The notes under the pieces are model-generated. The model was not told the origin of the DNA. It ran no database searches and saw only the letters and a list, made by a program, of their open reading frames with translations. Position numbers and translations under genes: made by a program. Positions 1 through 64,000 of a stretch of DNA of 64,000 nt are shown here, piece by piece. This DNA is from Agrococcus lahaulensis DSM 17612 (GTDB taxonomy: Bacteria; Actinomycetota; Actinomycetes; Actinomycetales; Microbacteriaceae): positions 1 through 64,000 of the forward strand of contig NZ_AULD01000017.1 of the NCBI RefSeq assembly GCF_000425105.1, read 5' to 3'. Position 1 is the first letter of the stretch. Each line of letters starts with the position of its first letter.

Positions 1-470
1 TCGGTGACGGTCGTCCACGCCTCGACGAGCCTGCGCTCCATGGCACGGTCCGAGAGCCGCAGCTCCGCGGCAAGGATCGACGCGCTCTCCTTGACCGCCA
101 TGCCGACGTCGCCGCCCGCATCGCGCAAGTGCTGCAGCTCGGCCGCGAGGACCTCGCGGTGCTCGGCCTCGAGCCGCGCCCGGCGCTGCTCGATCGCGCG
201 GATCCGGCCGGCCAGCGCCTCCTGCCGGCGCACCGACTCGGGACGCTCAGCGGCCGGCACCGTGCCCGGCAGCGGCGGCACCTCCATGCGGCCGGCGATG
301 ACCTCCTCGACCTCCGCGTCGCTCAGCAGCGCGAGCCGCTCCGACCAGTCGCGGTCGTAGGCGGCGAGCTCCTCCTCGAGCTCGTCCGCGGTGCGGCCGT
401 GCGGGTCGATCGCGCCCGCCCGGATCGACGCGATGTACTCCTCCGCATCGATGCCCGACCACTCATCCAT
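1..470 (-). CDS. DUF222/13E12-type HNH endonuclease-like protein, N-terminal part (partial)
   Basis: The minus strand is open from an ATG at 470 to the window edge, giving 156 codons with no stop; the C-terminus lies outside. The visible part is acidic and helical (DEWSGIDAEEY near the start). It is followed by an Arg/Glu-rich helix and the stretch KESASILAAELRLSDRAMER, which resembles the helical DUF222 region of the 13E12/HNH proteins common in Microbacteriaceae. The HNH catalytic motif would lie downstream and is not seen, so nuclease activity is inference. Only a weak GGTGG precedes the start. Another helical protein remains possible. Confidence 0.6.
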   Translation of the reverse strand, partial: MDEWSGIDAEEYIASIRAGAIDPHGRTADELEEELAAYDRDWSERLALLSDAEVEEVIAGRMEVPPLPGTVPAAERPESVRRQEALAGRIRAIEQRRARLEAEHREVLAAELQHLRDAGGDVGMAVKESASILAAELRLSDRAMERRLVEAWTTVT

Positions 471-594
471 GCGGGCATTCCACCATGGGCCACTGACACG
501 CGAGCGGGCCGAGAGGCGGGCTGTGGAGAACCCGTTTCTGCCGGTCAGACGCAAGTCACGGGTGCGCTTCGACACGCTCTGCGCGCTGCGCGCG

Positions 595-693
595 CGGAGC
601 GGCTCAGCGGGCGCAGGAGGTCGCGCGCGGAGCGGCTCAGCGAGCGGAGGAGGTGGCGCGAGGAGCGGCTCAGCGGGCGGAGGGAGTGACTCA
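595..693. repeat. Three-copy 33-bp tandem repeat
   Basis: Units begin at 595, 628 and 661. All share GGAGCGGCTCAGCG and then diverge slightly, and a decayed half unit with CTCAGCG follows. It sits between the start of the HNH-like gene and tRNA-Gly, both on the minus strand. The rest of 471-707 shows no gene. Function unknown. Confidence 0.75.
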
Positions 694-707
694 GCGGCGA
701 GAAGCGG

Positions 708-778
708 AGCGGGCGACGGGAATCGAACCCGCGTAATCAGTTTGGAAGACTGAGGCTCTACCATTGAGCTACGCCCGC
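708..778 (-). tRNA. tRNA-Gly (TCC)
   Basis: On the minus strand a complete cloverleaf is visible: 7-bp acceptor GCGGGCG/CGCCCGC, a D-arm with GCTC/GAGC, a 5-bp anticodon stem, loop CTTCCAA with anticodon TCC (genome 744-746), and a T-arm containing GGTTCGATTCC. The CCA end is not encoded. A possible -10 (TAGATT) lies upstream at 815-820. It reads GGA codons, and GGG by wobble. Confidence 0.95.
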
Positions 779-883
779 GCGCCCCGAGCGCGACGTGCGC
801 CTCGGGACGCGTCGAATCTACCGCATCCGCTCGCTCCGCCGGTGCGGCGTCCGCGCATGCGCCGCCCGGCTACGCTCGAGACC

Positions 884-2292
<1,409 letters not shown>

Positions 2293-2296
<4 letters not shown>

Positions 2297-2778
2297 CCCG
2301 CGGCCGCGGGCTCGGCGCCGCGCGTGCGGAGCGCGCGGCGCTTCGCCAGCCCGCGCGCGAGGACGGCGCTCGCCGCGCCGGTGATGATCCCGGGCGCGAA
2401 CAGCACGCTCCAGTTCGGGTCGCCGTTCGCGAAGATCGCGACGGCGAGCGCGCCGCCGAGCGCACCGAGCACGCCGAAGACCGCGTGGTGGACCCACTCG
2501 CTCGGCGCGCGGCGCAGCGCGGTCGCCGCCGCGAGTGCGACCGGGACGCCGTAGAGCGTCAGGGCCGGCAGACCGATGATCGCGCCGTAGAGCAGGGCGA
2601 TCGGCAGCACCGCGGCGGCCAGCACGGCGCCGAACACGAACGAGCCCGCGAGCACCGCGCCGACGCCGACGACCCAGCCGAAGGCGATGTCGCCCGCGGT
2701 GAACTCGTTCGCCGCCGGGTCGCGCCGGCCGTATCGCGCGCGGAGCATCCCATCGCCGGCGGCCTCGTGCTGCGTCAC
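2293..2778 (-). CDS. Hypothetical multi-spanning membrane protein
   Basis: A 161-residue protein with about five hydrophobic segments separated by very short loops. A polar N-terminus comes first (QHEAAGDGM...NEFTAGD), and the C-terminus is short and basic (RGLAKRRALRTRG). I do not recognise the family. The start at GTG 2778 is preceded by CATGCT and a 6-nt gap, a possible leaderless start; longer frames would run far into an Arg-rich non-hydrophobic stretch. Its stop codon overlaps that of the convergent beta-glucosidase inside one CTAG, so no terminator fits between the two. Role unknown. Confidence 0.65.
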
Positions 2779-2871
2779 ACCGCCAGCATGCCGCACAGCC
2801 GCACGCGGCGGGCGCCGCGGGCGACGTGCGCGCACCCGGATAGAATCGCCGCCGTACGGGAGCGATCCCTA

Positions 2872-2946
2872 CGGGGCGTAGCTCAGCTTGGCTAGAGCGC
2901 CCGCTTTGGGGGCGGGAGGTCGCAGGTTCGAATCCTGTCGCCCCGA
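2872..2946 (+). tRNA. tRNA-Pro (TGG)
   Basis: The cloverleaf has acceptor CGGGGCG/CGCCCCG with discriminator A, anticodon stem CCCGC/GCGGG, loop TTTGGGG with anticodon TGG at 2907-2909, and T-loop GGTTCGAATCC. No CCA is encoded. A -10 candidate TAGAAT sits at 2841-2846. A protein gene starts three bases after the 3' end, so the two may share a transcript. Confidence 0.96.
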
Positions 2947-2948
2947 CG

Positions 2949-3779
2949 ATGCGGGCGCACAGCGGGACGGCGGCACAGCCGCAGCGGACGCTGCTCGTCG
3001 GCTGCGGCAAGCTCGGCACGCGCCTCGGGCTGCGGCTCGCGGCTGGCGGTGGCGAGGTGCTCGGGCTGCGCCGAGAGACGGATGCGCTGCCCGACGCCTT
3101 CGCACGGGTCTCGATCGATCTGCGCGAACCGGTGCCCCGCTCGCTGATCCCCGAGGTCGACGCGATGGTCATCACGCTGCCTCCCGACGACGGCGGCCCG
3201 GACTCGGCGTACGTGCGATCGCTCCGGCACGTCGCGGATGCGCTGCCGGCCGTGCCGCGCCGCGTCGTGCTCGTCTCGTCGACGCGCGTGCTCGAGGGCC
3301 GCGGCGGTCCCTCGCCGCTGTCGGAGTCGGACGGGCCCGCGCCGGCCTCCGCGCGCTCGACGGCGCTCCTCGACGGCGAGCGGCTCGCGATCGACCGCCT
3401 CGACGCGCACGTCGTGCGCCCTGCCGGGATCTACGGCCCCGGCCGCGACATGCTCGTGCGCAAGGTGCGCGACGGCGTGCCCGTGCAGTACGCGCGGCGC
3501 ACCAACCGCATCCACGAGACCGATCTCGTGCGCGCGCTCGAGGCGATGCTCCGCGAGCCCGAGCCGCCGCGCCTCCTGCACGCCGTCGACGCCCGCCCAG
3601 CGCCGCTCGGCGACGTCGTGACGTGGATCGCCGACGCGCTCGGCGTCCCGCCGCCTCCGCCGATCGAGCCGGCCGTGCCGAGCGGCACCGTGCTGCGCGG
3701 CGACCGCCTCGCGGCGCTGCTCGGCGCCCTGCGCTACCCGTCCTTCGAGGACGGCTACCGCGCCCTGCTCGAGCGCTGA
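2949..3779 (+). CDS. NAD(P)-dependent epimerase/dehydratase-like (extended SDR) protein
   Basis: A 276-residue Rossmann protein. The dinucleotide loop is LLVGCGKLGTRLG near residue 15, followed by VVLVSSTRVLEG, the substrate-side RPAGIYGPGRD, and NRIHETDLVRALEAML. The last two are typical of small YeeZ-like atypical SDR proteins. The classical catalytic YxxxK is not evident, so the reaction is unclear; it may be a redox enzyme or a non-catalytic nucleotide binder. It starts immediately after tRNA-Pro, without a convincing Shine-Dalgarno sequence, and ends 7 bp from the convergent PhzF-like gene. Substrate unknown. Confidence 0.75.
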   Translation: MRAHSGTAAQPQRTLLVGCGKLGTRLGLRLAAGGGEVLGLRRETDALPDAFARVSIDLREPVPRSLIPEVDAMVITLPPDDGGPDSAYVRSLRHVADALPAVPRRVVLVSSTRVLEGRGGPSPLSESDGPAPASARSTALLDGERLAIDRLDAHVVRPAGIYGPGRDMLVRKVRDGVPVQYARRTNRIHETDLVRALEAMLREPEPPRLLHAVDARPAPLGDVVTWIADALGVPPPPPIEPAVPSGTVLRGDRLAALLGALRYPSFEDGYRALLER

Positions 3780-3786
3780 GGCGCAA

Positions 3787-4626
3787 TCAGGCGATCGCCA
3801 TCCCCGAGAAGCACGTGATCGTCGCGCCGCCCACCCAGACGGTGCCGTCCGCATCCGCCTCGATCGCGATCGAGCCGGCGCGTCCGAGCCGGCGGCCCTG
3901 CGAGACGGAGTAGGAGCGCTCGGCCGCGCCGGTGCTCGTGAGCCACTGCGCGACCGAGGCGTTCTGGCTGCCGCACACGGGATCCTCGGTGACGCCGATC
4001 CCGGGTGCGAACGAGCGCAGCTCGAAGGCGTGCTCCGAGCCCGGCGGGTAGGCGCCGATCGCACCCACCATCGCGTCGGGGATGCGCGAGAGGTCGGGCT
4101 CGAGGTCGAGCACCTCCTGCGCCGAGCCGAGCTGCAGCACGCACCAGCCCGGCCCGTTGTCGACCCACTGGTGCGCGACGACGCGCTCGGGCGGGATGCC
4201 GAACGCATCGACGATGCGCGCGAGGTGCCCCGGATCGAGCTCGCCCGTGCGACGCATCGGGGGAGCGGCGAACGCGAGCGCGTCGCCCTGCCGCAGCTCG
4301 ACGAGGCCAGCTTCGCACTCCTGCACGATGCGGTCGTCGCGCTGAGGAACGCCGCCGTGCTCGAGCCACGCGTGCGCGGAGCCGAGCGTCGGGTGCCCCG
4401 CGAAGGGCAGCTCGCCGCCCGGCGTGAAGATGCGCAGGCGGTAGTCGGCCTCCGGAGTCGTCGGCGGCAGCACGAACGTCGTCTCCGACAGGTTCGTCCA
4501 GCGGGCGATGCGCTGCATCGCCGCGTCGTCGATGCCCTCGGCATCGAGCACGACGGCGACGGGATTGCCGAGGTAGGGCTCGGCCCCGAAGACGTCGACC
4601 TGGGCGAAGCGGCACAGGCGGGTCAT
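3787..4626 (-). CDS. PhzF-family isomerase/epimerase-like protein
   Basis: A 279-residue member of the PhzF/diaminopimelate-epimerase fold. The N-terminal half carries the family marks QVDVFGAEPYLGNPVAVV, the catalytic Glu in NLSET (E48), and FTPGGELPFAGHPTLG. The C-terminal half has DPVCGSQNASVA, which matches the family's second glycine-rich loop. PhzF itself isomerises a dihydro-hydroxyanthranilate, but most bacterial homologues have unknown substrates and there is no phenazine cluster here. It is the last gene of a same-strand series EamA, Cys-pair protein, RraA-like, PhzF-like, with a 37-bp gap upstream. Confidence 0.85.
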   Translation of the reverse strand: MTRLCRFAQVDVFGAEPYLGNPVAVVLDAEGIDDAAMQRIARWTNLSETTFVLPPTTPEADYRLRIFTPGGELPFAGHPTLGSAHAWLEHGGVPQRDDRIVQECEAGLVELRQGDALAFAAPPMRRTGELDPGHLARIVDAFGIPPERVVAHQWVDNGPGWCVLQLGSAQEVLDLEPDLSRIPDAMVGAIGAYPPGSEHAFELRSFAPGIGVTEDPVCGSQNASVAQWLTSTGAAERSYSVSQGRRLGRAGSIAIEADADGTVWVGGATITCFSGMAIA

Positions 4627-4663
4627 GCTCTCTCCTTCATCGGACGTCGTCGGATGCGTCGGC

Positions 4664-5362
4664 TCACTCCTCGATCGCGCCGCCCACGTCGCGGAGGTGC
4701 TCGCGGAAGCCGATGCCGCGGTCGCGGCGGGCGTCGAGGTAGTCGCGGAACCGCACCTGCTCGCGCAGGCTCGTCCCGGCGCGCATGGCGGCGGCCTGGC
4801 GGCGCTCCGTGTCGCGGATGCTCGCGGCGGCCTCGGCGACGTCGCTCGCGCGCGCGAGCGGCACGAGGATCGCGCCGTCGTCGTCGGCGAGCACGAGGTC
4901 GTCGCGCGTCACCGCGTGCTCGCCGAGCCGGGCGACCTCGAGCGCGTCGGGCGGCTGCGGCTCGACGCTCGCCGGACCGCTCGGCGAGGTGCCGAGGCTC
5001 AGCACGGGCAGGCCGATCTCGCACAGCTCGCGGGTGTCGCGGTGCAGCCCCCAGATGACGATGCCGGCGAGGCCGGCGCGCGCCGCCTCGAGCGCGACGA
5101 GGTCGCCGACGCACGCGCGGTCTGCGCGGCCGCCGTCGTCGACGACGAGCACGTCGCCGGGCACCGCGTGCTCGAGCGCCTCGAGGAAGACGTCGACGCT
5201 GCCGCTGTGCTGCGCGGGGAGCGCGCGTCCGACGACGTGCGCGCCGGGCAGCACGGGGTGCAGACCGCTCGGCGCGCACCGCACCGGCACGCCCACGCGC
5301 ATGCACGCATCCGCAACGTGGGCCGTGGAGAGGTCGCGGTAGATCGCCCGGAGCTCCTGCAT
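4664..5362 (-). CDS. RraA-like / 4-hydroxy-4-methyl-2-oxoglutarate aldolase family protein
   Basis: A 232-residue protein of the RraA fold. Family landmarks are STAHVADAC at the start, GDVLVVDDGG, then GDLVALEAARAGLAGIVIWG and LHRDTREL, which correspond to the aldolase metal/pyruvate site region and the conserved R-D pair. True RraA inhibits RNase E, whereas longer homologues like this one are usually class II HMG/CHA-type aldolases. An RNase E/G gene occurs elsewhere in the window but is not linked. ATG 5362 follows GGAGGAGAG. It ends 37 bp before the PhzF-like gene and starts 19 bp after the Cys-pair gene, so cotranscription is likely. Confidence 0.8.
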   Translation of the reverse strand: MQELRAIYRDLSTAHVADACMRVGVPVRCAPSGLHPVLPGAHVVGRALPAQHSGSVDVFLEALEHAVPGDVLVVDDGGRADRACVGDLVALEAARAGLAGIVIWGLHRDTRELCEIGLPVLSLGTSPSGPASVEPQPPDALEVARLGEHAVTRDDLVLADDDGAILVPLARASDVAEAAASIRDTERRQAAAMRAGTSLREQVRFRDYLDARRDRGIGFREHLRDVGGAIEE

Positions 5363-5381
5363 GGTCTCTCCTCCGTCTCGC

Positions 5382-5726
5382 TCAGCGTGCCTCGTCCTCG
5401 GTGGCCACCCACACGAGCGGGTGGTGGCAGTGATCGCACAGCACGTACCCATCCTCCTCGATGACCTCGTGCCCGTGGCGCTCGCAGTCGGACTCGAGCT
5501 GCGCCCAGCGCAGGTCGGCGAGCATCGTGCGGCGGTGCAGCGGCCAGCGCCAGGGGGTGAGCCCCAGCTCGGCGAGCTCGGCGTCGCTCCAGTCCTCCCG
5601 GTGGTGCCACGGCCATTCGCCGACCGGCGGCTCGCCGTGCCCGCCCTCGATCACGCACGGCCGCGTGCTCCGCGGCGGGCGGCGGCAGTGCAAGCAGACG
5701 CCCGCGGGCAGCTGCTCCTCCATCAT
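5382..5726 (-). CDS. Small two-CxxC (zinc-ribbon-like) protein of unknown function
   Basis: A 114-residue soluble protein with one Cys pair near each end (CLHC around residue 11, CDHC near residue 99), a spacing that could form one split zinc ribbon. The middle is rich in Trp and His (PPVGEWPWHHREDWSD, TPWRWPLHRR). I do not recognise a family. It has a strong GAGGAGG Shine-Dalgarno before the double start ATG-ATG. It lies between an EamA transporter and an RraA-like gene with gaps of 32 and 19 bp, so it probably belongs to that operon. Metal binding and function are inference. Confidence 0.7.
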   Translation of the reverse strand: MMEEQLPAGVCLHCRRPPRSTRPCVIEGGHGEPPVGEWPWHHREDWSDAELAELGLTPWRWPLHRRTMLADLRWAQLESDCERHGHEVIEEDGYVLCDHCHHPLVWVATEDEAR

Positions 5727-5758
5727 CGACCTCCTCTCGGCACGGGTCGGATGCGTCC

Positions 5759-6625
5759 CTACGGCCGCGCGCGCCCGCGGCGCTGGGCGGTGAGCACGAT
5801 GGCGACGCCGGCGGCGGCCACGACGAGCCCGGCGACGCCGAGCGGCGTGATCGGCACGCCGAAGATGAGCCACACCCACAGCATCGTCGTCGGCGGCGTG
5901 AGGTAGAGCATCGTGCTCACGAACGTCGCCCCGTGGGAGCGCGTCACCGTCACGTAGAGCACGTAGCCGCCGAGGCTCGAGAGCACCACGAGCCACAGCA
6001 CCGCGAACCAGATCTCGCCCGTCGCCGGGGGAGCGGCGTGCCCGCGCAGGAGCGCGACGGCCATGAACACCGCGCCCGCGACGATCGAGTGCATCGTGAG
6101 CGTCTGCAGCAGGTCGTCGTGCATGTGCCAGCGGCGCTGCAGCACCGTGCCGGTGCCGAGGCAGATGACCGCGGCGAGCGGCAGGGCGTACGCCCACAGC
6201 GGCGCGCCGGTGCCGCCGAGCGCGCCCGAGACGACGAGCGCGACGCCGCCGAGTCCGACCGCCATGCCGAGCCACATCCATCCGTTCGCCCGCTCGCCGA
6301 GGAAGCGACCGGCGATCGTCGCGACGAGCATCGGCTGGAGCGCCGCGATGAGCGCCGCCGTGCCGCCGTCGACGCCCGCGCGCACGCCCTCGAAGATGAG
6401 CAGCAGGTACGCCGCCTGGTTGAGCACCGCGACGGTGCCCTGCCGCAGCCAGCTCGCTCGCCCCGGCCAGCGGCGACGAAGCACGAGCATCGCCGCGACG
6501 AGGATGCCCGCGAGCACGACGAAGCGCCACGCGAGCACCGTGATGGGCTCGCCGCCCGCGCGAGCCGCGAGCTCGGCGCCCACGAAGCCGGAGCTCCAGG
6601 TGACGATGAGCCCGATCGACGCCAC
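5759..6625 (-). CDS. EamA/DMT-family membrane transporter
   Basis: A drug/metabolite transporter of about 288 residues with ten hydrophobic segments in two EamA repeats (around LIVTWSSGFVGAELA and again after ATGEIWFAVLW). Many homologues export metabolites or amino acids; the substrate is unknown. The start is uncertain. GTG 6625 lies just before the first membrane helix and gives a usual length, but it has no clear ribosome site. A strong leaderless-looking ATG at 6692 is out of frame and ends at TGA 6663. It is the first gene of the minus-strand series leading to the PhzF-like gene. Confidence 0.8.
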   Translation of the reverse strand: MASIGLIVTWSSGFVGAELAARAGGEPITVLAWRFVVLAGILVAAMLVLRRRWPGRASWLRQGTVAVLNQAAYLLLIFEGVRAGVDGGTAALIAALQPMLVATIAGRFLGERANGWMWLGMAVGLGGVALVVSGALGGTGAPLWAYALPLAAVICLGTGTVLQRRWHMHDDLLQTLTMHSIVAGAVFMAVALLRGHAAPPATGEIWFAVLWLVVLSSLGGYVLYVTVTRSHGATFVSTMLYLTPPTTMLWVWLIFGVPITPLGVAGLVVAAAGVAIVLTAQRRGRARP

Positions 6626-6691
6626 GGTGATCGCGGCGCGCCGAGGCGCCCCGGCTGCGCCATCAGGCAGCGGACTGGGGCAGGAGGCGCA

Positions 6692-6704
6692 TCCGCCGAG
6701 TATC
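6692..6704 (-). promoter_or_regulatory. -10 element and leaderless ATG upstream of the EamA gene
   Basis: On the minus strand GATACT (6704-6699) is followed by 6 nt and ATG at 6692. This would open a 9-codon frame (MRLLPQSAA) that stops at 6665-6663, 38 bp before the chosen transporter start and in another frame. Confidence 0.5.
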
Positions 6705-6760
6705 GCAGGCCGGTTCGTCGCGGGCGAACACCGGTTGGGCCGATCGGCGGCGCGGCCGGT

Positions 6761-6766
6761 TAGACT
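6761..6766 (+). promoter_or_regulatory. -10 element (TAGACT) of tig
   Basis: TAGACT is followed by 6 nt and an ATG at 6773 that is in frame with trigger factor. Transcription probably starts around 6773. No good -35 is visible at 17-18 bp. Confidence 0.55.
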
Positions 6767-6859
6767 CGGACGATGGTCCGCCCGCACGCGGCGGATCCCG
6801 CGTGCCTACGCACCGCTGGCCCTCGTGCCGCACAACCACCAACCTCAGGAGACCACCCC

Positions 6860-8215
6860 GTGAAGACCACGGTCGAGAAGATCGAGAACACGCGCACCAA
6901 GCTGACCATCGCGGTCGAGCCCGAGGAGCTGCGCCCCGCGATCGACAGCGCCTACAAGGCCGTCGCCGAGCAGATCAGCGTCCCCGGCTTCCGCAAGGGC
7001 AAGGTCCCCGCGGCGATCATCGACCAGCGCATCGGTCGCGAGGAGATCCTCAACCAGGCCGTCTCCGAGTCGATCGACGACTTCTACCGCCAGGGCGTCG
7101 CCGAAGCCGGCATCCGCCCCCTCGGCCGCCCGCAGGCCGACGTCACCGCGTGGCCCGAGCTCAAGGACTTCTCGGGCGACCTCGTGCTCGAGATCGAGGT
7201 CGACGTGCGCCCCGACTTCGACCTGCCCGAGGTCGACGGCCGCACCATCACGGTCGACGCGATCGAGATCGGCGACGACGCCGTGCAGGAGGAGCTCGAC
7301 GCGCTGCGCAGCCGCTTCGGCACGCTCGTCACGGTCGACCGCCCCGCCGCGAAGGGCGACTTCGTCACCCTCGACCTCACCGCGACGATCGACGGCGAGG
7401 TCGTCGACACCGCCAACGGCATCTCCTACGAGGTCGGCTCGGGCGAGCTCATCGACGGCATCGACGAGGCCGTCGACTCGCTCACCGCGGGCGAGGAGAC
7501 CACCTTCACCTCGAAGCTCGTCGGCGGCGACCACGCCGGCAAGGACGCCGAGGTCACCGTCACCGTCGACGCCGTCAAGGAGCGCGAGCTGCCCGAGGCC
7601 GACGACGACTTCGCCCAGATGGCGAGCGCGTTCGACACGATCGAGGAGCTCAAGGCCGACCTCAAGGAGCAGGCCGCCCGCAGCCGCCGCATGGGCCAGG
7701 CCGAGCAGGCGCGCCAGCGCCTGCAGGAGGAGCTCGTCGAGGCCGTCGAGATCGAGGTCCCCTCGGCCGTCGTCGAGGACGAGGTGACGCGCCACCTCGA
7801 GGCGGAGAACCGCGCCGACGACACGGAGCACGGCGAGGAGGTGCGCCAGGAGACGCGCAAGCTCCTCAAGCAGCAGATGCTCTTCGACCGCTTCGCCGAG
7901 GAGGCGAACCTCCAGGTCACGCAGCAGGAGCTGACCCAGATCATCGTGCAGCAGGCCGCGCAGTACGGCATGGCGCCGCAGGAGCTCGTGCAGGCGCTCG
8001 AGGCCAACGGCCAGCTGCCGGTGCTGCTCGGCGACATCCTGCGCGGCAAGACCCTCTCGACGCTCCTCGGTCGCGTGACGGTCGTCGACGACAAGGGCGA
8101 GACGGTCGACCTCTCCGACTTCCTGCCGCCGGCCGAGGAGGTCGACGAGGACGACGTCGAGGGCGCGATCCGCGAGGCCGAGGAGAAGCTCGCGGCGCAG
8201 CACCAGGAGGACTGA
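6860..8215 (+). CDS. tig: Trigger factor, ribosome-associated chaperone/prolyl isomerase
   Basis: A 451-residue trigger factor that binds ribosomal protein L23 at the exit tunnel and shields nascent chains. The ribosome-docking signature GFRKGKVP is at residues 43-50. A FKBP-type PPIase domain ([15 protein letters not shown]...[13 protein letters not shown]) and a long helical arm region follow, and the C-terminus is acidic. GTG 6860 has AGGAGA upstream and reproduces the conserved N-terminus ([14 protein letters not shown]). An in-frame ATG at 6773 could add 29 residues. It lies directly upstream of clpP1-clpP2, the classic tig-clpP-clpX order, but a strong hairpin separates them. Confidence 0.97.
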
Positions 8216-8222
8216 GCGCCTC

Positions 8223-8252
8223 GAGAGGGCCGGGCGCGAGCCCGGCCCTCTC
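8223..8252 (+). terminator. Hairpin terminator after tig
   Basis: A perfect 13-bp stem (GAGAGGGCCGGGC with its complement) closes on a GCGA tetraloop 8 bp after the tig stop. No T-run follows, as is usual in this GC-rich group. Confidence 0.85.
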
Positions 8253-8256
8253 GCTT

Positions 8257-8275
8257 GCCTCCGCCTGCGGCGAAC
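8257..8275. promoter_or_regulatory. Candidate ClgR-type operator upstream of clpP1
   Basis: CCGCCTGCGGCGAAC matches the inner and right half of the ClgR box described in actinobacteria (CGC-N5-GCGAAC type), in which ClgR activates clpP and clpC genes. It lies about 30 bp upstream of a -10-like TAGTGT at 8304-8309, a sensible place for an activator. The left half is poor, so this is tentative. Confidence 0.35.
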
Positions 8276-8337
8276 ACGCGCAGGAGCGCCCCTCCCGCTC
8301 ACCTAGTGTGGAGAGCAACCGAGAGAAGGAGTCACCC

Positions 8338-8952
8338 GTGGCTGAACCCGTCCTCGCGCCGTCGGTCTTCGACCGGCTGCTGCGCGACCGCATCATCTGG
8401 CTCGGCCAGGAGGTGCGCGACGAGAACGCGAACGAGATCTGCGCGAAGATCCTGCTGCTCGCCGCAGAGGACCCGAACAAGGACATCTACCTCTACATCA
8501 ACTCGCCCGGCGGCTCGATCACGGCCGGCATGGCGATCTACGACACGATGCAGTTCGTGCCGAACGACATCGTCACGGTCGGCATCGGCATGGCGGCGTC
8601 GATGGGCCAGCTGCTGCTCACCGCCGGCACCGCGGGCAAGCGCTACATCACGCCGAACGCGCGCGTGCTGCTGCACCAGCCCCACGGCGGCTTCGGCGGC
8701 ACCTCGAGCGACATCCAGACGCAGGCGCAGCTCATCCTCGACATGAAGCGCCGGCTCGCCGAGATCACGGCCGAGCGCACGGGCAAGACCGTCGAGCAGA
8801 TCAACGCCGACGGCGACCGGGACCGCTGGTTCACGGCGCAGGAGGCGCTCGAGTACGGCTTCGTCGACCACCTCCGCGCGTCGGCGAGCGACGTCACGGG
8901 CGGCGGCGGCACGGACCAGGACAGCACCGCTGACCAGGAGGGCGGCAACTGA
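8338..8952 (+). CDS. clpP1: ATP-dependent Clp protease proteolytic subunit 1
   Basis: A 204-residue serine protease subunit that forms a barrel with ClpP2 and degrades proteins delivered by ClpX or ClpC. The catalytic triad is S88 (GMAASMGQ), H113 (LLHQPHGG) and D162 (DRDRWFT). The [19 protein letters not shown] strand is well conserved. GTG 8338 follows AAGGAG. The C-terminal tail is Gly/Asp/Gln-rich. The stop overlaps the next start by one base, so ClpP1 and ClpP2 are translationally coupled, as expected for a hetero-oligomeric actinobacterial ClpP. Confidence 0.97.
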
Positions 8953-9617
8953 TGGAGACTCCCACGTTCCAGGCGGGCGGCAGCGCCCTCCAGATGCCCG
9001 GCTCGCGCTACATCCTCCCGAGCTTCGAGGAGCGCACCGCCTACGGCTTCAAGCGCCAGGACCCCTACGCGAAGCTGTTCGAGGACCGCATCATCTTCCT
9101 CGGCGTGCAGGTCGACGACGCATCCGCCGACGACGTCATGGCGCAGCTGCTCGTGCTCGAGTCGCAGGATCCCGACCGCGACATCGTCATGTACATCAAC
9201 TCGCCCGGCGGCTCGTTCACGGCCATGACGGCGATCTACGACACGATGCAGTACATCCGGCCCGCCGTGCAGACGGTGTGCCTCGGCCAGGCGGCCTCCG
9301 CCGCGGCCGTGCTGCTCGCGGCGGGCGAGCCCGGCAAGCGCCTCGCGCTGCCGAACGCCCGCATCCTCATCCACCAGCCCGCGACGTCCGACGCGGGCCG
9401 CGGGCAGGCATCCGACATCGAGATCCAGGCGCGCGAGGTGCTCCGCATGCGCGAGTGGCTCGAGGAGACGCTCTCGAAGCACTCGAACCACGACGTCGAG
9501 CGCGTCTCGAAGGACATCGAGCGCGACACCTTCCTCTCGGCGCAGGAGGCCCTCGAGTACGGCCTCATCGACCAGGTGCTCTCGAGCCGCAAGACGGCGC
9601 CGCAGCTGCTCGGCTGA
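8952..9617 (+). CDS. clpP2: ATP-dependent Clp protease proteolytic subunit 2
   Basis: A 221-residue second ClpP paralogue with triad S116 (GQAASAAA), H141 (LIHQPA) and D192 (ERDTFLS). It has a longer N-terminal extension ([15 protein letters not shown]), probably a processed propeptide as in other actinobacteria. The family motif [19 protein letters not shown] is present. The start codon overlaps the clpP1 stop (TGATG). A terminator hairpin follows, so clpX about 860 bp downstream has its own promoter. Confidence 0.97.
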   Translation: METPTFQAGGSALQMPGSRYILPSFEERTAYGFKRQDPYAKLFEDRIIFLGVQVDDASADDVMAQLLVLESQDPDRDIVMYINSPGGSFTAMTAIYDTMQYIRPAVQTVCLGQAASAAAVLLAAGEPGKRLALPNARILIHQPATSDAGRGQASDIEIQAREVLRMREWLEETLSKHSNHDVERVSKDIERDTFLSAQEALEYGLIDQVLSSRKTAPQLLG

Positions 9618-9626
9618 CGCTCGAGC

Positions 9627-9667
9627 GACGAAGGGCCGGCCTCCCTCGGGAGTGCCTGCCCTTCGTC
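9627..9667 (+). terminator. Hairpin terminator after clpP1-clpP2
   Basis: A 10-bp outer stem, GACGAAGGGC paired with its complement, surrounds a structured GC-rich loop and begins 9 bp after the clpP2 stop. Confidence 0.75.
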
Positions 9668-9688
9668 ATGCGCGAGGGATGCGCGAGG

Positions 9689-10333
9689 TCACGCCTCGTC
9701 GCGCCGGCGGCGGGAGCCGCGGTTCACCGTCCAGGCGATGACCGCGAGCACGACGAGCAGCGCGAGCACGCCGACCGCGATGAACGGGAAGTCGCCGCCC
9801 TCGTCGCCCTCGACGGCGTCGCTCGGCGTCGCGTCGTCGGTCGCGACCGGACCGGGCGCCGCCTCGTCGGGGTCGACGGATGCCTCGGGCTCGGTCGTCG
9901 AGGTCGACGCGGGCTCGCTCGCGGCGGGCGCGGCGCCGCAGATGGGCGCGGTCTCGGAGCCGGCGGCGCCCGCCTCGCCCTCGGCGGGCTCGAACGCGAA
10001 CGACACCGTGCCGTCGACGGGGTGGCCGTCGGCCGAGACGACCTGGTAGGCGAGCGAGTAGTCGCCCGCCTCGCCGAGCTCGGCCTCGAGCGAGATCGTG
10101 TCGCCCTCGACGACGACGCAGCCGTCGCCGTAGAAGAGGCCCTGCGCATCCGTCAGCTGCAGCCGGTTGGCGGAGTCCGCGCCCTCGAGCGAGAGGATCT
10201 CCTCGTTCATCACGACGCTGAAGGTGCCCGGCTGCTCGGTGACCGTGTCGCCGTCGCTCGGCGTCGAGCCGATCATGGCGGCGTGGGCAGGCAGGAGGAT
10301 GACGGCCGCGAGCGCGGCGAGGGCGGCATGCAT
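9689..10333 (-). CDS. CopC-domain copper-binding-like protein with C-terminal membrane anchor
   Basis: A 214-residue exported protein. A short signal sequence ends at LLPAHA. Cleavage after residue 16 would expose His17 as the mature N-terminus, which in CopC proteins is a Cu(II) ligand. A CopC-like beta domain follows (GSTPSDGDTV, then VVSADGHPVDGTVSF, the second-ligand region). Next come an Ala/Ser/Thr/Glu-rich linker and one membrane helix (FIAVGVLALLVVLAVIAW) with a basic tail. No CopD is nearby, so the protein may be a stand-alone copper chaperone. Start: TAGGCT-GGAGGC-ATG, a leaderless arrangement. It is divergent from clpX. Confidence 0.85.
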   Translation of the reverse strand: MHAALAALAAVILLPAHAAMIGSTPSDGDTVTEQPGTFSVVMNEEILSLEGADSANRLQLTDAQGLFYGDGCVVVEGDTISLEAELGEAGDYSLAYQVVSADGHPVDGTVSFAFEPAEGEAGAAGSETAPICGAAPAASEPASTSTTEPEASVDPDEAAPGPVATDDATPSDAVEGDEGGDFPFIAVGVLALLVVLAVIAWTVNRGSRRRRDEA

Positions 10334-10474
10334 GCCTCCAGCCTATCGAGCGCCCCTGCCGCAGAGCCGGGCCGATCGGGCCGATCGCGGCGTGGTCGGC
10401 GACCGTGTCACCCGCCTGCTCTAGGCTTCCATCAGGGCGCGAGCCGCGTCCGGTAGCACGTCTGGAGGGCGAAG

Positions 10475-11752
<1,278 letters not shown>

Positions 11753-11758
11753 GCCTCG

Positions 11759-11788
11759 TTGCGGCGGCACGGTAGGTAAGGCTACCCT
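11759..11788 (+). promoter_or_regulatory. Promoter of the iron ABC transporter operon
   Basis: TTGCGG (11759-11764) and TACCCT (11783-11788) are separated by 18 bp. The GTG start codon lies 6 nt after the -10, so the mRNA is probably leaderless. Confidence 0.65.
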
Positions 11789-11793
11789 TACCT
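11773..11793. promoter_or_regulatory. DtxR/IdeR-type iron box
   Basis: TAGGTAAGGCTACCCTTACC closely follows the DtxR/IdeR consensus (TwAGGTwAGsCTwACCTwA). It covers the spacer, the -10 and the inferred transcription start of the downstream ABC importer. Iron-loaded repressor here would block RNA polymerase, which predicts induction by iron starvation. Confidence 0.8.
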
Positions 11794-11794
11794 C

Positions 11795-12613
11795 GTGAGC
11801 CTCACCCGACCCAGCGCGCTGCGCGCCGACGACGTCACCCTCGCCTACGGGCGGGAGGCGATCGTGCACGCCGCGTCGATCGCGCTCGCCCCGGGCCGCG
11901 TGACGGCGCTCGTCGGCCCGAACGGCTCCGGCAAGTCGACGCTGCTTCGCGGCCTCACCGCGCTACACCGGCCGAGCGAGGGGCGCGTGCTCTTCGCCGA
12001 CGGTGCCGACGCCTCGGGCCTCGCCGAGCGGGAGCTCGCCCGCCGCATCGCGCTGCTCGCGCAATCGCATCCCGACCCCTCTGGCGTGAGCGTGCGCGAG
12101 GTCGTCGCCTACGGCCGATTCGCGCACCGCGGCCGCTTCCGCTCCGGCGACCCCCGCGGCGCCGAGGTGATCGAGCGCGCCATGGCGGCGACCGGCATCG
12201 ACGGGCTCGCCGACCACCCGGTCGCGCAGCTCTCCGGCGGGCAGCGCCAGCGCGTCTGGCTCGCGACGTGCCTCGCCCAGGAGACCGGCATCGTGCTGCT
12301 CGACGAGCCCACGACGTTCCTCGACGTGCGCTACCAGCGCGAGATCCTCGAGATCGTGCGGGACCTCGCCGACGACGGCGTCGCGGTCGGCATCGTGCTG
12401 CACGACCTCGAGCAGGCCGCCGAGGTCGCCGACGACGTCGTGCTGCTCGTGCACGGCCGGATCGTCGCGACCGGCAGCCCGGAGGAGGTGCTGACGGCCG
12501 AGCGCCTCAGCGCCGCCTACGAGGTGCCCATCGACGTCGAGCCCGATCCCTCGGGCTTGCGCATCCGGCCGCAGCGGCTCCGCCGTCGGCCCCTCGTGTC
12601 GCGCGCCGCGTGA
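11795..12613 (+). CDS. Iron-siderophore ABC transporter, ATP-binding protein (FecE/FepC type)
   Basis: A 272-residue cytoplasmic ATPase that energises siderophore-iron uptake. Walker A GPNGSGKST is at 41-49, signature LSGGQRQR at 146-153, Walker B ends in DE at 170-171, and the H-loop His is H203. YGRFAHRGRF just before the signature region is typical of the FepC/FhuC group. GTG 11795 begins 6 nt after the -10, and the iron box covers the promoter. The next genes encode the binding lipoprotein and a fused permease, so all parts of an importer are together. The C-terminus is Arg-rich. Confidence 0.93.
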   Translation: MSLTRPSALRADDVTLAYGREAIVHAASIALAPGRVTALVGPNGSGKSTLLRGLTALHRPSEGRVLFADGADASGLAERELARRIALLAQSHPDPSGVSVREVVAYGRFAHRGRFRSGDPRGAEVIERAMAATGIDGLADHPVAQLSGGQRQRVWLATCLAQETGIVLLDEPTTFLDVRYQREILEIVRDLADDGVAVGIVLHDLEQAAEVADDVVLLVHGRIVATGSPEEVLTAERLSAAYEVPIDVEPDPSGLRIRPQRLRRRPLVSRAA

Positions 12614-12654
12614 CGCGCACTCCCATCGGGTGCAGCGCCCGAGGAAGGACCCCC

Positions 12655-13641
12655 ATGTCCAAGCGAACCCTGCTCGCCGGCGCCGCCCTGCTGTCGGCGC
12701 TCGCCCTGAGCGCGTGCGGCACCACCGAGCCGGCCGGCTCGAGCCAGGGCGCGGAGCCCGAGGGCTCGGCGGTCACCGTGACCGACGCGCGCGGCGTCGA
12801 GGTCGAGGTGCCCGCGGGCGTCACCGACGTCGTCGCGCTCGAGTGGGTCGCCGTCGAGCACCTGCAGACGGTGGGCATCCCGCCCGTCGGCGTCGCCGAC
12901 GTCGAGGGCTACGAGAGCTGGGCCGGCACCGGTGCGCCGCTCGAGGGCGAGCCGACCGACGTCGGCACGCGCACCGAGCCCTCGATGGACTCGATCGCGG
13001 CGCTCGCACCCGACCTCATCGTCGCCGTCGCGGGCCGCGACGACGCCGCGTACGGCGACCTCGAGGCCATCGCGCCTGTCCTCGTCCTCGCCGGGGCCGA
13101 CGCATCCGACCCCCTCGGCACGATGCTCGCCGACCTGCGGCTCGTCGCCGAGGCGACGGGGACGGCGGAGGCGGCCGAGTCCGCGATCGAGGAGTTCGAG
13201 GCGCACGTCGACGAGCTCGCCGCCGAGGTCGAGGAGGCCGGGCTGACCGGCACGCCCCTCGCGCACATGGACGGCTATGAGAACGGCGGCCAGATCGAGA
13301 TCCGGCCCTACGCCGACGGTGCGCTGCTGCCCGCGGCGTTCGAGGAGATCGGCTTCGAGAACGGCTGGCCGGGGGAGGGCGACCCGCAGTACGGGCTCGG
13401 CATCACCGATGTCGAGGGCCTCACCGCGCTCGACCCCGAGTCGCACATCCTCTACATGACCGTCGGCGACCGCGACGTGTTCGTCGACCAGCTCGCCTCG
13501 AACGCGATCTGGACGAGCCTGCCCGCGGTCGAGGCGGGCCGCGTGCACCGGCTGCCCGACGGCATCTGGCTCTTCGGCGGCGTCGACTCCGTGAGCGCCT
13601 ACCTCGACGCGGTGCTCGCGTCGCTCTCGCCCACGCCGTGA
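12655..13641 (+). CDS. Iron-siderophore ABC transporter substrate-binding lipoprotein
   Basis: A 328-residue periplasmic-binding-protein-like lipoprotein of the FecB/FepB class III fold. The signal peptide ends in a lipobox with Cys21 (LALSAC). A Gly/Ser/Glu linker follows, then VTVTDARGVEVEVPAGVTDVV, where binding proteins of this type start their fold, and SMDSIAALAPDLIVA. It captures ferric siderophore at the membrane surface and delivers it to the fused permease. ATG 12655 has GAGGAAGGA upstream. The stop overlaps the permease GTG by four bases (GTGA), indicating translational coupling. Confidence 0.9.
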   Translation: MSKRTLLAGAALLSALALSACGTTEPAGSSQGAEPEGSAVTVTDARGVEVEVPAGVTDVVALEWVAVEHLQTVGIPPVGVADVEGYESWAGTGAPLEGEPTDVGTRTEPSMDSIAALAPDLIVAVAGRDDAAYGDLEAIAPVLVLAGADASDPLGTMLADLRLVAEATGTAEAAESAIEEFEAHVDELAAEVEEAGLTGTPLAHMDGYENGGQIEIRPYADGALLPAAFEEIGFENGWPGEGDPQYGLGITDVEGLTALDPESHILYMTVGDRDVFVDQLASNAIWTSLPAVEAGRVHRLPDGIWLFGGVDSVSAYLDAVLASLSPTP

Positions 13642-15668
13642 CGCGGGTCCGACCGGGAGGGCTCGCGCTCGGCGCGGCCCTCCTCGTCGCACTCCTCGGC
13701 CTCGCGGCCTGGCACGTCACGCAGGGGACGACCCAGCTCGGCGTGCCCGAGCTGCTCGGCTGGCTCGGCGGGGAGCGCGACGACAGCGCCGTGATCCTCG
13801 AGAGCCGGCTGCCGCGCATCGCCGCCGCGATCGTCGTCGGGCTCGCGCTCGGCGCGGCCGGCTACGCGATGCAGACGATCACCGGCAATCCGCTCGCCTC
13901 GCCCGACACGCTCGCGGTGAACGGCGGCGCGGGAGCGGCGATCGCCCTCGCCGCCGTCTTCGGCGTGAGCCTGCCGGGCCTCGGCGGAGCCGCGCTCGCC
14001 TTCGGCGGCGGCATCGTGGCGGCGTTCGCCGTCGTCGCGATCGGCCGCGGCCGCGGATCGACGACGCAGATGGTGCTCGTCGGCACCGCGCTCGCGCTCG
14101 CGCTCCAGTCGGTCTCGACGGTCGCGATCATCCTCGCCGAGCAGGAGACCGCGGGACTGTACGCGTGGGGCGTCGGCCGGCTCTCGCAGAACGGGATCGG
14201 CACCGTCGCGCAGCTGCTGCCCGTCGTGCTGCTCGGCATCGCCGCGCTGCTGCTGCTCGCGCGCCGGCTCGACGTGCTCGCGCTCGGCGAGGACGCCGCG
14301 ACGACGATCGGCGTGGGCGTCGGCCGGCTCCGCCTGACGACGCTCGTCGCCTCGGTCGCGCTCGCGGCCGCCGCCGTCGCGATCGCCGGGCCGATCGGCT
14401 TCGTCGGGCTCGCCGCCCCGATCGTCGTGCGGCTCCTCGCGGCCCGGCTCCCGGGCGCCGCCCGGCACGTCGTCGCGATCCCGCTCGCGGCGCTCGCCGG
14501 CGCGGTGCTCGTGGTCGGCTCCGACGTGCTGCTGCGCTTCGCGCTCGGCGGCATCCGCTCGATGGACGTGCCCACGGGCGTCGTGACGAGCCTCGTCGGC
14601 GCCGTCTGCATCGTCGTCCTCGCGCGCTCGATGGCGGGCGCTGCCGAGACCGAGTCGATGACGGTGCTCGGCGCGCGCACCCTCACCGCGCGCGCGTGGC
14701 TGCCGCTCGTCGTCGCGGGCGCCCTGCTCGCCGCGCTCGCCGTGGGCGCCGTGCTGCTCGGCGACCGGATGCTGCTGCTCGGCGACGTCGCGAACTGGGT
14801 CGCCGGCAGAGCGGGCGATGCGGTGCGGGTGACGCTCGACACGCGCACGCCGCGCGTCGTCGCCGCGGTGCTCGCCGGCATCGCGCTCGCGCTCTCCGGC
14901 GCGCTCGTGCAGGCGATCGCCCGCAACGCCCTCGCCGACCCGTACCTGCTCGGCGTCGCGGGCGGCGCGGGCCTCGGGGCGATCGGCGTCATCACGCTCG
15001 CGCCGGCCGCGGTCGGCTGGGCCGTCGCGGGCGGCGCGCTCACGGGCGGTGCGGCCGTCGGCGCGCTCGTGATCGCGCTCGTCGGCTGGCAGCGGCTCGG
15101 CAGCCTCCGCCTCGTGCTGACCGGCCTCGCGCTCTCAGCGGGCACGGCGGCGCTCACGAGCATGCTCATCGTCGTCACCGACCCCTACAACCGCGCGAAG
15201 GCGATCGTCTGGCTCGCGGGCAGCACCTACGGCCGCGGCTTCGAGGACGTCGTGCCGGTCGCGGCTGCGATCGCCGTCGCGGTGCTCGCGCTCGTGTGGA
15301 TGCACCGGGACCTCGACCTCGCGCAGCTCGACGAGTCGACGCCGCGGCTGCTCGGCGTGCGGCTGCCCGCGGTGCAGGTGGTCGCGCTCGTGCTCGCCGT
15401 CGTGCTCGCCTCGACGGCCGTCGCGGCCATCGGGGTCGTCGCGTTCGTCGGGCTCGTCGCCCCGCACGCGGCGCGCGCGCTCGTCGGCGCCCGCCACCGC
15501 GTGCTGCTGCCGCTCGCGGCGCTCCTGGGCGGCTCGCTCACCCTGCTCGCCGACACGCTCGGGCGCACGCTCATCGCGCCCGCCCAGCTGCCGGCCGGAG
15601 TCATGACGGCGCTCGTCGGCATCCCGTACTTCATCTGGCTCGTGCTGCAGGCGGGTCGGGCGCGCTGA
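13638..15668 (+). CDS. Fused FecCD-type iron-siderophore ABC permease
   Basis: A 676-residue integral membrane protein made of two FecCD permease halves, each with about 9-10 helices. The first runs to about residue 335. The second restarts with LPLVVAGALLAALAVGAVLL. Each half has the family motif after the second helix (GYAMQTITGNPLASPDTL and ALVQAIARNALADPYLLG) and the coupling-loop region GLVAPH / GLAAPI. The FhuB-like fusion means a single chain supplies both pore halves, consistent with only one permease gene in the operon. Starts at GTG overlapping the previous stop. A short C-run lies between it and the convergent peptidase gene. Confidence 0.92.
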   Translation: MTRVRPGGLALGAALLVALLGLAAWHVTQGTTQLGVPELLGWLGGERDDSAVILESRLPRIAAAIVVGLALGAAGYAMQTITGNPLASPDTLAVNGGAGAAIALAAVFGVSLPGLGGAALAFGGGIVAAFAVVAIGRGRGSTTQMVLVGTALALALQSVSTVAIILAEQETAGLYAWGVGRLSQNGIGTVAQLLPVVLLGIAALLLLARRLDVLALGEDAATTIGVGVGRLRLTTLVASVALAAAAVAIAGPIGFVGLAAPIVVRLLAARLPGAARHVVAIPLAALAGAVLVVGSDVLLRFALGGIRSMDVPTGVVTSLVGAVCIVVLARSMAGAAETESMTVLGARTLTARAWLPLVVAGALLAALAVGAVLLGDRMLLLGDVANWVAGRAGDAVRVTLDTRTPRVVAAVLAGIALALSGALVQAIARNALADPYLLGVAGGAGLGAIGVITLAPAAVGWAVAGGALTGGAAVGALVIALVGWQRLGSLRLVLTGLALSAGTAALTSMLIVVTDPYNRAKAIVWLAGSTYGRGFEDVVPVAAAIAVAVLALVWMHRDLDLAQLDESTPRLLGVRLPAVQVVALVLAVVLASTAVAAIGVVAFVGLVAPHAARALVGARHRVLLPLAALLGGSLTLLADTLGRTLIAPAQLPAGVMTALVGIPYFIWLVLQAGRAR

Positions 15669-15699
15669 CGCCCCGACCCCCCCCGCAGCGCCGGCCGCG

Positions 15700-17739
15700 C
15701 TACTCCGCGGCGTCGAGGCCGCGACGCGCGAGCAGCGGCGCGATGTCGGCGTCGCGGCCGCGGAAGTCGCGGAACGCCTCGAGCGGGTCCTTCGAGCCGC
15801 CGACGCCCAGCAGGCGCTCGCGGAAGCGCTGGCCTGCCTCGCGGATCGAGGGCTGCTGCTTGAACCACTCGACGGTGTCGGCGTCCATGACCTCCGACCA
15901 GATGTAGGAGTAGTAGCCGGCCGAGTAGCCGCCCGAGAAGACGTGCTGGAAGTAGCCGGTCGAGTAGCGGGTCGGCACGGTCTCGCTCAGCAGCCCCACG
16001 CGGTCGAGGGCGTCCTGCTCGAAGGCCGCGACATCCGTCACCTCGTCGCCCGCGACGCGCGCGTGCCACGCCTGGTCGAGCAGCGCCGCCGCGAGGTACT
16101 CGCTCGTGTCGTGTCCCTGGTTGAACGACTCCGATGCCTGCAGTCGCTCGATGACGTCGGCGGGCAGCGGCTCGTCGGTCTCGATGTGCCGCGCGTAGTG
16201 CTCGACGATGCCGGGCCACAGCATCCACATCTCGTTCACCTGGCTCGGGAACTCGACGAAGTCGCGGAAGACGTTCGTGCCGCCGAGCGAGGGGTAGGTG
16301 ACGTGCGCGAACAGCCCGTGCAGCGCGTGCCCGAACTCGTGGAAGAGCGTCGTCGTCTCGTCGAAGGTCAGCAGCGTCGGCGTGCCCGCCGGGGGCTTCG
16401 GCACGTTGAGGTTGTTCATCACCACGGTCGGGTGGCCGAGCAGCTCGTTCTGCTGGATGAGGGAGTTCATCCAAGCGCCGCCCCGCTTCGAGTCGCGCGT
16501 GTAGAGGTCGAGCAGGTAGAGGCCGAGCTCGGAGCCGTCCTCGTTCCGCACTTCGAAGACCCGCACGTCGGGGTGGTAGCCGACGAGGTCCTCGCGCTCC
16601 TCGAACGTGATGCCGTAGACCTGCGTCGCGGCGAAGAAGACGCCGTCGCGCAGCACGCGCTCGGCCTCGAAGTAGGGGCGCAGCGCCGCCGTGTCGATGT
16701 CGAAGCGCGCGGTGCGCTCCTTCTCGGTCCAGTAGTCCCAGTCCCACGCGGCGAGCTGGTAGCCCGCACCGGCCGCGTCGATCTGCGCCTGCAGCGCCGC
16801 GGCCTCGGCGCGCGCGTTCGCGGCGGCGGGCTTGGCGAGCCGCGTGAGCATCGCCATGACGTTGTCGGGGCTGCCGGCGGTCTCGTCGGCGGTGACGGCG
16901 TGCGCGTGCGTCGCGAAGCCGAGCAGCGCCGCGCGCTCGGCGCGGAGGGCCGTGAGCTCGATGACCGTCTCGCGGTTGTCGTGCTCGTTGCCGCGCGTCC
17001 CGCGGGCGAGGGATGCCTCCATCACGCGGCGACGGACGTCGCGGTCGGTGAGCGACGCGAGCCACGGGTGGCCCGAGAACAGCGGCAGGGTGATGAGCCA
17101 CTTGCCGTCGAGCCCGCGCTCGGCAGCGGCGGCCGCGGCCGCCTGGATCTCGCCGTCGCTGAGCCCGTCGAGCTCGGCCTCGGAGTCGATCACGACCGCG
17201 AGGTCGTTCGTGTCGGCCTGCAGGTGCTTGTCGAAGCGCGTCGTGAGCGTCGCGATCTGCTGGTTGAGCTCCATGAGCCGCGCGCGCTCGGCTTCGTCGA
17301 GGCCAGCGCCCGCGACGGTCATCTCGGTGTGGCGCCGCTCGACGAGGTAGCGCTGCTCGTCCGTCCACGACGCATCCGGCGCCTCGTGCAGCGCCGCGAC
17401 GCGCGCGTAGAGCCTCGGGTCGAGCGTGATGGCGTCCTCGTGCGCGGCGAAGCGCGGGGCGAAGCGCTCCTCGAGCTCCTCGAGGAACGGCGTCGAGTCG
17501 GTCGACGTCATGCTGAAGAAGACGTGCGCGACGCGCGAGAGCGTCTGGCCGGAGCGCTCGAGCGGCTCCATCGTGTTCTCGAAGGTCGGCGCGGCGTCGT
17601 CCTCGACGATCGCGCGGACCTCCTCGAGCTGCTCGGCGAAGCCGGCCTCGAGCGCCTCCTCGAAGTGCTCGTCGCGGATCTCGGCGAACGGTGGCAGCTG
17701 GTACGGGAGCGCGCTGGGCGACAGGAAGGGGTTGGTCAT
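15700..17739 (-). CDS. M3-family oligopeptidase (peptidyl-dipeptidase Dcp / oligopeptidase A type)
   Basis: A 679-residue cytoplasmic zinc metallopeptidase that degrades short peptides. The HEFGH zinc motif (H467, E468, H471) lies in TTTLFHEFGHALHGLF, and the downstream metal-ligand region is FRDFVEFPSQVNE. GGYSAGYYSYIWSEVM near the end is typical of the Dcp/OpdA group. No signal peptide. The start ATG lies 6 nt after TAGGGT, so it is probably leaderless. It is divergent from the methyltransferase gene, with only 51 bp between the start codons and back-to-back -10 elements. Confidence 0.94.
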   Translation of the reverse strand: MTNPFLSPSALPYQLPPFAEIRDEHFEEALEAGFAEQLEEVRAIVEDDAAPTFENTMEPLERSGQTLSRVAHVFFSMTSTDSTPFLEELEERFAPRFAAHEDAITLDPRLYARVAALHEAPDASWTDEQRYLVERRHTEMTVAGAGLDEAERARLMELNQQIATLTTRFDKHLQADTNDLAVVIDSEAELDGLSDGEIQAAAAAAAERGLDGKWLITLPLFSGHPWLASLTDRDVRRRVMEASLARGTRGNEHDNRETVIELTALRAERAALLGFATHAHAVTADETAGSPDNVMAMLTRLAKPAAANARAEAAALQAQIDAAGAGYQLAAWDWDYWTEKERTARFDIDTAALRPYFEAERVLRDGVFFAATQVYGITFEEREDLVGYHPDVRVFEVRNEDGSELGLYLLDLYTRDSKRGGAWMNSLIQQNELLGHPTVVMNNLNVPKPPAGTPTLLTFDETTTLFHEFGHALHGLFAHVTYPSLGGTNVFRDFVEFPSQVNEMWMLWPGIVEHYARHIETDEPLPADVIERLQASESFNQGHDTSEYLAAALLDQAWHARVAGDEVTDVAAFEQDALDRVGLLSETVPTRYSTGYFQHVFSGGYSAGYYSYIWSEVMDADTVEWFKQQPSIREAGQRFRERLLGVGGSKDPLEAFRDFRGRDADIAPLLARRGLDAAE

Positions 17740-17790
17740 CCCACCACCCTAGGCGCGGACGCGACACGCGCCCGGCCATAGAGTGTGCTC

Positions 17791-18582
17791 ATGCCCCCGG
17801 TTGCCTACACGCATGGCCATCACGCGAGCGTCGTCGGCGCGCACGCCGCTCGCACCGTCGAGAACTCGGCCGCCTACCTCGCGCCGCTCCTCGAGCCGGG
17901 CATGCGGATCCTCGACGTCGGCTGCGGGCCGGGCTCCATCACGATCGATCTCGCGCGCCGCGTCGGCGAGGCGGGGCTCGTCGTCGGCATCGATGCGAGC
18001 GCGGAGGTCGTCGAGCACGCGCGGCGCGCAGCGGCGGAGGCCGGCGTCGGCAACGTGGAGTTCCGGGTGGGGGATGCGTACGCGCCGCCGGGTGCGGACT
18101 TCGACATCGTGCACGCCCACCAGGTGCTGCAGCACCTCGGGGAGCCGGTCTCGGCGCTCGCCGCGTGGCGGCGCGCAGGTCGGGTCGTCGCGGCACGGGA
18201 CGTCGTCTACTCGTCGACCGTGATCCATCCGATCACCCCGGAGCTCGCGCGCTGGCGCGAGCTCGTCGTCGCGCTGCAGGCCGCGAACGGCGGCGACGGC
18301 GACGCGGGCGCGAAGCTCAAGGCGTGGGCGCGCGAGGCCGGCTTCTCGAGCGTCGAGACCGACGTCGAGAAGTGGTGCTTCGAGTCGGCGAGCGGCCGCG
18401 AGTTCTGGGGCGGGCAGTGGGCGGAGCGAGCGGTGCACTCCGCGTTCGCCGACGGCACCGAGCGCTTCGGGCTCGCGGACGCCGCGGAGCGCGAGCGGAT
18501 CGCCGACGCCTGGCGCGCCTGGACGGCCGACGACGACGGCTGGATGGCCATGCTGCACGGCTGGATCATCGCCCGCGACTGA
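17791..18582 (+). CDS. Class I SAM-dependent methyltransferase
   Basis: A 263-residue protein with the SAM-binding motif I ILDVGCGPGSITIDLA (near residue 38), the acidic end of strand 2 VVGIDAS, and motif GDAYAPPGADFDIVHAHQVLQHL. The second half, containing WWKS-less substrate regions, resembles UbiE/Methyltransf_11 proteins of unknown acceptor. ATG 17791 is exactly 6 nt after TAGAGT (17779-17784), so a leaderless start is preferred over GTG 17785, which is 6 nt longer. Substrate unknown; no biosynthetic neighbours hint at it. Confidence 0.85.
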   Translation: MPPVAYTHGHHASVVGAHAARTVENSAAYLAPLLEPGMRILDVGCGPGSITIDLARRVGEAGLVVGIDASAEVVEHARRAAAEAGVGNVEFRVGDAYAPPGADFDIVHAHQVLQHLGEPVSALAAWRRAGRVVAARDVVYSSTVIHPITPELARWRELVVALQAANGGDGDAGAKLKAWAREAGFSSVETDVEKWCFESASGREFWGGQWAERAVHSAFADGTERFGLADAAERERIADAWRAWTADDDGWMAMLHGWIIARD

Positions 18583-18649
18583 CCCGCGCCGCGCTTCGCC
18601 GCCCCGCAGAGTGGCGGCACGCTCATCCGCCGAGGTGTCTGACTTCCTC

Positions 18650-18679
18650 TTGCAAAGAGCTCTTTGCAAAGGGTAGTAT
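18650..18679 (+). promoter_or_regulatory. Promoter with embedded perfect 20-bp palindrome (autoregulatory operator)
   Basis: -35 TTGCAA (18650-18655), an 18-bp spacer and -10 TAGTAT (18674-18679). The perfect palindrome TTGCAAAGAGCTCTTTGCAA (18650-18669) covers the -35 and most of the spacer. It sits directly before an ArsR-type regulator, so autorepression is the simplest reading. Confidence 0.75.
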
Positions 18680-18685
18680 GGAGGC

Positions 18686-19291
18686 ATGCTCGACGCCGCC
18701 GTCGACGGTCCCGGCGGCGAGAGCGAGGCCCCGGCCGTCGATCTCGATTCCCTCAAGGCCCTCGCCCACCCGCTGCGCGTGCGCATCCTGCACGTGCTGA
18801 CGACGCAGGGCGCGCAGACGTCGTCGTCGCTCGCGGCGACGCTCGGCGAGTCGACCGGCTCGACGAGCTACCACCTCCGCCAGCTCGAGGCGAAGGGGTT
18901 CATCGCGGAGGACGCGTCGATCGGTACCGGCCGCGAGCGCTGGTGGCGCCGCTCGATCGCGCCCGTCGAGGTGTGGACGAAGGAGCTCGCCGACGCCCCC
19001 GAGGGCCGCGCCGCCACGGCGACGGTGCTCGGCGCGTGGACGCAGCACGACAGCGCGCTGCTCGCCGCCTTCGTCGCGACGGGGGAGGAGCGCTACGAGG
19101 AGCCGATCCTCGACGCGTCGCGCCTCTCGAGCCGCTCGGTCTCGCTCCGCGCGAGCGAGCTGCACCGCTTGACGCGCGAGGTCGAGCGGCTGATCGTCCA
19201 GCACCTCGCCGCGGCGGCCGCAGACAGCGGTGACGAGGGCGACCCCGTGCACCGCATCCAGATCCAGTTCAACGCCTTCCCGATCGACTGA
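18686..19291 (+). CDS. ArsR-like winged-helix transcriptional regulator
   Basis: A 201-residue regulator. After a Gly/Pro-rich lead it carries LDSLKALAHPLRVRILHVL and SSSLAATLGESTGSTSYHLR, a winged-helix DNA-recognition unit, then GFIAED and a GRERWWRRS wing. The C-terminal half is helical with no metal-binding Cys pairs, unlike metal-sensing ArsR proteins, so it probably senses another ligand or dimer state. ATG 18686 is 6 nt after the -10 (leaderless). The palindrome over its own promoter suggests autoregulation. A 31-codon reading frame follows 30 bp downstream, probably on the same transcript. Confidence 0.88.
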   Translation: MLDAAVDGPGGESEAPAVDLDSLKALAHPLRVRILHVLTTQGAQTSSSLAATLGESTGSTSYHLRQLEAKGFIAEDASIGTGRERWWRRSIAPVEVWTKELADAPEGRAATATVLGAWTQHDSALLAAFVATGEERYEEPILDASRLSSRSVSLRASELHRLTREVERLIVQHLAAAAADSGDEGDPVHRIQIQFNAFPID

Positions 19292-19321
19292 TCGGGAGGC
19301 CCACCACCCGAGGAGACACCC

Positions 19322-19417
19322 ATGCCGAAGCGCGAAGACCACCCCGTGACCATGCCGATCGCCGTCATCAACGACTCGTTCGTGATGGCGCAGATCCTGA
19401 CCCGGCCGATGCGCTGA
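19322..19417 (+). CDS. Predicted 31-residue microprotein downstream of the ArsR-like gene
   Basis: A short frame with a good GAGGAGA Shine-Dalgarno 6 nt before its ATG. The peptide begins MPKREDHPVTMPIAVINDSF and continues with a short hydrophobic stretch, ending LTRPMR; it contains four Met residues. It lies between the regulator stop and a strong terminator, so it would be cotranscribed. I do not recognise it. A spurious frame or the remnant of a larger gene (for example a transporter N-terminus) cannot be excluded, but the ribosome site and position argue for translation. Confidence 0.5.
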   Translation: MPKREDHPVTMPIAVINDSFVMAQILTRPMR

Positions 19418-19448
19418 GTCGACCGAAGACACTCCTGTGCAAGGGAGG

Positions 19449-19476
19449 AAGGCCCCCGGCAGCTGCCGGGGGCCTT
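19449..19476. terminator. Bidirectional hairpin terminator
   Basis: A perfect 28-bp palindrome (14-bp arms: AAGGCCCCCGGCAG and complement) lies between the convergent ArsR/microprotein unit and the valS unit. It can serve both strands. Confidence 0.88.
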
Positions 19477-19482
19477 CGTGGG

Positions 19483-19713
19483 TCAGTCCTCGCGGCTGAC
19501 GATCACGTCGTCGCCCTCGAGTCGGATGGTCGTGCCGTCGTCGAGCTCGACGACCGGCAGGCCCTCGAGCCACGTGAGCGTCCAGCGCCACAACGCCGTG
19601 TCGGCGCCGAGCTCGGCGAGCGTGCGCTCCTCCTCGTCGATCGCCGCGCGCATCGCGACCGGCACCGACTGCGGGGCCTCGCCGCCGACCGCCCAGCGGG
19701 TGCCGATCTGCAT
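19483..19713 (-). CDS. Small conserved-looking hypothetical protein coupled to valS
   Basis: A 76-residue soluble acidic protein. It starts MQIGTRWAVGGEAPQSVP, continues with a helical acidic stretch, and ends with a short beta-rich region (LPVVELDDGTTIRLEGDDVIVS). No family is recognised. Its ATG overlaps the valS stop (TGATG), and an in-frame GTG lies one codon earlier, so it should be translated by coupling with valyl-tRNA synthetase. It ends just before the shared bidirectional terminator. Function unknown. Confidence 0.7.
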   Translation of the reverse strand: MQIGTRWAVGGEAPQSVPVAMRAAIDEEERTLAELGADTALWRWTLTWLEGLPVVELDDGTTIRLEGDDVIVSRED

Positions 19714-22286
19714 CACGCCTCCTCGAGCTCGATCTCGGTGACGGCGAGCTCCGCCGCCTCGACGAGCGAGAGGTCACGGATGCGTCCCACGGCCTTGAGG
19801 TCGCCGGTCGCGGCCTCGAGGTGCTCGCGCAGCGCCGCCGGGACGCCGATGACCGCGGTCGCGACGGGCGTCTTCTGGCTCGCCTTCGCATCCGTCTTCG
19901 CCCGCCGGATGCCGATGAGCGCCTGGCCGACGGCCTGCAGCATGCCGGTCGGGGAGTGGTCGACGCCGAGCTCGTCGGCCTCGGGCCACGGCGCGACGTG
20001 GATCGAGCCCTCGTGCGACCACGACCAGACCTCCTCGGTCGCGAACGGCAGGAACGGCGCGAGCAGGCGCAGCTGCACGTCGATCGCGAGCCGCAGCGCG
20101 GCGATCGCCGAGCCGCGACCGGGCTCGTCGCCCGAGTAGGCGCGCTCCTTGACGAGCTCGAGGTAGTCGTCGCAGAACGTCCAGAAGAACGCCTCGGTCG
20201 ACTCGAGCGCCTTCGCGTGGTCGTAGCCCTCGAACGCGCGCGTCGCGCCGCGCACGACGGCGGCGAGCTCGGCGAGCATCTCGCGGTCGAGCCGCTCGGT
20301 GATCTCGCCGGGCTGCCCCTCCATTGAGAGCACGAACTTCGCGGCGTTGAGCACCTTCATCGCGAGGCGCCGGCCGATCTTGATCATCTTCGGGTTCTGC
20401 GGGTCGAGCGTCGCGTCGACGCCGAGCCGCGACGAGGCGGCCCAGTAGCGCACGCCGTCGGAGCCGTGCTCCTCGAGCATGCCGAGCGGGGTGACGACGT
20501 TGCCCTTCGACTTCGACATCTTCTTGCGGTCGGGGTCGAGGATCCAGCCCGAGAGCGCGGCGTGCTGCCACGGGGCGCGGCCGTCCTCGAACATCGAGCG
20601 CAGCAGCGTCGAGAAGAGCCACGTGCGGATGATGTCCTGGCCCTGGGGCCGCAGGTCGAAGGGCGTGATCTTCGACCACAGCTCGGCGCCGTCGGCCCAG
20701 CCGCCCGCGAGCTGCGGGGTGAGCGACGAGGTCGCCCACGTGTCCATGATGTCGACCTCGCCGACGAAGCCGCCCGGCTTGCCGCGCTGCGACTCGTCGA
20801 AGCCGTCGGGCACGTCGCTCGTCGGGTCGAGCGGCAGCTGGTCGGGCCGCGGCAGCAGCACGCGGTCGAAGTCGGTCTCGCCCTCCGCGTCGAGCGCGTA
20901 CCAGACGGGGATCGGCACGCCGAAGAAGCGCTGGCGCGAGATGAGCCAATCGCCGTTGAGGCCGTGCACCCAGTTCTCGTAGCGCGTGCGCATGTGCTCG
21001 GGGTGCCAGGCGATCTCGCGCCCGTGGGCGATGAGCCGCTCGCGGAGCGCCTCGTCGCGGCCGCCGTTCTTGATGTACCACTGGCGGGTGGAGACGATCT
21101 CGAGCGGCTTGTCGCCCTTCTCGTAGAACTTCACGGGGTGCTGGATGGGCTTGGGGTCGCCGACCATGCGGCCCGAGGCTTGCAGCTGCTCGACGATCGC
21201 CTTGCGGGCGCTGAAGACGGTCTTGCCGGCGAGCTCGGCGTAGGCGGCCTGCGCCTCCTCGCTCGCGAGCGCCTCGGGCGCCTCGGCGGCGAAGCGGCCG
21301 TCGAAGCCGATCACCGAGCGGTTCGGCAGGTTCAGCTCGCGCCACCACGTGACGTCGGTGACGTCGCCGAACGTGCAGATCATCGCGACGCCCGTGCCCT
21401 TGTCGCGCTGCGCGAGCTCGTGCGCGACGAACGGCACCTCGACGCCGAACACCGGGGTCGACACGGTCGTGCCGAACAGGTGCTGATAGCGCTCGTCGTC
21501 CGGATGCGCGACGACGGCCACGCAGGACGGCAGGAGCTCGGGGCGGCTCGTCTCGATCCGCAGGTCGCCGTCCTCGGACGTGAAGAGCAGCGTGTGGTAC
21601 GCCCCGGGCTGGTCGCGGTCCTCGAGCTCGGCCTGGGCCACGGCGGTGCGGAACGTCACGTCCCACAGGGTCGGCGCATCCGCCTGGTACGCCTCGCCGC
21701 GCTCGAAGTTGCGCAAGAAGGCGAGCTGCGACGTGCGGCGCGCGTCGTCGGAGATCGTGCGGTAGGTCTGCGACCAGTCGATCGAGAGGCCGAGCGTGCG
21801 CCACAGGTGCTCGAACTTCTCCTCGTCCTCCTCCGTCAGCCGCTCGCACAGCTCGATGAAGTTGCGGCGCGAGACGGGCACCTGGTCGGCGGCCTTCGAG
21901 CTCTTGCCCTCGCCGCCCTCGTGCGGCGGCGTGAAGTCGGGGTCGTAGGGGAGGGTCGGGTCGACGCGCACGCCGTAGTAGTTCTGCACGCGGCGCTCGG
22001 TCGGGAGGCCGTTGTCGTCCCAGCCCATCGGGTAGAAGACGTGCTTGCCGCGCATGCGCTGGAAGCGGGCGACGAGGTCGGTGTGCGTGTACGAGAACAC
22101 GTGGCCGACGTGCAGCGAGCCGGAGGCGGTGGGCGGCGGGGTGTCGATCGAGTAGATCGCGTCGCGCTGGAGCCCGGTCGCATCGAAGCGGTAGGTGCCG
22201 GCCTCCTCCCAGCGCTGGCCCCACTTCTGCTCGAGTCCCTCGAGGGCGGGGCGGTCCGGCATCCCGGAGGTGGGCATGGCGCTCAT
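19713..22286 (-). CDS. valS: Valine-tRNA ligase
   Basis: An 857-residue class Ia synthetase that charges tRNA-Val. The HIGH-type motif reads HVGH in PTASGSLHVGHVFSYTHTD near residue 50. The editing domain (CP1) follows, and KMSKS is at residues 589-593 (DRKKMSKSKGNVV). The anticodon-binding region contains WSWSHEGSIHVAPWPEA. The C-terminal coiled-coil arm of longer bacterial ValRS seems short or absent. A -10 candidate (TAGACT on the minus strand, 22379-22374) would give a leader of about 80 nt, and no T-box is seen. A small hypothetical gene is coupled to its stop. Confidence 0.97.
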   Translation of the reverse strand: MSAMPTSGMPDRPALEGLEQKWGQRWEEAGTYRFDATGLQRDAIYSIDTPPPTASGSLHVGHVFSYTHTDLVARFQRMRGKHVFYPMGWDDNGLPTERRVQNYYGVRVDPTLPYDPDFTPPHEGGEGKSSKAADQVPVSRRNFIELCERLTEEDEEKFEHLWRTLGLSIDWSQTYRTISDDARRTSQLAFLRNFERGEAYQADAPTLWDVTFRTAVAQAELEDRDQPGAYHTLLFTSEDGDLRIETSRPELLPSCVAVVAHPDDERYQHLFGTTVSTPVFGVEVPFVAHELAQRDKGTGVAMICTFGDVTDVTWWRELNLPNRSVIGFDGRFAAEAPEALASEEAQAAYAELAGKTVFSARKAIVEQLQASGRMVGDPKPIQHPVKFYEKGDKPLEIVSTRQWYIKNGGRDEALRERLIAHGREIAWHPEHMRTRYENWVHGLNGDWLISRQRFFGVPIPVWYALDAEGETDFDRVLLPRPDQLPLDPTSDVPDGFDESQRGKPGGFVGEVDIMDTWATSSLTPQLAGGWADGAELWSKITPFDLRPQGQDIIRTWLFSTLLRSMFEDGRAPWQHAALSGWILDPDRKKMSKSKGNVVTPLGMLEEHGSDGVRYWAASSRLGVDATLDPQNPKMIKIGRRLAMKVLNAAKFVLSMEGQPGEITERLDREMLAELAAVVRGATRAFEGYDHAKALESTEAFFWTFCDDYLELVKERAYSGDEPGRGSAIAALRLAIDVQLRLLAPFLPFATEEVWSWSHEGSIHVAPWPEADELGVDHSPTGMLQAVGQALIGIRRAKTDAKASQKTPVATAVIGVPAALREHLEAATGDLKAVGRIRDLSLVEAAELAVTEIELEEA

Positions 22287-22389
22287 GGCGTCTCGCTTTC
22301 GATGTGCGCGGCATCGCGTCCGGCCGGGCCCCGGGCCGGGGCGTCGGCATGATGCCTGGTTGTGCTCCGCGCCAGTCTACGCGCGGGCT

Positions 22390-22578
22390 TCAGACCCGGC
22401 GGCGCATCCGCCACTGCAGCACGGCGGTGACGGCGAAGAGCGCGGCGGCGACGAGGAAGAGCACGCGCGGGAGCGTCTCCGCCTGCAGCACGCCCGCGAG
22501 CGCGAGGAGCACGGCGGCGCCGACGTAGAGCCAGAGGGGAGCGGGCTTGCGGGGAGCGGGCTTGCGGGGAGCGGCCAT
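22390..22578 (-). CDS. Small two-helix membrane protein
   Basis: A 62-residue protein with a basic N-terminus containing a repeated PRKPAPRKPAP. Two hydrophobic helices follow (LWLYVGAAVLLALAGVL and LFLVAAALFAVTAVL) and a basic tail, WRMRRRV. This layout predicts both termini in the cytoplasm. The start is TAGCGT-GGAGGC-ATG, the leaderless signature seen repeatedly in this window. It is divergent from the fructosamine-kinase-like gene, with 50 bp between start codons. No family recognised. Confidence 0.7.
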   Translation of the reverse strand: MAAPRKPAPRKPAPLWLYVGAAVLLALAGVLQAETLPRVLFLVAAALFAVTAVLQWRMRRRV

Positions 22579-22628
22579 GCCTCCACGCTAGCCGGACGCT
22601 CCTCAGCGACCCGTGCCAAGGTGACCGG

Positions 22629-23414
22629 ATGGACGTCGTGAAGCGCGCACCGGACGGGGCTGAGCACCGGCTCGCGATGGAGGCCGCCGGCCTCGCGTGG
22701 CTCGCGGAGGCGGAGCCGGCCGGCGGCACGCGCATCGCGCGCGCTCGGCTCGAGGGCGGCGCGCTGCGCGTCGCCCGGGTCGCGGAGGCGGCGCCGACGC
22801 CGGCGCGCGCCGAGGCGCTCGGCCGCAGCCTCGCGGCGCTCCACACCGTCGGCGCCGCGTGGCACTGCTGCCCGCCGGCTGGCGCCGAGCCGCCGCTCGA
22901 GTGGGGGTCGTCGCGCGTGCCGCTCGCCGCCGAGCCGGTCGCCGACTCGTGGGGCGCGGCGTGGGCCGAGACGGCGGTGCGGCCGGTGCTGCGGCGCTGC
23001 CGCGACGAGGGGCGACTGGATGCGTCGCAGGCGCGAGCGGTGGAGGCGGCGGTCGACCGCATGGCCGCGGGCGACTTCGACGCCCCGCAGCCCGCGGGTG
23101 TCGGGCCGGTCGCGCGCATCCACGGCGACCTCTGGACGGGGAACGTGCTGTGGTCGGATCTCGACACGGGCGCCGTGCTCATCGACCCGCACGCCCAGGG
23201 CGGGCACGCCGAGACGGACCTCGCGATGCTCGCGCTGTTCCGTCTGCCGCTGCTCGAGCGCGTGCTCGCCGCCTACGACGAGGCGTCGCCGCTCGCGGCG
23301 GGCTGGCGCGAGCGCATCCCGATGCAGCAGCTGCAGCCGCTGCTCGTGCACACCCTGCTGTTCGGCGGGGGCTACGCGCCGCAGCTCGTCGAGATCGCGC
23401 GCTCGCTCGCGTGA
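22629..23414 (+). CDS. Fructosamine kinase family protein
   Basis: A 261-residue protein-kinase-like small-molecule kinase. The catalytic loop is IHGDLWTGNVLW (Asp base and Asn metal ligand), followed by the metal-binding VLIDPHAQGGHAETDLAML, both typical of fructosamine/ketosamine 3-kinases. Family members phosphorylate sugar adducts on amines so that they break down (deglycation); the bacterial substrates are often low-molecular ketosamines. The N-lobe is short, and the usual Gly-rich loop is not clear. ATG 22629 has no ribosome site; a weak CAAGGT lies 6 nt upstream. Confidence 0.87.
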   Translation: MDVVKRAPDGAEHRLAMEAAGLAWLAEAEPAGGTRIARARLEGGALRVARVAEAAPTPARAEALGRSLAALHTVGAAWHCCPPAGAEPPLEWGSSRVPLAAEPVADSWGAAWAETAVRPVLRRCRDEGRLDASQARAVEAAVDRMAAGDFDAPQPAGVGPVARIHGDLWTGNVLWSDLDTGAVLIDPHAQGGHAETDLAMLALFRLPLLERVLAAYDEASPLAAGWRERIPMQQLQPLLVHTLLFGGGYAPQLVEIARSLA

Positions 23415-23421
23415 GCGCGGC

Positions 23422-24039
23422 TCACGCCGGCACCTCGAGCACGCGCGCACCGGCCACCTCGGCCGCGATGCCGAGCTGCGCGAGCAGGGCATCCGCCTCG
23501 GCACGCCGGGCGTCCTCGACGACGATCGCGAGCCGGGCGCCCGTCGCCTCGTAGCCGAGCGTCGGCTCGAGGCCGGCCGAGCGGAGCGCGTGCTCGAGCC
23601 GCGGCGCGTCAGCGTGCGGCAGGAGCGCGACGAGCTCGGTCGCCGCGACCCGCGCGAGCCGGCCGGCCGCGTCGAGCGCGTCGGCAGCGATGCCGCCGTA
23701 GGCGCGCACGAGCCCGCCGGTGCCGAGCTTCACGCCGCCGAACCAGCGCACCACGAGCACCGCGACGTCGGTGAGGCCGCGACCGGCGATCGCCGAGAGG
23801 ATCGGGGAGCCCGCCGTGCCGGCCGGCTCGCCGTCGTCGTTCGAGCGGCTCGACTCGCCGTGCGGGCCGACGATCGCGGCGCTGCACACGTGCCGCGCGT
23901 CGGGATGCGCGCGCCGGGTGTCGCGCACGAGCGAGGCGAGCTCGTCGAGGCTCGCGATGCGATGGGCCGTCGCGAGGAAGCGCGAGCGCGAGATCTCGAT
24001 CTCGGCGCTCGCGCCCCTCGCGATCGTCGGCTGCAGCAC
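23422..24039 (-). CDS. YigZ/IMPACT-family protein
   Basis: A 205-residue protein of the UPF0029/YigZ family. The N-terminal IMPACT domain contains IEISRSRFLATAHRI, HPDARHVC, SNDDGEPAGTAGSPIL and WFGGVKLGTGGLVRAY, the family's strongest signatures. A C-terminal ferredoxin-like domain follows. Eukaryotic relatives regulate translation, while the bacterial role is unsettled. GTG 24039 follows GGAGG-containing sequence. It is convergent with the kinase-like gene, and an unusual palindromic element lies upstream, between it and the MFS gene. Confidence 0.9.
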   Translation of the reverse strand: MLQPTIARGASAEIEISRSRFLATAHRIASLDELASLVRDTRRAHPDARHVCSAAIVGPHGESSRSNDDGEPAGTAGSPILSAIAGRGLTDVAVLVVRWFGGVKLGTGGLVRAYGGIAADALDAAGRLARVAATELVALLPHADAPRLEHALRSAGLEPTLGYEATGARLAIVVEDARRAEADALLAQLGIAAEVAGARVLEVPA

Positions 24040-24073
24040 CCCACCATCCTCCCGCTCGCCCCGCGCGCCCCGT

Positions 24074-24165
24074 GCACAACGCAAGCCGGGCGCGCGATCC
24101 GAGCGGCGGATCCGAGCAGGCTGCTCGATCGGCCGCTGCTTCCGCTCGACGGGCTTGCGTTGTGC
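24074..24165. repeat. Nested palindromic element (14-bp outer arms)
   Basis: Outer arms GCACAACGCAAGCC (24074-24087) and its exact complement (24152-24165) enclose further hairpins, including CGAGCAG/CTGCTCG and AGCGGC/GCCGCT. It lies between two minus-strand genes (MFS and YigZ). It could be a terminator, an RNA-processing site or a mobile REP-like repeat; the arms recall the GTGCAC...TTGCGG elements near 36.9 kb. Confidence 0.6.
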
Positions 24166-24191
24166 GCCGGGTCGCGATGGGGCGTCGCTCG

Positions 24192-25550
24192 TCAGGCCGG
24201 CGCGGGGGTCTCCTCGGGGATGGCCGCCTGCGCGGCGTCCGCGTCCTCGTCGCCGAGGCGACGCATCCGGCCCGCCATGATGGCGCCGACGAGCGTGAGC
24301 GCCGACAGCAGCGCGAGCACGACGCCCGGATGCCACCACGCGCCGCCGGTGAGCACGCCGAGCTCGGTCGTGAGGTAGGGGATGAAGCCCGAGAGCACGG
24401 CGGCGAGCGCGTAGGCGACCGAGAGCGCCGAGTAGGCGTGGCGGCCGCGGAAGAGCTCCTGCATCGTGCCGCCGAGCGCCGCCCACGACGCGGTCGGCAG
24501 GATGCCGCCGACGATCATGAGGGCGACGAGCACGCCGAAGGTCGCGCTGCCGAGCACCCAGTAGATGGGGAAGGCGATGAGCAGCGTGCCCGCCGCGCCG
24601 AGCGCGACGACGCGCGCCGAGCCGATGCGGGTCGCGAGAGCGCCGAAGCCCGGCACGGTGACGAACTGCAGCAGGCCGCCGATCGTCGCGGCGGCGAGCA
24701 GCTGCATCTCGTCGAAGCCGAGCGCCGTGACGCCGTAGCCCATCGTGTAGGTGTTCATGAGCGAGTAGGAGCCGATGCCGAGCAGCGCCACGAGGATCGC
24801 GACGCCGAACGCGCCCGGCTGCGTGCGGATCGCCGCCCACACGGGGTTGCGCTCGCGCTGGCCCTTCGCGGCGAGCTCCTTGAAGACCGGCGTCTCGTCG
24901 ATCGACCAGCGGAGGTAGAGCGAGACGGCGATGAGCGGGATCGCGATGAGGAACGGGACGCGCCAGCCCCACGCCGCCATCGCCTCGGGCCCGAGCCCGA
25001 AGAACATCACGAGCATGAGGCCGCCCGCGGCGACCGAGCCGATGGGGGAGCCGAGCTGCGGCAGCGAGGCGAAGAACGGCCGCCGGCGCGCGTCGGCGTG
25101 CTCGGTCGCGAGCAGCACGGCGCCGCCCCACTCGCCGCCGATCGAGAGGCCCTGCGCGATGCGCAGCACCACGAGCGCGATCGCGCCGAGCAGCGCCCAG
25201 CCCTCGCCGGTCGGCAGCAGCCCGACGAGCCCGGTCGCGATGCCCATGAGGGCGATCGTGATGAGCAGCGTCGAGCGACGGCCGATGCGGTCGCCGAGGT
25301 GGCCGAAGAGGATCGCGCCGAGCGGGCGCACGACGAAGGCGATGCCGATCGTCGCGAACGACGCGGCGAGCGCACCGGCCTCGCCGAGCGCCGAGAAGAA
25401 GAAGGGGCCGGCGAAGAACGCGGCGAAGTAGGAGTAGGTGTAGAAGTCGTACGATTCGAGCGCGGTGCCGACCGTCGCCGCGGTGGCGACGCGAGCGGAG
25501 CTGCTCGAGCGTGCGGGAGCGGCGCCCGAGGGCGCGGTGGTGGTGGTCAC
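24192..25550 (-). CDS. MFS transporter, metabolite:H+ symporter (MHS) type
   Basis: A 452-residue transporter with about 12 helices. The first loop has GHLGDRIGRRSTL (motif A, preceded by RPLGAILFG). LRIAQGLSIGGEWGGA and RRRPFFASLPQLGSPIGS in the middle are typical of the MHS/ShiA/ProP group, which import organic acids or osmolytes with protons. The substrate is unknown. GTG 25550 has GAGGAG 5 nt upstream; a much longer frame extends upstream without support. It is divergent from a TetR-type gene across a region with a likely operator, so the regulator probably controls this transporter. Confidence 0.88.
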   Translation of the reverse strand: MTTTTAPSGAAPARSSSSARVATAATVGTALESYDFYTYSYFAAFFAGPFFFSALGEAGALAASFATIGIAFVVRPLGAILFGHLGDRIGRRSTLLITIALMGIATGLVGLLPTGEGWALLGAIALVVLRIAQGLSIGGEWGGAVLLATEHADARRRPFFASLPQLGSPIGSVAAGGLMLVMFFGLGPEAMAAWGWRVPFLIAIPLIAVSLYLRWSIDETPVFKELAAKGQRERNPVWAAIRTQPGAFGVAILVALLGIGSYSLMNTYTMGYGVTALGFDEMQLLAAATIGGLLQFVTVPGFGALATRIGSARVVALGAAGTLLIAFPIYWVLGSATFGVLVALMIVGGILPTASWAALGGTMQELFRGRHAYSALSVAYALAAVLSGFIPYLTTELGVLTGGAWWHPGVVLALLSALTLVGAIMAGRMRRLGDEDADAAQAAIPEETPAPA

Positions 25551-25583
25551 GGGATCTCCTCGCGGGGCGCGCGGTGGGCGCGG

Positions 25584-25606
25584 ATTGTCATACCGGGTGC
25601 AACAAT
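25584..25606. promoter_or_regulatory. Candidate operator between MFS and TetR genes
   Basis: An imperfect 23-bp inverted repeat, ATTGTCA...TGCAACAAT with CCGGG at the centre, sits in the 76-bp divergent gap. Its size and place fit a TetR-family operator controlling both genes. Confidence 0.45.
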
Positions 25607-25626
25607 AGCGCCGGAAGGAGATTCCC

Positions 25627-26274
25627 ATGGCGGCGGGTCGCACGCAGCGACGGGGCAAGGGGCGCGGGCCCGGTCGGCCCCGAGCCTCGAGCTCGGCGAC
25701 GATCCACGAGGCGGCGCTCGAGCTCTTCCTCGAGCGCGGCTACGGCGCCGTGAGCGTCGACGACATCGCCCGCCGCGCGGGCGTCTCGCGCGGCACCGTC
25801 TTCTCCTACTGCGAATCCAAGGCGGATGCGCTGTGGGTCGCCCTCGACGCGGCCATCGCGAGGGCCGGCGAGGCGCTCGAGGCGCCGCAATTGGACGGCG
25901 CCGGTCGCGCGCGGGGTGCGATCGACGCGCTCGTGGAGGCGATCGTCGGCGCGGTCGAGCCGTGGGGCAGCACACCGCCCGTCGTGCTCCGGGACGCGCG
26001 CGCGATGGAGGCTGAGGCGGCGCTCCGCGACGGCGCTCCCGCGCGGCTGCAGCCCCTCGTCGAGCGCGCGGCGCTCGCCCTGGCGCTCGAGCGCGACGCG
26101 CTGCCCGAGTCGCCCGCCGCGGCGGTCGCGCCCGTCGCGATCGTCGCCGCTGCCTGCGCGGCGCTCGCGGCGTGGGCGCTCGAGCCGGGCCGGCCCCCGG
26201 CGTCCGTCGCGGCGCGCGCCGCGATCGAGCCGCTCGCGGCGGCATCACGAATCCACAACGATCCGCGAGCCTGA
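25627..26274 (+). CDS. TetR-family transcriptional regulator
   Basis: A 215-residue repressor-type protein. After a basic Gly/Arg lead, a TetR helix-turn-helix is clear: IHEAALELFLERGYGAVSVDDIARRAGVSRGTVFSYCESKADAL in order over about residues 26-70. The C-terminal ligand domain is Ala-rich and variable, so no ligand can be named. ATG 25627 has AAGGAG upstream. The divergent MFS gene and the inverted repeat between them make that transporter the likely target. A lipoprotein gene follows after 47 bp on the same strand. Confidence 0.9.
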   Translation: MAAGRTQRRGKGRGPGRPRASSSATIHEAALELFLERGYGAVSVDDIARRAGVSRGTVFSYCESKADALWVALDAAIARAGEALEAPQLDGAGRARGAIDALVEAIVGAVEPWGSTPPVVLRDARAMEAEAALRDGAPARLQPLVERAALALALERDALPESPAAAVAPVAIVAAACAALAAWALEPGRPPASVAARAAIEPLAAASRIHNDPRA

Positions 26275-26321
26275 CCGCGCCTCTCCCTGCCTTCCCAGGC
26301 TCCCCGCTGATGATGGGGGAC

Positions 26322-27206
26322 ATGCGGCGCGGGCACCGGATCACCACGGTCGCCGCCGCCGTGCTCATGAGCGCGGCGCTCGTCGGCTGCGGCGCGCCGG
26401 CGACGCCGAGCCCCACCGACGCCGGCCCGGAGGTCGATGCCCCGGGCGTCGCGCCGCCCGACGCGCTCCCCGCCGTCAGCGGCTACGCCGGCGAGGCGCC
26501 CGGCGTGCGGCCGCGGCCGCAGGAGCCGCGGCCGGATCCCGTCGAGCCCGACCGTGAGACCGAAGCATCGCCGTCGCCGTCGCCGTCGCCGTCGCCCGAT
26601 CCCGCCCGAGCGACGCCCGCCCCGTCGGCCGTGCCCAGCGCATCCGCAGCCCCGAGCCCGTCGCCGACGCCGCCGGCGGCGCCGCGCGCGCTCGTCGACC
26701 TGGTCGTGAGCGTCGGCTCGCTGCCCGCGCCGACGTGGACCGACGGCGAGTGGGTCGAGCTCGCGCCGCCCGGCACCGTGCCGGTCGGCGAGGCGATCGC
26801 GCACGTCGCGGTCGCGCGCACGGCGAGCGGGGAGTGCGCCGCGGCCGCGGGCGCCGTCGACGGTGCGGCGAGCGAGGCCGCGATGGTCGCGCTCTCGACG
26901 GGCGTGGAGCGCGGCGGCTCGTTCAACGTCACGGTGCTGCGCTACCCGGGCGAGGCGGCCGCCGCGGATGCCGTCGTGGCGCTCCAGGCGCTCGCGGCGG
27001 CGTGCGAGGGCACGGAAACCGAGTCGGGCACCTTCGCCGCCGCGTCGTCGCCGCACGGCGCCGCCGTGGCCCTCGATGCCGACGACGTGGCGCTCGTCGT
27101 CGACGCGGCGGCCGCCGGCCGGCACGTCGTCGCGGTGCTGCACGAGCGCGCGCCTGACGACGCCGTCGCGTCGCTCATCGCCGCGCAGGCCGAGCGGCTG
27201 CGCTAG
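26322..27206 (+). CDS. Lipoprotein with Ser-Pro linker, unknown C-terminal domain
   Basis: A 294-residue secreted lipoprotein. The signal peptide (HRITTVAAAVLMSAALVGC) ends in a lipobox Cys. A long low-complexity Pro/Ser/Glu linker follows, including five Ser-Pro repeats encoded by a TCGCCG hexamer run near 26570-26600. A compact C-terminal domain of about 160 residues has two Cys (GECAAAAG and AACEGTE) that could form a disulfide. The architecture resembles PknH-sensor-like extracytoplasmic domains of actinobacteria, but I cannot confirm that. ATG 26322 is chosen over ATG 26310 because the signal peptide starts there. The stop shares CTAG with the convergent gene. Confidence 0.7.
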   Translation: MRRGHRITTVAAAVLMSAALVGCGAPATPSPTDAGPEVDAPGVAPPDALPAVSGYAGEAPGVRPRPQEPRPDPVEPDRETEASPSPSPSPSPDPARATPAPSAVPSASAAPSPSPTPPAAPRALVDLVVSVGSLPAPTWTDGEWVELAPPGTVPVGEAIAHVAVARTASGECAAAAGAVDGAASEAAMVALSTGVERGGSFNVTVLRYPGEAAAADAVVALQALAAACEGTETESGTFAAASSPHGAAVALDADDVALVVDAAAAGRHVVAVLHERAPDDAVASLIAAQAERLR

Positions 27207-28057
27207 GCGTCGAGCAGCCGCCGCACCGTCGCGTCGAGCGGCGAGCGCGGCAGCTCGGTGCCGTCGACGCTCGTCACGGCAGCGACGAGCCGGCCCGACG
27301 AGAGCAGCCACGCGCCGTCGCTCGCGAGCAGGTCGGCGGGCTCGAGCCGCTCGAACGCGACCTCGAGCCCGGCGCCCGGCGCCTCGCGCATGAGCCGATC
27401 GAGCGTGAGCGACGCGAGGATGCCGTCCTGCGGCGGGGTGAGGAGCCGCCCGCCGCGATCGACGACGAGCGTCGACGTCGGGCCCTCGAGCAGCTGCCCC
27501 GCGGGGGAGACGAAGACGACGTCGTCGAAGCCGCGCTGCGCCGCGTGCCGCTTCGCCGCCATGTTGATCGAGTACGAGAGGCTCTTCGCGCCCGGCAGCA
27601 GCCACGGCATCGACGCGACCTCATCGCCGTCGTGCCCGCGGCCGAGGAGCGTGATCGACACGCCCTCGGCGCGCTCGCGCAGCACGCCGGCCGAGGTGGG
27701 CGCCATGAGCGCGAACGCGGTCGGACCCCCGCCCGACTCCGGGCCGCGCGTGAGCACGAGCCGGATGACCGCCTCGGGCTGCGCGTCGAAGTCCCAGGCG
27801 GCGACGAGCGCGTCCATCGCCCGGCCGAAGCCCGCGCGGTCGGGCTCGGGCAGCTGCAGGATCGCGGCCGAGCGCGCGAGCCGGTCGAGGTGCGCGTCGC
27901 GGTCGCGCACGAAGCCCTCACCATCCGGGCCACGGCGCGCGAGCGCGGCGTCGAAGACCCCGTCGCCGCGCACGACGCCGAGGTCGTCGGCCCGGATGAG
28001 CGGATGCGTGACGTCGGCGAGCGAGCCGTCGAGCAGGGCGAGCAGGGGCGCGGTCAT
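27203..28057 (-). CDS. Class IV aminotransferase (aminodeoxychorismate lyase-like)
   Basis: A 284-residue PLP enzyme of fold type IV. The PLP Lys is in LPGAKSLSYSINMAAKRHA. Downstream are VFVSPAGQLLEGPTSTLV, with the conserved Glu-Gly that contacts PLP, and the phosphate-binding GILASLTLDRL. The group includes aminodeoxychorismate lyase (folate p-aminobenzoate branch), branched-chain and D-amino-acid aminotransferases. LLEGPTST favours the lyase-like subgroup but is not decisive, and no pabAB genes are near. Its stop overlaps that of the convergent lipoprotein gene in a single CTAG. Confidence 0.85.
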   Translation of the reverse strand: MTAPLLALLDGSLADVTHPLIRADDLGVVRGDGVFDAALARRGPDGEGFVRDRDAHLDRLARSAAILQLPEPDRAGFGRAMDALVAAWDFDAQPEAVIRLVLTRGPESGGGPTAFALMAPTSAGVLRERAEGVSITLLGRGHDGDEVASMPWLLPGAKSLSYSINMAAKRHAAQRGFDDVVFVSPAGQLLEGPTSTLVVDRGGRLLTPPQDGILASLTLDRLMREAPGAGLEVAFERLEPADLLASDGAWLLSSGRLVAAVTSVDGTELPRSPLDATVRRLLDA

Positions 28058-28090
28058 GCGCTCAGCGTAGGCGCGCGACCGCCCTGCCGC

Positions 28091-28570
28091 TCACGGCGTG
28101 CCGGCGCAGAACTCCTGCAGCGCCACGACCCGGTCGCCGAGCTCGGCGAGCGCCGTGCCGGCGCGCTCGATGCCCGCGGCGTCGCCCGAGGCGAGCGACT
28201 CCTGCGCGTCGGCGACGAGCGCATCCCAACCGGCCTGGATCTCGCCGATGCGCTCGAGCAGCGCAGGATCGGTGACGCTCGTCTCGAGATCGCCGACCCT
28301 GGTCGAGATGCTCCCGACGAGCGCGAGCGCGCCGAACGGATCGGTCGCGAGCAGCTCGCCGACGCGGCCGACGTCGGTCGCGATCGCCGTCACCTCGGCG
28401 AGCACCTGCGCGCACTGCTGCGCCTGATCGCCGGGCGCGGGCGAGGCGGTCGCGGGCGTCGTCCGCACCGGGGTCTGCTCCGGCGTCGGCACGAGGCCGC
28501 AGCCGGTCACGAGCAGCGCGACCGCGGCTGCGAGGCCTGCGGCGCCGTGGCGGATGCGGGGGCCGGTCAT
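28091..28570 (-). CDS. Small lipoprotein, helical, unknown function
   Basis: A 159-residue lipoprotein. The signal peptide (RIRHGAAGLAAAVALLVTGC) has a lipobox Cys, followed by a Thr/Pro linker. The rest is a mostly helical domain with two Cys (QQCAQVLAE near the start and LQEFCAG at the end) that may be disulfide-linked, tying the ends of a helical bundle. No family recognised. The start is TACCCT-CCCCGC-ATG, a leaderless arrangement. It lies 33 bp upstream of the class IV aminotransferase gene on the same strand and is divergent from the sensor kinase gene. Confidence 0.7.
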   Translation of the reverse strand: MTGPRIRHGAAGLAAAVALLVTGCGLVPTPEQTPVRTTPATASPAPGDQAQQCAQVLAEVTAIATDVGRVGELLATDPFGALALVGSISTRVGDLETSVTDPALLERIGEIQAGWDALVADAQESLASGDAAGIERAGTALAELGDRVVALQEFCAGTP

Positions 28571-28686
28571 GCGGGGAGGGTACCGAGCGAGGCTATGGCC
28601 GAGCCCGGCGCGCATGGGGGATAGCCCCCGTGAGGCTTCCGGGGAACCGCCGCGCGGCCGCCTCCTCGCGCGCCTAGCGTGGAGCC

Positions 28687-29910
28687 ATGCAACGCCTCGG
28701 CCCCCTCCTCGCGACGATCGCGCACCTCGTGGTGCTCGGCTCGATCGGCCTCCCCATCCTCGCGCTCATCCTCACCTTCGTCGCGCTCGGCGCCGGGCTC
28801 CTGATCGTCCTCGTCGGCGTGCTCTTCCTCGCGCTCGCGCTGCTCGCGATGTTCGCCGTCGCGTGGTTCGAGCGCGAGCGCATCGCCGCCCTCCACGGCG
28901 CCCCGGTGCCGCCGGCGGTGCTGCGCGGCTCGCACCGCACCGACTGGCTGCGCGTCCCGCACCGGCTGCTCCGCATCGCGAGCGACGGCGCCCACTGGCG
29001 CGCCATCCTCAGCTTCGCGCTCGCGAGCCTCTTCGGCGCCTTCGTGCTGAGCCTGCTGCCGCTCGTCGGCCTCGGCATCCCGCTCGCGTTCGCGCCGCTC
29101 GGCGATGCCGAGCGCGTGCGCATCCCGCTCACGTCGATCGCCGTGCCGGTCGAGTGGGCACCGCTGCTCGGCATCCTCGCGCTCGCCGCGGGCGTCGCCG
29201 GCACCGTCGGCCTCGCGATCGCCCACCGCGGCGTCGCCCTCGGGCTGCTCGTGCCCGACGAGCGCGCCCAGCTCGAGGCGAGGGCGCTCCACGAGCGCGA
29301 GCGCCGGCAGGGCGTCGTGCAGGCCGCCGACTACGACCGCACCCGCATCGAGCGCGACCTCCACGACGGCGTGCAGCCGCGGCTCGTCTCGATCGCGATG
29401 CAGCTCGGCATGGCGCGCGACCGCATCGAGACCGATCCCGAGGGCGCGAAGCGGCTCATCGACGAGGCGCACGCGTCGTCGAAGAACGCCGTGACCGAGC
29501 TCCGCCAGGTCGCCCGCGGCATCCACGTCGCCGTGCTCGACGACCGCGGCCTCGACGCCGCCGTCTCGGCGCTCGCCGCCCGCAGCGTCGTGCCCGTCGA
29601 GATCGACGCGCGGCTCGAGCGGCGCTGCTCGCGCGAGAGCGAGACCGCCGTCTACTTCGCGATCGCCGAGACCATCACGAACGCCCAGAAGCACGCCCGC
29701 GCGAGCCGCATCCGGATCGCGATCCGCACGAGAGAGCACGCGCTGTGGGCGCGCATCGAGGATGACGGCATCGGCGGTGCCGAGCGCCTGCCGGGCGGCG
29801 GCATCGACGGCCTCGCCAACCGCGTCGCCGGCGTCGGCGGCACCCTCAGCCTCTCCAGCCCCGTCGGGGGCCCGACCGCGATCGAGGTGGACGTCCCGTG
29901 CGCATCCTGA
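28687..29910 (+). CDS. Sensor histidine kinase, NarL-type two-component system
   Basis: A 407-residue membrane kinase. Two hydrophobic helices occupy about residues 8-60 and two more about 97-185, without a large extracytoplasmic domain, so it probably senses an envelope or membrane signal. The HisKA_3 phospho-acceptor is H226 in RIERDLHDGVQPRL, and the ATPase domain has AETITNAQKHA (N box) and DDGIGG plus GIDGLANRV (G boxes). The start is TAGCGT-GGAGCC-ATG (leaderless). Its end overlaps the response regulator by 13 bp, and a third gene for a SAG-repeat protein is coupled to that. Confidence 0.92.
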   Translation: MQRLGPLLATIAHLVVLGSIGLPILALILTFVALGAGLLIVLVGVLFLALALLAMFAVAWFERERIAALHGAPVPPAVLRGSHRTDWLRVPHRLLRIASDGAHWRAILSFALASLFGAFVLSLLPLVGLGIPLAFAPLGDAERVRIPLTSIAVPVEWAPLLGILALAAGVAGTVGLAIAHRGVALGLLVPDERAQLEARALHERERRQGVVQAADYDRTRIERDLHDGVQPRLVSIAMQLGMARDRIETDPEGAKRLIDEAHASSKNAVTELRQVARGIHVAVLDDRGLDAAVSALAARSVVPVEIDARLERRCSRESETAVYFAIAETITNAQKHARASRIRIAIRTREHALWARIEDDGIGGAERLPGGGIDGLANRVAGVGGTLSLSSPVGGPTAIEVDVPCAS

Positions 29911-30587
29911 TCTGCGAGGACTCCGTCCTCCTGCGCGAGGGCATCGCGCGCCTGCTGACGGATGCCGGCCACGAGGTGGTCGCGCAGCTGCCCGACGCGA
30001 CCGCGCTCGAGGCCGCGATCCGCCCATCCGACCCCGACCTCGCGATCCTCGACGTGCGGATGCCGCCGACCCGCACGAACGAGGGCATCCTCGCCGCGAT
30101 CGGCATCCGCAACCGCGGCGACCGTCCGCGCGTGCTCGTGCTCTCGCAGTACGTCGAGGAGCGCTACGCCGCCGACCTCATCGCGAGCGGCCCGGCCGGC
30201 TTCGGCTACCTGCTGAAGGACCGGGTCGCCGACGTCCGCGACTTCCTCGCCGCGATCGAGCAGGTCGCGAGCGGCGGCACGGTGCTCGATCCCGAGGTCG
30301 TCACGCAGCTGCTCGCGCGCCGTCGCCGCGACGCGCGCATGGAGCGGCTCACGCCGCGCGAGCGCCAGGTGCTCGCGCTCATGGCCGAGGGCGCCGCCAA
30401 CCAGGCGATCGCCGATCGCCTCTACATCTCCGCGGGCAGTGTCGAGAAGCACATCTCCGCGGTCTTCCAGAAGCTCGAGCTCGACCCCGAGGACGGCAAC
30501 CGCCGCGTGCTCGCGGTGCTCGCCCACCTCGACGCGCCCGGCTCCGACCAAGGCCGCTCGCACGACGCCCCAGGAGGCATCCGATGA
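29898..30587 (+). CDS. LuxR/NarL-family response regulator
   Basis: A 229-residue DNA-binding response regulator and partner of the overlapping kinase gene. The receiver domain has the acidic pair near the N-terminus (CED), phospho-acceptor D52 in LDVRMPP, and the conserved Lys in LLKDRV. The output domain is LTPRERQVLALMAEG...NQAIADRLYISAGSVEKHISAVF, a LuxR helix-turn-helix. It starts at GTG 29898 inside the kinase gene and ends with an ATGA overlap onto the next gene, so the three are one translationally coupled operon. Confidence 0.94.
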   Translation: MRILICEDSVLLREGIARLLTDAGHEVVAQLPDATALEAAIRPSDPDLAILDVRMPPTRTNEGILAAIGIRNRGDRPRVLVLSQYVEERYAADLIASGPAGFGYLLKDRVADVRDFLAAIEQVASGGTVLDPEVVTQLLARRRRDARMERLTPRERQVLALMAEGAANQAIADRLYISAGSVEKHISAVFQKLELDPEDGNRRVLAVLAHLDAPGSDQGRSHDAPGGIR

Positions 30588-31432
30588 CCATCCCCACCAC
30601 CAACCGCGCGGGCCGCGCGATCAGCATCGTGCTCGTCGTGCTCGGCGCCATCGCCGCGGTCTTCACGATCGGCGGCGGCGTCGTGAGCGGCATCGCCACC
30701 CACCGCGCGACCGATGGCACCTGGAGCGCGGACGCCGAAGGGGTCGCCGAGCTGCGGCTCTCGACCTCCGCGGCCGACTTCGACGTCGTCTTCGCCGACG
30801 TCGACGAGGCGACGCTCGACGCGAGCTCGACGGGTGGCCCCGTGCAGCGGTGGACGCTCGAGCGCCAGGGCGACGCGCTCGTCGTCGGCACCGGCTGGCA
30901 GTGGGGCCCGTGGGGCGGGGGCTGGAGCGGCGGTTGGGGCTTCGGCTTCGGCGACCGGGGCTTCGGCGAGGAGCAGGTGACGCTCACGCTGCCGGCCGAG
31001 CTCGAGGACGCCGGGCTCCACATCGTCGCCGACGTCTCCGCCGGCAGCCTCGACGCCGCGGCCGACTGGGGCCGGGCCGAGCTCGACCTGAGCGCCGGCA
31101 GCGCCCAGCTCGGCGGCACCGCCGACGCGCTCGACCTGCAGGTCTCGGCGGGTGAGGCGCGGCTCGCGATCGACTCCCCGCGCACGGTGCAGCTCGACGT
31201 GAGCGCGGGCCGCGTCGTCGGCGCCGTGACGGGCGAGCAGCCCGCGGCGATCACCGCGACCGTCAGCGCGGGAGCGATCGAGCTCGGGATCCCCGACGGC
31301 CAGTACGCGGTGACGCAGGACGTCTCCGCCGGGAGCGCCGCGATCGACGTCGACGCCGACCGCCAGGCGGCCGCGACGATCGACGTCGAGGTGAGCGCGG
31401 GCAGCGTGACGCTGCGGGGCGAGTCGCGGTAG
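30584..31432 (+). CDS. Membrane-anchored SAG-repeat protein (DUF4097-like)
   Basis: A 282-residue protein. One N-terminal membrane helix (residues about 12-36) precedes an exported beta-rich domain. That domain contains a Gly/Trp-rich loop (WQWGPWGGGWSGGWGFGFG) and then seven evenly spaced (V/L)SAG turns between about residues 155 and 280, suggesting a beta-helix or beta-roll of the kind annotated DUF4097/adhesin-like. The start ATG overlaps the response regulator stop, so it is cotranslated with the two-component genes. It may be an input or output protein of that system, comparable to LiaF/LiaI arrangements, but this is inference. Confidence 0.75.
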   Translation: MTIPTTNRAGRAISIVLVVLGAIAAVFTIGGGVVSGIATHRATDGTWSADAEGVAELRLSTSAADFDVVFADVDEATLDASSTGGPVQRWTLERQGDALVVGTGWQWGPWGGGWSGGWGFGFGDRGFGEEQVTLTLPAELEDAGLHIVADVSAGSLDAAADWGRAELDLSAGSAQLGGTADALDLQVSAGEARLAIDSPRTVQLDVSAGRVVGAVTGEQPAAITATVSAGAIELGIPDGQYAVTQDVSAGSAAIDVDADRQAAATIDVEVSAGSVTLRGESR

Positions 31433-31442
31433 GATCACAGGC

Positions 31443-31666
31443 ACACGCATCGATCCGGCCATCACCGGGGAGCGGTCGGCAGAACGGCGACGAGGCACCG
31501 TCAGGTGCAGCGGCGCTCAGTAGATCCGAACGGGGCAGGCCCGTCACAGCCGGAGAGCCTGGGAAGCCAGGCGCAGAGCGGCGACTCGTGCCGGGAGGTA
31601 CGGGGAGCAAGCGGGGTGGTACCGCGCGAGAGCGTCCCCGCATCCGAGAACCGAGGATGCAGGAGA
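31443..31666 (+). promoter_or_regulatory. T-box riboswitch (isoleucine), ileS leader
   Basis: A tRNA-sensing leader. The T-box core GGGTGGTACCGCG (31614-31626) contains TGGT, which pairs with the uncharged tRNA acceptor end. The specifier ATC (31461-31463, Ile) lies in a short Stem I (CCGGCC-ATC-ACCGG, then GGAGC and AGAACGG). The short Stem I resembles the actinobacterial ultrashort class that controls ileS translation. There is no terminator with a T-run. A GCATCC/GGATGC hairpin (31640-31660) instead abuts the AGGAG ribosome site at 31661-31665, consistent with control by ribosome-site access. Confidence 0.9.
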
Positions 31667-31671
31667 CCAGC

Positions 31672-34600
31672 GTGACCGACCAGCACCGCTACCCGCTCGC
31701 GAGCGGCGCGACCGACGCCGCCGGCGTCGTGGCGAGCCCCGACCTCCCCGCCCTCGAGCGCGGCATCCTCGCCTTCTGGAAGGGCGACGACACCTTCAAG
31801 GCGTCGGTCGAGCAGCGCGAGGGCTGCCCCGAGTGGGTCTTCTACGACGGCCCGCCGTTCGCGAACGGCCTGCCGCACTACGGCCACCTCCTGACCGGCT
31901 ACGCCAAGGATGTCTTCCCGCGCTTCCAGACCATGCGCGGCAAGCAGGTGCCGCGCGTGTTCGGCTGGGACACGCACGGACTGCCCGCCGAGCTCGAGGC
32001 GATGAAGCAGCTCGGCATCACCGAGAAGGCCGAGATCGAGGCGATGGGCGTCGACGTCTTCAACGCCCGCGCTCGCGAGTCGGTGCTGCAGTACGTCGAC
32101 GAGTGGGAGGACTACGTCACCCGCCAGGCGCGCTGGGTCGACTTCGAGGGCGGCTACAAGACCCTCGACCTCTCCTACATGGAGAGCGTCATCTGGGCGT
32201 TCAAGGAGCTCTACGACAAGGGCCTCGCCTACGAGGGCTACCGCGTGCTGCCCTACTGCTGGCGCGACGAGACGCCGCTGTCGAACCACGAGCTGCGCAT
32301 GGACGACGACGTCTACCAGGACCGGCAGGACACGACGCTCACCGTCACGTTCCCGTTCCGGGGCGAGGCGGCGGATGCGTCGGGCCTGACGGGCGTCAAG
32401 GCCCTCGCGTGGACGACGACCCCGTGGACGCTGCCGACGAACATGGCGCTCGCGGTCGGCCCCGACATCGAGTACGTCGTCGTGCCCGCGGGGCCGAGCG
32501 GCACGACGGCCGGCGAGGGCTCCTTCCTGCTCGCCGCCGCGACCGTGCCCGCCTACGCGAAGGACCTCGGCTACGGCGACGCGGAGGCGGCGCTCGCGGC
32601 CGTCACGCGCACGCTGCGCGGCGAGGATCTCGCGGGACTCGAGTACGAGCCGCTCTTCGACTTCTTCACCGACGCATCCGTCTGGGGCACCGAGCGCGCC
32701 TTCCGCGTGCTCGCCGACGACTACGTCGCCACGGGCGAGGGCACGGGCATCGTGCACCAGGCGCCCGCCTACGGCGAGGACGACCAGCGCGTCTCGACCG
32801 CCGCGGGCATCCCGACGATCCTCTCGGTCGACGACGGCGGCCGCTTCCTCGAGAGCGTGCCGCCCGTCGCGGGCCAGCAGGTCTTCGACGCCAACAAGAC
32901 GCTCTCGAAGCTGCTGAAGGACGACGGCCGCGTGCTGCGCCAGGCCTCCTACGTGCACTCGTACCCGCACTGCTGGCGGTGCCGGAACCCCCTCATCTAC
33001 AAGGCCGTCTCGAGCTGGTTCGTGCGCGTCACCGAGATCAAGGACGACCTGCTCGCCGCGAACGAGCAGATCACCTGGGTGCCCGAGAACGTCAAGCACG
33101 GCCAGTTCGGCAAGTGGCTCGAGGGCGCGCGCGACTGGTCGATCAGCCGCAACCGCTACTGGGGCAGCCCGATCCCGGTGTGGAAGAGCGACGACCCGAA
33201 CCACCCGCGCGTCGACGTCTACGGCTCGCTCGACGAGCTCGAGCGCGACTTCGGCGTGCGCCCGACCGACCTGCACCGCCCGGCGATCGACGAGCTCACC
33301 CGCCCGAACCCCGACGACCCGACGGGGAAGAGCACCATGCGGCGCATCCCCGACGTGCTCGACGTGTGGTTCGACTCGGGCTCGATGCCGTTCGCGCAGT
33401 TCCACTACCCGTTCGAGAACGAGCAGTGGTTCGCCGAGCACAGCCCCGCCGACTACATCGTCGAGTACATCGGGCAGACGCGCGGCTGGTTCTACGTCAT
33501 GCACGTGCTCTCGGTCGCGCTCTTCGGGCGGCCGGCGTTCGAGAACGTCATCAGCCACGGCATCATCCTCGGCGACGACGGCTTCAAGGCCTCGAAGTCG
33601 CGGCGCAACTACCCCGACGTCAACGAGTCGTTCGACGCCTACGGCTCGGATGCGGTGCGCTGGAACCTGCTGCAGGGCTCGATCCTGCGGGGCGGCAACT
33701 TCGTCGTCTCGGAGGAGGGCATCCGCGAGGCGCTGCGGCAGTTCCACCTGCCGCTGTGGTCGACGTGGTACTTCTTCGCGACCTACGCCAACCGCGCCGT
33801 CGACGGCGAGCCCTACCTCGCGAAGCGCTCGACCGCGTCGACCGACGTGCTCGACCGCTACATCCTCGCGAAGCTGCGGAAGACGGTCGAGACGACGACG
33901 GATGCGCTCGAGCGGCTCGACGCGACGGGCGCGACCTGGGCGGTGCGCGAGTTCCTCGACGTGCTCACCAACTGGTACGTGCGGCGCTCGCGCGACCGGT
34001 TCTGGCTCGGTGTCGCCGCGGACGGCTCGGGGTCCGAGGCGTTCGACACCCTCTGGACCGTGCTCGAGACGCTCTCGCGCATCGCCGCGCCGCTCTCGCC
34101 GCTCGTCACCGAGGAGGTCTGGAAGGGCCTCACCGGCGGCCGCTCGGTGCACCTCACCGATTGGCCGGACGCTGCCGACCTGCCGGCCGACGACGAGCTC
34201 GTGCGGCAGATGGACGCCGTGCGCGCCATCGCGAGCGTCGGCAACGCCCTGCGGAAGCAGGCGAAGAAGCGCGTGCGGCTGCCGCTGCCGACCCTCACGG
34301 TCGTCGGCTCGGTCGACGTCGCGCCCTTCCGCGCGGTGCTGCAGGACGAGCTGAACGTGCGCGAGGTCGTGCTCGAGGAAGCCGACGAGGGCTCGCTCGA
34401 GCGCTACGGCATCTCGCGCCGGCTGCAGGTCAACGCGCGCGCCGCGGGCCCGCGGCTCGGCAAGGACGTGCAGCGCGCCATCCAGGCGGCGCGCGCGGGC
34501 GACTGGGTCGCGGAGGGCGGCGTCGTGACCGCGGGCGGCATCGCGCTGCGGGAGGGCGAGTTCGAGCTCGCGCTCGAGGTCGCCGACGAGTCGGCCGCGG

Positions 34601-34965
34601 TCGGCTTCCTGCCCGGCGGTGGCTTCGTCGTGCTCGACACCGCCACGACGCCCGAGCTCGAGGCCGAGGGCCTCGCGCGCGACGTCGTGCGCGCCGTCCA
34701 GCAGGCCCGCAAGGAGGCCGGGCTCGACGTCTCCGACCGCATCCGCCTCGAGCTCGGCTCCGACGAGCACGGCGTGCGGGCGCTCGAGGCGAACCGCGAG
34801 CTCGTGATGGCCGAGACGCTCGCGCTCGAGCTCGCGCTCGACCGCGTCGACGACACGATGGGCGAGCTCGCCGACGGCCGCACCGCGCACCGCGTGGGCG
34901 ACGGCTCGCCGCTCGCGATCGCGCTCGAGCGGGTCGAGGCCGGCCGCGTGGAGGTGGGCGCGTGA
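31672..34965 (+). CDS. ileS: Isoleucine-tRNA ligase
   Basis: A 1097-residue class Ia synthetase of the long, eukaryote-like type common in actinobacteria. The HIGH motif appears as HYGH at 69-72, followed by a CP1 editing domain. The KMSKS loop reads KASKS (639-643), with Ala in place of Met. A WDTHGLPAE stretch and a Trp-rich core confirm IleRS. GTG 31672 is 6 nt after AGGAG. Expression is predicted to be under the upstream T-box. The stop overlaps the folC GTG (GTGA), so ileS, folC and the DUF4233 gene form one coupled operon. Confidence 0.97.
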   Translation: MTDQHRYPLASGATDAAGVVASPDLPALERGILAFWKGDDTFKASVEQREGCPEWVFYDGPPFANGLPHYGHLLTGYAKDVFPRFQTMRGKQVPRVFGWDTHGLPAELEAMKQLGITEKAEIEAMGVDVFNARARESVLQYVDEWEDYVTRQARWVDFEGGYKTLDLSYMESVIWAFKELYDKGLAYEGYRVLPYCWRDETPLSNHELRMDDDVYQDRQDTTLTVTFPFRGEAADASGLTGVKALAWTTTPWTLPTNMALAVGPDIEYVVVPAGPSGTTAGEGSFLLAAATVPAYAKDLGYGDAEAALAAVTRTLRGEDLAGLEYEPLFDFFTDASVWGTERAFRVLADDYVATGEGTGIVHQAPAYGEDDQRVSTAAGIPTILSVDDGGRFLESVPPVAGQQVFDANKTLSKLLKDDGRVLRQASYVHSYPHCWRCRNPLIYKAVSSWFVRVTEIKDDLLAANEQITWVPENVKHGQFGKWLEGARDWSISRNRYWGSPIPVWKSDDPNHPRVDVYGSLDELERDFGVRPTDLHRPAIDELTRPNPDDPTGKSTMRRIPDVLDVWFDSGSMPFAQFHYPFENEQWFAEHSPADYIVEYIGQTRGWFYVMHVLSVALFGRPAFENVISHGIILGDDGFKASKSRRNYPDVNESFDAYGSDAVRWNLLQGSILRGGNFVVSEEGIREALRQFHLPLWSTWYFFATYANRAVDGEPYLAKRSTASTDVLDRYILAKLRKTVETTTDALERLDATGATWAVREFLDVLTNWYVRRSRDRFWLGVAADGSGSEAFDTLWTVLETLSRIAAPLSPLVTEEVWKGLTGGRSVHLTDWPDAADLPADDELVRQMDAVRAIASVGNALRKQAKKRVRLPLPTLTVVGSVDVAPFRAVLQDELNVREVVLEEADEGSLERYGISRRLQVNARAAGPRLGKDVQRAIQAARAGDWVAEGGVVTAGGIALREGEFELALEVADESAAVGFLPGGGFVVLDTATTPELEAEGLARDVVRAVQQARKEAGLDVSDRIRLELGSDEHGVRALEANRELVMAETLALELALDRVDDTMGELADGRTAHRVGDGSPLAIALERVEAGRVEVGA

Positions 34966-36407
34966 GCGAGCACGACGACGTCGACGACCGCATCCTCGAA
35001 TCGCTCGAGCATGCCGAGGCGGCCCGCGCCGCCTACGAGGCGCTGCTCGAGCGGGCGGGGGAGCAGGCGGTCGAGCCGCGCATCGAGGCGACCCGGCGAG
35101 CGGTCGAGCTGCTCGGCGACCCGCAGCGCTCCTACCGCGTCATCCACATCACCGGCACGAACGGCAAGGGCTCGACGGCCCGCATCGCCGACGCGCTGCT
35201 GCGCGCGCACGGCCTCCGTACGGGCGTGCTGACGAGCCCGCACCTCGAGCGCGTCAACGAGCGCATCCTCATCGACGGCGAGCCGGTCTCGGACGAGGCG
35301 TTCGCGCGCGGCTACGACGACATCGCGCCCGTGCTCGAGCTCGTCGACCGCGAGCTCGAGACCGCGGGGCAGCGCCGGCTGACGTTCTTCGAGGCGTTCA
35401 CGGTGCTCGCGCTCTCGGTGCTCGCGGATGCGCCGGTCGACGTCGCGGTGCTCGAGGTCGGCATGGGCGGCACGTGGGACTCGACGAACGTCGCCGACGG
35501 CGACGTCGCGGTCGTCACCCCGATCGCGCTCGACCACACGAACCGGCTCGGCTCGACCGTCGAGGCGATCGCGCGCGAGAAGGCCGGCATCATCAAGCCC
35601 GACGCGATCGTCGTCTCGGCGCAGCAGCAGCCCGAGGCCCTCGCGGTGCTCGAGGCGCGCGCGGCGGAGGTCGGCGCGCGGCTGCTCGTCGAGGGGCGCG
35701 ACTTCGCGCTCGCCGGGCAGGCGGTCGCCGTCGGCGGCCAGCTCATCACCGTGCGCGGCCTCGCGGCCGAGTACATCGACCAGCTCGTGCCGCTCATGGG
35801 CGCCCACCAGGGCGCGAACGCGACGCTCGCGCTCGTCGCCGTCGAGGCGTTCCTCGGCGGCGGATCGCAGGCGATGACGGCCGAGGTGCTCGCCGACGGC
35901 TTCGCCGCCGCGAGCTCGCCCGGCCGCCTCGACGCCGTCGGCGCGCATCCGCTCGTCATCCTCGACGCCGCGCACAACCCGCACGGCGCGGCCGCGCTGC
36001 GCGCCGCGCTCGGCGAGTACTTCGGGCTCGAGCGCGTGACGCTCGTGCTCGGCGTGCTCGCGGGCAAGGATGCGACGGGGGTGCTGACTGCGCTCGAGAG
36101 CGTGGTCGACGAGGTCGTCATCACGCAGTCGACGTCCGAGCGCGCGCTCGACGCCGACGAGCTCGCCGCGCACGCGGTCGCCGTGCTGGGCGCCGACCGC
36201 GTCGTGGTCGAGCCCGACCTCTCGACCGCGGTCGAGGCCGCGCGCGAGGTCGCGACCGACCGCGGCGGCGCGGTCGTCGTGACCGGCTCGATCACGCTGC
36301 TGGGCGACGTGCTGGGCCACGCGCGCGAAGCCGGCTGGCTGCTGCGGCCCGACGCGCGCCGGCAGGCCGCGACCGTCGAGGTCACCGACGAGGAGGGACA
36401 GGCATGA
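34962..36407 (+). CDS. folC: Folylpolyglutamate synthase / dihydrofolate synthase
   Basis: A 481-residue Mur-ligase-like enzyme that adds glutamate to dihydropteroate and folates. The P-loop GTNGKGST is at 65-72, followed by TSPHLERVNERI, the folate-site loop. VLEVGMGGTWDSTN, THIALDHTNRLG-like metal-site sequence and LDAAHNPHGAAAL are family signatures. GTG 34962 overlaps the ileS stop, and the stop overlaps the next ATG. Pairing with ileS (often valS) is common in bacteria and gives coupled dosage of translation and one-carbon functions. Confidence 0.95.
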   Translation: MSEHDDVDDRILESLEHAEAARAAYEALLERAGEQAVEPRIEATRRAVELLGDPQRSYRVIHITGTNGKGSTARIADALLRAHGLRTGVLTSPHLERVNERILIDGEPVSDEAFARGYDDIAPVLELVDRELETAGQRRLTFFEAFTVLALSVLADAPVDVAVLEVGMGGTWDSTNVADGDVAVVTPIALDHTNRLGSTVEAIAREKAGIIKPDAIVVSAQQQPEALAVLEARAAEVGARLLVEGRDFALAGQAVAVGGQLITVRGLAAEYIDQLVPLMGAHQGANATLALVAVEAFLGGGSQAMTAEVLADGFAAASSPGRLDAVGAHPLVILDAAHNPHGAAALRAALGEYFGLERVTLVLGVLAGKDATGVLTALESVVDEVVITQSTSERALDADELAAHAVAVLGADRVVVEPDLSTAVEAAREVATDRGGAVVVTGSITLLGDVLGHAREAGWLLRPDARRQAATVEVTDEEGQA

Positions 36408-36832
36408 GCGAGCCGACGGCCCCGGGCGAGGGGACGGCGAAGGACGAGGGGGCGGCGAAGCGCCGGCCACGACCGGCGCGCGGCGCGATGGAGGCGCTGC
36501 TGCGCATCGTGCACGGGCTCGAGGTCGCGGGGATCGCGTTCGGCGCCCTCGCCGCGTGGGGCGTGACGCGCGACTGGCCCGCCCCCGTCGCCTTCGGCGC
36601 GGTCGGCGTCGCGCTCATCGCGACGATGCCGCTGCTCTCGCGCCCGTGGGGCTGGCTCGTGAGCCTCGCGATGCAGGTCGCGGTCGCGTCGCTCACGGCG
36701 TTCGAGCCGGTGTGGGGCGTCGTCGCGGCCGTGCTCATCGGCCTCTGGATCTACTGCTTCGTCAAGGCGCGCGGCATCGAGCGGCAGCGCCGCGCCGCGG
36801 GCCTCGACCCGCGCGGGGCGCCCGGCACCTGA
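36404..36832 (+). CDS. DUF4233-like membrane protein
   Basis: A 142-residue protein. A hydrophilic Lys/Arg/Glu-rich N-terminus of about 30 residues precedes four membrane helices. RIVHGLEVAGIAFGALAAWG opens the membrane part, and YCFVKARGIERQRR closes it. Proteins of this type follow folC in many actinobacteria and are annotated DUF4233; function unknown. The start ATG overlaps the folC stop (ATGA). It is the last gene of the T-box-controlled operon, followed by a palindromic repeat region. Confidence 0.85.
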   Translation: MSEPTAPGEGTAKDEGAAKRRPRPARGAMEALLRIVHGLEVAGIAFGALAAWGVTRDWPAPVAFGAVGVALIATMPLLSRPWGWLVSLAMQVAVASLTAFEPVWGVVAAVLIGLWIYCFVKARGIERQRRAAGLDPRGAPGT

Positions 36833-36858
36833 GCCCGCGCGCGCCGTCGCGCATCCTT

Positions 36859-36990
36859 GTGCACACTCTTGCGGCCTGCCGCGCCGCGAGGCCGCAACAG
36901 CGTGCACATGGTGGGTGCTGCCCGCGCGGACGCTGATCGAGGTGCACGCTCTTGCGGCTTGCCGAGCCGCGAGGCCGCAGCAGCGTGCAC
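36859..36990. repeat. Two direct copies of a 49-bp palindromic element
   Basis: Copies at 36859-36907 and 36942-36990 differ at only four positions. Each begins and ends with GTGCAC and folds through TTGCGGC...GCCGCA arms, making a REP-like hairpin. The 83-bp spacing includes further similar flanks (GGTGG-TGC). Together they fill most of the DUF4233-ndk gap, which holds no gene. Confidence 0.8.
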
Positions 36991-37054
36991 ACGGTGGCTG
37001 CCGCCCGGCCTGCGGCGCGGCGCCCGGCCGCAGGGCGTCGGTAGGCTGGAGCCC

Positions 37055-37465
37055 ATGCAGAGCACCCTCGTCCTCATCAAGCCCGACGGCGTCAAGCGCC
37101 AGCTGACCGGCGCGATCCTCGCGCGCATCGAGGCCAAGGGGTACGTCGTCGCCGACCTGCGGATGGTGCAGCCCGAGCGGGCGCTGCTCGAGGAGCACTA
37201 CGACGAGCACCGCGGCAAGCCGTTCTTCGAGCCGCTCGTCGAGTTCATGCTCTCGGGCCCGTCGGTCGCGATCCGCCTCGAGGGCGACCGCGTGATCGAG
37301 GGCTTCCGCGCGCTCGCCGGCACGACCGACCCGACGACCGCCGCGCCCGGCACGATCCGCGGCGACCTCGGCCGCGACTGGGGCCTGAAGGTGCAGCAGA
37401 ACCTCGTGCACGGCTCCGACTCCGAGGAGTCGGCCGCGCGCGAGCTCGCGCTCTGGTTCAGCTGA
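37055..37465 (+). CDS. ndk: Nucleoside diphosphate kinase
   Basis: A 136-residue enzyme that transfers the gamma-phosphate from ATP to nucleoside diphosphates through a phospho-histidine. The active His is H119 in NLVHGSDS. The N-terminal TLVLIKPDGVKRQLTG and the Kpn-loop region (GPSVAIRLEGDRVI) are typical. The length is normal. The start is TAGGCT-GGAGCCC-ATG with 7 nt spacing, probably leaderless. It lies between a palindromic repeat region and a convergent VKOR-type gene. Confidence 0.97.
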   Translation: MQSTLVLIKPDGVKRQLTGAILARIEAKGYVVADLRMVQPERALLEEHYDEHRGKPFFEPLVEFMLSGPSVAIRLEGDRVIEGFRALAGTTDPTTAAPGTIRGDLGRDWGLKVQQNLVHGSDSEESAARELALWFS

Positions 37466-37487
37466 GCCGCGCGGCTCGCGCCGCCTC

Positions 37488-38105
37488 CTAGAAGGAGAAC
37501 AGGAACCGGGGGATGCCCGGCAGCACGACCATGATCGTCACCACGACGATCACGGCGAGCGCGAGCGAGAGCACCCAGCCCCACGCCGAGAAGCGGGCCG
37601 CGGTGCGCCGCAGGCCCGCGGGCGCCGGGAGCGCGCCGGCGCCGAGCGCCCACGTCCAGAGCGGGAACGCCATCGCGTACATCGCCATCCAGACGAGGAA
37701 GCACCAGGGGCACACGAAGCCCAGCACGAAGACCGACTGCTGCGCGAGCCACAGCACGAAGACGAGCCCGCCGAGCACGCCGATCGAGAAGACCGTCCAC
37801 ACCCACCGCGGCATCGCGACGCGCCCGAGCGTCAGCGCCCCCATGATGATCGGAGCCGGGAACGCCATGAGCCCGAGGAAGGGGTTCGGGAAGCCGAACA
37901 GCCTGCCCTGGTCGGACTCCATCGCGCCCGAGCACGACAGGAACGGGTTGAGGTCGCACGAGAGCAGCTCCTCCGGATGGAGCAGCAGCTCGATGCGCTC
38001 GACCGAGAGCGCGAACGCGCCCGAGAGCCCCGCGAGCCCGGTGACGATGAGCAGCACGCCGAGCCACACGGGCGCGGCGATGTGGGCGGGTCGAGCGTCG
38101 GTCAT
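37488..38105 (-). CDS. Vitamin K epoxide reductase (VKOR) family membrane protein
   Basis: A 205-residue membrane oxidoreductase with about five helices. The outer Cys pair is C50 and C58 (SCDLNPFLSCS) and the quinone-site pair is C132-C135 (CPWC), preceded by helix GFPNPFLGLMAFP. In actinobacteria such VKOR homologues replace DsbB and reoxidise an exported DsbA-like protein. No fused thioredoxin domain is present here, and no DsbA is nearby. ATG 38105 begins MTDARPAH. It is convergent with ndk and divergent from the LysE-type gene, 39 bp away. Confidence 0.92.
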   Translation of the reverse strand: MTDARPAHIAAPVWLGVLLIVTGLAGLSGAFALSVERIELLLHPEELLSCDLNPFLSCSGAMESDQGRLFGFPNPFLGLMAFPAPIIMGALTLGRVAMPRWVWTVFSIGVLGGLVFVLWLAQQSVFVLGFVCPWCFLVWMAMYAMAFPLWTWALGAGALPAPAGLRRTAARFSAWGWVLSLALAVIVVVTIMVVLPGIPRFLFSF

Positions 38106-38144
38106 GGTGCCTCCTGCTCAGCATCCTCTCATCCCGGGGGAGCG

Positions 38145-38828
38145 ATGAGCTTCGACGCGGCGACTCTCACAGCATTCACCTTGGGTGCCATCGTCATCGT
38201 GCTGCTGCCGGGGGCGAACAGCCTCTTCGTCGCCACGACATCGCTGCGCGCCGGTCGCGGGCCAGGCTTCCGCGCGATGCTCGGCGTCTTCCTCGGCGAC
38301 GCGATCCTCATGGTGCTCGCGGTGCTCTCGGCGCAGGCGCTCTCGGCGAACCCGGTCGTCTACACCGTGCTCATCTGGGCCGGCGCCCTCTACCTGTGCT
38401 GGCTCGCGCTCGGCCTCGTGCGCAGCGCGCTCGAGCGGCTGCGCGCGAAGCTGCGCCGCACCGCCGAGCCCGAGCCGACCGAGAGCCCGATCAGCCCGCC
38501 GACCGCGCCCAACCCGATCATCGCCCAGCCGCGCCTGCGGCCCTTCCGCACGGCACTCGTGACGAGCCTGCTGAACCCGAAGGCGATCCTCTTCTTCGCC
38601 TCCTTCTTGCTGCAGTTCATCGATCCCGCCTCGCCGACGCCGCTCGTCGACCTGCTCGTGCTCATGCTCATCATCGAGGGCCTCTCGGCGGCCTACCTCA
38701 CGGTGCTCGTGCTCATCGGCGCGAACATCGGCCGCAGGGTGCAGCCGCACGGCTGGCTCGCGATCATCGGCACGCTCGTCGCGGCGCTCGGCTTCCTCGC
38801 GCTCGCGGTGCGGGTCGTGCTGCCGTGA
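38145..38828 (+). CDS. LysE/RhtB-family amino-acid exporter
   Basis: A 227-residue transporter with about six helices. The N-terminal family motif is IVIVLLPGANSLFVATTSLRAGRGPGFRAMLG. A hydrophilic Pro/Glu-rich loop sits in the middle (residues about 100-130), and SLLNPKAILFFASFLLQF is the second signature. It resembles the LeuE/RhtB group that exports leucine, threonine or homoserine lactone; the substrate is not determinable. ATG 38145 has GGGGGAG upstream, and an in-frame extension further upstream overlaps the divergent VKOR start and is unlikely. Confidence 0.9.
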   Translation: MSFDAATLTAFTLGAIVIVLLPGANSLFVATTSLRAGRGPGFRAMLGVFLGDAILMVLAVLSAQALSANPVVYTVLIWAGALYLCWLALGLVRSALERLRAKLRRTAEPEPTESPISPPTAPNPIIAQPRLRPFRTALVTSLLNPKAILFFASFLLQFIDPASPTPLVDLLVLMLIIEGLSAAYLTVLVLIGANIGRRVQPHGWLAIIGTLVAALGFLALAVRVVLP

Positions 38829-39028
38829 GCGTCGGCAGCGGGCTCGCGGAGCGCGTGCGGTAGACTTCCCGCAGCGTCCGACGGGCGCTCGCACAGGTTT
38901 TCCGGGCGGCACCGCCGACCCGGGTCGTCCCCGCGAGGGGGCGGAAGGAAGGATTCGCGCCGGGGCGCGCCCCGTTCGCGACAGAGATGACGACCGGCGG
39001 CGCCGGTCGTGGCAGGAGCGCGCCAGCG

Positions 39029-41563
39029 ATGGTGGACAACGACACGACCCTCCCCGAAGAGCCGACGGCGGCGACGGGGGCAGCAGAGACGACCGAGCCC
39101 GAGGCGCAGAAGGCGCCGCGCAAGCGCGCCACGACGCGCCGCAAGGCCGGGACCGGGGCCGACGCGACCCCGGAGACGGCGGATGCGTCGGGCGAGACGG
39201 CGGACGCACCGGCTGAGCAGGCGGCGACGCCGGGCGAGCAGGCGGAAGCGCCGGCCGAGCCGACGGTCACCGCGCAGTCGGCGGACGTCGAGCCCGCGGA
39301 GCAGCCCTCGGCGGAGGCGCCTGCCGGCGCGCTCGCCCAGTCGGGCGAGCAGGAGCCCGGCCACGAGCCCGGCCTCGCCGACCCCGGCAAGCCCGCGGAC
39401 GCATCCGCCTCGGACGACGCCGCCGCCGACGCGCCGGCCGAGGACGACCCGCTCGCCGCCGCGCGCGTGCTGCCGGAGGTGCCCGCCGGACCCTTCGGCC
39501 TGCTCTTCCACGCGCCCGACCTCGCGCGGCTCCCGGCACTGCCGCCGCTGCGCGCAGAGCTCGACGACGAGGACGACGAGGACGACGACGAGGGCGACGA
39601 CCAGCAGGACGGCCGGCGCTCCCGCCGCTCGCGGTCGCGGTCGCGCTCGCGCCGCGGCGAGGACGAGAAGCCCCTCATCACCGAGCCGCAGAAGGTGCGC
39701 GGGTCGACGCGCCTCGAGGCGAAGCGCCAGCGCCGCCGCGAAGGCCGCGACGCCGGTCGCCGCCGCACGGTCGTCACCGAGACCGAGTTCCTCGCCCGCC
39801 GCGAGGCCGTCGAGCGGCAGATGATCGTGCGCTCGAAGCACGACCGCGTGCAGCTCGCGGTGCTCGAGGACGGCGTGCTCGTCGAGCACTACGTCGCGAA
39901 GGCGAGCGAGTCGAGCCTCATCGGCAACGTCTACCTCGGCCGCGTGCAGAACGTGCTGCCGAGCATGGAGGCCGCGTTCGTCGACATCGGCCGCGGCCGC
40001 AACGCCGTGCTCTACTCGGGCGAGGTCGACTGGGACGCCGCAGAGCTCGAGGGCCAGCCGCGCAAGATCGAGCTCGCGCTCAAGCCCGGCGACACCGTGC
40101 TCGTGCAGGTGACGAAGGACCCGGTGGGCCACAAGGGCGCGCGGCTCACGAGCCAGATCTCGCTGCCCGGCCGCTACCTCGTCTCGGTGCCCGGCGGCTC
40201 GATGAACGGCATCTCCCGCAAGCTGCCCGACACGGAGCGCGCCCGCCTCAAAAAGATCCTCAAGCAGGTGCTGCCGGAGGGCGTCGGCGTCATCGTGCGC
40301 ACGGCCGCCGAGGGCGCGACCGAGGAGCAGCTCACGCGCGACGTCGAGCGCCTCACGCGCCAGTGGGAGCGCATCCAGCAGCTCCGGAACGGCTCCGCAC
40401 CGCAGCGCCTGCACGCCGAGCCCGACCTGCTCGTGAAGATCGTCCGCGACGTGTTCAACGAGGACTTCTCGAAGCTCATCATCCAGGGCTCGGAGGCGCT
40501 CGCCACGATCCGCGAGTACCTCGAGGCCATCGCGCCCGACCTGCTCGACCGGGTCGAGGCCTACGAGGGCACCGACGACCCCTTCGACCACTTCCGCATC
40601 GCCGAGCAGATCGACAAGGCGCTCGACCGCAAGGTGTGGCTGCCCTCGGGCGGCTCGCTCGTCATCGACCGCACCGAGGCGATGACCGTCGTCGACGTCA
40701 ACACGGGCCGCTTCGTCGGCGCGGGCGGCAACCTCGAGGAGACGGTCACCAAGAACAACCTCGAGGCGGCCGAGGAGATCGTGCGCCAGCTGCGGCTGCG
40801 CGACATCGGCGGCATCATCGTGATCGACTTCATCGACATGGTGCTCGAGTCGAACCGCGACCTCGTGCAGCGCCGCCTCATCGAGTGCCTCAGCCGCGAC
40901 CGCACGAAGCACCAGGTGGCGGAGGTCACGAGCCTCGGCCTCGTGCAGATGACGCGCAAGAAGCTCGGCCTCGGCCTGCTCGAGACCTACTCCGAGCCGT
41001 GCGAGGTCTGCGCGGGCCGCGGCGTCATCGTGCACCACGAGCCCGTCTCGAAGCCGCAGCGCCAGCAGCAGGAGAACGGCGGGCAGGGCGGCGGTCGCCG
41101 TCGAGGCCGCGGCAAGCAGGGCGAGCAGCAGGCCGAGCAGCACCAGCAGCAGCAGGGCGGCGGCAACGGCGGCACGCACGCGATCACCGACGACATGCGC
41201 AAGGGCCTGTCGCAGATCGCGGCCGCCGCGAAGGGCAAGGCGGTCGACGCCGAGCAGCCGACGGGGGAGCAGCCCTCCGGCGAGCAGGCCCAGCGCGAGC
41301 GCCCCTCCGGCAAGGTCGCGCCGTCGAAGGCCGCGGTCGAGGCGGTCGCCGCCGAGCCCATCGTGACCATCCTCGACATCCCCGTCGAGGCGAAGGCGGA
41401 GCCGGTGGCCGAGAAGGCGACCGAGCGCGACCTCGACGGACTGCTCGGCGGCGCGCTCGACGCGCTCGCCGCCCCAGCGCCGGGCACCGGCAAGGCCGCG
41501 CGCCGCTCGCGCCGCGCCTCGTCGGGCATCATCACGGCCAAGCCCGACGACCGCGACCGCTGA
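39029..41563 (+). CDS. rne: Ribonuclease E/G with long acidic-basic N-terminal extension
   Basis: An 844-residue endoribonuclease for mRNA decay and rRNA processing. About 240 N-terminal residues are low-complexity: Ala/Glu-rich, then an Asp/Glu run, then a Ser-Arg run. The catalytic core follows: an S1 domain (GNVYLGRVQNVLPSMEAAFVDIG), metal-binding D556 and D600, and Zn-link Cys658-Cys661 (CEVCAGRG). The C-terminus is Gln/Gly-rich and disordered, with an RGRG patch. ATG 39029 has AGGAGCG upstream; ATG 38987 is an alternative. A -10 TAGACT near 38863 implies a leader of more than 150 nt, possibly used for autoregulation. Confidence 0.92.
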   Translation: MVDNDTTLPEEPTAATGAAETTEPEAQKAPRKRATTRRKAGTGADATPETADASGETADAPAEQAATPGEQAEAPAEPTVTAQSADVEPAEQPSAEAPAGALAQSGEQEPGHEPGLADPGKPADASASDDAAADAPAEDDPLAAARVLPEVPAGPFGLLFHAPDLARLPALPPLRAELDDEDDEDDDEGDDQQDGRRSRRSRSRSRSRRGEDEKPLITEPQKVRGSTRLEAKRQRRREGRDAGRRRTVVTETEFLARREAVERQMIVRSKHDRVQLAVLEDGVLVEHYVAKASESSLIGNVYLGRVQNVLPSMEAAFVDIGRGRNAVLYSGEVDWDAAELEGQPRKIELALKPGDTVLVQVTKDPVGHKGARLTSQISLPGRYLVSVPGGSMNGISRKLPDTERARLKKILKQVLPEGVGVIVRTAAEGATEEQLTRDVERLTRQWERIQQLRNGSAPQRLHAEPDLLVKIVRDVFNEDFSKLIIQGSEALATIREYLEAIAPDLLDRVEAYEGTDDPFDHFRIAEQIDKALDRKVWLPSGGSLVIDRTEAMTVVDVNTGRFVGAGGNLEETVTKNNLEAAEEIVRQLRLRDIGGIIVIDFIDMVLESNRDLVQRRLIECLSRDRTKHQVAEVTSLGLVQMTRKKLGLGLLETYSEPCEVCAGRGVIVHHEPVSKPQRQQQENGGQGGGRRRGRGKQGEQQAEQHQQQQGGGNGGTHAITDDMRKGLSQIAAAAKGKAVDAEQPTGEQPSGEQAQRERPSGKVAPSKAAVEAVAAEPIVTILDIPVEAKAEPVAEKATERDLDGLLGGALDALAAPAPGTGKAARRSRRASSGIITAKPDDRDR

Positions 41564-41590
41564 TCGGGCGGGCCGCTGCTTCTCCGTTGA

Positions 41591-41654
41591 TCGAGTAGGC
41601 CCGCAGGGCCGTATCGAGATCCGTCTCGATACGCGGCCTGCGGCCGCTACTCGA
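41591..41654. repeat. REP-like intergenic palindrome of the Microbacteriaceae type
   Basis: Arms TCGAGTAG...CGTATCGAGA and the inverse TCTCGATACG...CTACTCGA surround a TCCG loop, with GC-rich inner parts imperfectly paired. It lies between the convergent RNase E and DUF4031 genes, where it may also act as a bidirectional terminator. I recognise this motif as widespread between genes in Microbacteriaceae. Confidence 0.8.
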
Positions 41655-41665
41655 CGGACGGGTGA

Positions 41666-41932
41666 CTAGTGCCGCTCCCGCTCCTTCACGCGCAGCCCGC
41701 TCGCGATGAGCCGCCGCACGAGCACCTTCGGCGGCACCTGCTCGGCGCCCATCGCGACGAGCTCGGCGATCCGCTCGGCGGGCACGTCGTAGTGGTCGTG
41801 GTCGAAGCCGCGCCGGGGGATGCCCGCCGCACGCGCGAAGGCGTGGAGCTCGTCGAGCGACGAGTCGCTCACCAGGTGCGCCCACATCGTGCCGTGATTC
41901 GGCCAGAGCGGCTCGTCCACCAGGATCGCCAT
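41666..41932 (-). CDS. DUF4031-like small protein
   Basis: An 88-residue soluble protein beginning MAILVDEPLWPNHGTMWAHL and continuing DSSLDELHAFARAAGIPRRGFDHDHYDVP, a pattern annotated DUF4031 in actinobacteria. It contains several His and Asp residues (HGTMWAH, FDHDHYD) that could bind a metal, but the function is unknown. The start is TACCGT-GGGCGC-ATG (leaderless arrangement). A longer frame upstream would overlap the rplU promoter on the other strand and is rejected. Confidence 0.85.
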   Translation of the reverse strand: MAILVDEPLWPNHGTMWAHLVSDSSLDELHAFARAAGIPRRGFDHDHYDVPAERIAELVAMGAEQVPPKVLVRRLIASGLRVKERERH

Positions 41933-41968
41933 GCGCCCACGGTAGCGCCGCCACGCGGGGAGGTGCTG

Positions 41969-41998
41969 TTGACCGGCATGGCTCGCGGCGTGTATCGT
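41969..41998 (+). promoter_or_regulatory. Promoter of rplU-rpmA
   Basis: TTGACC (41969-41974), an 18-bp spacer and TATCGT (41993-41998): one of the best housekeeping-sigma promoters in the window. Transcription from about 42005 gives an untranslated leader of about 80 nt before rplU, where r-protein leader structures could sit. Confidence 0.75.
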
Positions 41999-42087
41999 TG
42001 TTCGCTGGCGCTCGTCGCAATTCCTTGCGCGCGCTACAAGCTTCGTCCCGGCCCTGCCGGGAGTCGTTCCAACAGTGAGGATCCAAC

Positions 42088-42396
42088 GTGGTGTACGCAA
42101 TCGTGCGCGCCGGCGGCCGGCAGGAGAAGGTCGAGGTCGGCACCGTGCTCGTCGTCGACCGCATCGCCGGTGACGACAACGGCAACGTCGAGCTGGCCCC
42201 CGTGCTGCTCGTCGACGGCGACAAGGTCACGACCGACGCCGACGCGCTCGCCAAGGTCAAGGTGACGGCCGAGGTCGTGACCGACCTGCGCGGCCCGAAG
42301 ATCCGCATCCAGCACTACCGCAACAAGACCGGCTACAAGCGCCGCATGGGCCACCGCTCGGAGCTCACGCGCCTCAAGGTCACCGGCATCAAGTAA
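42088..42396 (+). CDS. rplU: 50S ribosomal protein L21
   Basis: A 102-residue ribosomal protein that binds 23S r[19 protein letters not shown] at the start and [20 protein letters not shown] at the end are L21 signatures. Translation can start at either of two adjacent GTG codons, with GAGGATCC upstream. It is followed 13 bp later by rpmA in the conserved L21-L27-obg order, driven by a strong promoter. Confidence 0.97.
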
Positions 42397-42409
42397 GGGA
42401 GCCGCACAC

Positions 42410-42664
42410 ATGGCACACAAGAAGGGCGCATCGTCCACCCGCAACGGCCGTGACTCGAACGCGCAGCGCCTCGGCGTGAAGCGCTTCGGCGGCCAGGTCG
42501 TCAAGGCCGGCGAGATCATCGTCCGCCAGCGCGGCACCCACTTCCACCCCGGCGCCGGCGTCGGTCGTGGCGGCGACGACACGCTGTTCGCCCTCGAGGC
42601 GGGCGCGGTCGAGTTCGGCACGAAGGGCGGCCGCAAGGTCGTCAACATCGTCGCCGCTGGCTGA
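42410..42664 (+). CDS. rpmA: 50S ribosomal protein L27
   Basis: An 84-residue ribosomal protein that reaches the peptidyl-transferase centre with its N-terminus. [27 protein letters not shown] and [21 protein letters not shown] mark L27. There is no cleavable N-terminal extension of the Firmicutes type. The RBS is GGGAG. A hairpin terminator follows after 17 bp, separating it from obgE. Confidence 0.97.
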
Positions 42665-42681
42665 CACCAGACACACCCGAT

Positions 42682-42711
42682 GAACGGGGCGGGCTTCGGC
42701 TCGCCCCGTTC
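42682..42711 (+). terminator. Hairpin terminator after rpmA
   Basis: GAACGGGGCG (42682-42691) pairs with CGCCCCGTTC (42702-42711) around a GGCTTCGGCT-type loop. Some read-through into obgE is likely, given the conserved gene order. Confidence 0.8.
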
Positions 42712-42732
42712 TCGCATCGAGAGGAGGCCTCC

Positions 42733-44265
42733 GTGGCGACATTCGTCGACCAGGTGACGCTGCACCTGCGCGCAGGGAACGGCGGCCATGGCTGCGTCTC
42801 CGTCAAGCGCGAGAAGTTCAAGCCGCTCGCGGGCCCCGACGGCGGCAACGGCGGCGACGGCGGCGACATCGTGCTCGTCGCCGACCCGCAGGTGACGACG
42901 CTGCTCGGCTACCACCGCAACCCGCACCGCTCGAGCGAGAACGGGCAGCCGGGCATGGGCGACCACCGCTCCGGCACGACGGGCGCCGACCTCGTGCTGC
43001 CCGTGCCGGTCGGCACGGTGGTGACGGATGCCTCGGGCGAGCAGCTCGCGGACCTCTCGCAGGCGGGCATGCGCGTCGTGGTCGCCGAGGGCGGCCAGGG
43101 CGGCCTCGGCAACGCCGCGCTCTCGAACCAGAAGCGCAAGGCGCCCGGCTTCGCGCTCCTCGGCACGCCGGGCTTCGAGGGCGACGTCACGCTCGAGCTC
43201 AAGACCGTCGCCGACGTCGCGCTCGTGGGCTTCCCGAGCGCGGGCAAGTCGAGCCTCGTCGCCGCGATGTCGGCCGCGCGGCCGAAGATCGCCGACTACC
43301 CGTTCACGACGCTCCACCCGAACCTCGGGGTCGTCGAGTCGGGCCAGACGCGCTACACGATCGCCGACGTGCCCGGCCTCATCGAGGGCGCGAGCGAGGG
43401 CAAGGGGCTCGGGCTCGAGTTCCTCCGCCACGTCGAGCGCTGCTCGGCGCTCCTGCACGTCATCGACTGCGCGACGCTCGACCCCGGCCGCGACCCCGTG
43501 AGCGACCTGCAGGTCATCCTGCGCGAGCTCGCCGCCTACCCCGTGCCCGAGGGCCAGACGCCGCTCCTCGAGCGCCAGCAGCTCGTCGCGCTCAGCAAGA
43601 TCGACGTGCCCGAGGCCGCCGAGCTCGCCGCGTTCGTGCGCGAGGACATCGAGGCCATGGGCTTCCGGGTCTTCGAGATCTCGACCGTCGCGCACAAGGG
43701 CCTTCGCGAGCTGTCGTTCGCGCTCGCCGAGATCGTCGAGGCCGACCGCCGCGCGAAGGCCGCCGAGCCCGCGCCCGAGCGCATCGTGCTGCGGCCGCGC
43801 GCCGTCGACGAGGCCGGCTTCACGATCAAGGTCGAGGGCTCGCACGCCGGACCGGTGTACCGCATCCTCGGTGCGAAGCCCGAGCGCTGGGTGCAGCAGA
43901 CCGACTTCCAGAACGACGAGGCCGTCGGCTACCTCGCCGACCGGCTAGCGAAGCTCGGCACGGAGGAGGCGCTCCTCAAGGCGGGTGCCGTCCCGGGCGC
44001 GACGGTCGTCATCGGACCGGGGGCCGGCATCGTCTTCGACTGGGAGCCGACGATCGCCTCCGCCGCCGAGCTCGTCGGCAACCGCGGCACCGACCCGCGC
44101 CTGGATCGCAACGACCGCCGCACGACCGCCGAGCGGCGCGACGAGTACCACCGCCGCATGGACGCGAAGCAGGCCGCGCGCGACGAGCTCGGCACCGAGC
44201 GCGACGCAGGGCTGTGGGTCGACGACGAGGGCTTCGAGGTGCAGCGCTGGGAAGACGAGGCATGA
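42733..44265 (+). CDS. obgE: GTPase Obg/CgtA
   Basis: A 510-residue ribosome-assembly GTPase. The Gly-rich Obg fold comes first ([25 protein letters not shown]). The GTPase domain has G1 GFPSAGKS (166-173), G3 [16 protein letters not shown] and a KID G4. A C-terminal OCT domain contains [15 protein letters not shown], followed by a charged tail. It acts on the 50S subunit and the stress response. GTG 42733 follows GAGGAGG. Its stop overlaps the proB ATG (ATGA), linking it to proline synthesis genes. Confidence 0.97.
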
Positions 44266-45053
44266 CGCGGCTCGACCTCACCGCCGGCGAGCGCGTCGTC
44301 GTCAAGGTCGGCTCCTCCTCCATCTCGGGGGAGCGGCGCGGCCAGATCGAGCCGCTCGTCGACGCCCTGGCCCGGCTGCACCGCTCGGCCGAGGTCATCC
44401 TCGTCTCCTCCGGCGCGATCTCGACCGGCATGCCCTACCTCGGCCTCGAGTCGCGGCCCGTCGACCTGCCGATGCAGCAGGCCGCGGCCGCGGTCGGGCA
44501 GAACGTGCTCATGAACCGCTACCAGCGGAGCCTCTCGCGGCACGAGGTCGTCGCTGCGCAGATCCTGCTGACCGCCTCCGACATGGAGCTCGACTCGCAC
44601 CGCGTGAACGCGCGCAACGCGCTCGAGCGGCTGCTCGAGCTGCGGATGCTGCCGATCGTCAACGAGAACGACACGGTCGCGACCCACGAGATCCGCTTCG
44701 GCGACAACGACCGGCTCGCGGCGCTCGTCGCGCGGCTCGTCGGCGCCGACCGGCTCATCCTCCTCTCCGACATCGAGGCGCTCCGCACCGCGCCGCCCGA
44801 CGAGCCGGGCTCCGAGCCGATCGAGCGCGTGCCCTTCGGCGACCCGCTCGAGGGCGTGCGCCTCGGCGCGTCGGGCTCGCACATCGGCTCGGGCGGCGCG
44901 ATGACGAAGGTCGACGCGGCCCGCCTCGCGGCCGACGCGGGCGTCAGGGTCACCGTCACCGCGACGCCGCTGCTCGACCGGCTCCTCTCGGGCGAGCGGC
45001 TCGGCACCGAGTTCGAGCCGAATCCCGTCGTCCGCGAACCCGCCGCCCGGTGA
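44262..45053 (+). CDS. proB: Glutamate 5-kinase (short form)
   Basis: A 263-residue amino-acid kinase that phosphorylates glutamate in the first step of proline synthesis. [50 protein letters not shown] and [16 protein letters not shown] are family motifs for ATP and glutamate binding and feedback. It ends after the kinase domain and lacks the C-terminal PUA domain of the E. coli enzyme. It is coupled to obgE and, by a GTGA overlap, to a GNAT gene; proA follows that. Confidence 0.95.
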
Positions 45054-45475
45054 GCGTCGTCGAGCTCGGCCCGGCCGACGCGGAGGAGGCGATCGGGCTC
45101 TGGGAGGGGACCGGGCTCACGCGCCCCTGGAACCCGCCGCGCGCCGACTTCGACCGCGCGATCGCCGGGAGCGCATCCGCCGTGCTGGGCATCCGCGACG
45201 GCGACGTGCTCGTCGCGACCGCGATGGTCGGGCACGACGGCCACCGCGGCTGGCTCTACTACCTCGCCGTCGCGCCCGATCACCAGCGCCGCGGCCTCGG
45301 CGCGGCGCTCGTGCGCGCGGCCGAGGCCTGGATCGTCGCGCGCGGCGGCGTGAAGCTGCAGCTCATGGTGCGGCGCGACAACGACGCGGTCGCGGCGTTC
45401 TACCGCGCGCTCGGCTACGACGAGCAGCCCGTCGTGGTGCTCGGACGCCGCCTCGAGGCATCCGCGGACTCCTAG
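45050..45475 (+). CDS. GNAT-family N-acetyltransferase (YpeA-like)
   Basis: A 141-residue acetyltransferase. LWEGTGLTRPWNPPRADFDRAI at the N-terminus is typical of the YpeA-like group. The acetyl-CoA loop is VAPDHQRRGLGAALVRAAE (Q/RxxGxG/A type), and AFYRALGYDEQPVVVLGRRL ends the fold. The acceptor is unknown. It sits between proB and proA with a GTGA overlap at its 5' end, so it is translated with proB, whereas proA has its own leaderless promoter 10 bp downstream. Confidence 0.9.
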   Translation: MSVVELGPADAEEAIGLWEGTGLTRPWNPPRADFDRAIAGSASAVLGIRDGDVLVATAMVGHDGHRGWLYYLAVAPDHQRRGLGAALVRAAEAWIVARGGVKLQLMVRRDNDAVAAFYRALGYDEQPVVVLGRRLEASADS

Positions 45476-45484
45476 GATCGAGGC

Positions 45485-46732
45485 ATGGCCGATGACCTCG
45501 ACGTGCTGCTGACCGACTCGAAGCGAGCCTCTCGCACCCTCGGCGTCGCGCCGGCGGGCCAGCGGCACGAGGCGATCCGCGCGATCGCGACCGCGATCGA
45601 GCACGCGACCGACCGCATCCTCGCCGCGAACGCCGAGGACCTCGAGCGCGGCCGCGAGAGCGGGCTCGCCGAGGGCATGCTCGACCGGCTGCTGCTCGAC
45701 GAGGCCCGCATCGCGGGGCTCGCCGCCGCCGCTCGCGCGCTCGCCGAGCTGCCCGACCCGATCGGCGAGGTGCTGCGCGAGCGCACGCTGCCCAACGGGC
45801 TCGAGCTCACCGAGGTGCGGGTGCCCTTCGGCGTCGTCGGCGTCATCTACGAGGCGCGCCCCAACGTCACGGTCGACCTCGCGTGCATCGGCCTCGGCTC
45901 GGGCAACGCCGTCGTGCTGCGCGGGGGATCGGCCGCCGAGCGCACGAACGCCGCGCTCGTCGAGGCGATCCAGGATGCGGTGGAGGGCGAGGGCCTGCCG
46001 CGCGAGGTCGTGCAGACGATCGACCGCTTCGGCCGCGACGGCGCCGGCCGCCTCATGCGCGCCCGCGGGCTCATCGACCTGCTCGTGCCGCGGGGGAGCG
46101 CCGCGCTCATCGACCGCGTCGTGACCGAGTCGACCGTGCCCGTCATCGAGACGGGCGCCGGCGTCGTGCACGCCTTCATCGACCGCGCAGCCGACCTCTC
46201 GATGGCGCTCGACATCGTGCTCAACGCCAAGACGCAGCGCACGAGCGTCTGCAACGCGCTCGAGACGGTGCTCGTGCACCGCGACATCGCCGAGACCGCC
46301 GTGCCGACGCTCGCCGTCGCGCTGCAGCAGGCGGGCGTCACGATCCACGCCGACGGCGAGCTCCCGGGCGTCGACGGCGCCGAGCCGCTCCGCGACGCCG
46401 GCTGGGCGACCGAGCACCTCTCGATGGACGTCGCGATCGGCGTCGTCGACGACCTCGACGCGGCGATCGAGCACGTCAACGCCTTCGGCACCCACCACAC
46501 CGACACGATCGTCACCGACGACGAGGACGCGGCGGCCCGGTTCCTCGCCGAGGTCGACTCCGCGGTCGTCATGCACAACGCATCCACCCGGTTCACCGAC
46601 GGCGGCGAGTTCGGCTTCGGCGCCGAGGTGGGCATCTCGACCCAGAAGGCGCACGCGCGCGGCCCGATGGGCCTGCCCGAGCTCACGAGCACGAAGTGGA
46701 TCGTGCGGGGCACCGGCCAGGTGCGGGCCTGA
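45485..46732 (+). CDS. proA: Glutamate-5-semialdehyde dehydrogenase (gamma-glutamyl phosphate reductase)
   Basis: A 415-residue NADPH-dependent reductase, second step of proline synthesis. The catalytic Cys is C256 in NAKTQRTSVCNALET. EVRVPFGVVGVIYEARPNVTVD and LRGGSAAERTNAAL are the nucleotide-site and family motifs, and FGTHHTDTIVT lies late in the chain. The length matches the family. The start is TAGGAT-CGAGGC-ATG (leaderless). It is separated from proB by one GNAT gene. Confidence 0.97.
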   Translation: MADDLDVLLTDSKRASRTLGVAPAGQRHEAIRAIATAIEHATDRILAANAEDLERGRESGLAEGMLDRLLLDEARIAGLAAAARALAELPDPIGEVLRERTLPNGLELTEVRVPFGVVGVIYEARPNVTVDLACIGLGSGNAVVLRGGSAAERTNAALVEAIQDAVEGEGLPREVVQTIDRFGRDGAGRLMRARGLIDLLVPRGSAALIDRVVTESTVPVIETGAGVVHAFIDRAADLSMALDIVLNAKTQRTSVCNALETVLVHRDIAETAVPTLAVALQQAGVTIHADGELPGVDGAEPLRDAGWATEHLSMDVAIGVVDDLDAAIEHVNAFGTHHTDTIVTDDEDAAARFLAEVDSAVVMHNASTRFTDGGEFGFGAEVGISTQKAHARGPMGLPELTSTKWIVRGTGQVRA

Positions 46733-46759
46733 CCGATCCGACCGCGATAGGCTTGCACC

Positions 46760-46954
46760 ATGACGCTGATCACGCTGACCTCGGCCCTGCTCGAGGCCTC
46801 GCTCGAGGCCGAGGGCGACGCCGCTTCGGGCTTCGGGCCCTACATCGCCGCGGGCATCACCGCCGCCGTCTTCATCATCTCGGCGATCGTGCTGCGATCG
46901 TTCCGCGACGTCGCGCACCGCTCCGAGCGGCACGACGTGCACGGCAACGCCTGA
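46760..46954 (+). CDS. Small single-pass membrane protein
   Basis: A 64-residue protein with an acidic N-terminus (LLEASLEAEGDAASGFG), one hydrophobic helix (YIAAGITAAVFIISAIVL) and a His/Arg-rich tail (RSFRDVAHRSERHDVHGNA). This predicts an outside N-terminus and a cytoplasmic tail. The start is TAGGCT-TGCACC-ATG, the leaderless pattern. It ends 9 bp before nadD and is probably cotranscribed with it. No family recognised. Confidence 0.75.
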   Translation: MTLITLTSALLEASLEAEGDAASGFGPYIAAGITAAVFIISAIVLRSFRDVAHRSERHDVHGNA

Positions 46955-46963
46955 TCCGCCTCC

Positions 46964-47560
46964 GTGGCTGAGCGCCGCCGACGCCTCGGCATCATGGGCG
47001 GCACGTTCGATCCCGTCCACAACGGCCACCTCGTCGCCGCGAGCGAGGTCGCGCATCACTTCGCGCTCGATGAGGTCGTCTTCGTGCCGACCGGCGAGCC
47101 CTACCAGAAGCGCAACGTCTCGCCGAGCGAGGATCGCTACCTCATGACGGTCATCGCGACGGCGTCGAACCCGCGCTTCCGCGTCAGCCGCATCGACATC
47201 GACCGCGGCGGGCCCACGTACACGATCGACACGCTCCGCGACGTGCGGGCAGCGCACCCCGACGCCGAGCTCTTCTTCATCACGGGGGCGGATGCGTTCA
47301 CCTCGATCGTGGAGTGGAAGGACGCCGACGAGCTGTGGGAGCTCGCGCACTTCGTCGCGGTCACCCGCCCGGGCCACCACCTGTCGGTGCAGGACTATCC
47401 GCGAGAGCGTGTCTCCGAGCTGGAGATCCCCGCCCTTGCGATATCCTCGACCGATTGCCGTGCGCGCGTCCGCGCCGGGTATCCCGTCTGGTATCTCGTG
47501 CCCGACGGGGTGGTTCAATACATCAGCAAGAACGACCTGTACCGGAGACTGACAGCATGA
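46964..47560 (+). CDS. nadD: Nicotinate-nucleotide adenylyltransferase
   Basis: A 198-residue enzyme that makes deamido-NAD from nicotinate mononucleotide and ATP. Nucleotidyltransferase motif [11 protein letters not shown] is at 12-22. [18 protein letters not shown] and the C-terminal [13 protein letters not shown] (SSTxxR type, with Cys where Ile or Glu is usual) fit the family. GTG 46964 lacks a strong ribosome site and may depend on the gene just before it. Its stop overlaps the next ATG (ATGA). Confidence 0.95.
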
Positions 47561-48771
47561 CCGATGCGAACGAGGGGCGCCCGCTCACCAGGCGCCAGCT
47601 TCGCGAGCTCGAGCGCGCTGCAGAGCTGGCCCGCACCGGCGGTGTCCCGCCGGTCCCCGATGCAGCCGAGCGCGAGCAGCTGAGCGACGAGCCCGAGCGC
47701 GTCGGCCGCCACTCGGCCCCGAGCGTCCCCGCGGCGCCGGAGGAGACGCAGCCCATCGAGCCGCTCGAGGCGCAGCTCGCCGTCGACGCGCCCGAGGCCG
47801 AGCCCTCCGCCGACGCCGACGCCGAGCCCGAGCTCGCGCCGCAGCCCGAGATCGCGCCCGAGCCCGCGCTGCAGCCCTCGAAGCCGCTCGGTCGCTTCTT
47901 CGGCCGCAAGAAGGCCGCCGAGGCGCCGCAGGCGCCGATCGACCTGTCCGAGACCGTCGCGATGGACCGCGTCGACGTCGACGAGGCCGAGCGCTCTGAG
48001 ATCATCGAGGCCGAGGTCGAGCCGGTCCCGCCCGCCCAGCGGCCGACCGCATCCGTGCCCGCGCCCTCGTCGGCGCGCCGCTCGAGCGTGCAGGTCGACG
48101 ACGTGCAGGGCCTCGACACCGTCGACGACCACGAGCTCGACAGCCTCGAGATCGACGAGGTCGTCGTCGAGCAGCCGCGCGTCTCGGCGCACCGCGTCGC
48201 CGAGTCGACGCCCGCGCAGCTCGAAGACAAGCGGGCTGCCGAGTCCGAGGACGAGCCGACCCCGACGGGCCCGAGCCGCGGCCAGTCGCAGCGCCTGCCG
48301 GTGATCGTCAACGTCGTCTCCGACACGTCCGAGCACCACATCGCCGACCTCCGCGACCAGGGCGTCGCCACGAGCGGCGGCGGCTCGTCGACCTCGTCCT
48401 TCACCGCGAACGCGCTCGTGCTGCCCGCCGGCACCGACAGCCCCGACTTCCAGCTCGAGGGCGAGGACGGCCTGCTCGTCACCGGCTCGATCGACGTGCC
48501 CGAGGGCTTCGCCTCCTCGGGTCGCGGCAGCGCCTCGATCGACGGCAGCGACGTCGACGCCGAGGTCGCCGAGGGCGAGGTGACGAGCCCCGAGACCGCG
48601 CCCGTGCGCGCGTCGAAGGCCGTGTCGTCGTACGCGAACGCGCGCGTGCAGATCGCGCCGCAGAAGCAGCGCACGAACGTCGTCCCAGTCGCGATCGGCG
48701 CGGGCGCCGGCGTGTTCGTCGCGGGCGTCGTCGGCGTCATCGTCTGGGCCCTCTCGCAGGGGATCCTCTGA
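47557..48771 (+). CDS. Large mostly disordered, membrane-anchored protein between nadD and rsfS
   Basis: A 404-residue protein. It starts with a charged helix ([20 protein letters not shown]), followed by about 330 residues rich in Ala, Glu, Pro, Asp and Ser with little predicted order. A short basic patch (GRFFGRKKA) sits near residue 110. One C-terminal membrane helix ([25 protein letters not shown]) anchors it. Similar hypothetical proteins occur between nadD and rsfS in related actinobacteria. It may be a cytoplasmic tail-anchored scaffold. It is coupled to nadD by an ATGA overlap and is 16 bp from rsfS. Confidence 0.75.
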
Positions 48772-48787
48772 ACATCAGGAGTGCACG

Positions 48788-49168
48788 ATGAGTGCCGATC
48801 AGCGGGCGATCGAACTCGCCCGAGCCGCGGCGCGCGCCGCCGACAAGGCGCTCGCCGTCGATCAGGTGGCGCTCGACGTCTCGGGCCAGCTGCCGCTCAC
48901 CGACGTCTTCCTCATCGCGACGGGCCGCAACGAGCGGCAGGTGAGCGCGATCGCGCGCGAGGTCGAGGACGCGCTCATCGTCGACGGCGCGAAGCCGATC
49001 CGCCGCGAGGGCCGCGCGGACGGCCGCTGGGTGCTGCTCGACTTCTCCGACATCGTCGTGCACATCTTCCACGAGGAGGAGCGCACCTACTACCAGCTCG
49101 AGCGGCTCTGGCGCGATGCGCCGGTCGTCGACCTGCAGCTGCCCGAGGCCCCCGCCACCGCCGAGTAG
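48788..49168 (+). CDS. rsfS: Ribosomal silencing factor RsfS
   Basis: A 126-residue protein of the Iojap/RsfS family that binds L14 and blocks subunit joining under starvation. ARAAADKALAVDQVALDVSG, LTDVFLIATGRNERQVSAIA, GRWVLLDFSDIVVHIFHEEER and YYQLERLW are the family signatures. ATG 48788 has AGGAG upstream. It is the last gene of the nadD operon, a common bacterial pairing. Confidence 0.96.
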   Translation: MSADQRAIELARAAARAADKALAVDQVALDVSGQLPLTDVFLIATGRNERQVSAIAREVEDALIVDGAKPIRREGRADGRWVLLDFSDIVVHIFHEEERTYYQLERLWRDAPVVDLQLPEAPATAE

Positions 49169-49220
49169 CGCCCCGCTGCAGCGGACCGCTGCCTTAGCGC
49201 GCGAGTGCCCCACCGGCACC

Positions 49221-49277
49221 GGTCAACTCCGCGCCTGAGTGGTCAACTCCGCGCCTGAGTGGTCACTCGAAGTGACC
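49221..49277. repeat. Exact 20-bp tandem duplication plus palindrome
   Basis: GGTCAACTCCGCGCCTGAGT occurs twice in a row (49221-49240, 49241-49260). It is followed at once by the palindrome GGTCACTCGAAGTGACC (49261-49277), so GGTCA starts all three units. It lies between the convergent rsfS and amidase genes. No gene is visible in 49169-49318. Confidence 0.8.
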
Positions 49278-49318
49278 TCGCAAGGTCGCGGGGGCCCGAA
49301 GCTGACCGGCCTGACGGC

Positions 49319-51256
49319 TCAGGCCCGCCAGAACGCTCCCGCGTCGCCGCCGCGGGCGCGAACGAGCGCGACGGCCATGCTGCCGCGCCCGCGGGCGGTG
49401 AAGCGGTCGCCCTCGATCGTCGGCTCCGCCTGGGCGCCGTCGATCCAGAGCGCGATGGCGTCGCCCGTCGCGCGACCCGAGACCGTGAGCTCGTCGCCGT
49501 CGCGGGTCACGAGCAGCTCGACGCTCGCGTCGTCAGCGCCGCCGAGCGCGGTCCAGCGCGTCGCCGGCAGCTCCGGCGTCCGGGGCGGCACGGTGCGCCG
49601 CTGCCGCTGCGCCTCGATCGCGAGCCCGATGCGCAGCAGGCGCTCGTCGTCGTAGGGCCGGCCGGCGATCGTGAGCCCGACGGGCATCCCGATGTCGCGC
49701 ACGGTGCCCATCGGCACCGTGACGGTCGGGATGCCGAAGTGCCGCCACACGAGGTTGCCGTTCGCGACCCACGTGCCGTTGCGCCACGCGAGCTCCGCCG
49801 AGGCGGGGTTCGTGTCGGCGTCGGCGGGTGCGACGTCGGCGAGCGTCGGCATCACGACGACGTCGATCCCGTTCGCGTCGAGCCACTCGTCCCAGTCGAG
49901 GCGGCGCGTCTCCTCGAGCCCCGCGATGCCGGCCGCCATCGCGGGGATGTCCTCGAGCTCGGGCACGGGCAGCGAGGGGAACTCGGCGAGGTCGATGCTC
50001 GCCGCGGGCTCGAACGCGGGCGAGCTGCGCTCGAAGCGGTCGGGGAGGGCACCGGGCGGATGCGGGAAGATGCGCTCGCCGTCGACGTCGCGCAAGTGCG
50101 TCAGGGCCGGATCGCCGTTGCGCTGCAGGAAGCCCTCCCAGGCCCACACCGCGAGCTCGCGCAGCTCGCTCTCGATGAAGCGGGGCGGGACGATGCCGCG
50201 GTCCAGGATGTGAGGCGCGCCGTCGCGATCGCCCTCGTAGTTCGACACGAGCGGCAGGTCGGTCTCGACGACGGTCGCGCCCGCGGCGCGCAGGTCGTCG
50301 GCCATGGCGCGCCAGAGCTCGAGCACGCTCTCGCGCGTCGGGATGGGGGTGCGGAGCTCCCGGTCGCCGCCGATGTACATGCGCGGCACCGCGATCGTGA
50401 GGCCGGCCAGGGGCGCGGGCTCGAGCGCCGCGAACGAGGCCGGCCGCACGTCGGCCACGGCCGGCACGTCGAGCCACGGCTGCTGTCGCCAGAAGTCACC
50501 GTCGGTGCGCTCGTCCGGCACCACGACCGCGTCGAGCGCCGCGAGCAGGTCGGCCATCGAGCGGGTGTGCGGCACGACGACGTCCATCGTGGGCACGAGC
50601 GCCCAGTTGCCGCGCATCGAGATGAGGCCGCGGGAGGGCGTGTAGGCGCACAGCGCGTTGCAGCTCGCAGGCGCCCGGCCCGACGACCACGTCTCCTCGC
50701 CGAGCCCGATGACGCCGATCGAGGCGCCGGTCGCGCTGCCGGAGCCGTTGGAGGAGCCGGAGCCGAACGCGCTCGTCAGCCACTCGGCGCTGTAGGGGCT
50801 CTCGGCGCGGCCGCGGAGGCCCCGCTGCATGCCGCCGTTCGCCATCGGGGGCATCGTCGTGAGGCCGATGAGCACCGCCCCGGCCGCGCGCATCCGCTCG
50901 ATCGCGAACGCGTCCTCGCCGGCCACGAGGTGCTCGAAGGCGGGGCTCCCGGCCGAGACCGTCATGCCGCGCACCGAGTAGCTCTCCTTCGCGGTGAACG
51001 GGATGCCGTCGAGCGGCCCGGCGGCACGGCCGGCGCGGATCCGCGCGTCGGCGGCCGCCGCCGCCTCGAACACGTCGGGCGCGAGCACGGGCACGGCGTT
51101 CAGGCAAGGGCCTGCGACGTCGAACGCGGCGATCCGCGCGAGCGTGAGCGCCGCGAGCTCGGTGGCGGTCGTCCGCCCCGCGTCGAGCTCGGCCCGCAGC
51201 GAGCGCACGCTCGCCTCGACGAGCCGCACGCCATCCTCCGAAGGCACCTCGCTCAC
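49319..51256 (-). CDS. Amidase-signature family hydrolase, possible N-carbamoylputrescine amidase
   Basis: A 645-residue amidase-signature enzyme. The catalytic Lys is in DGIPFTAKES, the cis-Ser in GSGSSNGSGSATGA, and the nucleophile Ser region is GEETWSSGRAPAS, a variant of the usual TGGSIR motif that keeps the serine in register. A C-terminal addition of about 90 residues (after RTVPPRTPELPA) looks beta-rich. Its GTG overlaps the stop of an agmatine-deiminase-like gene (GTGA), so the two act together. I infer hydrolysis of N-carbamoylputrescine, which elsewhere is done by an unrelated nitrilase-type enzyme. Other amides are possible. Confidence 0.85.
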   Translation of the reverse strand: MSEVPSEDGVRLVEASVRSLRAELDAGRTTATELAALTLARIAAFDVAGPCLNAVPVLAPDVFEAAAAADARIRAGRAAGPLDGIPFTAKESYSVRGMTVSAGSPAFEHLVAGEDAFAIERMRAAGAVLIGLTTMPPMANGGMQRGLRGRAESPYSAEWLTSAFGSGSSNGSGSATGASIGVIGLGEETWSSGRAPASCNALCAYTPSRGLISMRGNWALVPTMDVVVPHTRSMADLLAALDAVVVPDERTDGDFWRQQPWLDVPAVADVRPASFAALEPAPLAGLTIAVPRMYIGGDRELRTPIPTRESVLELWRAMADDLRAAGATVVETDLPLVSNYEGDRDGAPHILDRGIVPPRFIESELRELAVWAWEGFLQRNGDPALTHLRDVDGERIFPHPPGALPDRFERSSPAFEPAASIDLAEFPSLPVPELEDIPAMAAGIAGLEETRRLDWDEWLDANGIDVVVMPTLADVAPADADTNPASAELAWRNGTWVANGNLVWRHFGIPTVTVPMGTVRDIGMPVGLTIAGRPYDDERLLRIGLAIEAQRQRRTVPPRTPELPATRWTALGGADDASVELLVTRDGDELTVSGRATGDAIALWIDGAQAEPTIEGDRFTARGRGSMAVALVRARGGDAGAFWRA

Positions 51257-52278
51257 GAGGCGCTCCTCGGCTGCTGCTGCGTGATGCAGTGGATGCCGCC
51301 GCCGCGCGCGAAGAGCTCGCGGGCGTCGAAGGTCACGGCGCGCCGCCCCGGGTAGACCGCCTCGAGCACCTCGCGCGCGCCCTCGTCGGCGGCGGGGTCG
51401 TCGAAGCCGCACACGATGACGCCGTCGTTCACGATCACGTGGTTGACGTACGACCAGTCGACCCAGCCCTCGCCGTCGCGGAGCGTCGCGGGCGCGGGCA
51501 GCGGCACGACCTCGAGCCGAGCGCCGCTCGCGTCGACCGCCTCGGCGAGCAGCCTCGCGGTGTCGCGCGAGACGGCGTGGTCGGGATGCTCGGGGGAGCG
51601 CTGGTCATGCACGAGCACGCGGCCGTCCCCGACGAGCGACGCGACGATGTCGACGTGGCCGCGCGTGCCGTAGCGCTCGTAGTCGCGCGTGAGGCCGCGG
51701 GGGAGCCAGATGGGATGCGTCGCACCGATCGTGCGCTCGAGCTCCGCCTCGACCTCGGCGCGCGAGATGCCGGGGTTCCGGCCCGGGTCGAGCTGCACCG
51801 TCTCGGTGAGCAGCACGGTGCCGCGGCCGTCGACGTGGATGGCGCCGCCCTCGTTGATGAGCGGGGAGGGGATGCGCTCAGCGCCGGCGAGCTCCGCCAC
51901 GAGCGAGCCGATCCGCGCGTCGTGCTCCCAGCTCGCCCAGTCCTGCGCGCCCCAGCCGTTGAAGACCCAGTCGACCGCGCCGAGCCTGCCGCGCTCGTCG
52001 AGCACGAAGGTCGGGCCGATGTCGCGCATCCACGCGTCGTCGAGCGGCGCCTCGACGATCGTCACGGCGCTCGAGAGCAGCCGTCGCGCGACGCCCAGCT
52101 CGTCGGCGTCGACGATCATCGTCACGGGCTCGAACTCGCTCGCGGCGTTCGCGACCGCCGCCCAGGCCTCGTGCGCCGCCGCGGCCTCGGCGGGCGAGTC
52201 GCCGGCGTTCGGGCCGTGCGGGAACGCCATCCACAGCCGCTCGTGCGGCGCCGACTCCACGGGCATGCGCCAGGACAT
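51253..52278 (-). CDS. Agmatine deiminase family protein
   Basis: A 341-residue guanidine-modifying enzyme (AguA/PAD_porph family) that converts agmatine to N-carbamoylputrescine and ammonia. Typical motifs are WMAFPHG, DDAWMRDIGPTFV, NEGGAIHVDG (usually EGGN, here Ala), YGTRGHVD, and the catalytic Cys331 in GGGIHCITQQ. ATG 52278 has GGGAGACGG upstream. It is first in a two-gene unit with the amidase and is divergent from a TetR gene, with a 20-bp palindrome between them. Context with an amine oxidase and permease supports a polyamine role. Confidence 0.88.
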   Translation of the reverse strand: MSWRMPVESAPHERLWMAFPHGPNAGDSPAEAAAAHEAWAAVANAASEFEPVTMIVDADELGVARRLLSSAVTIVEAPLDDAWMRDIGPTFVLDERGRLGAVDWVFNGWGAQDWASWEHDARIGSLVAELAGAERIPSPLINEGGAIHVDGRGTVLLTETVQLDPGRNPGISRAEVEAELERTIGATHPIWLPRGLTRDYERYGTRGHVDIVASLVGDGRVLVHDQRSPEHPDHAVSRDTARLLAEAVDASGARLEVVPLPAPATLRDGEGWVDWSYVNHVIVNDGVIVCGFDDPAADEGAREVLEAVYPGRRAVTFDARELFARGGGIHCITQQQPRSAS

Positions 52279-52302
52279 CCGTCTCCCATCATCGCGATCG
52301 CG

Positions 52303-52322
52303 TATTGATCGGTTGATCAATA
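52303..52322. promoter_or_regulatory. Operator 1: perfect-arm 20-bp palindrome
   Basis: TATTGATCGGTTGATCAATA has 8-bp arms with a 4-bp centre. It lies in the 84-bp gap between the agmatine deiminase gene and the TetR gene. TAGTCT overlaps its right edge as a possible -10. An almost identical site lies before the amine oxidase gene. Confidence 0.8.
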
Positions 52323-52362
52323 GTCTGGGTCGACAAGTTACTGTGGTCGCGGCGAGGAAGCA

Positions 52363-52989
52363 ATGACCCCAGCGAAGCGAGTGCGGAAGAGTCCCGAGGA
52401 GCGGCGCGCCGACGTGTACGGCGCGGCGCGCGCGATCGCGCTCGAATCCGGCCTGAGCGCCGTCACCCAGCGCGCGGTCGCCGAGCGCGCCGGGGTCGCG
52501 CCCGGGCTCGTCACGCACTACGCCGGCCGCATGGAGCTCCTGGTCGCCGAGATCTTCCACGACATCGCGCAGGAGGAGCTCGAGACCGTGCGGTCGAGCG
52601 TCGATGCCGTGGACGGCGACGACGTCGAGCGCGTCATCGCGCTCCTGCACGGGCTCATCCGCGACTACCGCCGCGACGTCGCGCTCGTGTGGCTCGACGG
52701 CTGGAGCCTGTCGCGCCGCAACGAGGAGCTCGCCGCGACGCTCGTCGACCAGGCGCGCGCGTGGGAGGACTTCGTCGCGGGCGTCTTCGAGCGAGGGGAT
52801 GCCTCGGGCGCCTTCCGCGCGCCGGACCCCCTCGCGCTCGCGCGCTTCGTGATCGGCGCGACCGACGGCTTGAGCGCGCAGGCGACCGTGTGGGCCGGGC
52901 ACGAGGAGGAGACGGTGCGCTACGTCACGCGCACGGTCGCGGGGCTGCTCGGCATCCCGAGCTCGGCGCTCGCCCGCGCCGCCTATTGA
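52363..52989 (+). CDS. TetR/AcrR-family regulator of the polyamine module
   Basis: A 208-residue regulator. The helix-turn-helix is RADVYGAARAIALESGLSAVTQRAVAERAGVAPGLVTHYAGRMELL (in order, about residues 13-58). The C-terminal domain, with WLDGWSLSRRNEELAATLVDQARAWEDFVAGVFE, is of the BetI/TetR_C type seen in regulators that sense small cationic ligands. ATG 52363 follows GAGGAAG. Palindromes on both sides of the gene, one overlapping its own stop codon, suggest it represses itself, the deiminase-amidase unit and the oxidase-permease unit. Confidence 0.9.
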   Translation: MTPAKRVRKSPEERRADVYGAARAIALESGLSAVTQRAVAERAGVAPGLVTHYAGRMELLVAEIFHDIAQEELETVRSSVDAVDGDDVERVIALLHGLIRDYRRDVALVWLDGWSLSRRNEELAATLVDQARAWEDFVAGVFERGDASGAFRAPDPLALARFVIGATDGLSAQATVWAGHEEETVRYVTRTVAGLLGIPSSALARAAY

Positions 52990-53003
52990 TCATCTGACCA
53001 ATA
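52984..53003. promoter_or_regulatory. Operator 2: palindrome overlapping the TetR stop codon
   Basis: TATTGATCATCTGACCAATA matches operator 1 in both arms, with one mismatch and a different 4-bp centre. It begins in the last sense codon of the TetR gene, includes its TGA, and is followed by TAGTGT (53002-53007), a likely -10 for the amine oxidase gene. Confidence 0.78.
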
Positions 53004-53061
53004 GTGTGCGACACTCGCTCCCGCGGCGCTGAGCAGCGCCGACGAGGGAGGGATCCACACC

Positions 53062-54423
53062 ATGCTCGAACGCGCTAGCGACGTGCTCGTCATCGGCGCC
53101 GGGGCCGCTGGCCTCAGCGCAGCGACGCGACTGGTCGAGGCCGGTCTGACGGTGACGGTGCTCGAGGCGCGCGACCGCGTCGGCGGCCGCACGTGGACGC
53201 GGGAGATCGACGGCGCCGTGCTCGAGATCGGCGGCCAGTGGGTCTCGCCCGATCAGGAGGCGCTCATCGAGACGCTCGATCGGCTCGGGCTCGAGACCTT
53301 CCCGCGCTACCGCGACGGCGAGAGCATCTACGTCGACCGCGAGGGGCAGCGCCACCGCTACACGGGCGAGATCTTCCCCGCGGGCGCCGAGACCGAGGCC
53401 GAGATCGAGCGCCTCATCGGCATCCTCGACGCGCTCGCGACCGAGGTCGGCGCGACCGCGCCCTGGGCGCACCCCCGGGCCGCCGAGTTCGACGCCATCT
53501 CGTGGCACCACTGGCTCCGCACCCAGTCCGACGACGAATCCGCGTGCGAGATCGTCTCGATCTACGTCGCCGAGGCGATGCTCACGAAGCCCGCGCACTC
53601 GTTCAGCCTGCTGCAGGCGCTGCTGATGGCGGCCTCGGCGGGCGGCTTCGCCAACCTCGTCGACGAGGACTTCATCCTCGACCGCCGCGTCGTCGGCGGC
53701 ATGCAGCAGGTCTCGCTGCGGCTCGCCGAGCAGCTGGGGGACTCCGTCGTCCTGAACGCGCCCGTGCGCCGGCTCGAGCACTCCGCCGACGGCGTCGTCG
53801 CGCACGCCGACGGCGGCGTGGTCGTCCGGGCGAAGCGCGCGGTCGTCGCGGTGCCGCCCAACCTCTACGCGCGCATCGACTTCCAGCCGCCGCTGCCGCG
53901 CCTGCACCAGCAGATGCACCAGCACGTCTCGCTCGGCCTCGTCATCAAGGTGCACGCCGTCTACGACTCGCCGTTCTGGCGCGAGGACGGCCTCTCCGGC
54001 ACGGTCTTCGCCCCGCACAGCCCCGTGCACGAGGTCTACGACAACACGAACCACGAGGACGAGAAGGGCACGCTCGTCGCCTTCATCTCCGACCTCAACG
54101 CGGATGCGTCGTTCCGGCTGGGACCGGAGGCGCAACGCGCTGCGATCCTCGAGCAGCTCGCGGCGTACTTCGGCCCGCGCGCGCTCGAGCCGGAGGTCTT
54201 CTACCTCTCGGACTGGGGTGCCGAGGAGTGGACGCGCGGCGCGTACGCCGCGAGCTTCGACATCGGCGGCCTCTCGCGCTACGGCGCGATGCAGCGCGAG
54301 CCGCTCGGCCCGCTGCACTGGGCCTGCAGCGACATCGCCGCCGAGGGCTACCAGCACGTCGACGGCGCGATCCGCCGCGGCTGGGGCGCGGCGGATGAGG
54401 TCATCCACGAGCTCGGCGCCTGA
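53062..54423 (+). CDS. FAD-dependent amine oxidase, putrescine-oxidase-like
   Basis: A 453-residue flavoenzyme. The FAD-binding motif is VLVIGAGAAGLSAATRLVEAG with the following Glu (VLEARDRVGGRTWT). GGQWVSPDQ and the C-terminal WACSDIAAEGYQHVDGAIRRGWGAA (flavin-contact region) match the monoamine oxidase group. EWTRGAYAASFDIGG resembles bacterial putrescine oxidases, which turn putrescine into 4-aminobutanal with H2O2. ATG 53062 has GAGGGAGG upstream. A putative TetR site lies 58 bp before it, and the APC permease gene follows after 25 bp. Confidence 0.88.
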   Translation: MLERASDVLVIGAGAAGLSAATRLVEAGLTVTVLEARDRVGGRTWTREIDGAVLEIGGQWVSPDQEALIETLDRLGLETFPRYRDGESIYVDREGQRHRYTGEIFPAGAETEAEIERLIGILDALATEVGATAPWAHPRAAEFDAISWHHWLRTQSDDESACEIVSIYVAEAMLTKPAHSFSLLQALLMAASAGGFANLVDEDFILDRRVVGGMQQVSLRLAEQLGDSVVLNAPVRRLEHSADGVVAHADGGVVVRAKRAVVAVPPNLYARIDFQPPLPRLHQQMHQHVSLGLVIKVHAVYDSPFWREDGLSGTVFAPHSPVHEVYDNTNHEDEKGTLVAFISDLNADASFRLGPEAQRAAILEQLAAYFGPRALEPEVFYLSDWGAEEWTRGAYAASFDIGGLSRYGAMQREPLGPLHWACSDIAAEGYQHVDGAIRRGWGAADEVIHELGA

Positions 54424-54448
54424 CCGAGCCAGAACCAGACAGGAGTCA

Positions 54449-55993
54449 ATGGTGACTGCAACACGCGCGGCCGACGCCGCCGTCTCGAACAAGGGGCTCG
54501 CGCCCGGCACCGTCGGGGTGCTCGGCGCCGTCGTGATCGGCGTCTCGACGATCGCGCCCGCCTACACCTTCACCGCGGCGATCGGCCCGACGGTGAGCGC
54601 CGTGGGCGTGCAGGTGCCCGCGATCATCCTGCTCGGCTTCGTGCCGATGCTGCTCGTGGCGTTCGGCTACCGCGAGCTCAACCGCGCGATGCCCGACGCC
54701 GGCACGTCGTTCACGTGGGCGACCCGCGCGTTCGGCCCCTACGTCGGCTGGATGGCCGGCTGGGGCCTCGTGATCGCGACCGTGCTCGTGCTCTCGAACC
54801 TCGCGGGCATCGCCGTCGACTTCCTCTACCTGCTGCTCGCGCAGATCACCGGCAACGAGTCGATCGCCGAGCTCGCGGCGAACCCGTTCATCAACGTCAT
54901 CACGTGCCTCGCCTTCATGGCCGCCGCGACCTTCATCTCCTACCGCGACATCGAGACCACGCAGCGCGTGCAGCTCGGCCTCGTCGCGTTCCAGGTGCTC
55001 GTGCTGCTCGTCTTCGGCATCACCGCGCTCGTCCGGGCGTCGTCGGGCGAGGCGATCGACCACACGCCGATCGACGCGTCGTGGTTCAACGTGCTGCAGG
55101 CGCCCTCGGTGAGCGCGGTCATCGCGGGCCTGTCGCTCTCGATCTTCATCTTCTGGGGCTGGGACGTCGTGCTGACGATGAACGAGGAGGCGGAGGACCC
55201 GGCGCGCACGCCCGGCCGCGCCGCCGCCCTCACGATCGTCGTCGTGCTCGGCCTCTACCTGCTGCTCGCCATCGCGCTGCTCGCCTTCGCCGGCAACGGC
55301 GAGACCGGGCTCGGCCTCGGCAACCCCGACATCCAGGACAACGTCCTCTTCTTCCTCTCCGACCCGATCATGGGGCCGCTCGGCTGGCTCATCTCGCTCG
55401 CCGTGCTGTCGTCGTCGGCCGCGTCGCTGCAGTCGACGGCGCTCTCGCCCGCCCGCACGCTCCTCGCGATGGGCCACTACGGCGCAGTGCCCGCGCGCTT
55501 CGCGACGGTGCACCCGCGCTACCGCACGCCCGGCTTCGCCGCCGTCGTCGCGGCGCTCGTCGCGAGCGGCTTCTACGCGGTCATGCGCTTCGTGAGCGAG
55601 AACGTGCTGTGGGACACCATCACCGCGCTGGGCATGATGGTCTGCTTCTACTACGGCCTCACCGCGCTCAGCGCCGTCTGGTACTTCCGGAAGACGGCGA
55701 CCTCGTCGGCCAAGGCCTTCCTCGTGCAGCTCCTGTGCCCGCTCATCGGCGGCGTCATGCTCGTCGTGCTCTTCGTGCAGACGCTGATCGACAGCCTCGA
55801 CCCGGCCTACGGCTCGGGCTCCGAGATCGGCGGCGTCGGCCTCGTCGGCATCCTCGGCATCGGCATGCTGCTGCTCGGCGTCGTGCTCATGCTCATCATG
55901 CGCAGGCTCCGTCCCGCGTTCTTCCGCGGCGAGGTGCTGCCCAAGGGCTTCAACAAGGGCGACCTCGACACGAAGGCGCTCTTCATCAAGTAG
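54449..55993 (+). CDS. APC-superfamily amino acid/polyamine permease
   Basis: A 514-residue transporter with about 12 helices. Helix 1 carries GVSTIAPAYTFTAAIGP, a broken-helix substrate-binding motif. IFIFWGWDVVLTMNEEAEDPARTPGRAA corresponds to helix 6 and the following loop. ATG 54449 has AGGAG 4 bases upstream. It is transcribed with the putrescine-oxidase-like gene and followed by a strong terminator, so polyamine (agmatine, putrescine) or related amine uptake is the natural inference; amino acids are also possible. Confidence 0.88.
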   Translation: MVTATRAADAAVSNKGLAPGTVGVLGAVVIGVSTIAPAYTFTAAIGPTVSAVGVQVPAIILLGFVPMLLVAFGYRELNRAMPDAGTSFTWATRAFGPYVGWMAGWGLVIATVLVLSNLAGIAVDFLYLLLAQITGNESIAELAANPFINVITCLAFMAAATFISYRDIETTQRVQLGLVAFQVLVLLVFGITALVRASSGEAIDHTPIDASWFNVLQAPSVSAVIAGLSLSIFIFWGWDVVLTMNEEAEDPARTPGRAAALTIVVVLGLYLLLAIALLAFAGNGETGLGLGNPDIQDNVLFFLSDPIMGPLGWLISLAVLSSSAASLQSTALSPARTLLAMGHYGAVPARFATVHPRYRTPGFAAVVAALVASGFYAVMRFVSENVLWDTITALGMMVCFYYGLTALSAVWYFRKTATSSAKAFLVQLLCPLIGGVMLVVLFVQTLIDSLDPAYGSGSEIGGVGLVGILGIGMLLLGVVLMLIMRRLRPAFFRGEVLPKGFNKGDLDTKALFIK

Positions 55994-56008
55994 CGGCGCC
56001 CACGACGA

Positions 56009-56054
56009 CGGATGCGTCCGGCCAGGTCCCCACGGACCGGGCCGGACGCATCCG
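56009..56054 (+). terminator. Long two-level hairpin terminator
   Basis: A 15-bp outer stem (CGGATGCGTCCGGCC with its exact complement) carries an inner GGTCC/GGACC hairpin. It starts 15 bp after the permease stop and ends the polyamine module. A T/C-rich tract (GTCTGTCTGCCTGCC) follows. Confidence 0.88.
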
Positions 56055-56068
56055 GTCTGTCTGCCTGC

Positions 56069-56947
56069 CTAGCCGGCGAGCGAGGGCGTGAGCGTGATGA
56101 CGTTCGCCCACGGATCCTCGAAGCGGAGGCTCCGCCCGTCGTCGGCGACCGCGACGCCCGCCGACGCGAGCCGCTCGCGCGCCGAGCCGAGGGCATCCGC
56201 GTCGGGCACCTGGATCTCAACCCGGCCGAGCCCGAGCGTGTCGGCGCGGCGGCCCGCGCCGCGCGAGTTCCACACGTTCATCGCCATGTGGTGGTGGTAG
56301 CCGCCCGCGCTCACGAAGAGCGCCGTGCTGCCGAGCGACGTGGTCTCGGCGAAGCCGAGCGCGTCGACGTAGAACGAGCGCGCGGTCGCGACGTCGCCGA
56401 CCTGGAGGTGCACGTGGCCGACCTTCGCGCCGACCGGCGCCGTCGCCGACTGCCCGAAGGAGCCGCGGTCGAGGTGCTCGTTGACGAAGCGGTTCGGGTC
56501 GATGAACTCGGTCGTCATGTAGACCTGGCCGTTCGACCAGCGCCACTGGTCGCGCGGCCGGTCGACGTAGAGCTCGACGCCGTTGCCGTCGGGGTCGGCG
56601 AAGTAGAACGCCTCCGAGACGTGGTGGTCGCCCGTGCCGGCGAACTGGATGCCGGGGATCTGCGTCATCCGCACGACCGCCGCCGCGAGCGCCGCGTGCG
56701 TCGGATAGAGGATCGCGGTGTGGAACAGGCCCGCGTCGGCAGGGTTCGGGCCGCGGAGGTCGGGCGCCTCCTCGAGCACGAGGATCGTGCGGTCGCCCAC
56801 GCCGAGCTCGACGACGCCGGGCCGCTCGGCGATGTGCTCGAGGCCGACACCGGCGGTGTACCAGTGCACGAGGCGAGCGAGCTTCGCGGTCTTGAGCATC
56901 ACCGGGCCCATGTCGGTGGCGTCAGGCAGCAGGTCGATGGTGTTCAT
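56069..56947 (-). CDS. Two-domain VOC-family protein (CatE-like extradiol dioxygenase type)
   Basis: A 292-residue protein with two vicinal-oxygen-chelate modules. The first has MLKTAKLARLVHWYTAGVGL, LFHTAILYP and EAFYFADPDGNGVELYVDRPRDQW. The second has VGHVHLQVGDVATARSFYVDALGF and YHHHMAMNVWNSRG. Metal ligands are plausibly the His in FHTA, VHL and HHHMA plus a Glu. It resembles Bacillus CatE (catechol 2,3-dioxygenase), but many relatives have other or unknown substrates. ATG 56947 has GGAGGAA upstream. It is divergent from the cyclodeaminase-like gene. Confidence 0.85.
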   Translation of the reverse strand: MNTIDLLPDATDMGPVMLKTAKLARLVHWYTAGVGLEHIAERPGVVELGVGDRTILVLEEAPDLRGPNPADAGLFHTAILYPTHAALAAAVVRMTQIPGIQFAGTGDHHVSEAFYFADPDGNGVELYVDRPRDQWRWSNGQVYMTTEFIDPNRFVNEHLDRGSFGQSATAPVGAKVGHVHLQVGDVATARSFYVDALGFAETTSLGSTALFVSAGGYHHHMAMNVWNSRGAGRRADTLGLGRVEIQVPDADALGSARERLASAGVAVADDGRSLRFEDPWANVITLTPSLAG

Positions 56948-57030
56948 GGGTTCCTCCACGGGAGGCAACGCCGCTCGGCGCCGGGCATTCCTGGCGACCG
57001 CTCGGGCGGCGCCGGGTAGGGTCGCGCTCC

Positions 57031-57567
57031 ATGGGCGAGAGCGTGTGGACCGACCGTGCCGACGAGCTGCTGCTGCGCACCGCGTCGGCCGAGCCGACCC
57101 CCGGCAGCGGCGTGGCCGCCGCGGTCGCGGGCGCCTTCGGCATCGCGCTCGTGCTCAAGGCGCTCACGATCACCGACGACGACGGATGCGCTGCGGTGCG
57201 CGCCAGGGGAGAGGCGCTCGTCGAGCGCGTGGTGGCGTCGGCCGACGCGGACGCCCGGGCGTTCGCCGAGGTGATCGACGCGGACGGCGATGCGGACGCC
57301 GAGCGGGCGCTCGCCCGGGCCGCCGCGGTGCCGCTCGAGCTCGCCGCCGCGCTCGTCGACGCGCTCGCGCTCGCGCGGGAGACCGAGCCGATCGTCAAGC
57401 CGACGCTCGAGAGCGATGTGCAGGGCGGGGCCGACCTCGTGCGCGGCGCCGCGACGGTCGCGCTGCGAGCGGCCGAGCTCAACGTCGCGTCGCTCGAGGA
57501 GCGGGGCGCCGAGTCTGCCCCCGCGCTGCGGGAGCGCCTCGACGCGCTTACAACCGTTCTTGGCTGA
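57031..57567 (+). CDS. Cyclodeaminase/cyclohydrolase (FTCD_C)-family protein
   Basis: A 178-residue four-to-five-helix bundle of the formiminotetrahydrofolate cyclodeaminase/methenyl-THF cyclohydrolase family. LLLRTASAEPTPGSGVAAAVAGAFG is the folate-site start, and ETEPIVKPTLESDVQGGADLVRGA is the second conserved stretch. The enzyme would release ammonia or water from a folate adduct. No formiminotransferase domain or histidine-degradation gene is next to it. ATG 57031 lies 8 nt after TAGGGT, a very short or leaderless 5' end. Confidence 0.88.
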   Translation: MGESVWTDRADELLLRTASAEPTPGSGVAAAVAGAFGIALVLKALTITDDDGCAAVRARGEALVERVVASADADARAFAEVIDADGDADAERALARAAAVPLELAAALVDALALARETEPIVKPTLESDVQGGADLVRGAATVALRAAELNVASLEERGAESAPALRERLDALTTVLG

Positions 57568-57573
57568 AACGGG

Positions 57574-57957
57574 CTATCTGCGTGCGGAGTGGTGAACGCG
57601 ACCTTGTTGCGACACCGGGCCCTCGTCGAGCGCCGCTAGATAGTAGGCGACGGCGTCCCGCACAAATTCACTGCGATTCTTGCCTAGGCCGTGAGCATGG
57701 TCGTCCACAATCTGCGTAAGCCGAGATGGTGCCTTCACTTTCCAAGTGTCGGTGGACGTCTCGCTGTCATCTAGTCTTCGGCGACCGCGCCTAACTCCGG
57801 AGAGTAGTTCCTCTACCGACGCGACTCCAGACGCTGTGAGAAGCATCTGCCGGGTCGCCTCGCGACTTTGTTCGCCGCGGTGGACCTCCCCGATGGAGAC
57901 GAGTTCGCCCCGCTCTGCCTGCGCGGCAAGGGCTTCGTAGTAGTCGATGCTCTTCAT
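57574..57957 (-). CDS. Ribbon-helix-helix-like antitoxin (putative)
   Basis: A 127-residue protein. The first 70 residues are helical and acidic (MKSIDYYEALAAQAERGELV). The C-terminal part, APSRLTQIVDDHAHGLGKNR followed by SEFVRDAVAYYLAAL (about 76-110), resembles a CopG/Arc-type ribbon-helix-helix DNA-binding unit. It is probably the antitoxin of the gene just upstream. ATG 57957 has AGAAGAG upstream; GTG 58029, overlapping the upstream stop, would add 24 residues. GC content and codon use are clearly lower than in neighbours, suggesting transfer. It ends 6 bp from the convergent cyclodeaminase-like gene. Confidence 0.65.
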   Translation of the reverse strand: MKSIDYYEALAAQAERGELVSIGEVHRGEQSREATRQMLLTASGVASVEELLSGVRRGRRRLDDSETSTDTWKVKAPSRLTQIVDDHAHGLGKNRSEFVRDAVAYYLAALDEGPVSQQGRVHHSARR

Positions 57958-58025
57958 GGTTACTCTTCTGATCCCTTCCGGACCCGGATATGCGCCGAGC
58001 CGGTCTCGCCAGGTTTCCCTGACCT

Positions 58026-58289
58026 TCACGCCCCGTCCGGGGCAAGCAAGTGTCGGTAGATGTCCGACAGTGGCATCGCGTGGAAGATCACGACGTCTGA
58101 TCCATCCATGGTCGCGATGACCTCGATGTACCGATCAGTCTGCGCGTGAGGGTGACCGACGAACACCTTCACCGTGCGCGCATCCCTCCCTCTCTGATCA
58201 ACCTGTCCTTCGTGGTTCAGCATCGCGTAGATGGCGTCGACCTCGGGAATCCCATGCTTTGCGGCACTGGCGGTGTAGTGGATCCCCAT
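58026..58289 (-). CDS. Small toxin-like protein of a toxin-antitoxin pair (putative)
   Basis: An 87-residue basic/His-rich protein: MGIHYTASAAKHGIPEVDAI, then VKVFVGHPHAQTDRYIEVIA and DVVIFHAMPLSDIYRHLL. The layout (short, toxin first, RHH-type partner after) and the pattern VGHPH...RYIEVI...IFHAMP recall small toxins paired with RHH proteins in Microbacteriaceae. The fold is not certain, and a RelE/BrnT-like RNase is only a guess. It has its own promoter and a leaderless-looking ATG. Lower GC than the surroundings. Confidence 0.6.
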   Translation of the reverse strand: MGIHYTASAAKHGIPEVDAIYAMLNHEGQVDQRGRDARTVKVFVGHPHAQTDRYIEVIATMDGSDVVIFHAMPLSDIYRHLLAPDGA

Positions 58290-58295
58290 GAGACC

Positions 58296-58324
58296 AGCAT
58301 CGCATCAAAATAGGGCCACGTCAA
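58296..58324 (-). promoter_or_regulatory. Promoter of the toxin-antitoxin pair
   Basis: On the minus strand: TTGACG (58324-58319), a 17-bp spacer, GATGCT (58301-58296), then 6 nt to ATG 58289. A GGGCC...GGCCC inverted repeat (58313-58332) overlaps the -35 and could be the binding site of the RHH partner. Confidence 0.65.
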
Positions 58325-58372
58325 TGGGGCCCCGAATGCCCGCCCTCGCGCGGAGGTTCGCGTTGGGTTCCG

Positions 58373-58846
58373 TCAGCGCGCCTGCAGATCCCGCTCGAGC
58401 ACGGGCGCGAGCCGGAACGGGATGAGCTCACCCATCGACAGCCACGTCTCGGTGCGCTCGACCCCGTCGCACGCGAGCACGAGCTTGTTGATGCGGTAGA
58501 GGTCCTCCGCGTCGCGGCACACCGCGCGCACGAGCACGTCGGCCTGGCCGGAGAGTCCGAACGCCTGCACGACCTCGGGGATCCGCCGCAGCTGCTCGAC
58601 GACCTCGTCGATGCGCGGCTGGTCGACGTGCGTCGCCATGAAGACCGTGAGCGGGTAGCCGAGCGCCGCCGCGTGGAACCTGCGGTCGAAGCCCTGTAGC
58701 GCATCCGACGCCTCGAGCGCCGCCACCCGGTTCTGCACCGTGTTGCGCGCGAGGCCGAGCTGCTCGGCGATCGCGGCGTTCGTGATCCGCGGGTGCCGCG
58801 TGAGCTCGAGCAGGATCCGGCGGTCGGTGTCATCGACGATGCGCAT
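58373..58846 (-). CDS. Lrp/AsnC-family regulator
   Basis: A 157-residue regulator. The N-terminal helix-turn-helix is MRIVDDTDRRILLELTRHPR and ITNAAIAEQLGLARNTVQNR. A RAM/AsnC ligand domain follows (FMATHVDQPRIDEVVEQLR, AFGLSGQADVLVRAVC), which normally binds an amino acid and builds octamers. It is divergent from the branched-chain oxoacid dehydrogenase operon, a BkdR-like position, so it probably controls that operon in response to a branched-chain amino acid. The start ATG lies 7 nt after TAGATT, and an 18-bp palindrome covers this -10. Confidence 0.9.
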   Translation of the reverse strand: MRIVDDTDRRILLELTRHPRITNAAIAEQLGLARNTVQNRVAALEASDALQGFDRRFHAAALGYPLTVFMATHVDQPRIDEVVEQLRRIPEVVQAFGLSGQADVLVRAVCRDAEDLYRINKLVLACDGVERTETWLSMGELIPFRLAPVLERDLQAR

Positions 58847-58847
58847 G

Positions 58848-58865
58848 CTGCGCAATCTAGCGCAG
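58848..58865. promoter_or_regulatory. Candidate Lrp/AsnC operator
   Basis: CTGCGCAATCTAGCGCAG is an 18-bp palindrome with CTGCGC/GCGCAG arms. It covers the -10 (TAGATT on the minus strand) of the regulator gene. A related half site, GATTGCGCGG, lies near 58913, closer to the operon, as expected for multimeric Lrp binding. Confidence 0.55.
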
Positions 58866-59022
58866 CCGTCGTACCCATGGAATGCGCGCTCCGCGCAGCG
58901 TGCGTGTCGCAGATTGCGCGGAGTGACTTCCGGCGGTACGGTCTCTCCACGATCGACGAGGCGCACCAGCCTGGCCGATCCGACCGGCGCCCGCGAGGCG
59001 CTTCGAACAAGGAGGTTCGCTC

Positions 59023-60147
59023 GTGTCGATCACCGTGCCCGCTCCCGACCCCGCGCTCGCCGCCGGCCTCGACTGCCCGCTGCGCGTCCTCGACCTCGAC
59101 GGCACTCGCCTGCACGACCCGCTGCTCGACGCCCACCTCGGCGACATCGACGAGTCGGCGCTCGCCGACCTGTACCTCGACATGGTGCGCGTGCGCCGCC
59201 TCGACACCGAGGCGTTCGCGCTCACCCGCCAGGGCCACCTCGTGCTGTGGCCGCCGCTGCTCGGCCAGGAGGCCGCGCAGGTCGGCGCCGCCCGCTCGCT
59301 CGAGCAGCGCGACTGGGTCTTCGGCTCCTACCGCGAGCACGGCTTCGCGCTGCTGCGGGGCGCCGACATGGCCGAGTTCGCGCGCATCTGGAAGGCCTAC
59401 GCGCACGGCGGCTGGGACCCGCACGAGATCAACATGGCCCCGTCGCAGATCATCATCGGCGCGCAGAGCCTGCACGGCGTCGGCTACGCGATGGCGGCGA
59501 AGATGGATGGGTCCGACGAGGTCGCGCTCACCGCGTTCGGCGACGGCGCCACGAGCGAGGGCGACGTCAACGAGGCGCTCGTGTGGGCCTCCGCGTTCCA
59601 GGCGCCCGTCGTGTTCCTCTGCCAGAACAACCAGTACGCGATCTCGGAGCCCGTCGCCGTGCAGTCGGGTGGCCTGCCGCTCGCGCTGCGCCCGACCGGC
59701 TTCGGCATCCCCTCGATGCGCGTCGACGGCAACGACGTGCTCGCGATGCTCGCCGCGGGCCGCATCGCCGTCGAGCGCGCCCGCTCGGGCGGCGGCCCGA
59801 CCTTCATCGAGGCCGTCACCTACCGCCGCGGCCCCCACACGACGACCGACGACCCGAAGCGCTACCGCGACGAGGCGGAGGTGGAGGCGTGGGTCGCGAA
59901 GGACCCGATCGACCGCGTCGAGCGCGCGCTCGAGCGCATGGGCGTCGACATGGACCCCGTGCGCGCCGAGGCGAAGGTGCGCGCCGACCGGCTCGCGAAG
60001 GAGTTCCGCGCCGCCGCGGAGCACGCCGAGCCGCCCGCCGCCGAGGAGATCTTCGACAACGTCTACGCGCAGCCGAGCCGCCGGCTCGAGCGCCAGCGCG
60101 CCGAGCACCTCGCGTTCGTCGCGAGCCTCGCGGAGGAGAGCAAGTGA
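59023..60147 (+). CDS. Branched-chain 2-oxoacid dehydrogenase (or pyruvate dehydrogenase-type) E1 alpha subunit
   Basis: A 374-residue thiamine-diphosphate enzyme subunit that decarboxylates 2-oxoacids and acylates E2. The ThDP/Mg motif is GDGATSEGDVNEALVWASAF (from G173), ending in NNQYAIS. YREHGFALLRG and RRGPHTTTDDPKRYR (phosphorylation-loop region) are typical of E1 alpha. GTG 59023 has GGAGG upstream. It is coupled to E1 beta (GTGA overlap) and then E2. The neighbouring Lrp regulator and the acyl-CoA carboxylase gene favour a branched-chain rather than pyruvate substrate. Confidence 0.9.
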   Translation: MSITVPAPDPALAAGLDCPLRVLDLDGTRLHDPLLDAHLGDIDESALADLYLDMVRVRRLDTEAFALTRQGHLVLWPPLLGQEAAQVGAARSLEQRDWVFGSYREHGFALLRGADMAEFARIWKAYAHGGWDPHEINMAPSQIIIGAQSLHGVGYAMAAKMDGSDEVALTAFGDGATSEGDVNEALVWASAFQAPVVFLCQNNQYAISEPVAVQSGGLPLALRPTGFGIPSMRVDGNDVLAMLAAGRIAVERARSGGGPTFIEAVTYRRGPHTTTDDPKRYRDEAEVEAWVAKDPIDRVERALERMGVDMDPVRAEAKVRADRLAKEFRAAAEHAEPPAAEEIFDNVYAQPSRRLERQRAEHLAFVASLAEESK

Positions 60148-61175
60148 CCGAGACGCTCACGCTCGCGAAGGCCGTCAACGCGGCCCTCGCCGACGCCCTC
60201 GAGGGCGACGACCGGGTGCTGCTCATGGGCGAGGACATCGGCCAGCTCGGCGGCGTCTTCCGCGTCACCGACGGCCTGCAGGCGCGGTTCGGCGCCGAGC
60301 GCGTCATCGACTCGCCGCTCGCCGAGTCGGCCATCATCGGCACGGCGATCGGCATGAGCTACCGCGGGTTCCGCGTCGTGACCGAGATCCAGTTCGACGG
60401 CTTCATCTACCCCGCCTTCGACCAGATCGTCGCGCAGGTCGCGAAGCTCCGCTACCGCTCGCGCGGCCGCGTCTCGATGCCGCTCACCATCCGCGTGCCC
60501 TACGGCGGCGCGATCGGCTCGGTCGAGCACCACTCCGAGAGCCCCGAGTCGTACTTCGCCCACACCGCGGGGCTCCGCGTCGTGACCGCGTCGACGCCGC
60601 AGGAGGCGTACTCGACGCTCCGCGCCGCGATCGCGAGCGACGACCCCGTGCTGTTCTTCGAGCCGAAGGGCAAGTACTACACGAAGGGCGAGGTCGACCG
60701 CTCCATCGTCCGCGACCTCGAGACGGCGAACGTCGTCGCGAGCGGCCGCGACGTGACGATCGCCGCCTACGGCCCGACGGTCGAGACGGCGCTCCGCGCC
60801 GCGATCGCCGCCGCCGACGAGGGCATCGAGGTCGAGGTCATCGACCTCCGCTCGATCTCGCCGCTCGACGTCGACACCGTCGTCGAGTCGGTGCAGCGCA
60901 CGGGCCGGCTCGTCGTCACGCACGAGGCGCCCGCAGAGGCATCCGTCTCCTCCGAGCTCATCACCTCGGTCGTCGAGCGCGCCTTCTCGAGCCTCGAGGC
61001 GCCGCCCGAGCGCGTCACCGGCTACGACACGCCCTACCCGCCGTCGGCCGTCGAGCACGACTACCTGCCGAGCCTCGACCGGCTGCTCGACGCGGTCGAC
61101 CGCACCCTCGGCCGCCGCAACTCGCGCACCGACCTCGACTACGCATCCGTCACCGCACTGGGGGCCGCCCGATGA
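60144..61175 (+). CDS. Branched-chain 2-oxoacid dehydrogenase E1 beta subunit
   Basis: A 343-residue transketolase-like beta subunit that completes the E1 active site. LLMGEDIGQLGGVFRVTDGL, DSPLAESAIIGTAIGMSYRG, VPYGGAIGSVEHHSESPESYFAH and VEVIDLRSISPLDVDTV are E1-beta signatures. GTG 60144 overlaps the E1 alpha stop, and the stop overlaps the E2 ATG (ATGA), so the three subunits are translated in a coupled way for balanced amounts. Confidence 0.93.
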   Translation: MTETLTLAKAVNAALADALEGDDRVLLMGEDIGQLGGVFRVTDGLQARFGAERVIDSPLAESAIIGTAIGMSYRGFRVVTEIQFDGFIYPAFDQIVAQVAKLRYRSRGRVSMPLTIRVPYGGAIGSVEHHSESPESYFAHTAGLRVVTASTPQEAYSTLRAAIASDDPVLFFEPKGKYYTKGEVDRSIVRDLETANVVASGRDVTIAAYGPTVETALRAAIAAADEGIEVEVIDLRSISPLDVDTVVESVQRTGRLVVTHEAPAEASVSSELITSVVERAFSSLEAPPERVTGYDTPYPPSAVEHDYLPSLDRLLDAVDRTLGRRNSRTDLDYASVTALGAAR

Positions 61176-62497
61176 AGACGTTCCTGCTGCCCGACCTGGG
61201 CGAGGGCCTCACCGACAGCGAGATCGTCGCGTGGCGCGTCAAGGAGGGCGACGCGGTCGAGCTCAACCAGCCGCTCGCCGACATCGAGACGGCGAAGGCC
61301 GTCGTCGAGCTGCCGAGCCCCTACGAGGGCACGATCGCGAAGCTCCACGCCGCCGAGGGCGAGACGGTCGACGTCGGCGCGCCGCTCATCGACTTCGATG
61401 TTGCGGACGATGACGCGCCTGCGCCGTCGGGGTCGGACGAGTCGGCCACGGATGCGTCGGCACACGACGATCCTGCACCCTCGCCCGAGGGCGGCCCGGT
61501 CGCGACGCCCGCCGACACGGTTGCCGAGGTGCGCGACGCCCCGGCGCCGGAGGAGAAGCCCGAGAAGGTCTCGGTGCTCGTCGGCCACATCACCGTGCAC
61601 GGCGGCAAGCCCACCAGGAAGCGCCGCGCGTGGGACGTCGAGCCCTTCACCCGGCAGGAGCGGCCGAGCGGCCGCCCCAACCGCGCGATGCCGCCCGTCC
61701 GCAAGCTCGCGAAGGAGCGCGGCATCGACCTGCAGTCGGTGCGGCCCTCGGGCCGTGACGGCCTCGTCACGCGTGCCGACCTCGAGACCGCCGGCACCGC
61801 ATCCGGCCCCCAGGCACAGCCGCAGCCCGCGTCGACGCGCGAGAAGGTGACGGGGCTGCGCAAGCACACCGCCGCGGCGATGACACAGTCGGCGCTCACC
61901 GTGCCGCACGCCGCGACGTTCCACCAGGTCGACGTGACCGAGACGCTCGCGCTCGCCCGCTCGGGCGACGCGTCGTTCCTCGCGCTCGCGAGCCGGGCCA
62001 TCCTGCTCGCCGCGAAGCGCTGGCCCGACGTCACGGCCGCCTTCCACGCCGACACGATGGAGCTCGAGCGCTTCGCGCACATCAACCTCGGCATCGCCGT
62101 CTCGACCGACCGCGGCCTCGTGGTCGCGTCGATCGACGAGGCGGAGTCGATGGACGCGCTCGAGCTCACGGCCGCGATCAAGGACCGCGCGACGCGCGCC
62201 CGCGAGGGCTCGCTCACGATGGCCGAGCTCACCTCGTCGAACATCACGATCTCGAACGTCGGCGTCTTCGGCGTCGACGGCGGCATCCCGATCCTCAACC
62301 CGGGGGAGTCGGCGATCATCGCGCTCGGCGCCGTGCGGCGGATGCCGTGGGAGCACGAGGGCGAGATCGTGCTGCGCGACGTGTGCACCGTGACCGTCTC
62401 GTTCGACCACCGCGTGCTCGACGGGCGCGAGGCGGCGGGCTTCCTCGCCGACATCGCGGCCGTGCTCGAGCGGCCGGCGCTCGCGCTGGCGCGCTGA
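61172..62497 (+). CDS. 2-oxoacid dehydrogenase E2 (dihydrolipoamide acyltransferase)
   Basis: A 441-residue acyltransferase core of the complex. One N-terminal lipoyl domain has the lipoylated Lys42 (IETAKAVVELPSPYEG). An acidic Pro/Ala linker and a peripheral-subunit-binding domain (PPVRKLAKERGIDLQSVRPS) come next, followed by the catalytic domain with His413 and Asp417 (FDHRVLDGREAAGFL). A single lipoyl domain fits bkd-type E2. No E3 gene is visible, so a shared dihydrolipoamide dehydrogenase must come from elsewhere. Confidence 0.93.
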   Translation: MKTFLLPDLGEGLTDSEIVAWRVKEGDAVELNQPLADIETAKAVVELPSPYEGTIAKLHAAEGETVDVGAPLIDFDVADDDAPAPSGSDESATDASAHDDPAPSPEGGPVATPADTVAEVRDAPAPEEKPEKVSVLVGHITVHGGKPTRKRRAWDVEPFTRQERPSGRPNRAMPPVRKLAKERGIDLQSVRPSGRDGLVTRADLETAGTASGPQAQPQPASTREKVTGLRKHTAAAMTQSALTVPHAATFHQVDVTETLALARSGDASFLALASRAILLAAKRWPDVTAAFHADTMELERFAHINLGIAVSTDRGLVVASIDEAESMDALELTAAIKDRATRAREGSLTMAELTSSNITISNVGVFGVDGGIPILNPGESAIIALGAVRRMPWEHEGEIVLRDVCTVTVSFDHRVLDGREAAGFLADIAAVLERPALALAR

Positions 62498-62533
62498 TGC
62501 CGGCTCTCGGCCTCGGCATGGCACGGTAGGGCC

Positions 62534-64000
62534 ATGCACCGACTCGAGACCCGCGTCGACCTCGCGGGGGAGCAGGCTCGCGCCAACCGCGCGGCGATGG
62601 AGGCGCTCGTCGCGCAGCTGCGCGAGCGGCTCGCCCAAGTGGCGCTCGGCGGCCCGGAGAAGTCGCGCGAGCGGCACGTCGCGCGCGGCAAGCTGCTCGC
62701 GCGCGACCGCATCGACCAGCTGCTCGACCCCGGCAGCCCGTTCCTCGAGGTCGCGCCGCTCGCGGCGTGGGAGGTCTACGGGGAGGACGGCCAGGATGCG
62801 CCGAGCGCCGGCATCGTCGCGGGCATCGGCCTCGTGCACGGCCGGCACGTCATGGTGATCGCGAACGACGCGACCGTGAAGGGCGGCACCTACTACCCGC
62901 TCACGGTGAAGAAGCACCTCCGCGCGCAGCAGATCGCGCGAGAGAACCGGCTCCCGTGCATCGCGCTCGTCGACTCGGGCGGCGCGTTCCTGCCGATGCA
63001 GGACGAGGTGTTCCCCGACCGCGAGCACTTCGGCCGCATCTTCTTCAACCAGGCGCAGCTCTCTGCGCAGGGCATCCCGCAGCTCGCGGCCGTCATGGGC
63101 TCGTCGACCGCGGGCGGCGCCTACGTGCCGGCGATGAGCGACGAGACCGTCATCGTGCGCGAGCAGGGCACGATCTTCCTCGGCGGCCCGCCGCTCGTGA
63201 AGGCCGCCACGGGCGAGGTCGTCGACGCCGAGTCGCTCGGCGGCGGCGTGCTGCACGCCGAGGTCTCGGGCGTCGTCGACCACCTCGCCGACGACGACGA
63301 GCACGCGCTCGAGATCGTGCGCGACATGGTGCAGGCGCTGCCGCCCGGCGACCGCGCGACCCAGGTCGGCTTGGTGCCGGCGAAGCGGCAGTCGTTCGGC
63401 TGGTTCGCCTACGCGCCCCTCAGCGCGCTCGACGACGAGAGCGCGCCCGCCGTCGACCCATCCACCCTCTACGACGTCATCCCGCCCGACCTGCAGACGC
63501 CGTACGACGTGCGCGAGGTCATCGCCCGCATCGTCGACCGCAGCGAGTTCCACGAGTTCAAGGCCGGCTACGGCGACACGCTCGTCACGGGCTTCGCCGA
63601 GCTGCACGGCCACACGGTCGGCATCGTCGCGAACAACGGTGTGCTCTTCTCGGAGTCGGCGATGAAGGGCGCGCACTTCATCGAGCTGTGCGACCAGCGG
63701 GGCGTGCCGCTCGTGTTCCTGCAGAACATCACGGGCTTCATGGTCGGCTCGGAGGCCGAGCGCGGCGGCATCGCCAAGCACGGCGCCAAGATGGTCACCG
63801 CGGTCGCGACGACGCGTGTGCCGAAGCTCACCGTCGTCGTCGGCGGCTCGTTCGGCGCCGGCACCTACTCGATGTGCGGCCGCGCCTACGACCCCCGCTT
63901 CCTGTGGCTCTGGCCCAACGCGCGCGTGAGCGTCATGGGCGGGCCGCAGGCCGCATCGGTGCTCTCGACCGTCAAGCGCGAGCAGCTCGAGGCGGCGGGG
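62534..64000 (+). CDS. Acyl-CoA carboxylase beta subunit, methylcrotonyl-CoA carboxylase-like (partial)
   Basis: The first 489 residues of a carboxyltransferase; the end is outside the window. [76 protein letters not shown], and [20 protein letters not shown] are typical of the MccB type that carboxylates 3-methylcrotonyl-CoA in leucine breakdown. [10 protein letters not shown] is more MCC-like than propionyl-CoA-like. It lies 36 bp after E2, so the operon probably joins oxoacid decarboxylation to the leucine branch. The biotin subunit is not visible. Confidence 0.92.

Follow-up and report, generated by a model that had tools for sequence, protein, structure and literature searches.

The window analysed here, a 64,000-nucleotide stretch of DNA from Agrococcus lahaulensis DSM 17612, contains five adjacent genes encoding an amidase-signature enzyme, a member of the agmatine deiminase family, a TetR-family regulator, a putrescine oxidase and an APC-superfamily permease (Table 1). 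All five are present where a preliminary description had placed them, and the GTGA coupling that it had noted between the amidase and deiminase genes was confirmed—on the minus strand, the start of the former and the end of the latter overlap by four bases (51253–51256). The 'strong terminator' that it had put after the permease gene stood only in part: a very stable hairpin is located there (56009–56054), where the permease and glyoxalase genes converge, but it has no T-run, and a scan for consensus terminators gave no match at this position and a sole match inside the permease gene, a number at chance level. Folding of positions 55994–56068 yielded −53.1 kcal/mol (z −5.9), with none of 200 shuffled sequences equally stable. 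A sigma-70 promoter scan, uninformative in such DNA, gave no match, and of the 38 matching records from a plasmid search none contained 80% of the cluster.

Table 1 Features of the five-gene locus in the window
Feature	Position	Strand	Description
Amidase-signature gene	49319–51256	−	645 aa; PF01425 and NF005127 (PRK06565 amidase), both over cut-off
Agmatine-deiminase-family gene (pentein)	51253–52278	−	341 aa; PF04371
Candidate operator 1, TATTGATCGGTTGATCAATA	52303–52322	.	0 mismatches; 24 bases before deiminase start, 40 before tetR start
TetR-family regulator gene (tetR)	52363–52989	+	208 aa; PF13977 (BetI-type C-terminal domain) and PF00440 over cut-off
Candidate operator 2, TATTGATCATCTGACCAATA	52984–53003	.	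1 mismatch; ends 58 bases before oxidase start
Putrescine oxidase gene (FAD)	53062–54423	+	453 aa; PF01593
APC-superfamily permease gene	54449–55993	+	514 aa; PF13520 and PF00324 over cut-off
Stable hairpin, possible two-way terminator	56009–56054	.	Fold energy, z −5.9; no T-run

The amidase belongs to the AguY branch of the amidase-signature enzymes, an assignment based on its match to profile NF005127 (791 bits; cut-off, 575) and on its similarity to Tse8, the nearest relative with a solved structure (640 bits across residues 10–564, with the triad motifs conserved in the alignment). Within these motifs, we take Lys90, Ser168/169 and Ser191/192 to be the positions of the Lys/Ser/Ser triad of amidase-signature enzymes. 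AguY was reported in 2025 as an amidase-signature N-carbamoylputrescine amidohydrolase (Li et al., PMC12283126), from which Tse8 is derived according to the same paper; hydrolysis of N-carbamoylputrescine was assayed there for the enzymes of Shewanella and of Microterricola (Microbacteriaceae), the latter having a Km of 0.07 mM, and by its family the window enzyme would catalyse the same reaction. The oxidase is a close relative of putrescine oxidases, scoring 648 bits to 2yg3 (residues 6–448) and 632 bits to 3rha, with the next differently named enzyme at 297 bits, and probably oxidizes putrescine. It retains Glu324, which presumably has a functional role in putrescine oxidases. The permease is predicted to carry agmatine or putrescine; among the best 80 of at least 575 confirmed loci, relatives 51–67% identical to it are encoded near the deiminase in other genera.

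The deiminase scored 341 bits against PF04371, 278.7 bits against the AguA equivalog TIGR03380 (cut-off, 381.8) and 281.3 bits against NF010070 (cut-off, 483); because the latter two scores fall under the AguA equivalog cut-offs, we refer to the enzyme as AguA-family rather than AguA. Aligned to plant AIH, it conserves Cys331, His208, Asp210, Asp86, Glu143, Asp199 and Trp83. In a multiple alignment of 81 rows, 70 have an acidic residue at the Asp220 position and 11 do not, and we dropped the loss of this amine-binding residue suggested by a pairwise alignment; a Ser in place of the Cys in one deiminase (L059), where the match stops short, is probably an artefact of alignment or assembly. At its amine end, the pocket appears to differ from that of plant AIH, which we count against agmatine as the substrate—three residues are inserted directly after the Asp220 position, and Arg replaces Ala360 in 77 of the 81 rows. 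This altered pocket and the score below the TIGR03380 cut-off could mean that the deiminase acts on another guanidine (for example, homoagmatine) and that AguY and the oxidase handle the matching carbamoyl-diamine and diamine, in which case the cluster would degrade a substrate that nobody has assigned. Two proteins encoded in the genome score above the TIGR01230 cut-off for agmatinase and may already provide another route for agmatine, and the proteins made in PMC12283126 include no actinobacterial deiminase; both points agree with a different substrate. We nevertheless consider it rather unlikely, given the Km of Microterricola AguY for N-carbamoylputrescine, the intact catalytic residues with an acidic residue at the Asp220 position in most rows, and the pairing of the same deiminase family with AguB-like enzymes as well.

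As in AguR-type repressor systems, tetR is accompanied by a conserved palindrome before the genes that it may control, TATTGATC-N4-GATCAATA, which occurs on both sides of the gene; the second copy includes the final codon of tetR and its stop codon. The two flanking palindromes are absent from the features listed in the preliminary description. At up to three mismatches, the window contains two matches, against an average of 0.01 for 100 shuffled sequences, and at up to two mismatches the whole genome contains two sites, both flanking tetR. Deiminase neighbourhoods of relatives were compared in a set of 80 (79 genomes, G121 being represented twice), picked among 160 for spread over genera with L001–L031 left out. 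These contain 31 sites at up to two mismatches (200 permuted half-sites gave 0.055 on average), and of the 33 TetR-linked neighbourhoods, 32 have the palindrome close to the start of tetR. The four sister genomes compared have a site with 1–3 mismatches in the gap between tetR and the oxidase gene; one genome of the same genus (L033) has none at up to three mismatches near the tetR start, and most genomes that encode AguY away from the deiminase have no listed site upstream of AguY. Beyond the genus, the palindrome adjoins tetR in Micrococcaceae and in a Gordonia, and in Microbacteriaceae it is located upstream of both AguY-type and nitrilase-type loci, so that one regulator appears to control two unrelated enzymes that perform the same step. 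The palindrome is a conserved sequence, to which TetR probably binds.

The preliminary description had made its reading depend on linkage in relatives, and the co-occurrence check revealed such linkage: many genera have deiminase and AguY genes together, often accompanied by tetR and the operator, and the oxidase and/or permease share the locus in several arrangements. Of the 160 family genomes that encode the deiminase, 100 have an AguY orthologue, compared with 1 of the 139 that lack it; AguY hardly occurs without the deiminase. (Before genome counts were made, weak or partial oxidase matches in four genomes (G058, G075, G232 and G221) and 25 genomes with solely lower-scoring or partial amidase matches were dropped, and four genomes whose amidase is split in two or fragmentary were kept.) The 80 neighbourhoods contain AguY in 39 cases (4–5 kb from the deiminase in four of them), an AguB-like nitrilase in 21, both in none and neither in 20. 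In a named set that overlaps in part with these neighbourhoods (the best 80 of at least 575 confirmed loci), the corresponding numbers are 35, 40, 0 and 5, and the window's own genome has no match to TIGR03381 (AguB) at E ≤ 1e-35. On the deiminase tree, this mutual exclusivity needs three changes, one of which is forced by starred branches; it thus reflects few events, which we count against it, and the idea of many independent AguB-to-AguY swaps within genera was dropped. The small number of changes indicates that deiminase and partner mostly travel together.

The oxidase and permease are less regular members of these loci. Whereas the TetR–deiminase–AguY core is found in many genera, they adjoin it in few loci; in most relatives the oxidase is encoded elsewhere or absent, and its genome-wide association with the deiminase is weak (71 of 160 genomes with the deiminase versus 39 of 139 without; odds, 2.0). 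Two functions might therefore simply adjoin, a TetR–deiminase–AguY unit for agmatine and an independent oxidase–permease pair joined to it in the genus. This seems improbable to us: at least 16 of the 71 genomes with both enzymes encode them within 6 kb, compared with about 0.2 expected at random places (our estimate; pairs were picked by eye, with deiminase positions absent for G003, G033, G165, G216, G239, G248 and G285), in another genus three genomes (L126, L137 and L106) carry oxidase, deiminase and AguY consecutively after an operator with 2–3 mismatches, and candidate operator 2 precedes the oxidase in the window, as does the site in the four sister genomes. All five families occur in Agrococcus terreus (L153), where one site precedes the permease (three mismatches) and another lies between deiminase and oxidase (two mismatches), and in other genera the locus takes in oxidase and permease in varying orders. 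Another genome of the genus (G174) encodes the oxidase, and neither deiminase nor AguY was found in it. The Pseudarthrobacter locus L203 was not counted as having a putrescine oxidase next to the cluster, as the match spans only 56 residues.

We propose, with a probability of about 0.82, that the five genes form a catabolic cluster for exogenous agmatine, with one TetR repressor over all of them. As judged from protein families and gene context, the permease would import agmatine (or putrescine), the deiminase would convert agmatine to N-carbamoylputrescine and ammonia, AguY would hydrolyse this to putrescine, CO2 and ammonia, and the oxidase would yield 4-aminobutanal, ammonia and hydrogen peroxide, the aldehyde being converted to GABA by a chromosomal aldehyde dehydrogenase encoded elsewhere. 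TetR, bound to the palindrome at both flanks, would repress the two transcription units and itself until released by agmatine or N-carbamoylputrescine. A profile search of PF00282 and PF01276 detected no decarboxylase of either family in the genome, which suits an exogenous source of agmatine. Supply of putrescine from internally made agmatine, as opposed to breakdown, is suggested by small-genome relatives in which a group II decarboxylase beside the deiminase, sometimes with the nitrilase, looks biosynthetic and by Shewanella oneidensis, for which a biosynthetic role of the AguA–AguY route is assumed (PMC12283126), but is very unlikely here given the lack of PF00282 and PF01276 decarboxylases and the same operator at the putrescine oxidase. 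The reading first given, in which one TetR governs uptake, deimination, carbamoyl removal and oxidation, thus remains the best; 'self-contained' was too strong, in that the five genes do lie together but the aldehyde dehydrogenase is encoded outside the cluster without an operator and most relatives do not keep the oxidase there. Membership of the aldehyde dehydrogenase in the regulon, suggested by a two-mismatch site 58 bases upstream in one sister genome (L129), was rejected because the 86%-identical gene of the window's own genome (L118) has no site at up to five mismatches in the surrounding 4.4 kb. In the proposed route, AguY stands on a path that leads from uptake to aldehyde and has a defined DNA element as its candidate switch. 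The motif allows the regulon to be predicted from sequence and, if its ligand is confirmed, the repressor could serve as an agmatine sensor.

The chemistry is largely known, and what is apparently new is the palindrome as an operator and the joining of the five genes, neither of which was found described in the literature searched. Foster et al. 2013 reportedly deals, by its title, with the genomic organisation of the putrescine oxidase pathway. The similarity of the window oxidase to that of Rhodococcus erythropolis (2yg3) is near full-length. Arthrobacter sp. Rue61a (PMC3534580) grows on agmatine and shares a predicted path from agmatine deiminase through putrescine and putrescine oxidase to GABA, although the accessible part of that source marks agmatine use as incomplete and describes no joint cluster or operator. 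In Pseudomonas aeruginosa, aguBA is under a TetR-family repressor released by agmatine (PMC4287709), and such a repressor gene together with a deiminase and an N-carbamoylputrescine amidohydrolase is common to both systems; according to the accessible part of that source, the amidohydrolase there is AguB in place of AguY, the operon is without oxidase or permease, and our likening of TetR to AguR refers to TetR family and gene context rather than AguR sequence. Closest is the AguA–AguY pathway (PMC12283126), with a deiminase gene directly beside that of an amidase-signature N-carbamoylputrescine amidohydrolase, so that the preliminary view of the arrangement as undescribed holds for the joint cluster and not for this part. 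Putrescine oxidase, TetR and permease have no occurrences in the main text of that paper, and it is an oxidase, a permease, a TetR and a candidate operator that the window cluster adds to the pathway.

The five genes proposed in the preliminary description to form an agmatine and putrescine catabolic unit were each borne out at their positions in this genome (13 contigs, 2.68 million bases). The strong terminator described at its end stood only in part: a stable hairpin follows the permease (−53.1 kcal/mol by folding energy, z −5.9), but it has no T-run, and a terminator scan found no consensus terminator in it. The deiminase belongs to PF04371 (341 bits) and scores under the AguA cut-offs of the NCBIfam models. 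In an alignment with plant AIH, the active site of which has been described (PMC6447857), 80 of 81 rows retain the catalytic Cys (Cys331 in the window), and all 81 retain His208, Asp210, Asp86, Glu143, Asp199 and Trp83. The amine end differs from that of the plant enzyme: a three-residue insertion follows the Asp220 position (plant numbering; acidic in 70/81 rows), and Ala360 is replaced by Arg in 77/81 rows.

The amidase passed NF005127 (791 bits; cut-off, 575), and its closest solved relative is Tse8 (640 bits over residues 10–564), which has been grouped with AguY proteins (PMC12283126). The same study places in this amidase branch the N-carbamoylputrescine amidohydrolase AguY, the genes of which adjoin agmatine deiminase genes, with enzymes assayed from Shewanella oneidensis and Microterricola gilva (Km of the latter, 0.07 mM); Microterricola is a genus of Microbacteriaceae (locus L147 in our named set). 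The window AguY extends 81 residues past the NF005127 match end, and a Pfam search of this stretch reported no family. The oxidase matches Rhodococcus putrescine oxidase at 648 bits (residues 6–448), versus 297 bits for the next differently named enzyme. Its position 324 is Glu, which we take to be a residue with a role in putrescine oxidase.

Coordinates of features in the window and in related loci (L, loci; G000, the window's own genome; C, its contigs)
Feature	Position	Strand	Remark
Amidase (AguY type)	49319-51256	-	
AguY C-terminal stretch	49322-49564		
Deiminase	51253-52278	-	4-base GTGA overlap with amidase
TetR	52363-52989	+	
Amine oxidase	53062-54423	+	
APC permease	54449-55993	+	
Stable hairpin without T-run	56009-56054		after permease
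Agmatinase-class protein	G000:C2:83307-84125		TIGR01230 over cut-off
Agmatinase-class protein	G000:C1:145063-145881		TIGR01230 over cut-off
NCS1-type permease	L055:9509-11074		operator–deiminase interval
NCS1-type permease	L059:9468-11051		operator–deiminase interval
NCS1-type permease	L105:6957-8543		operator–deiminase interval
NCS1-type permease	L132:7387-8904		operator–deiminase interval
Group II PLP decarboxylases	L042, L046, L057, L066, L111, L080, L081, L088, L089, L107		beside deiminase
Operator, sister genome	L129:8441-8460		2 mismatches
Operator	L125:10538-10557		1 mismatch
Copper amine oxidase gene	L125:11242-13272		

Deiminase was present in 160 of 299 same-family genomes, and oxidase and amidase matches at E ≤ 1e-60 in 114 and 126, respectively. 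After removal of weak or partial matches, and with kinship ignored, AguY orthologues occurred in 100/160 genomes with deiminase versus 1/139 without, and the oxidase in 71/160 versus 39/139. Among 80 deiminase neighbourhoods from 79 of these genomes, 39 contained AguY, 21 a nitrilase, none both and 20 neither; 13 of these 20 had an AguY orthologue elsewhere in the genome (one at another deiminase copy), and none was found in the genomes of the 21 nitrilase neighbourhoods. One typed nitrilase had AguB as its top NCBIfam model (177 bits; cut-off, 410), and the others were assigned by similarity to its cluster. The named loci (best 80 of 575; ten named families and four unassigned) comprised 35 with AguY, 40 with nitrilase, none with both and 5 with neither. 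The deiminase tree requires three changes of partner label, one forced by starred branches, and the exclusivity therefore rests on few lineages.

In 32 of 33 TetR-linked neighbourhoods (the exception is L033), a predicted operator, TATTGATC-N4-GATCAATA, is found at ≤3 mismatches no more than 260 bases from the start of tetR. The 80 neighbourhoods contained 31 sites at ≤2 mismatches, whereas 200 permutations of the half-sites gave 0.055 on average and never more than 2; neighbourhoods lacking a TetR match had a site in 3/47, each at three mismatches. Among the named loci (best 80 of 575), 28 carried the site, all belonging to the 29 with a TetR match and coming from Microbacteriaceae, Micrococcaceae and a Gordonia. 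Only two matches with ≤2 mismatches exist in the whole genome of the window, one on either side of tetR. Where AguY is split from deiminase in two genomes of one genus (L084, L130), the site precedes both genes; other genomes with a split AguY had none before it among the matches listed. The site also precedes the nitrilase in nitrilase versions (for example, L037 and L102). Judged from sequence, this distribution would be the expected trace of a single repressor for the whole route. Separately, L125, on a contig other than that of its genome's deiminase, has an operator about 700 bases ahead of a copper amine oxidase gene.

All five genes occur together in four sister genomes of the window's genus (L032–L035); in a fifth (G174), homology search found the oxidase without deiminase or AguY. 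The gene order is different in Agrococcus terreus (L153), which has all five families and carries sites ahead of the permease (three mismatches) and in the deiminase–oxidase gap (two). All five are also present in L095 and in Microbacterium barkeri (L152), where they lie inside some 10 kb and the oxidase extends past the fetched stretch. Three genomes of another genus share the row operator–oxidase–deiminase–AguY (L126, L137 and L106, with 2, 3 and 2 mismatches), and 11 Micrococcaceae loci among the named loci (best 80 of 575) have nitrilase–deiminase–permease rows. An NCS1-type permease (PF02133), perhaps an alternative agmatine importer, lies between operator and deiminase in four loci.

Agmatine may have another fate in this organism, because two of its proteins pass TIGR01230; a third arginase-family match was also present. 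Searches for PF00282 and PF01276 decarboxylases found none in the genome. Small-genome relatives have a group II PLP decarboxylase adjoining the deiminase, with or without nitrilase, a candidate unusual arginine decarboxylase; the L107 copy belongs to PF00282 (best NCBIfam model, diaminobutyrate decarboxylase, far under cut-off), and the others were assigned by similarity to it. The genome has fourteen aldehyde dehydrogenase matches. Across 12 own-genome loci with such genes, operator-like stretches were found only in L119 (two, at five mismatches), and the step after the oxidase therefore appears to lie outside the unit. In a sister genome, an aldehyde dehydrogenase gene has the L129 operator 58 bases upstream, an arrangement not preserved in the window's genome.

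The AguA–AguY pair is already published. In searches of the open-licence literature we found no publication on the operator or the five-gene cluster; judging by its title, Foster et al. 2013 deals with how the putrescine oxidase pathway is organised in genomes. Conversion of agmatine through putrescine to GABA has been predicted in an Arthrobacter growing on agmatine (PMC3534580). For another Arthrobacter, the available part of the report names putrescine oxidase and does not mention agmatine (PMC2991359), and that of a review gives general steps only (PMC9397018). The aguBA genes of P. aeruginosa are repressed by AguR, a TetR protein, and binding of agmatine lifts this repression (PMC4287709).
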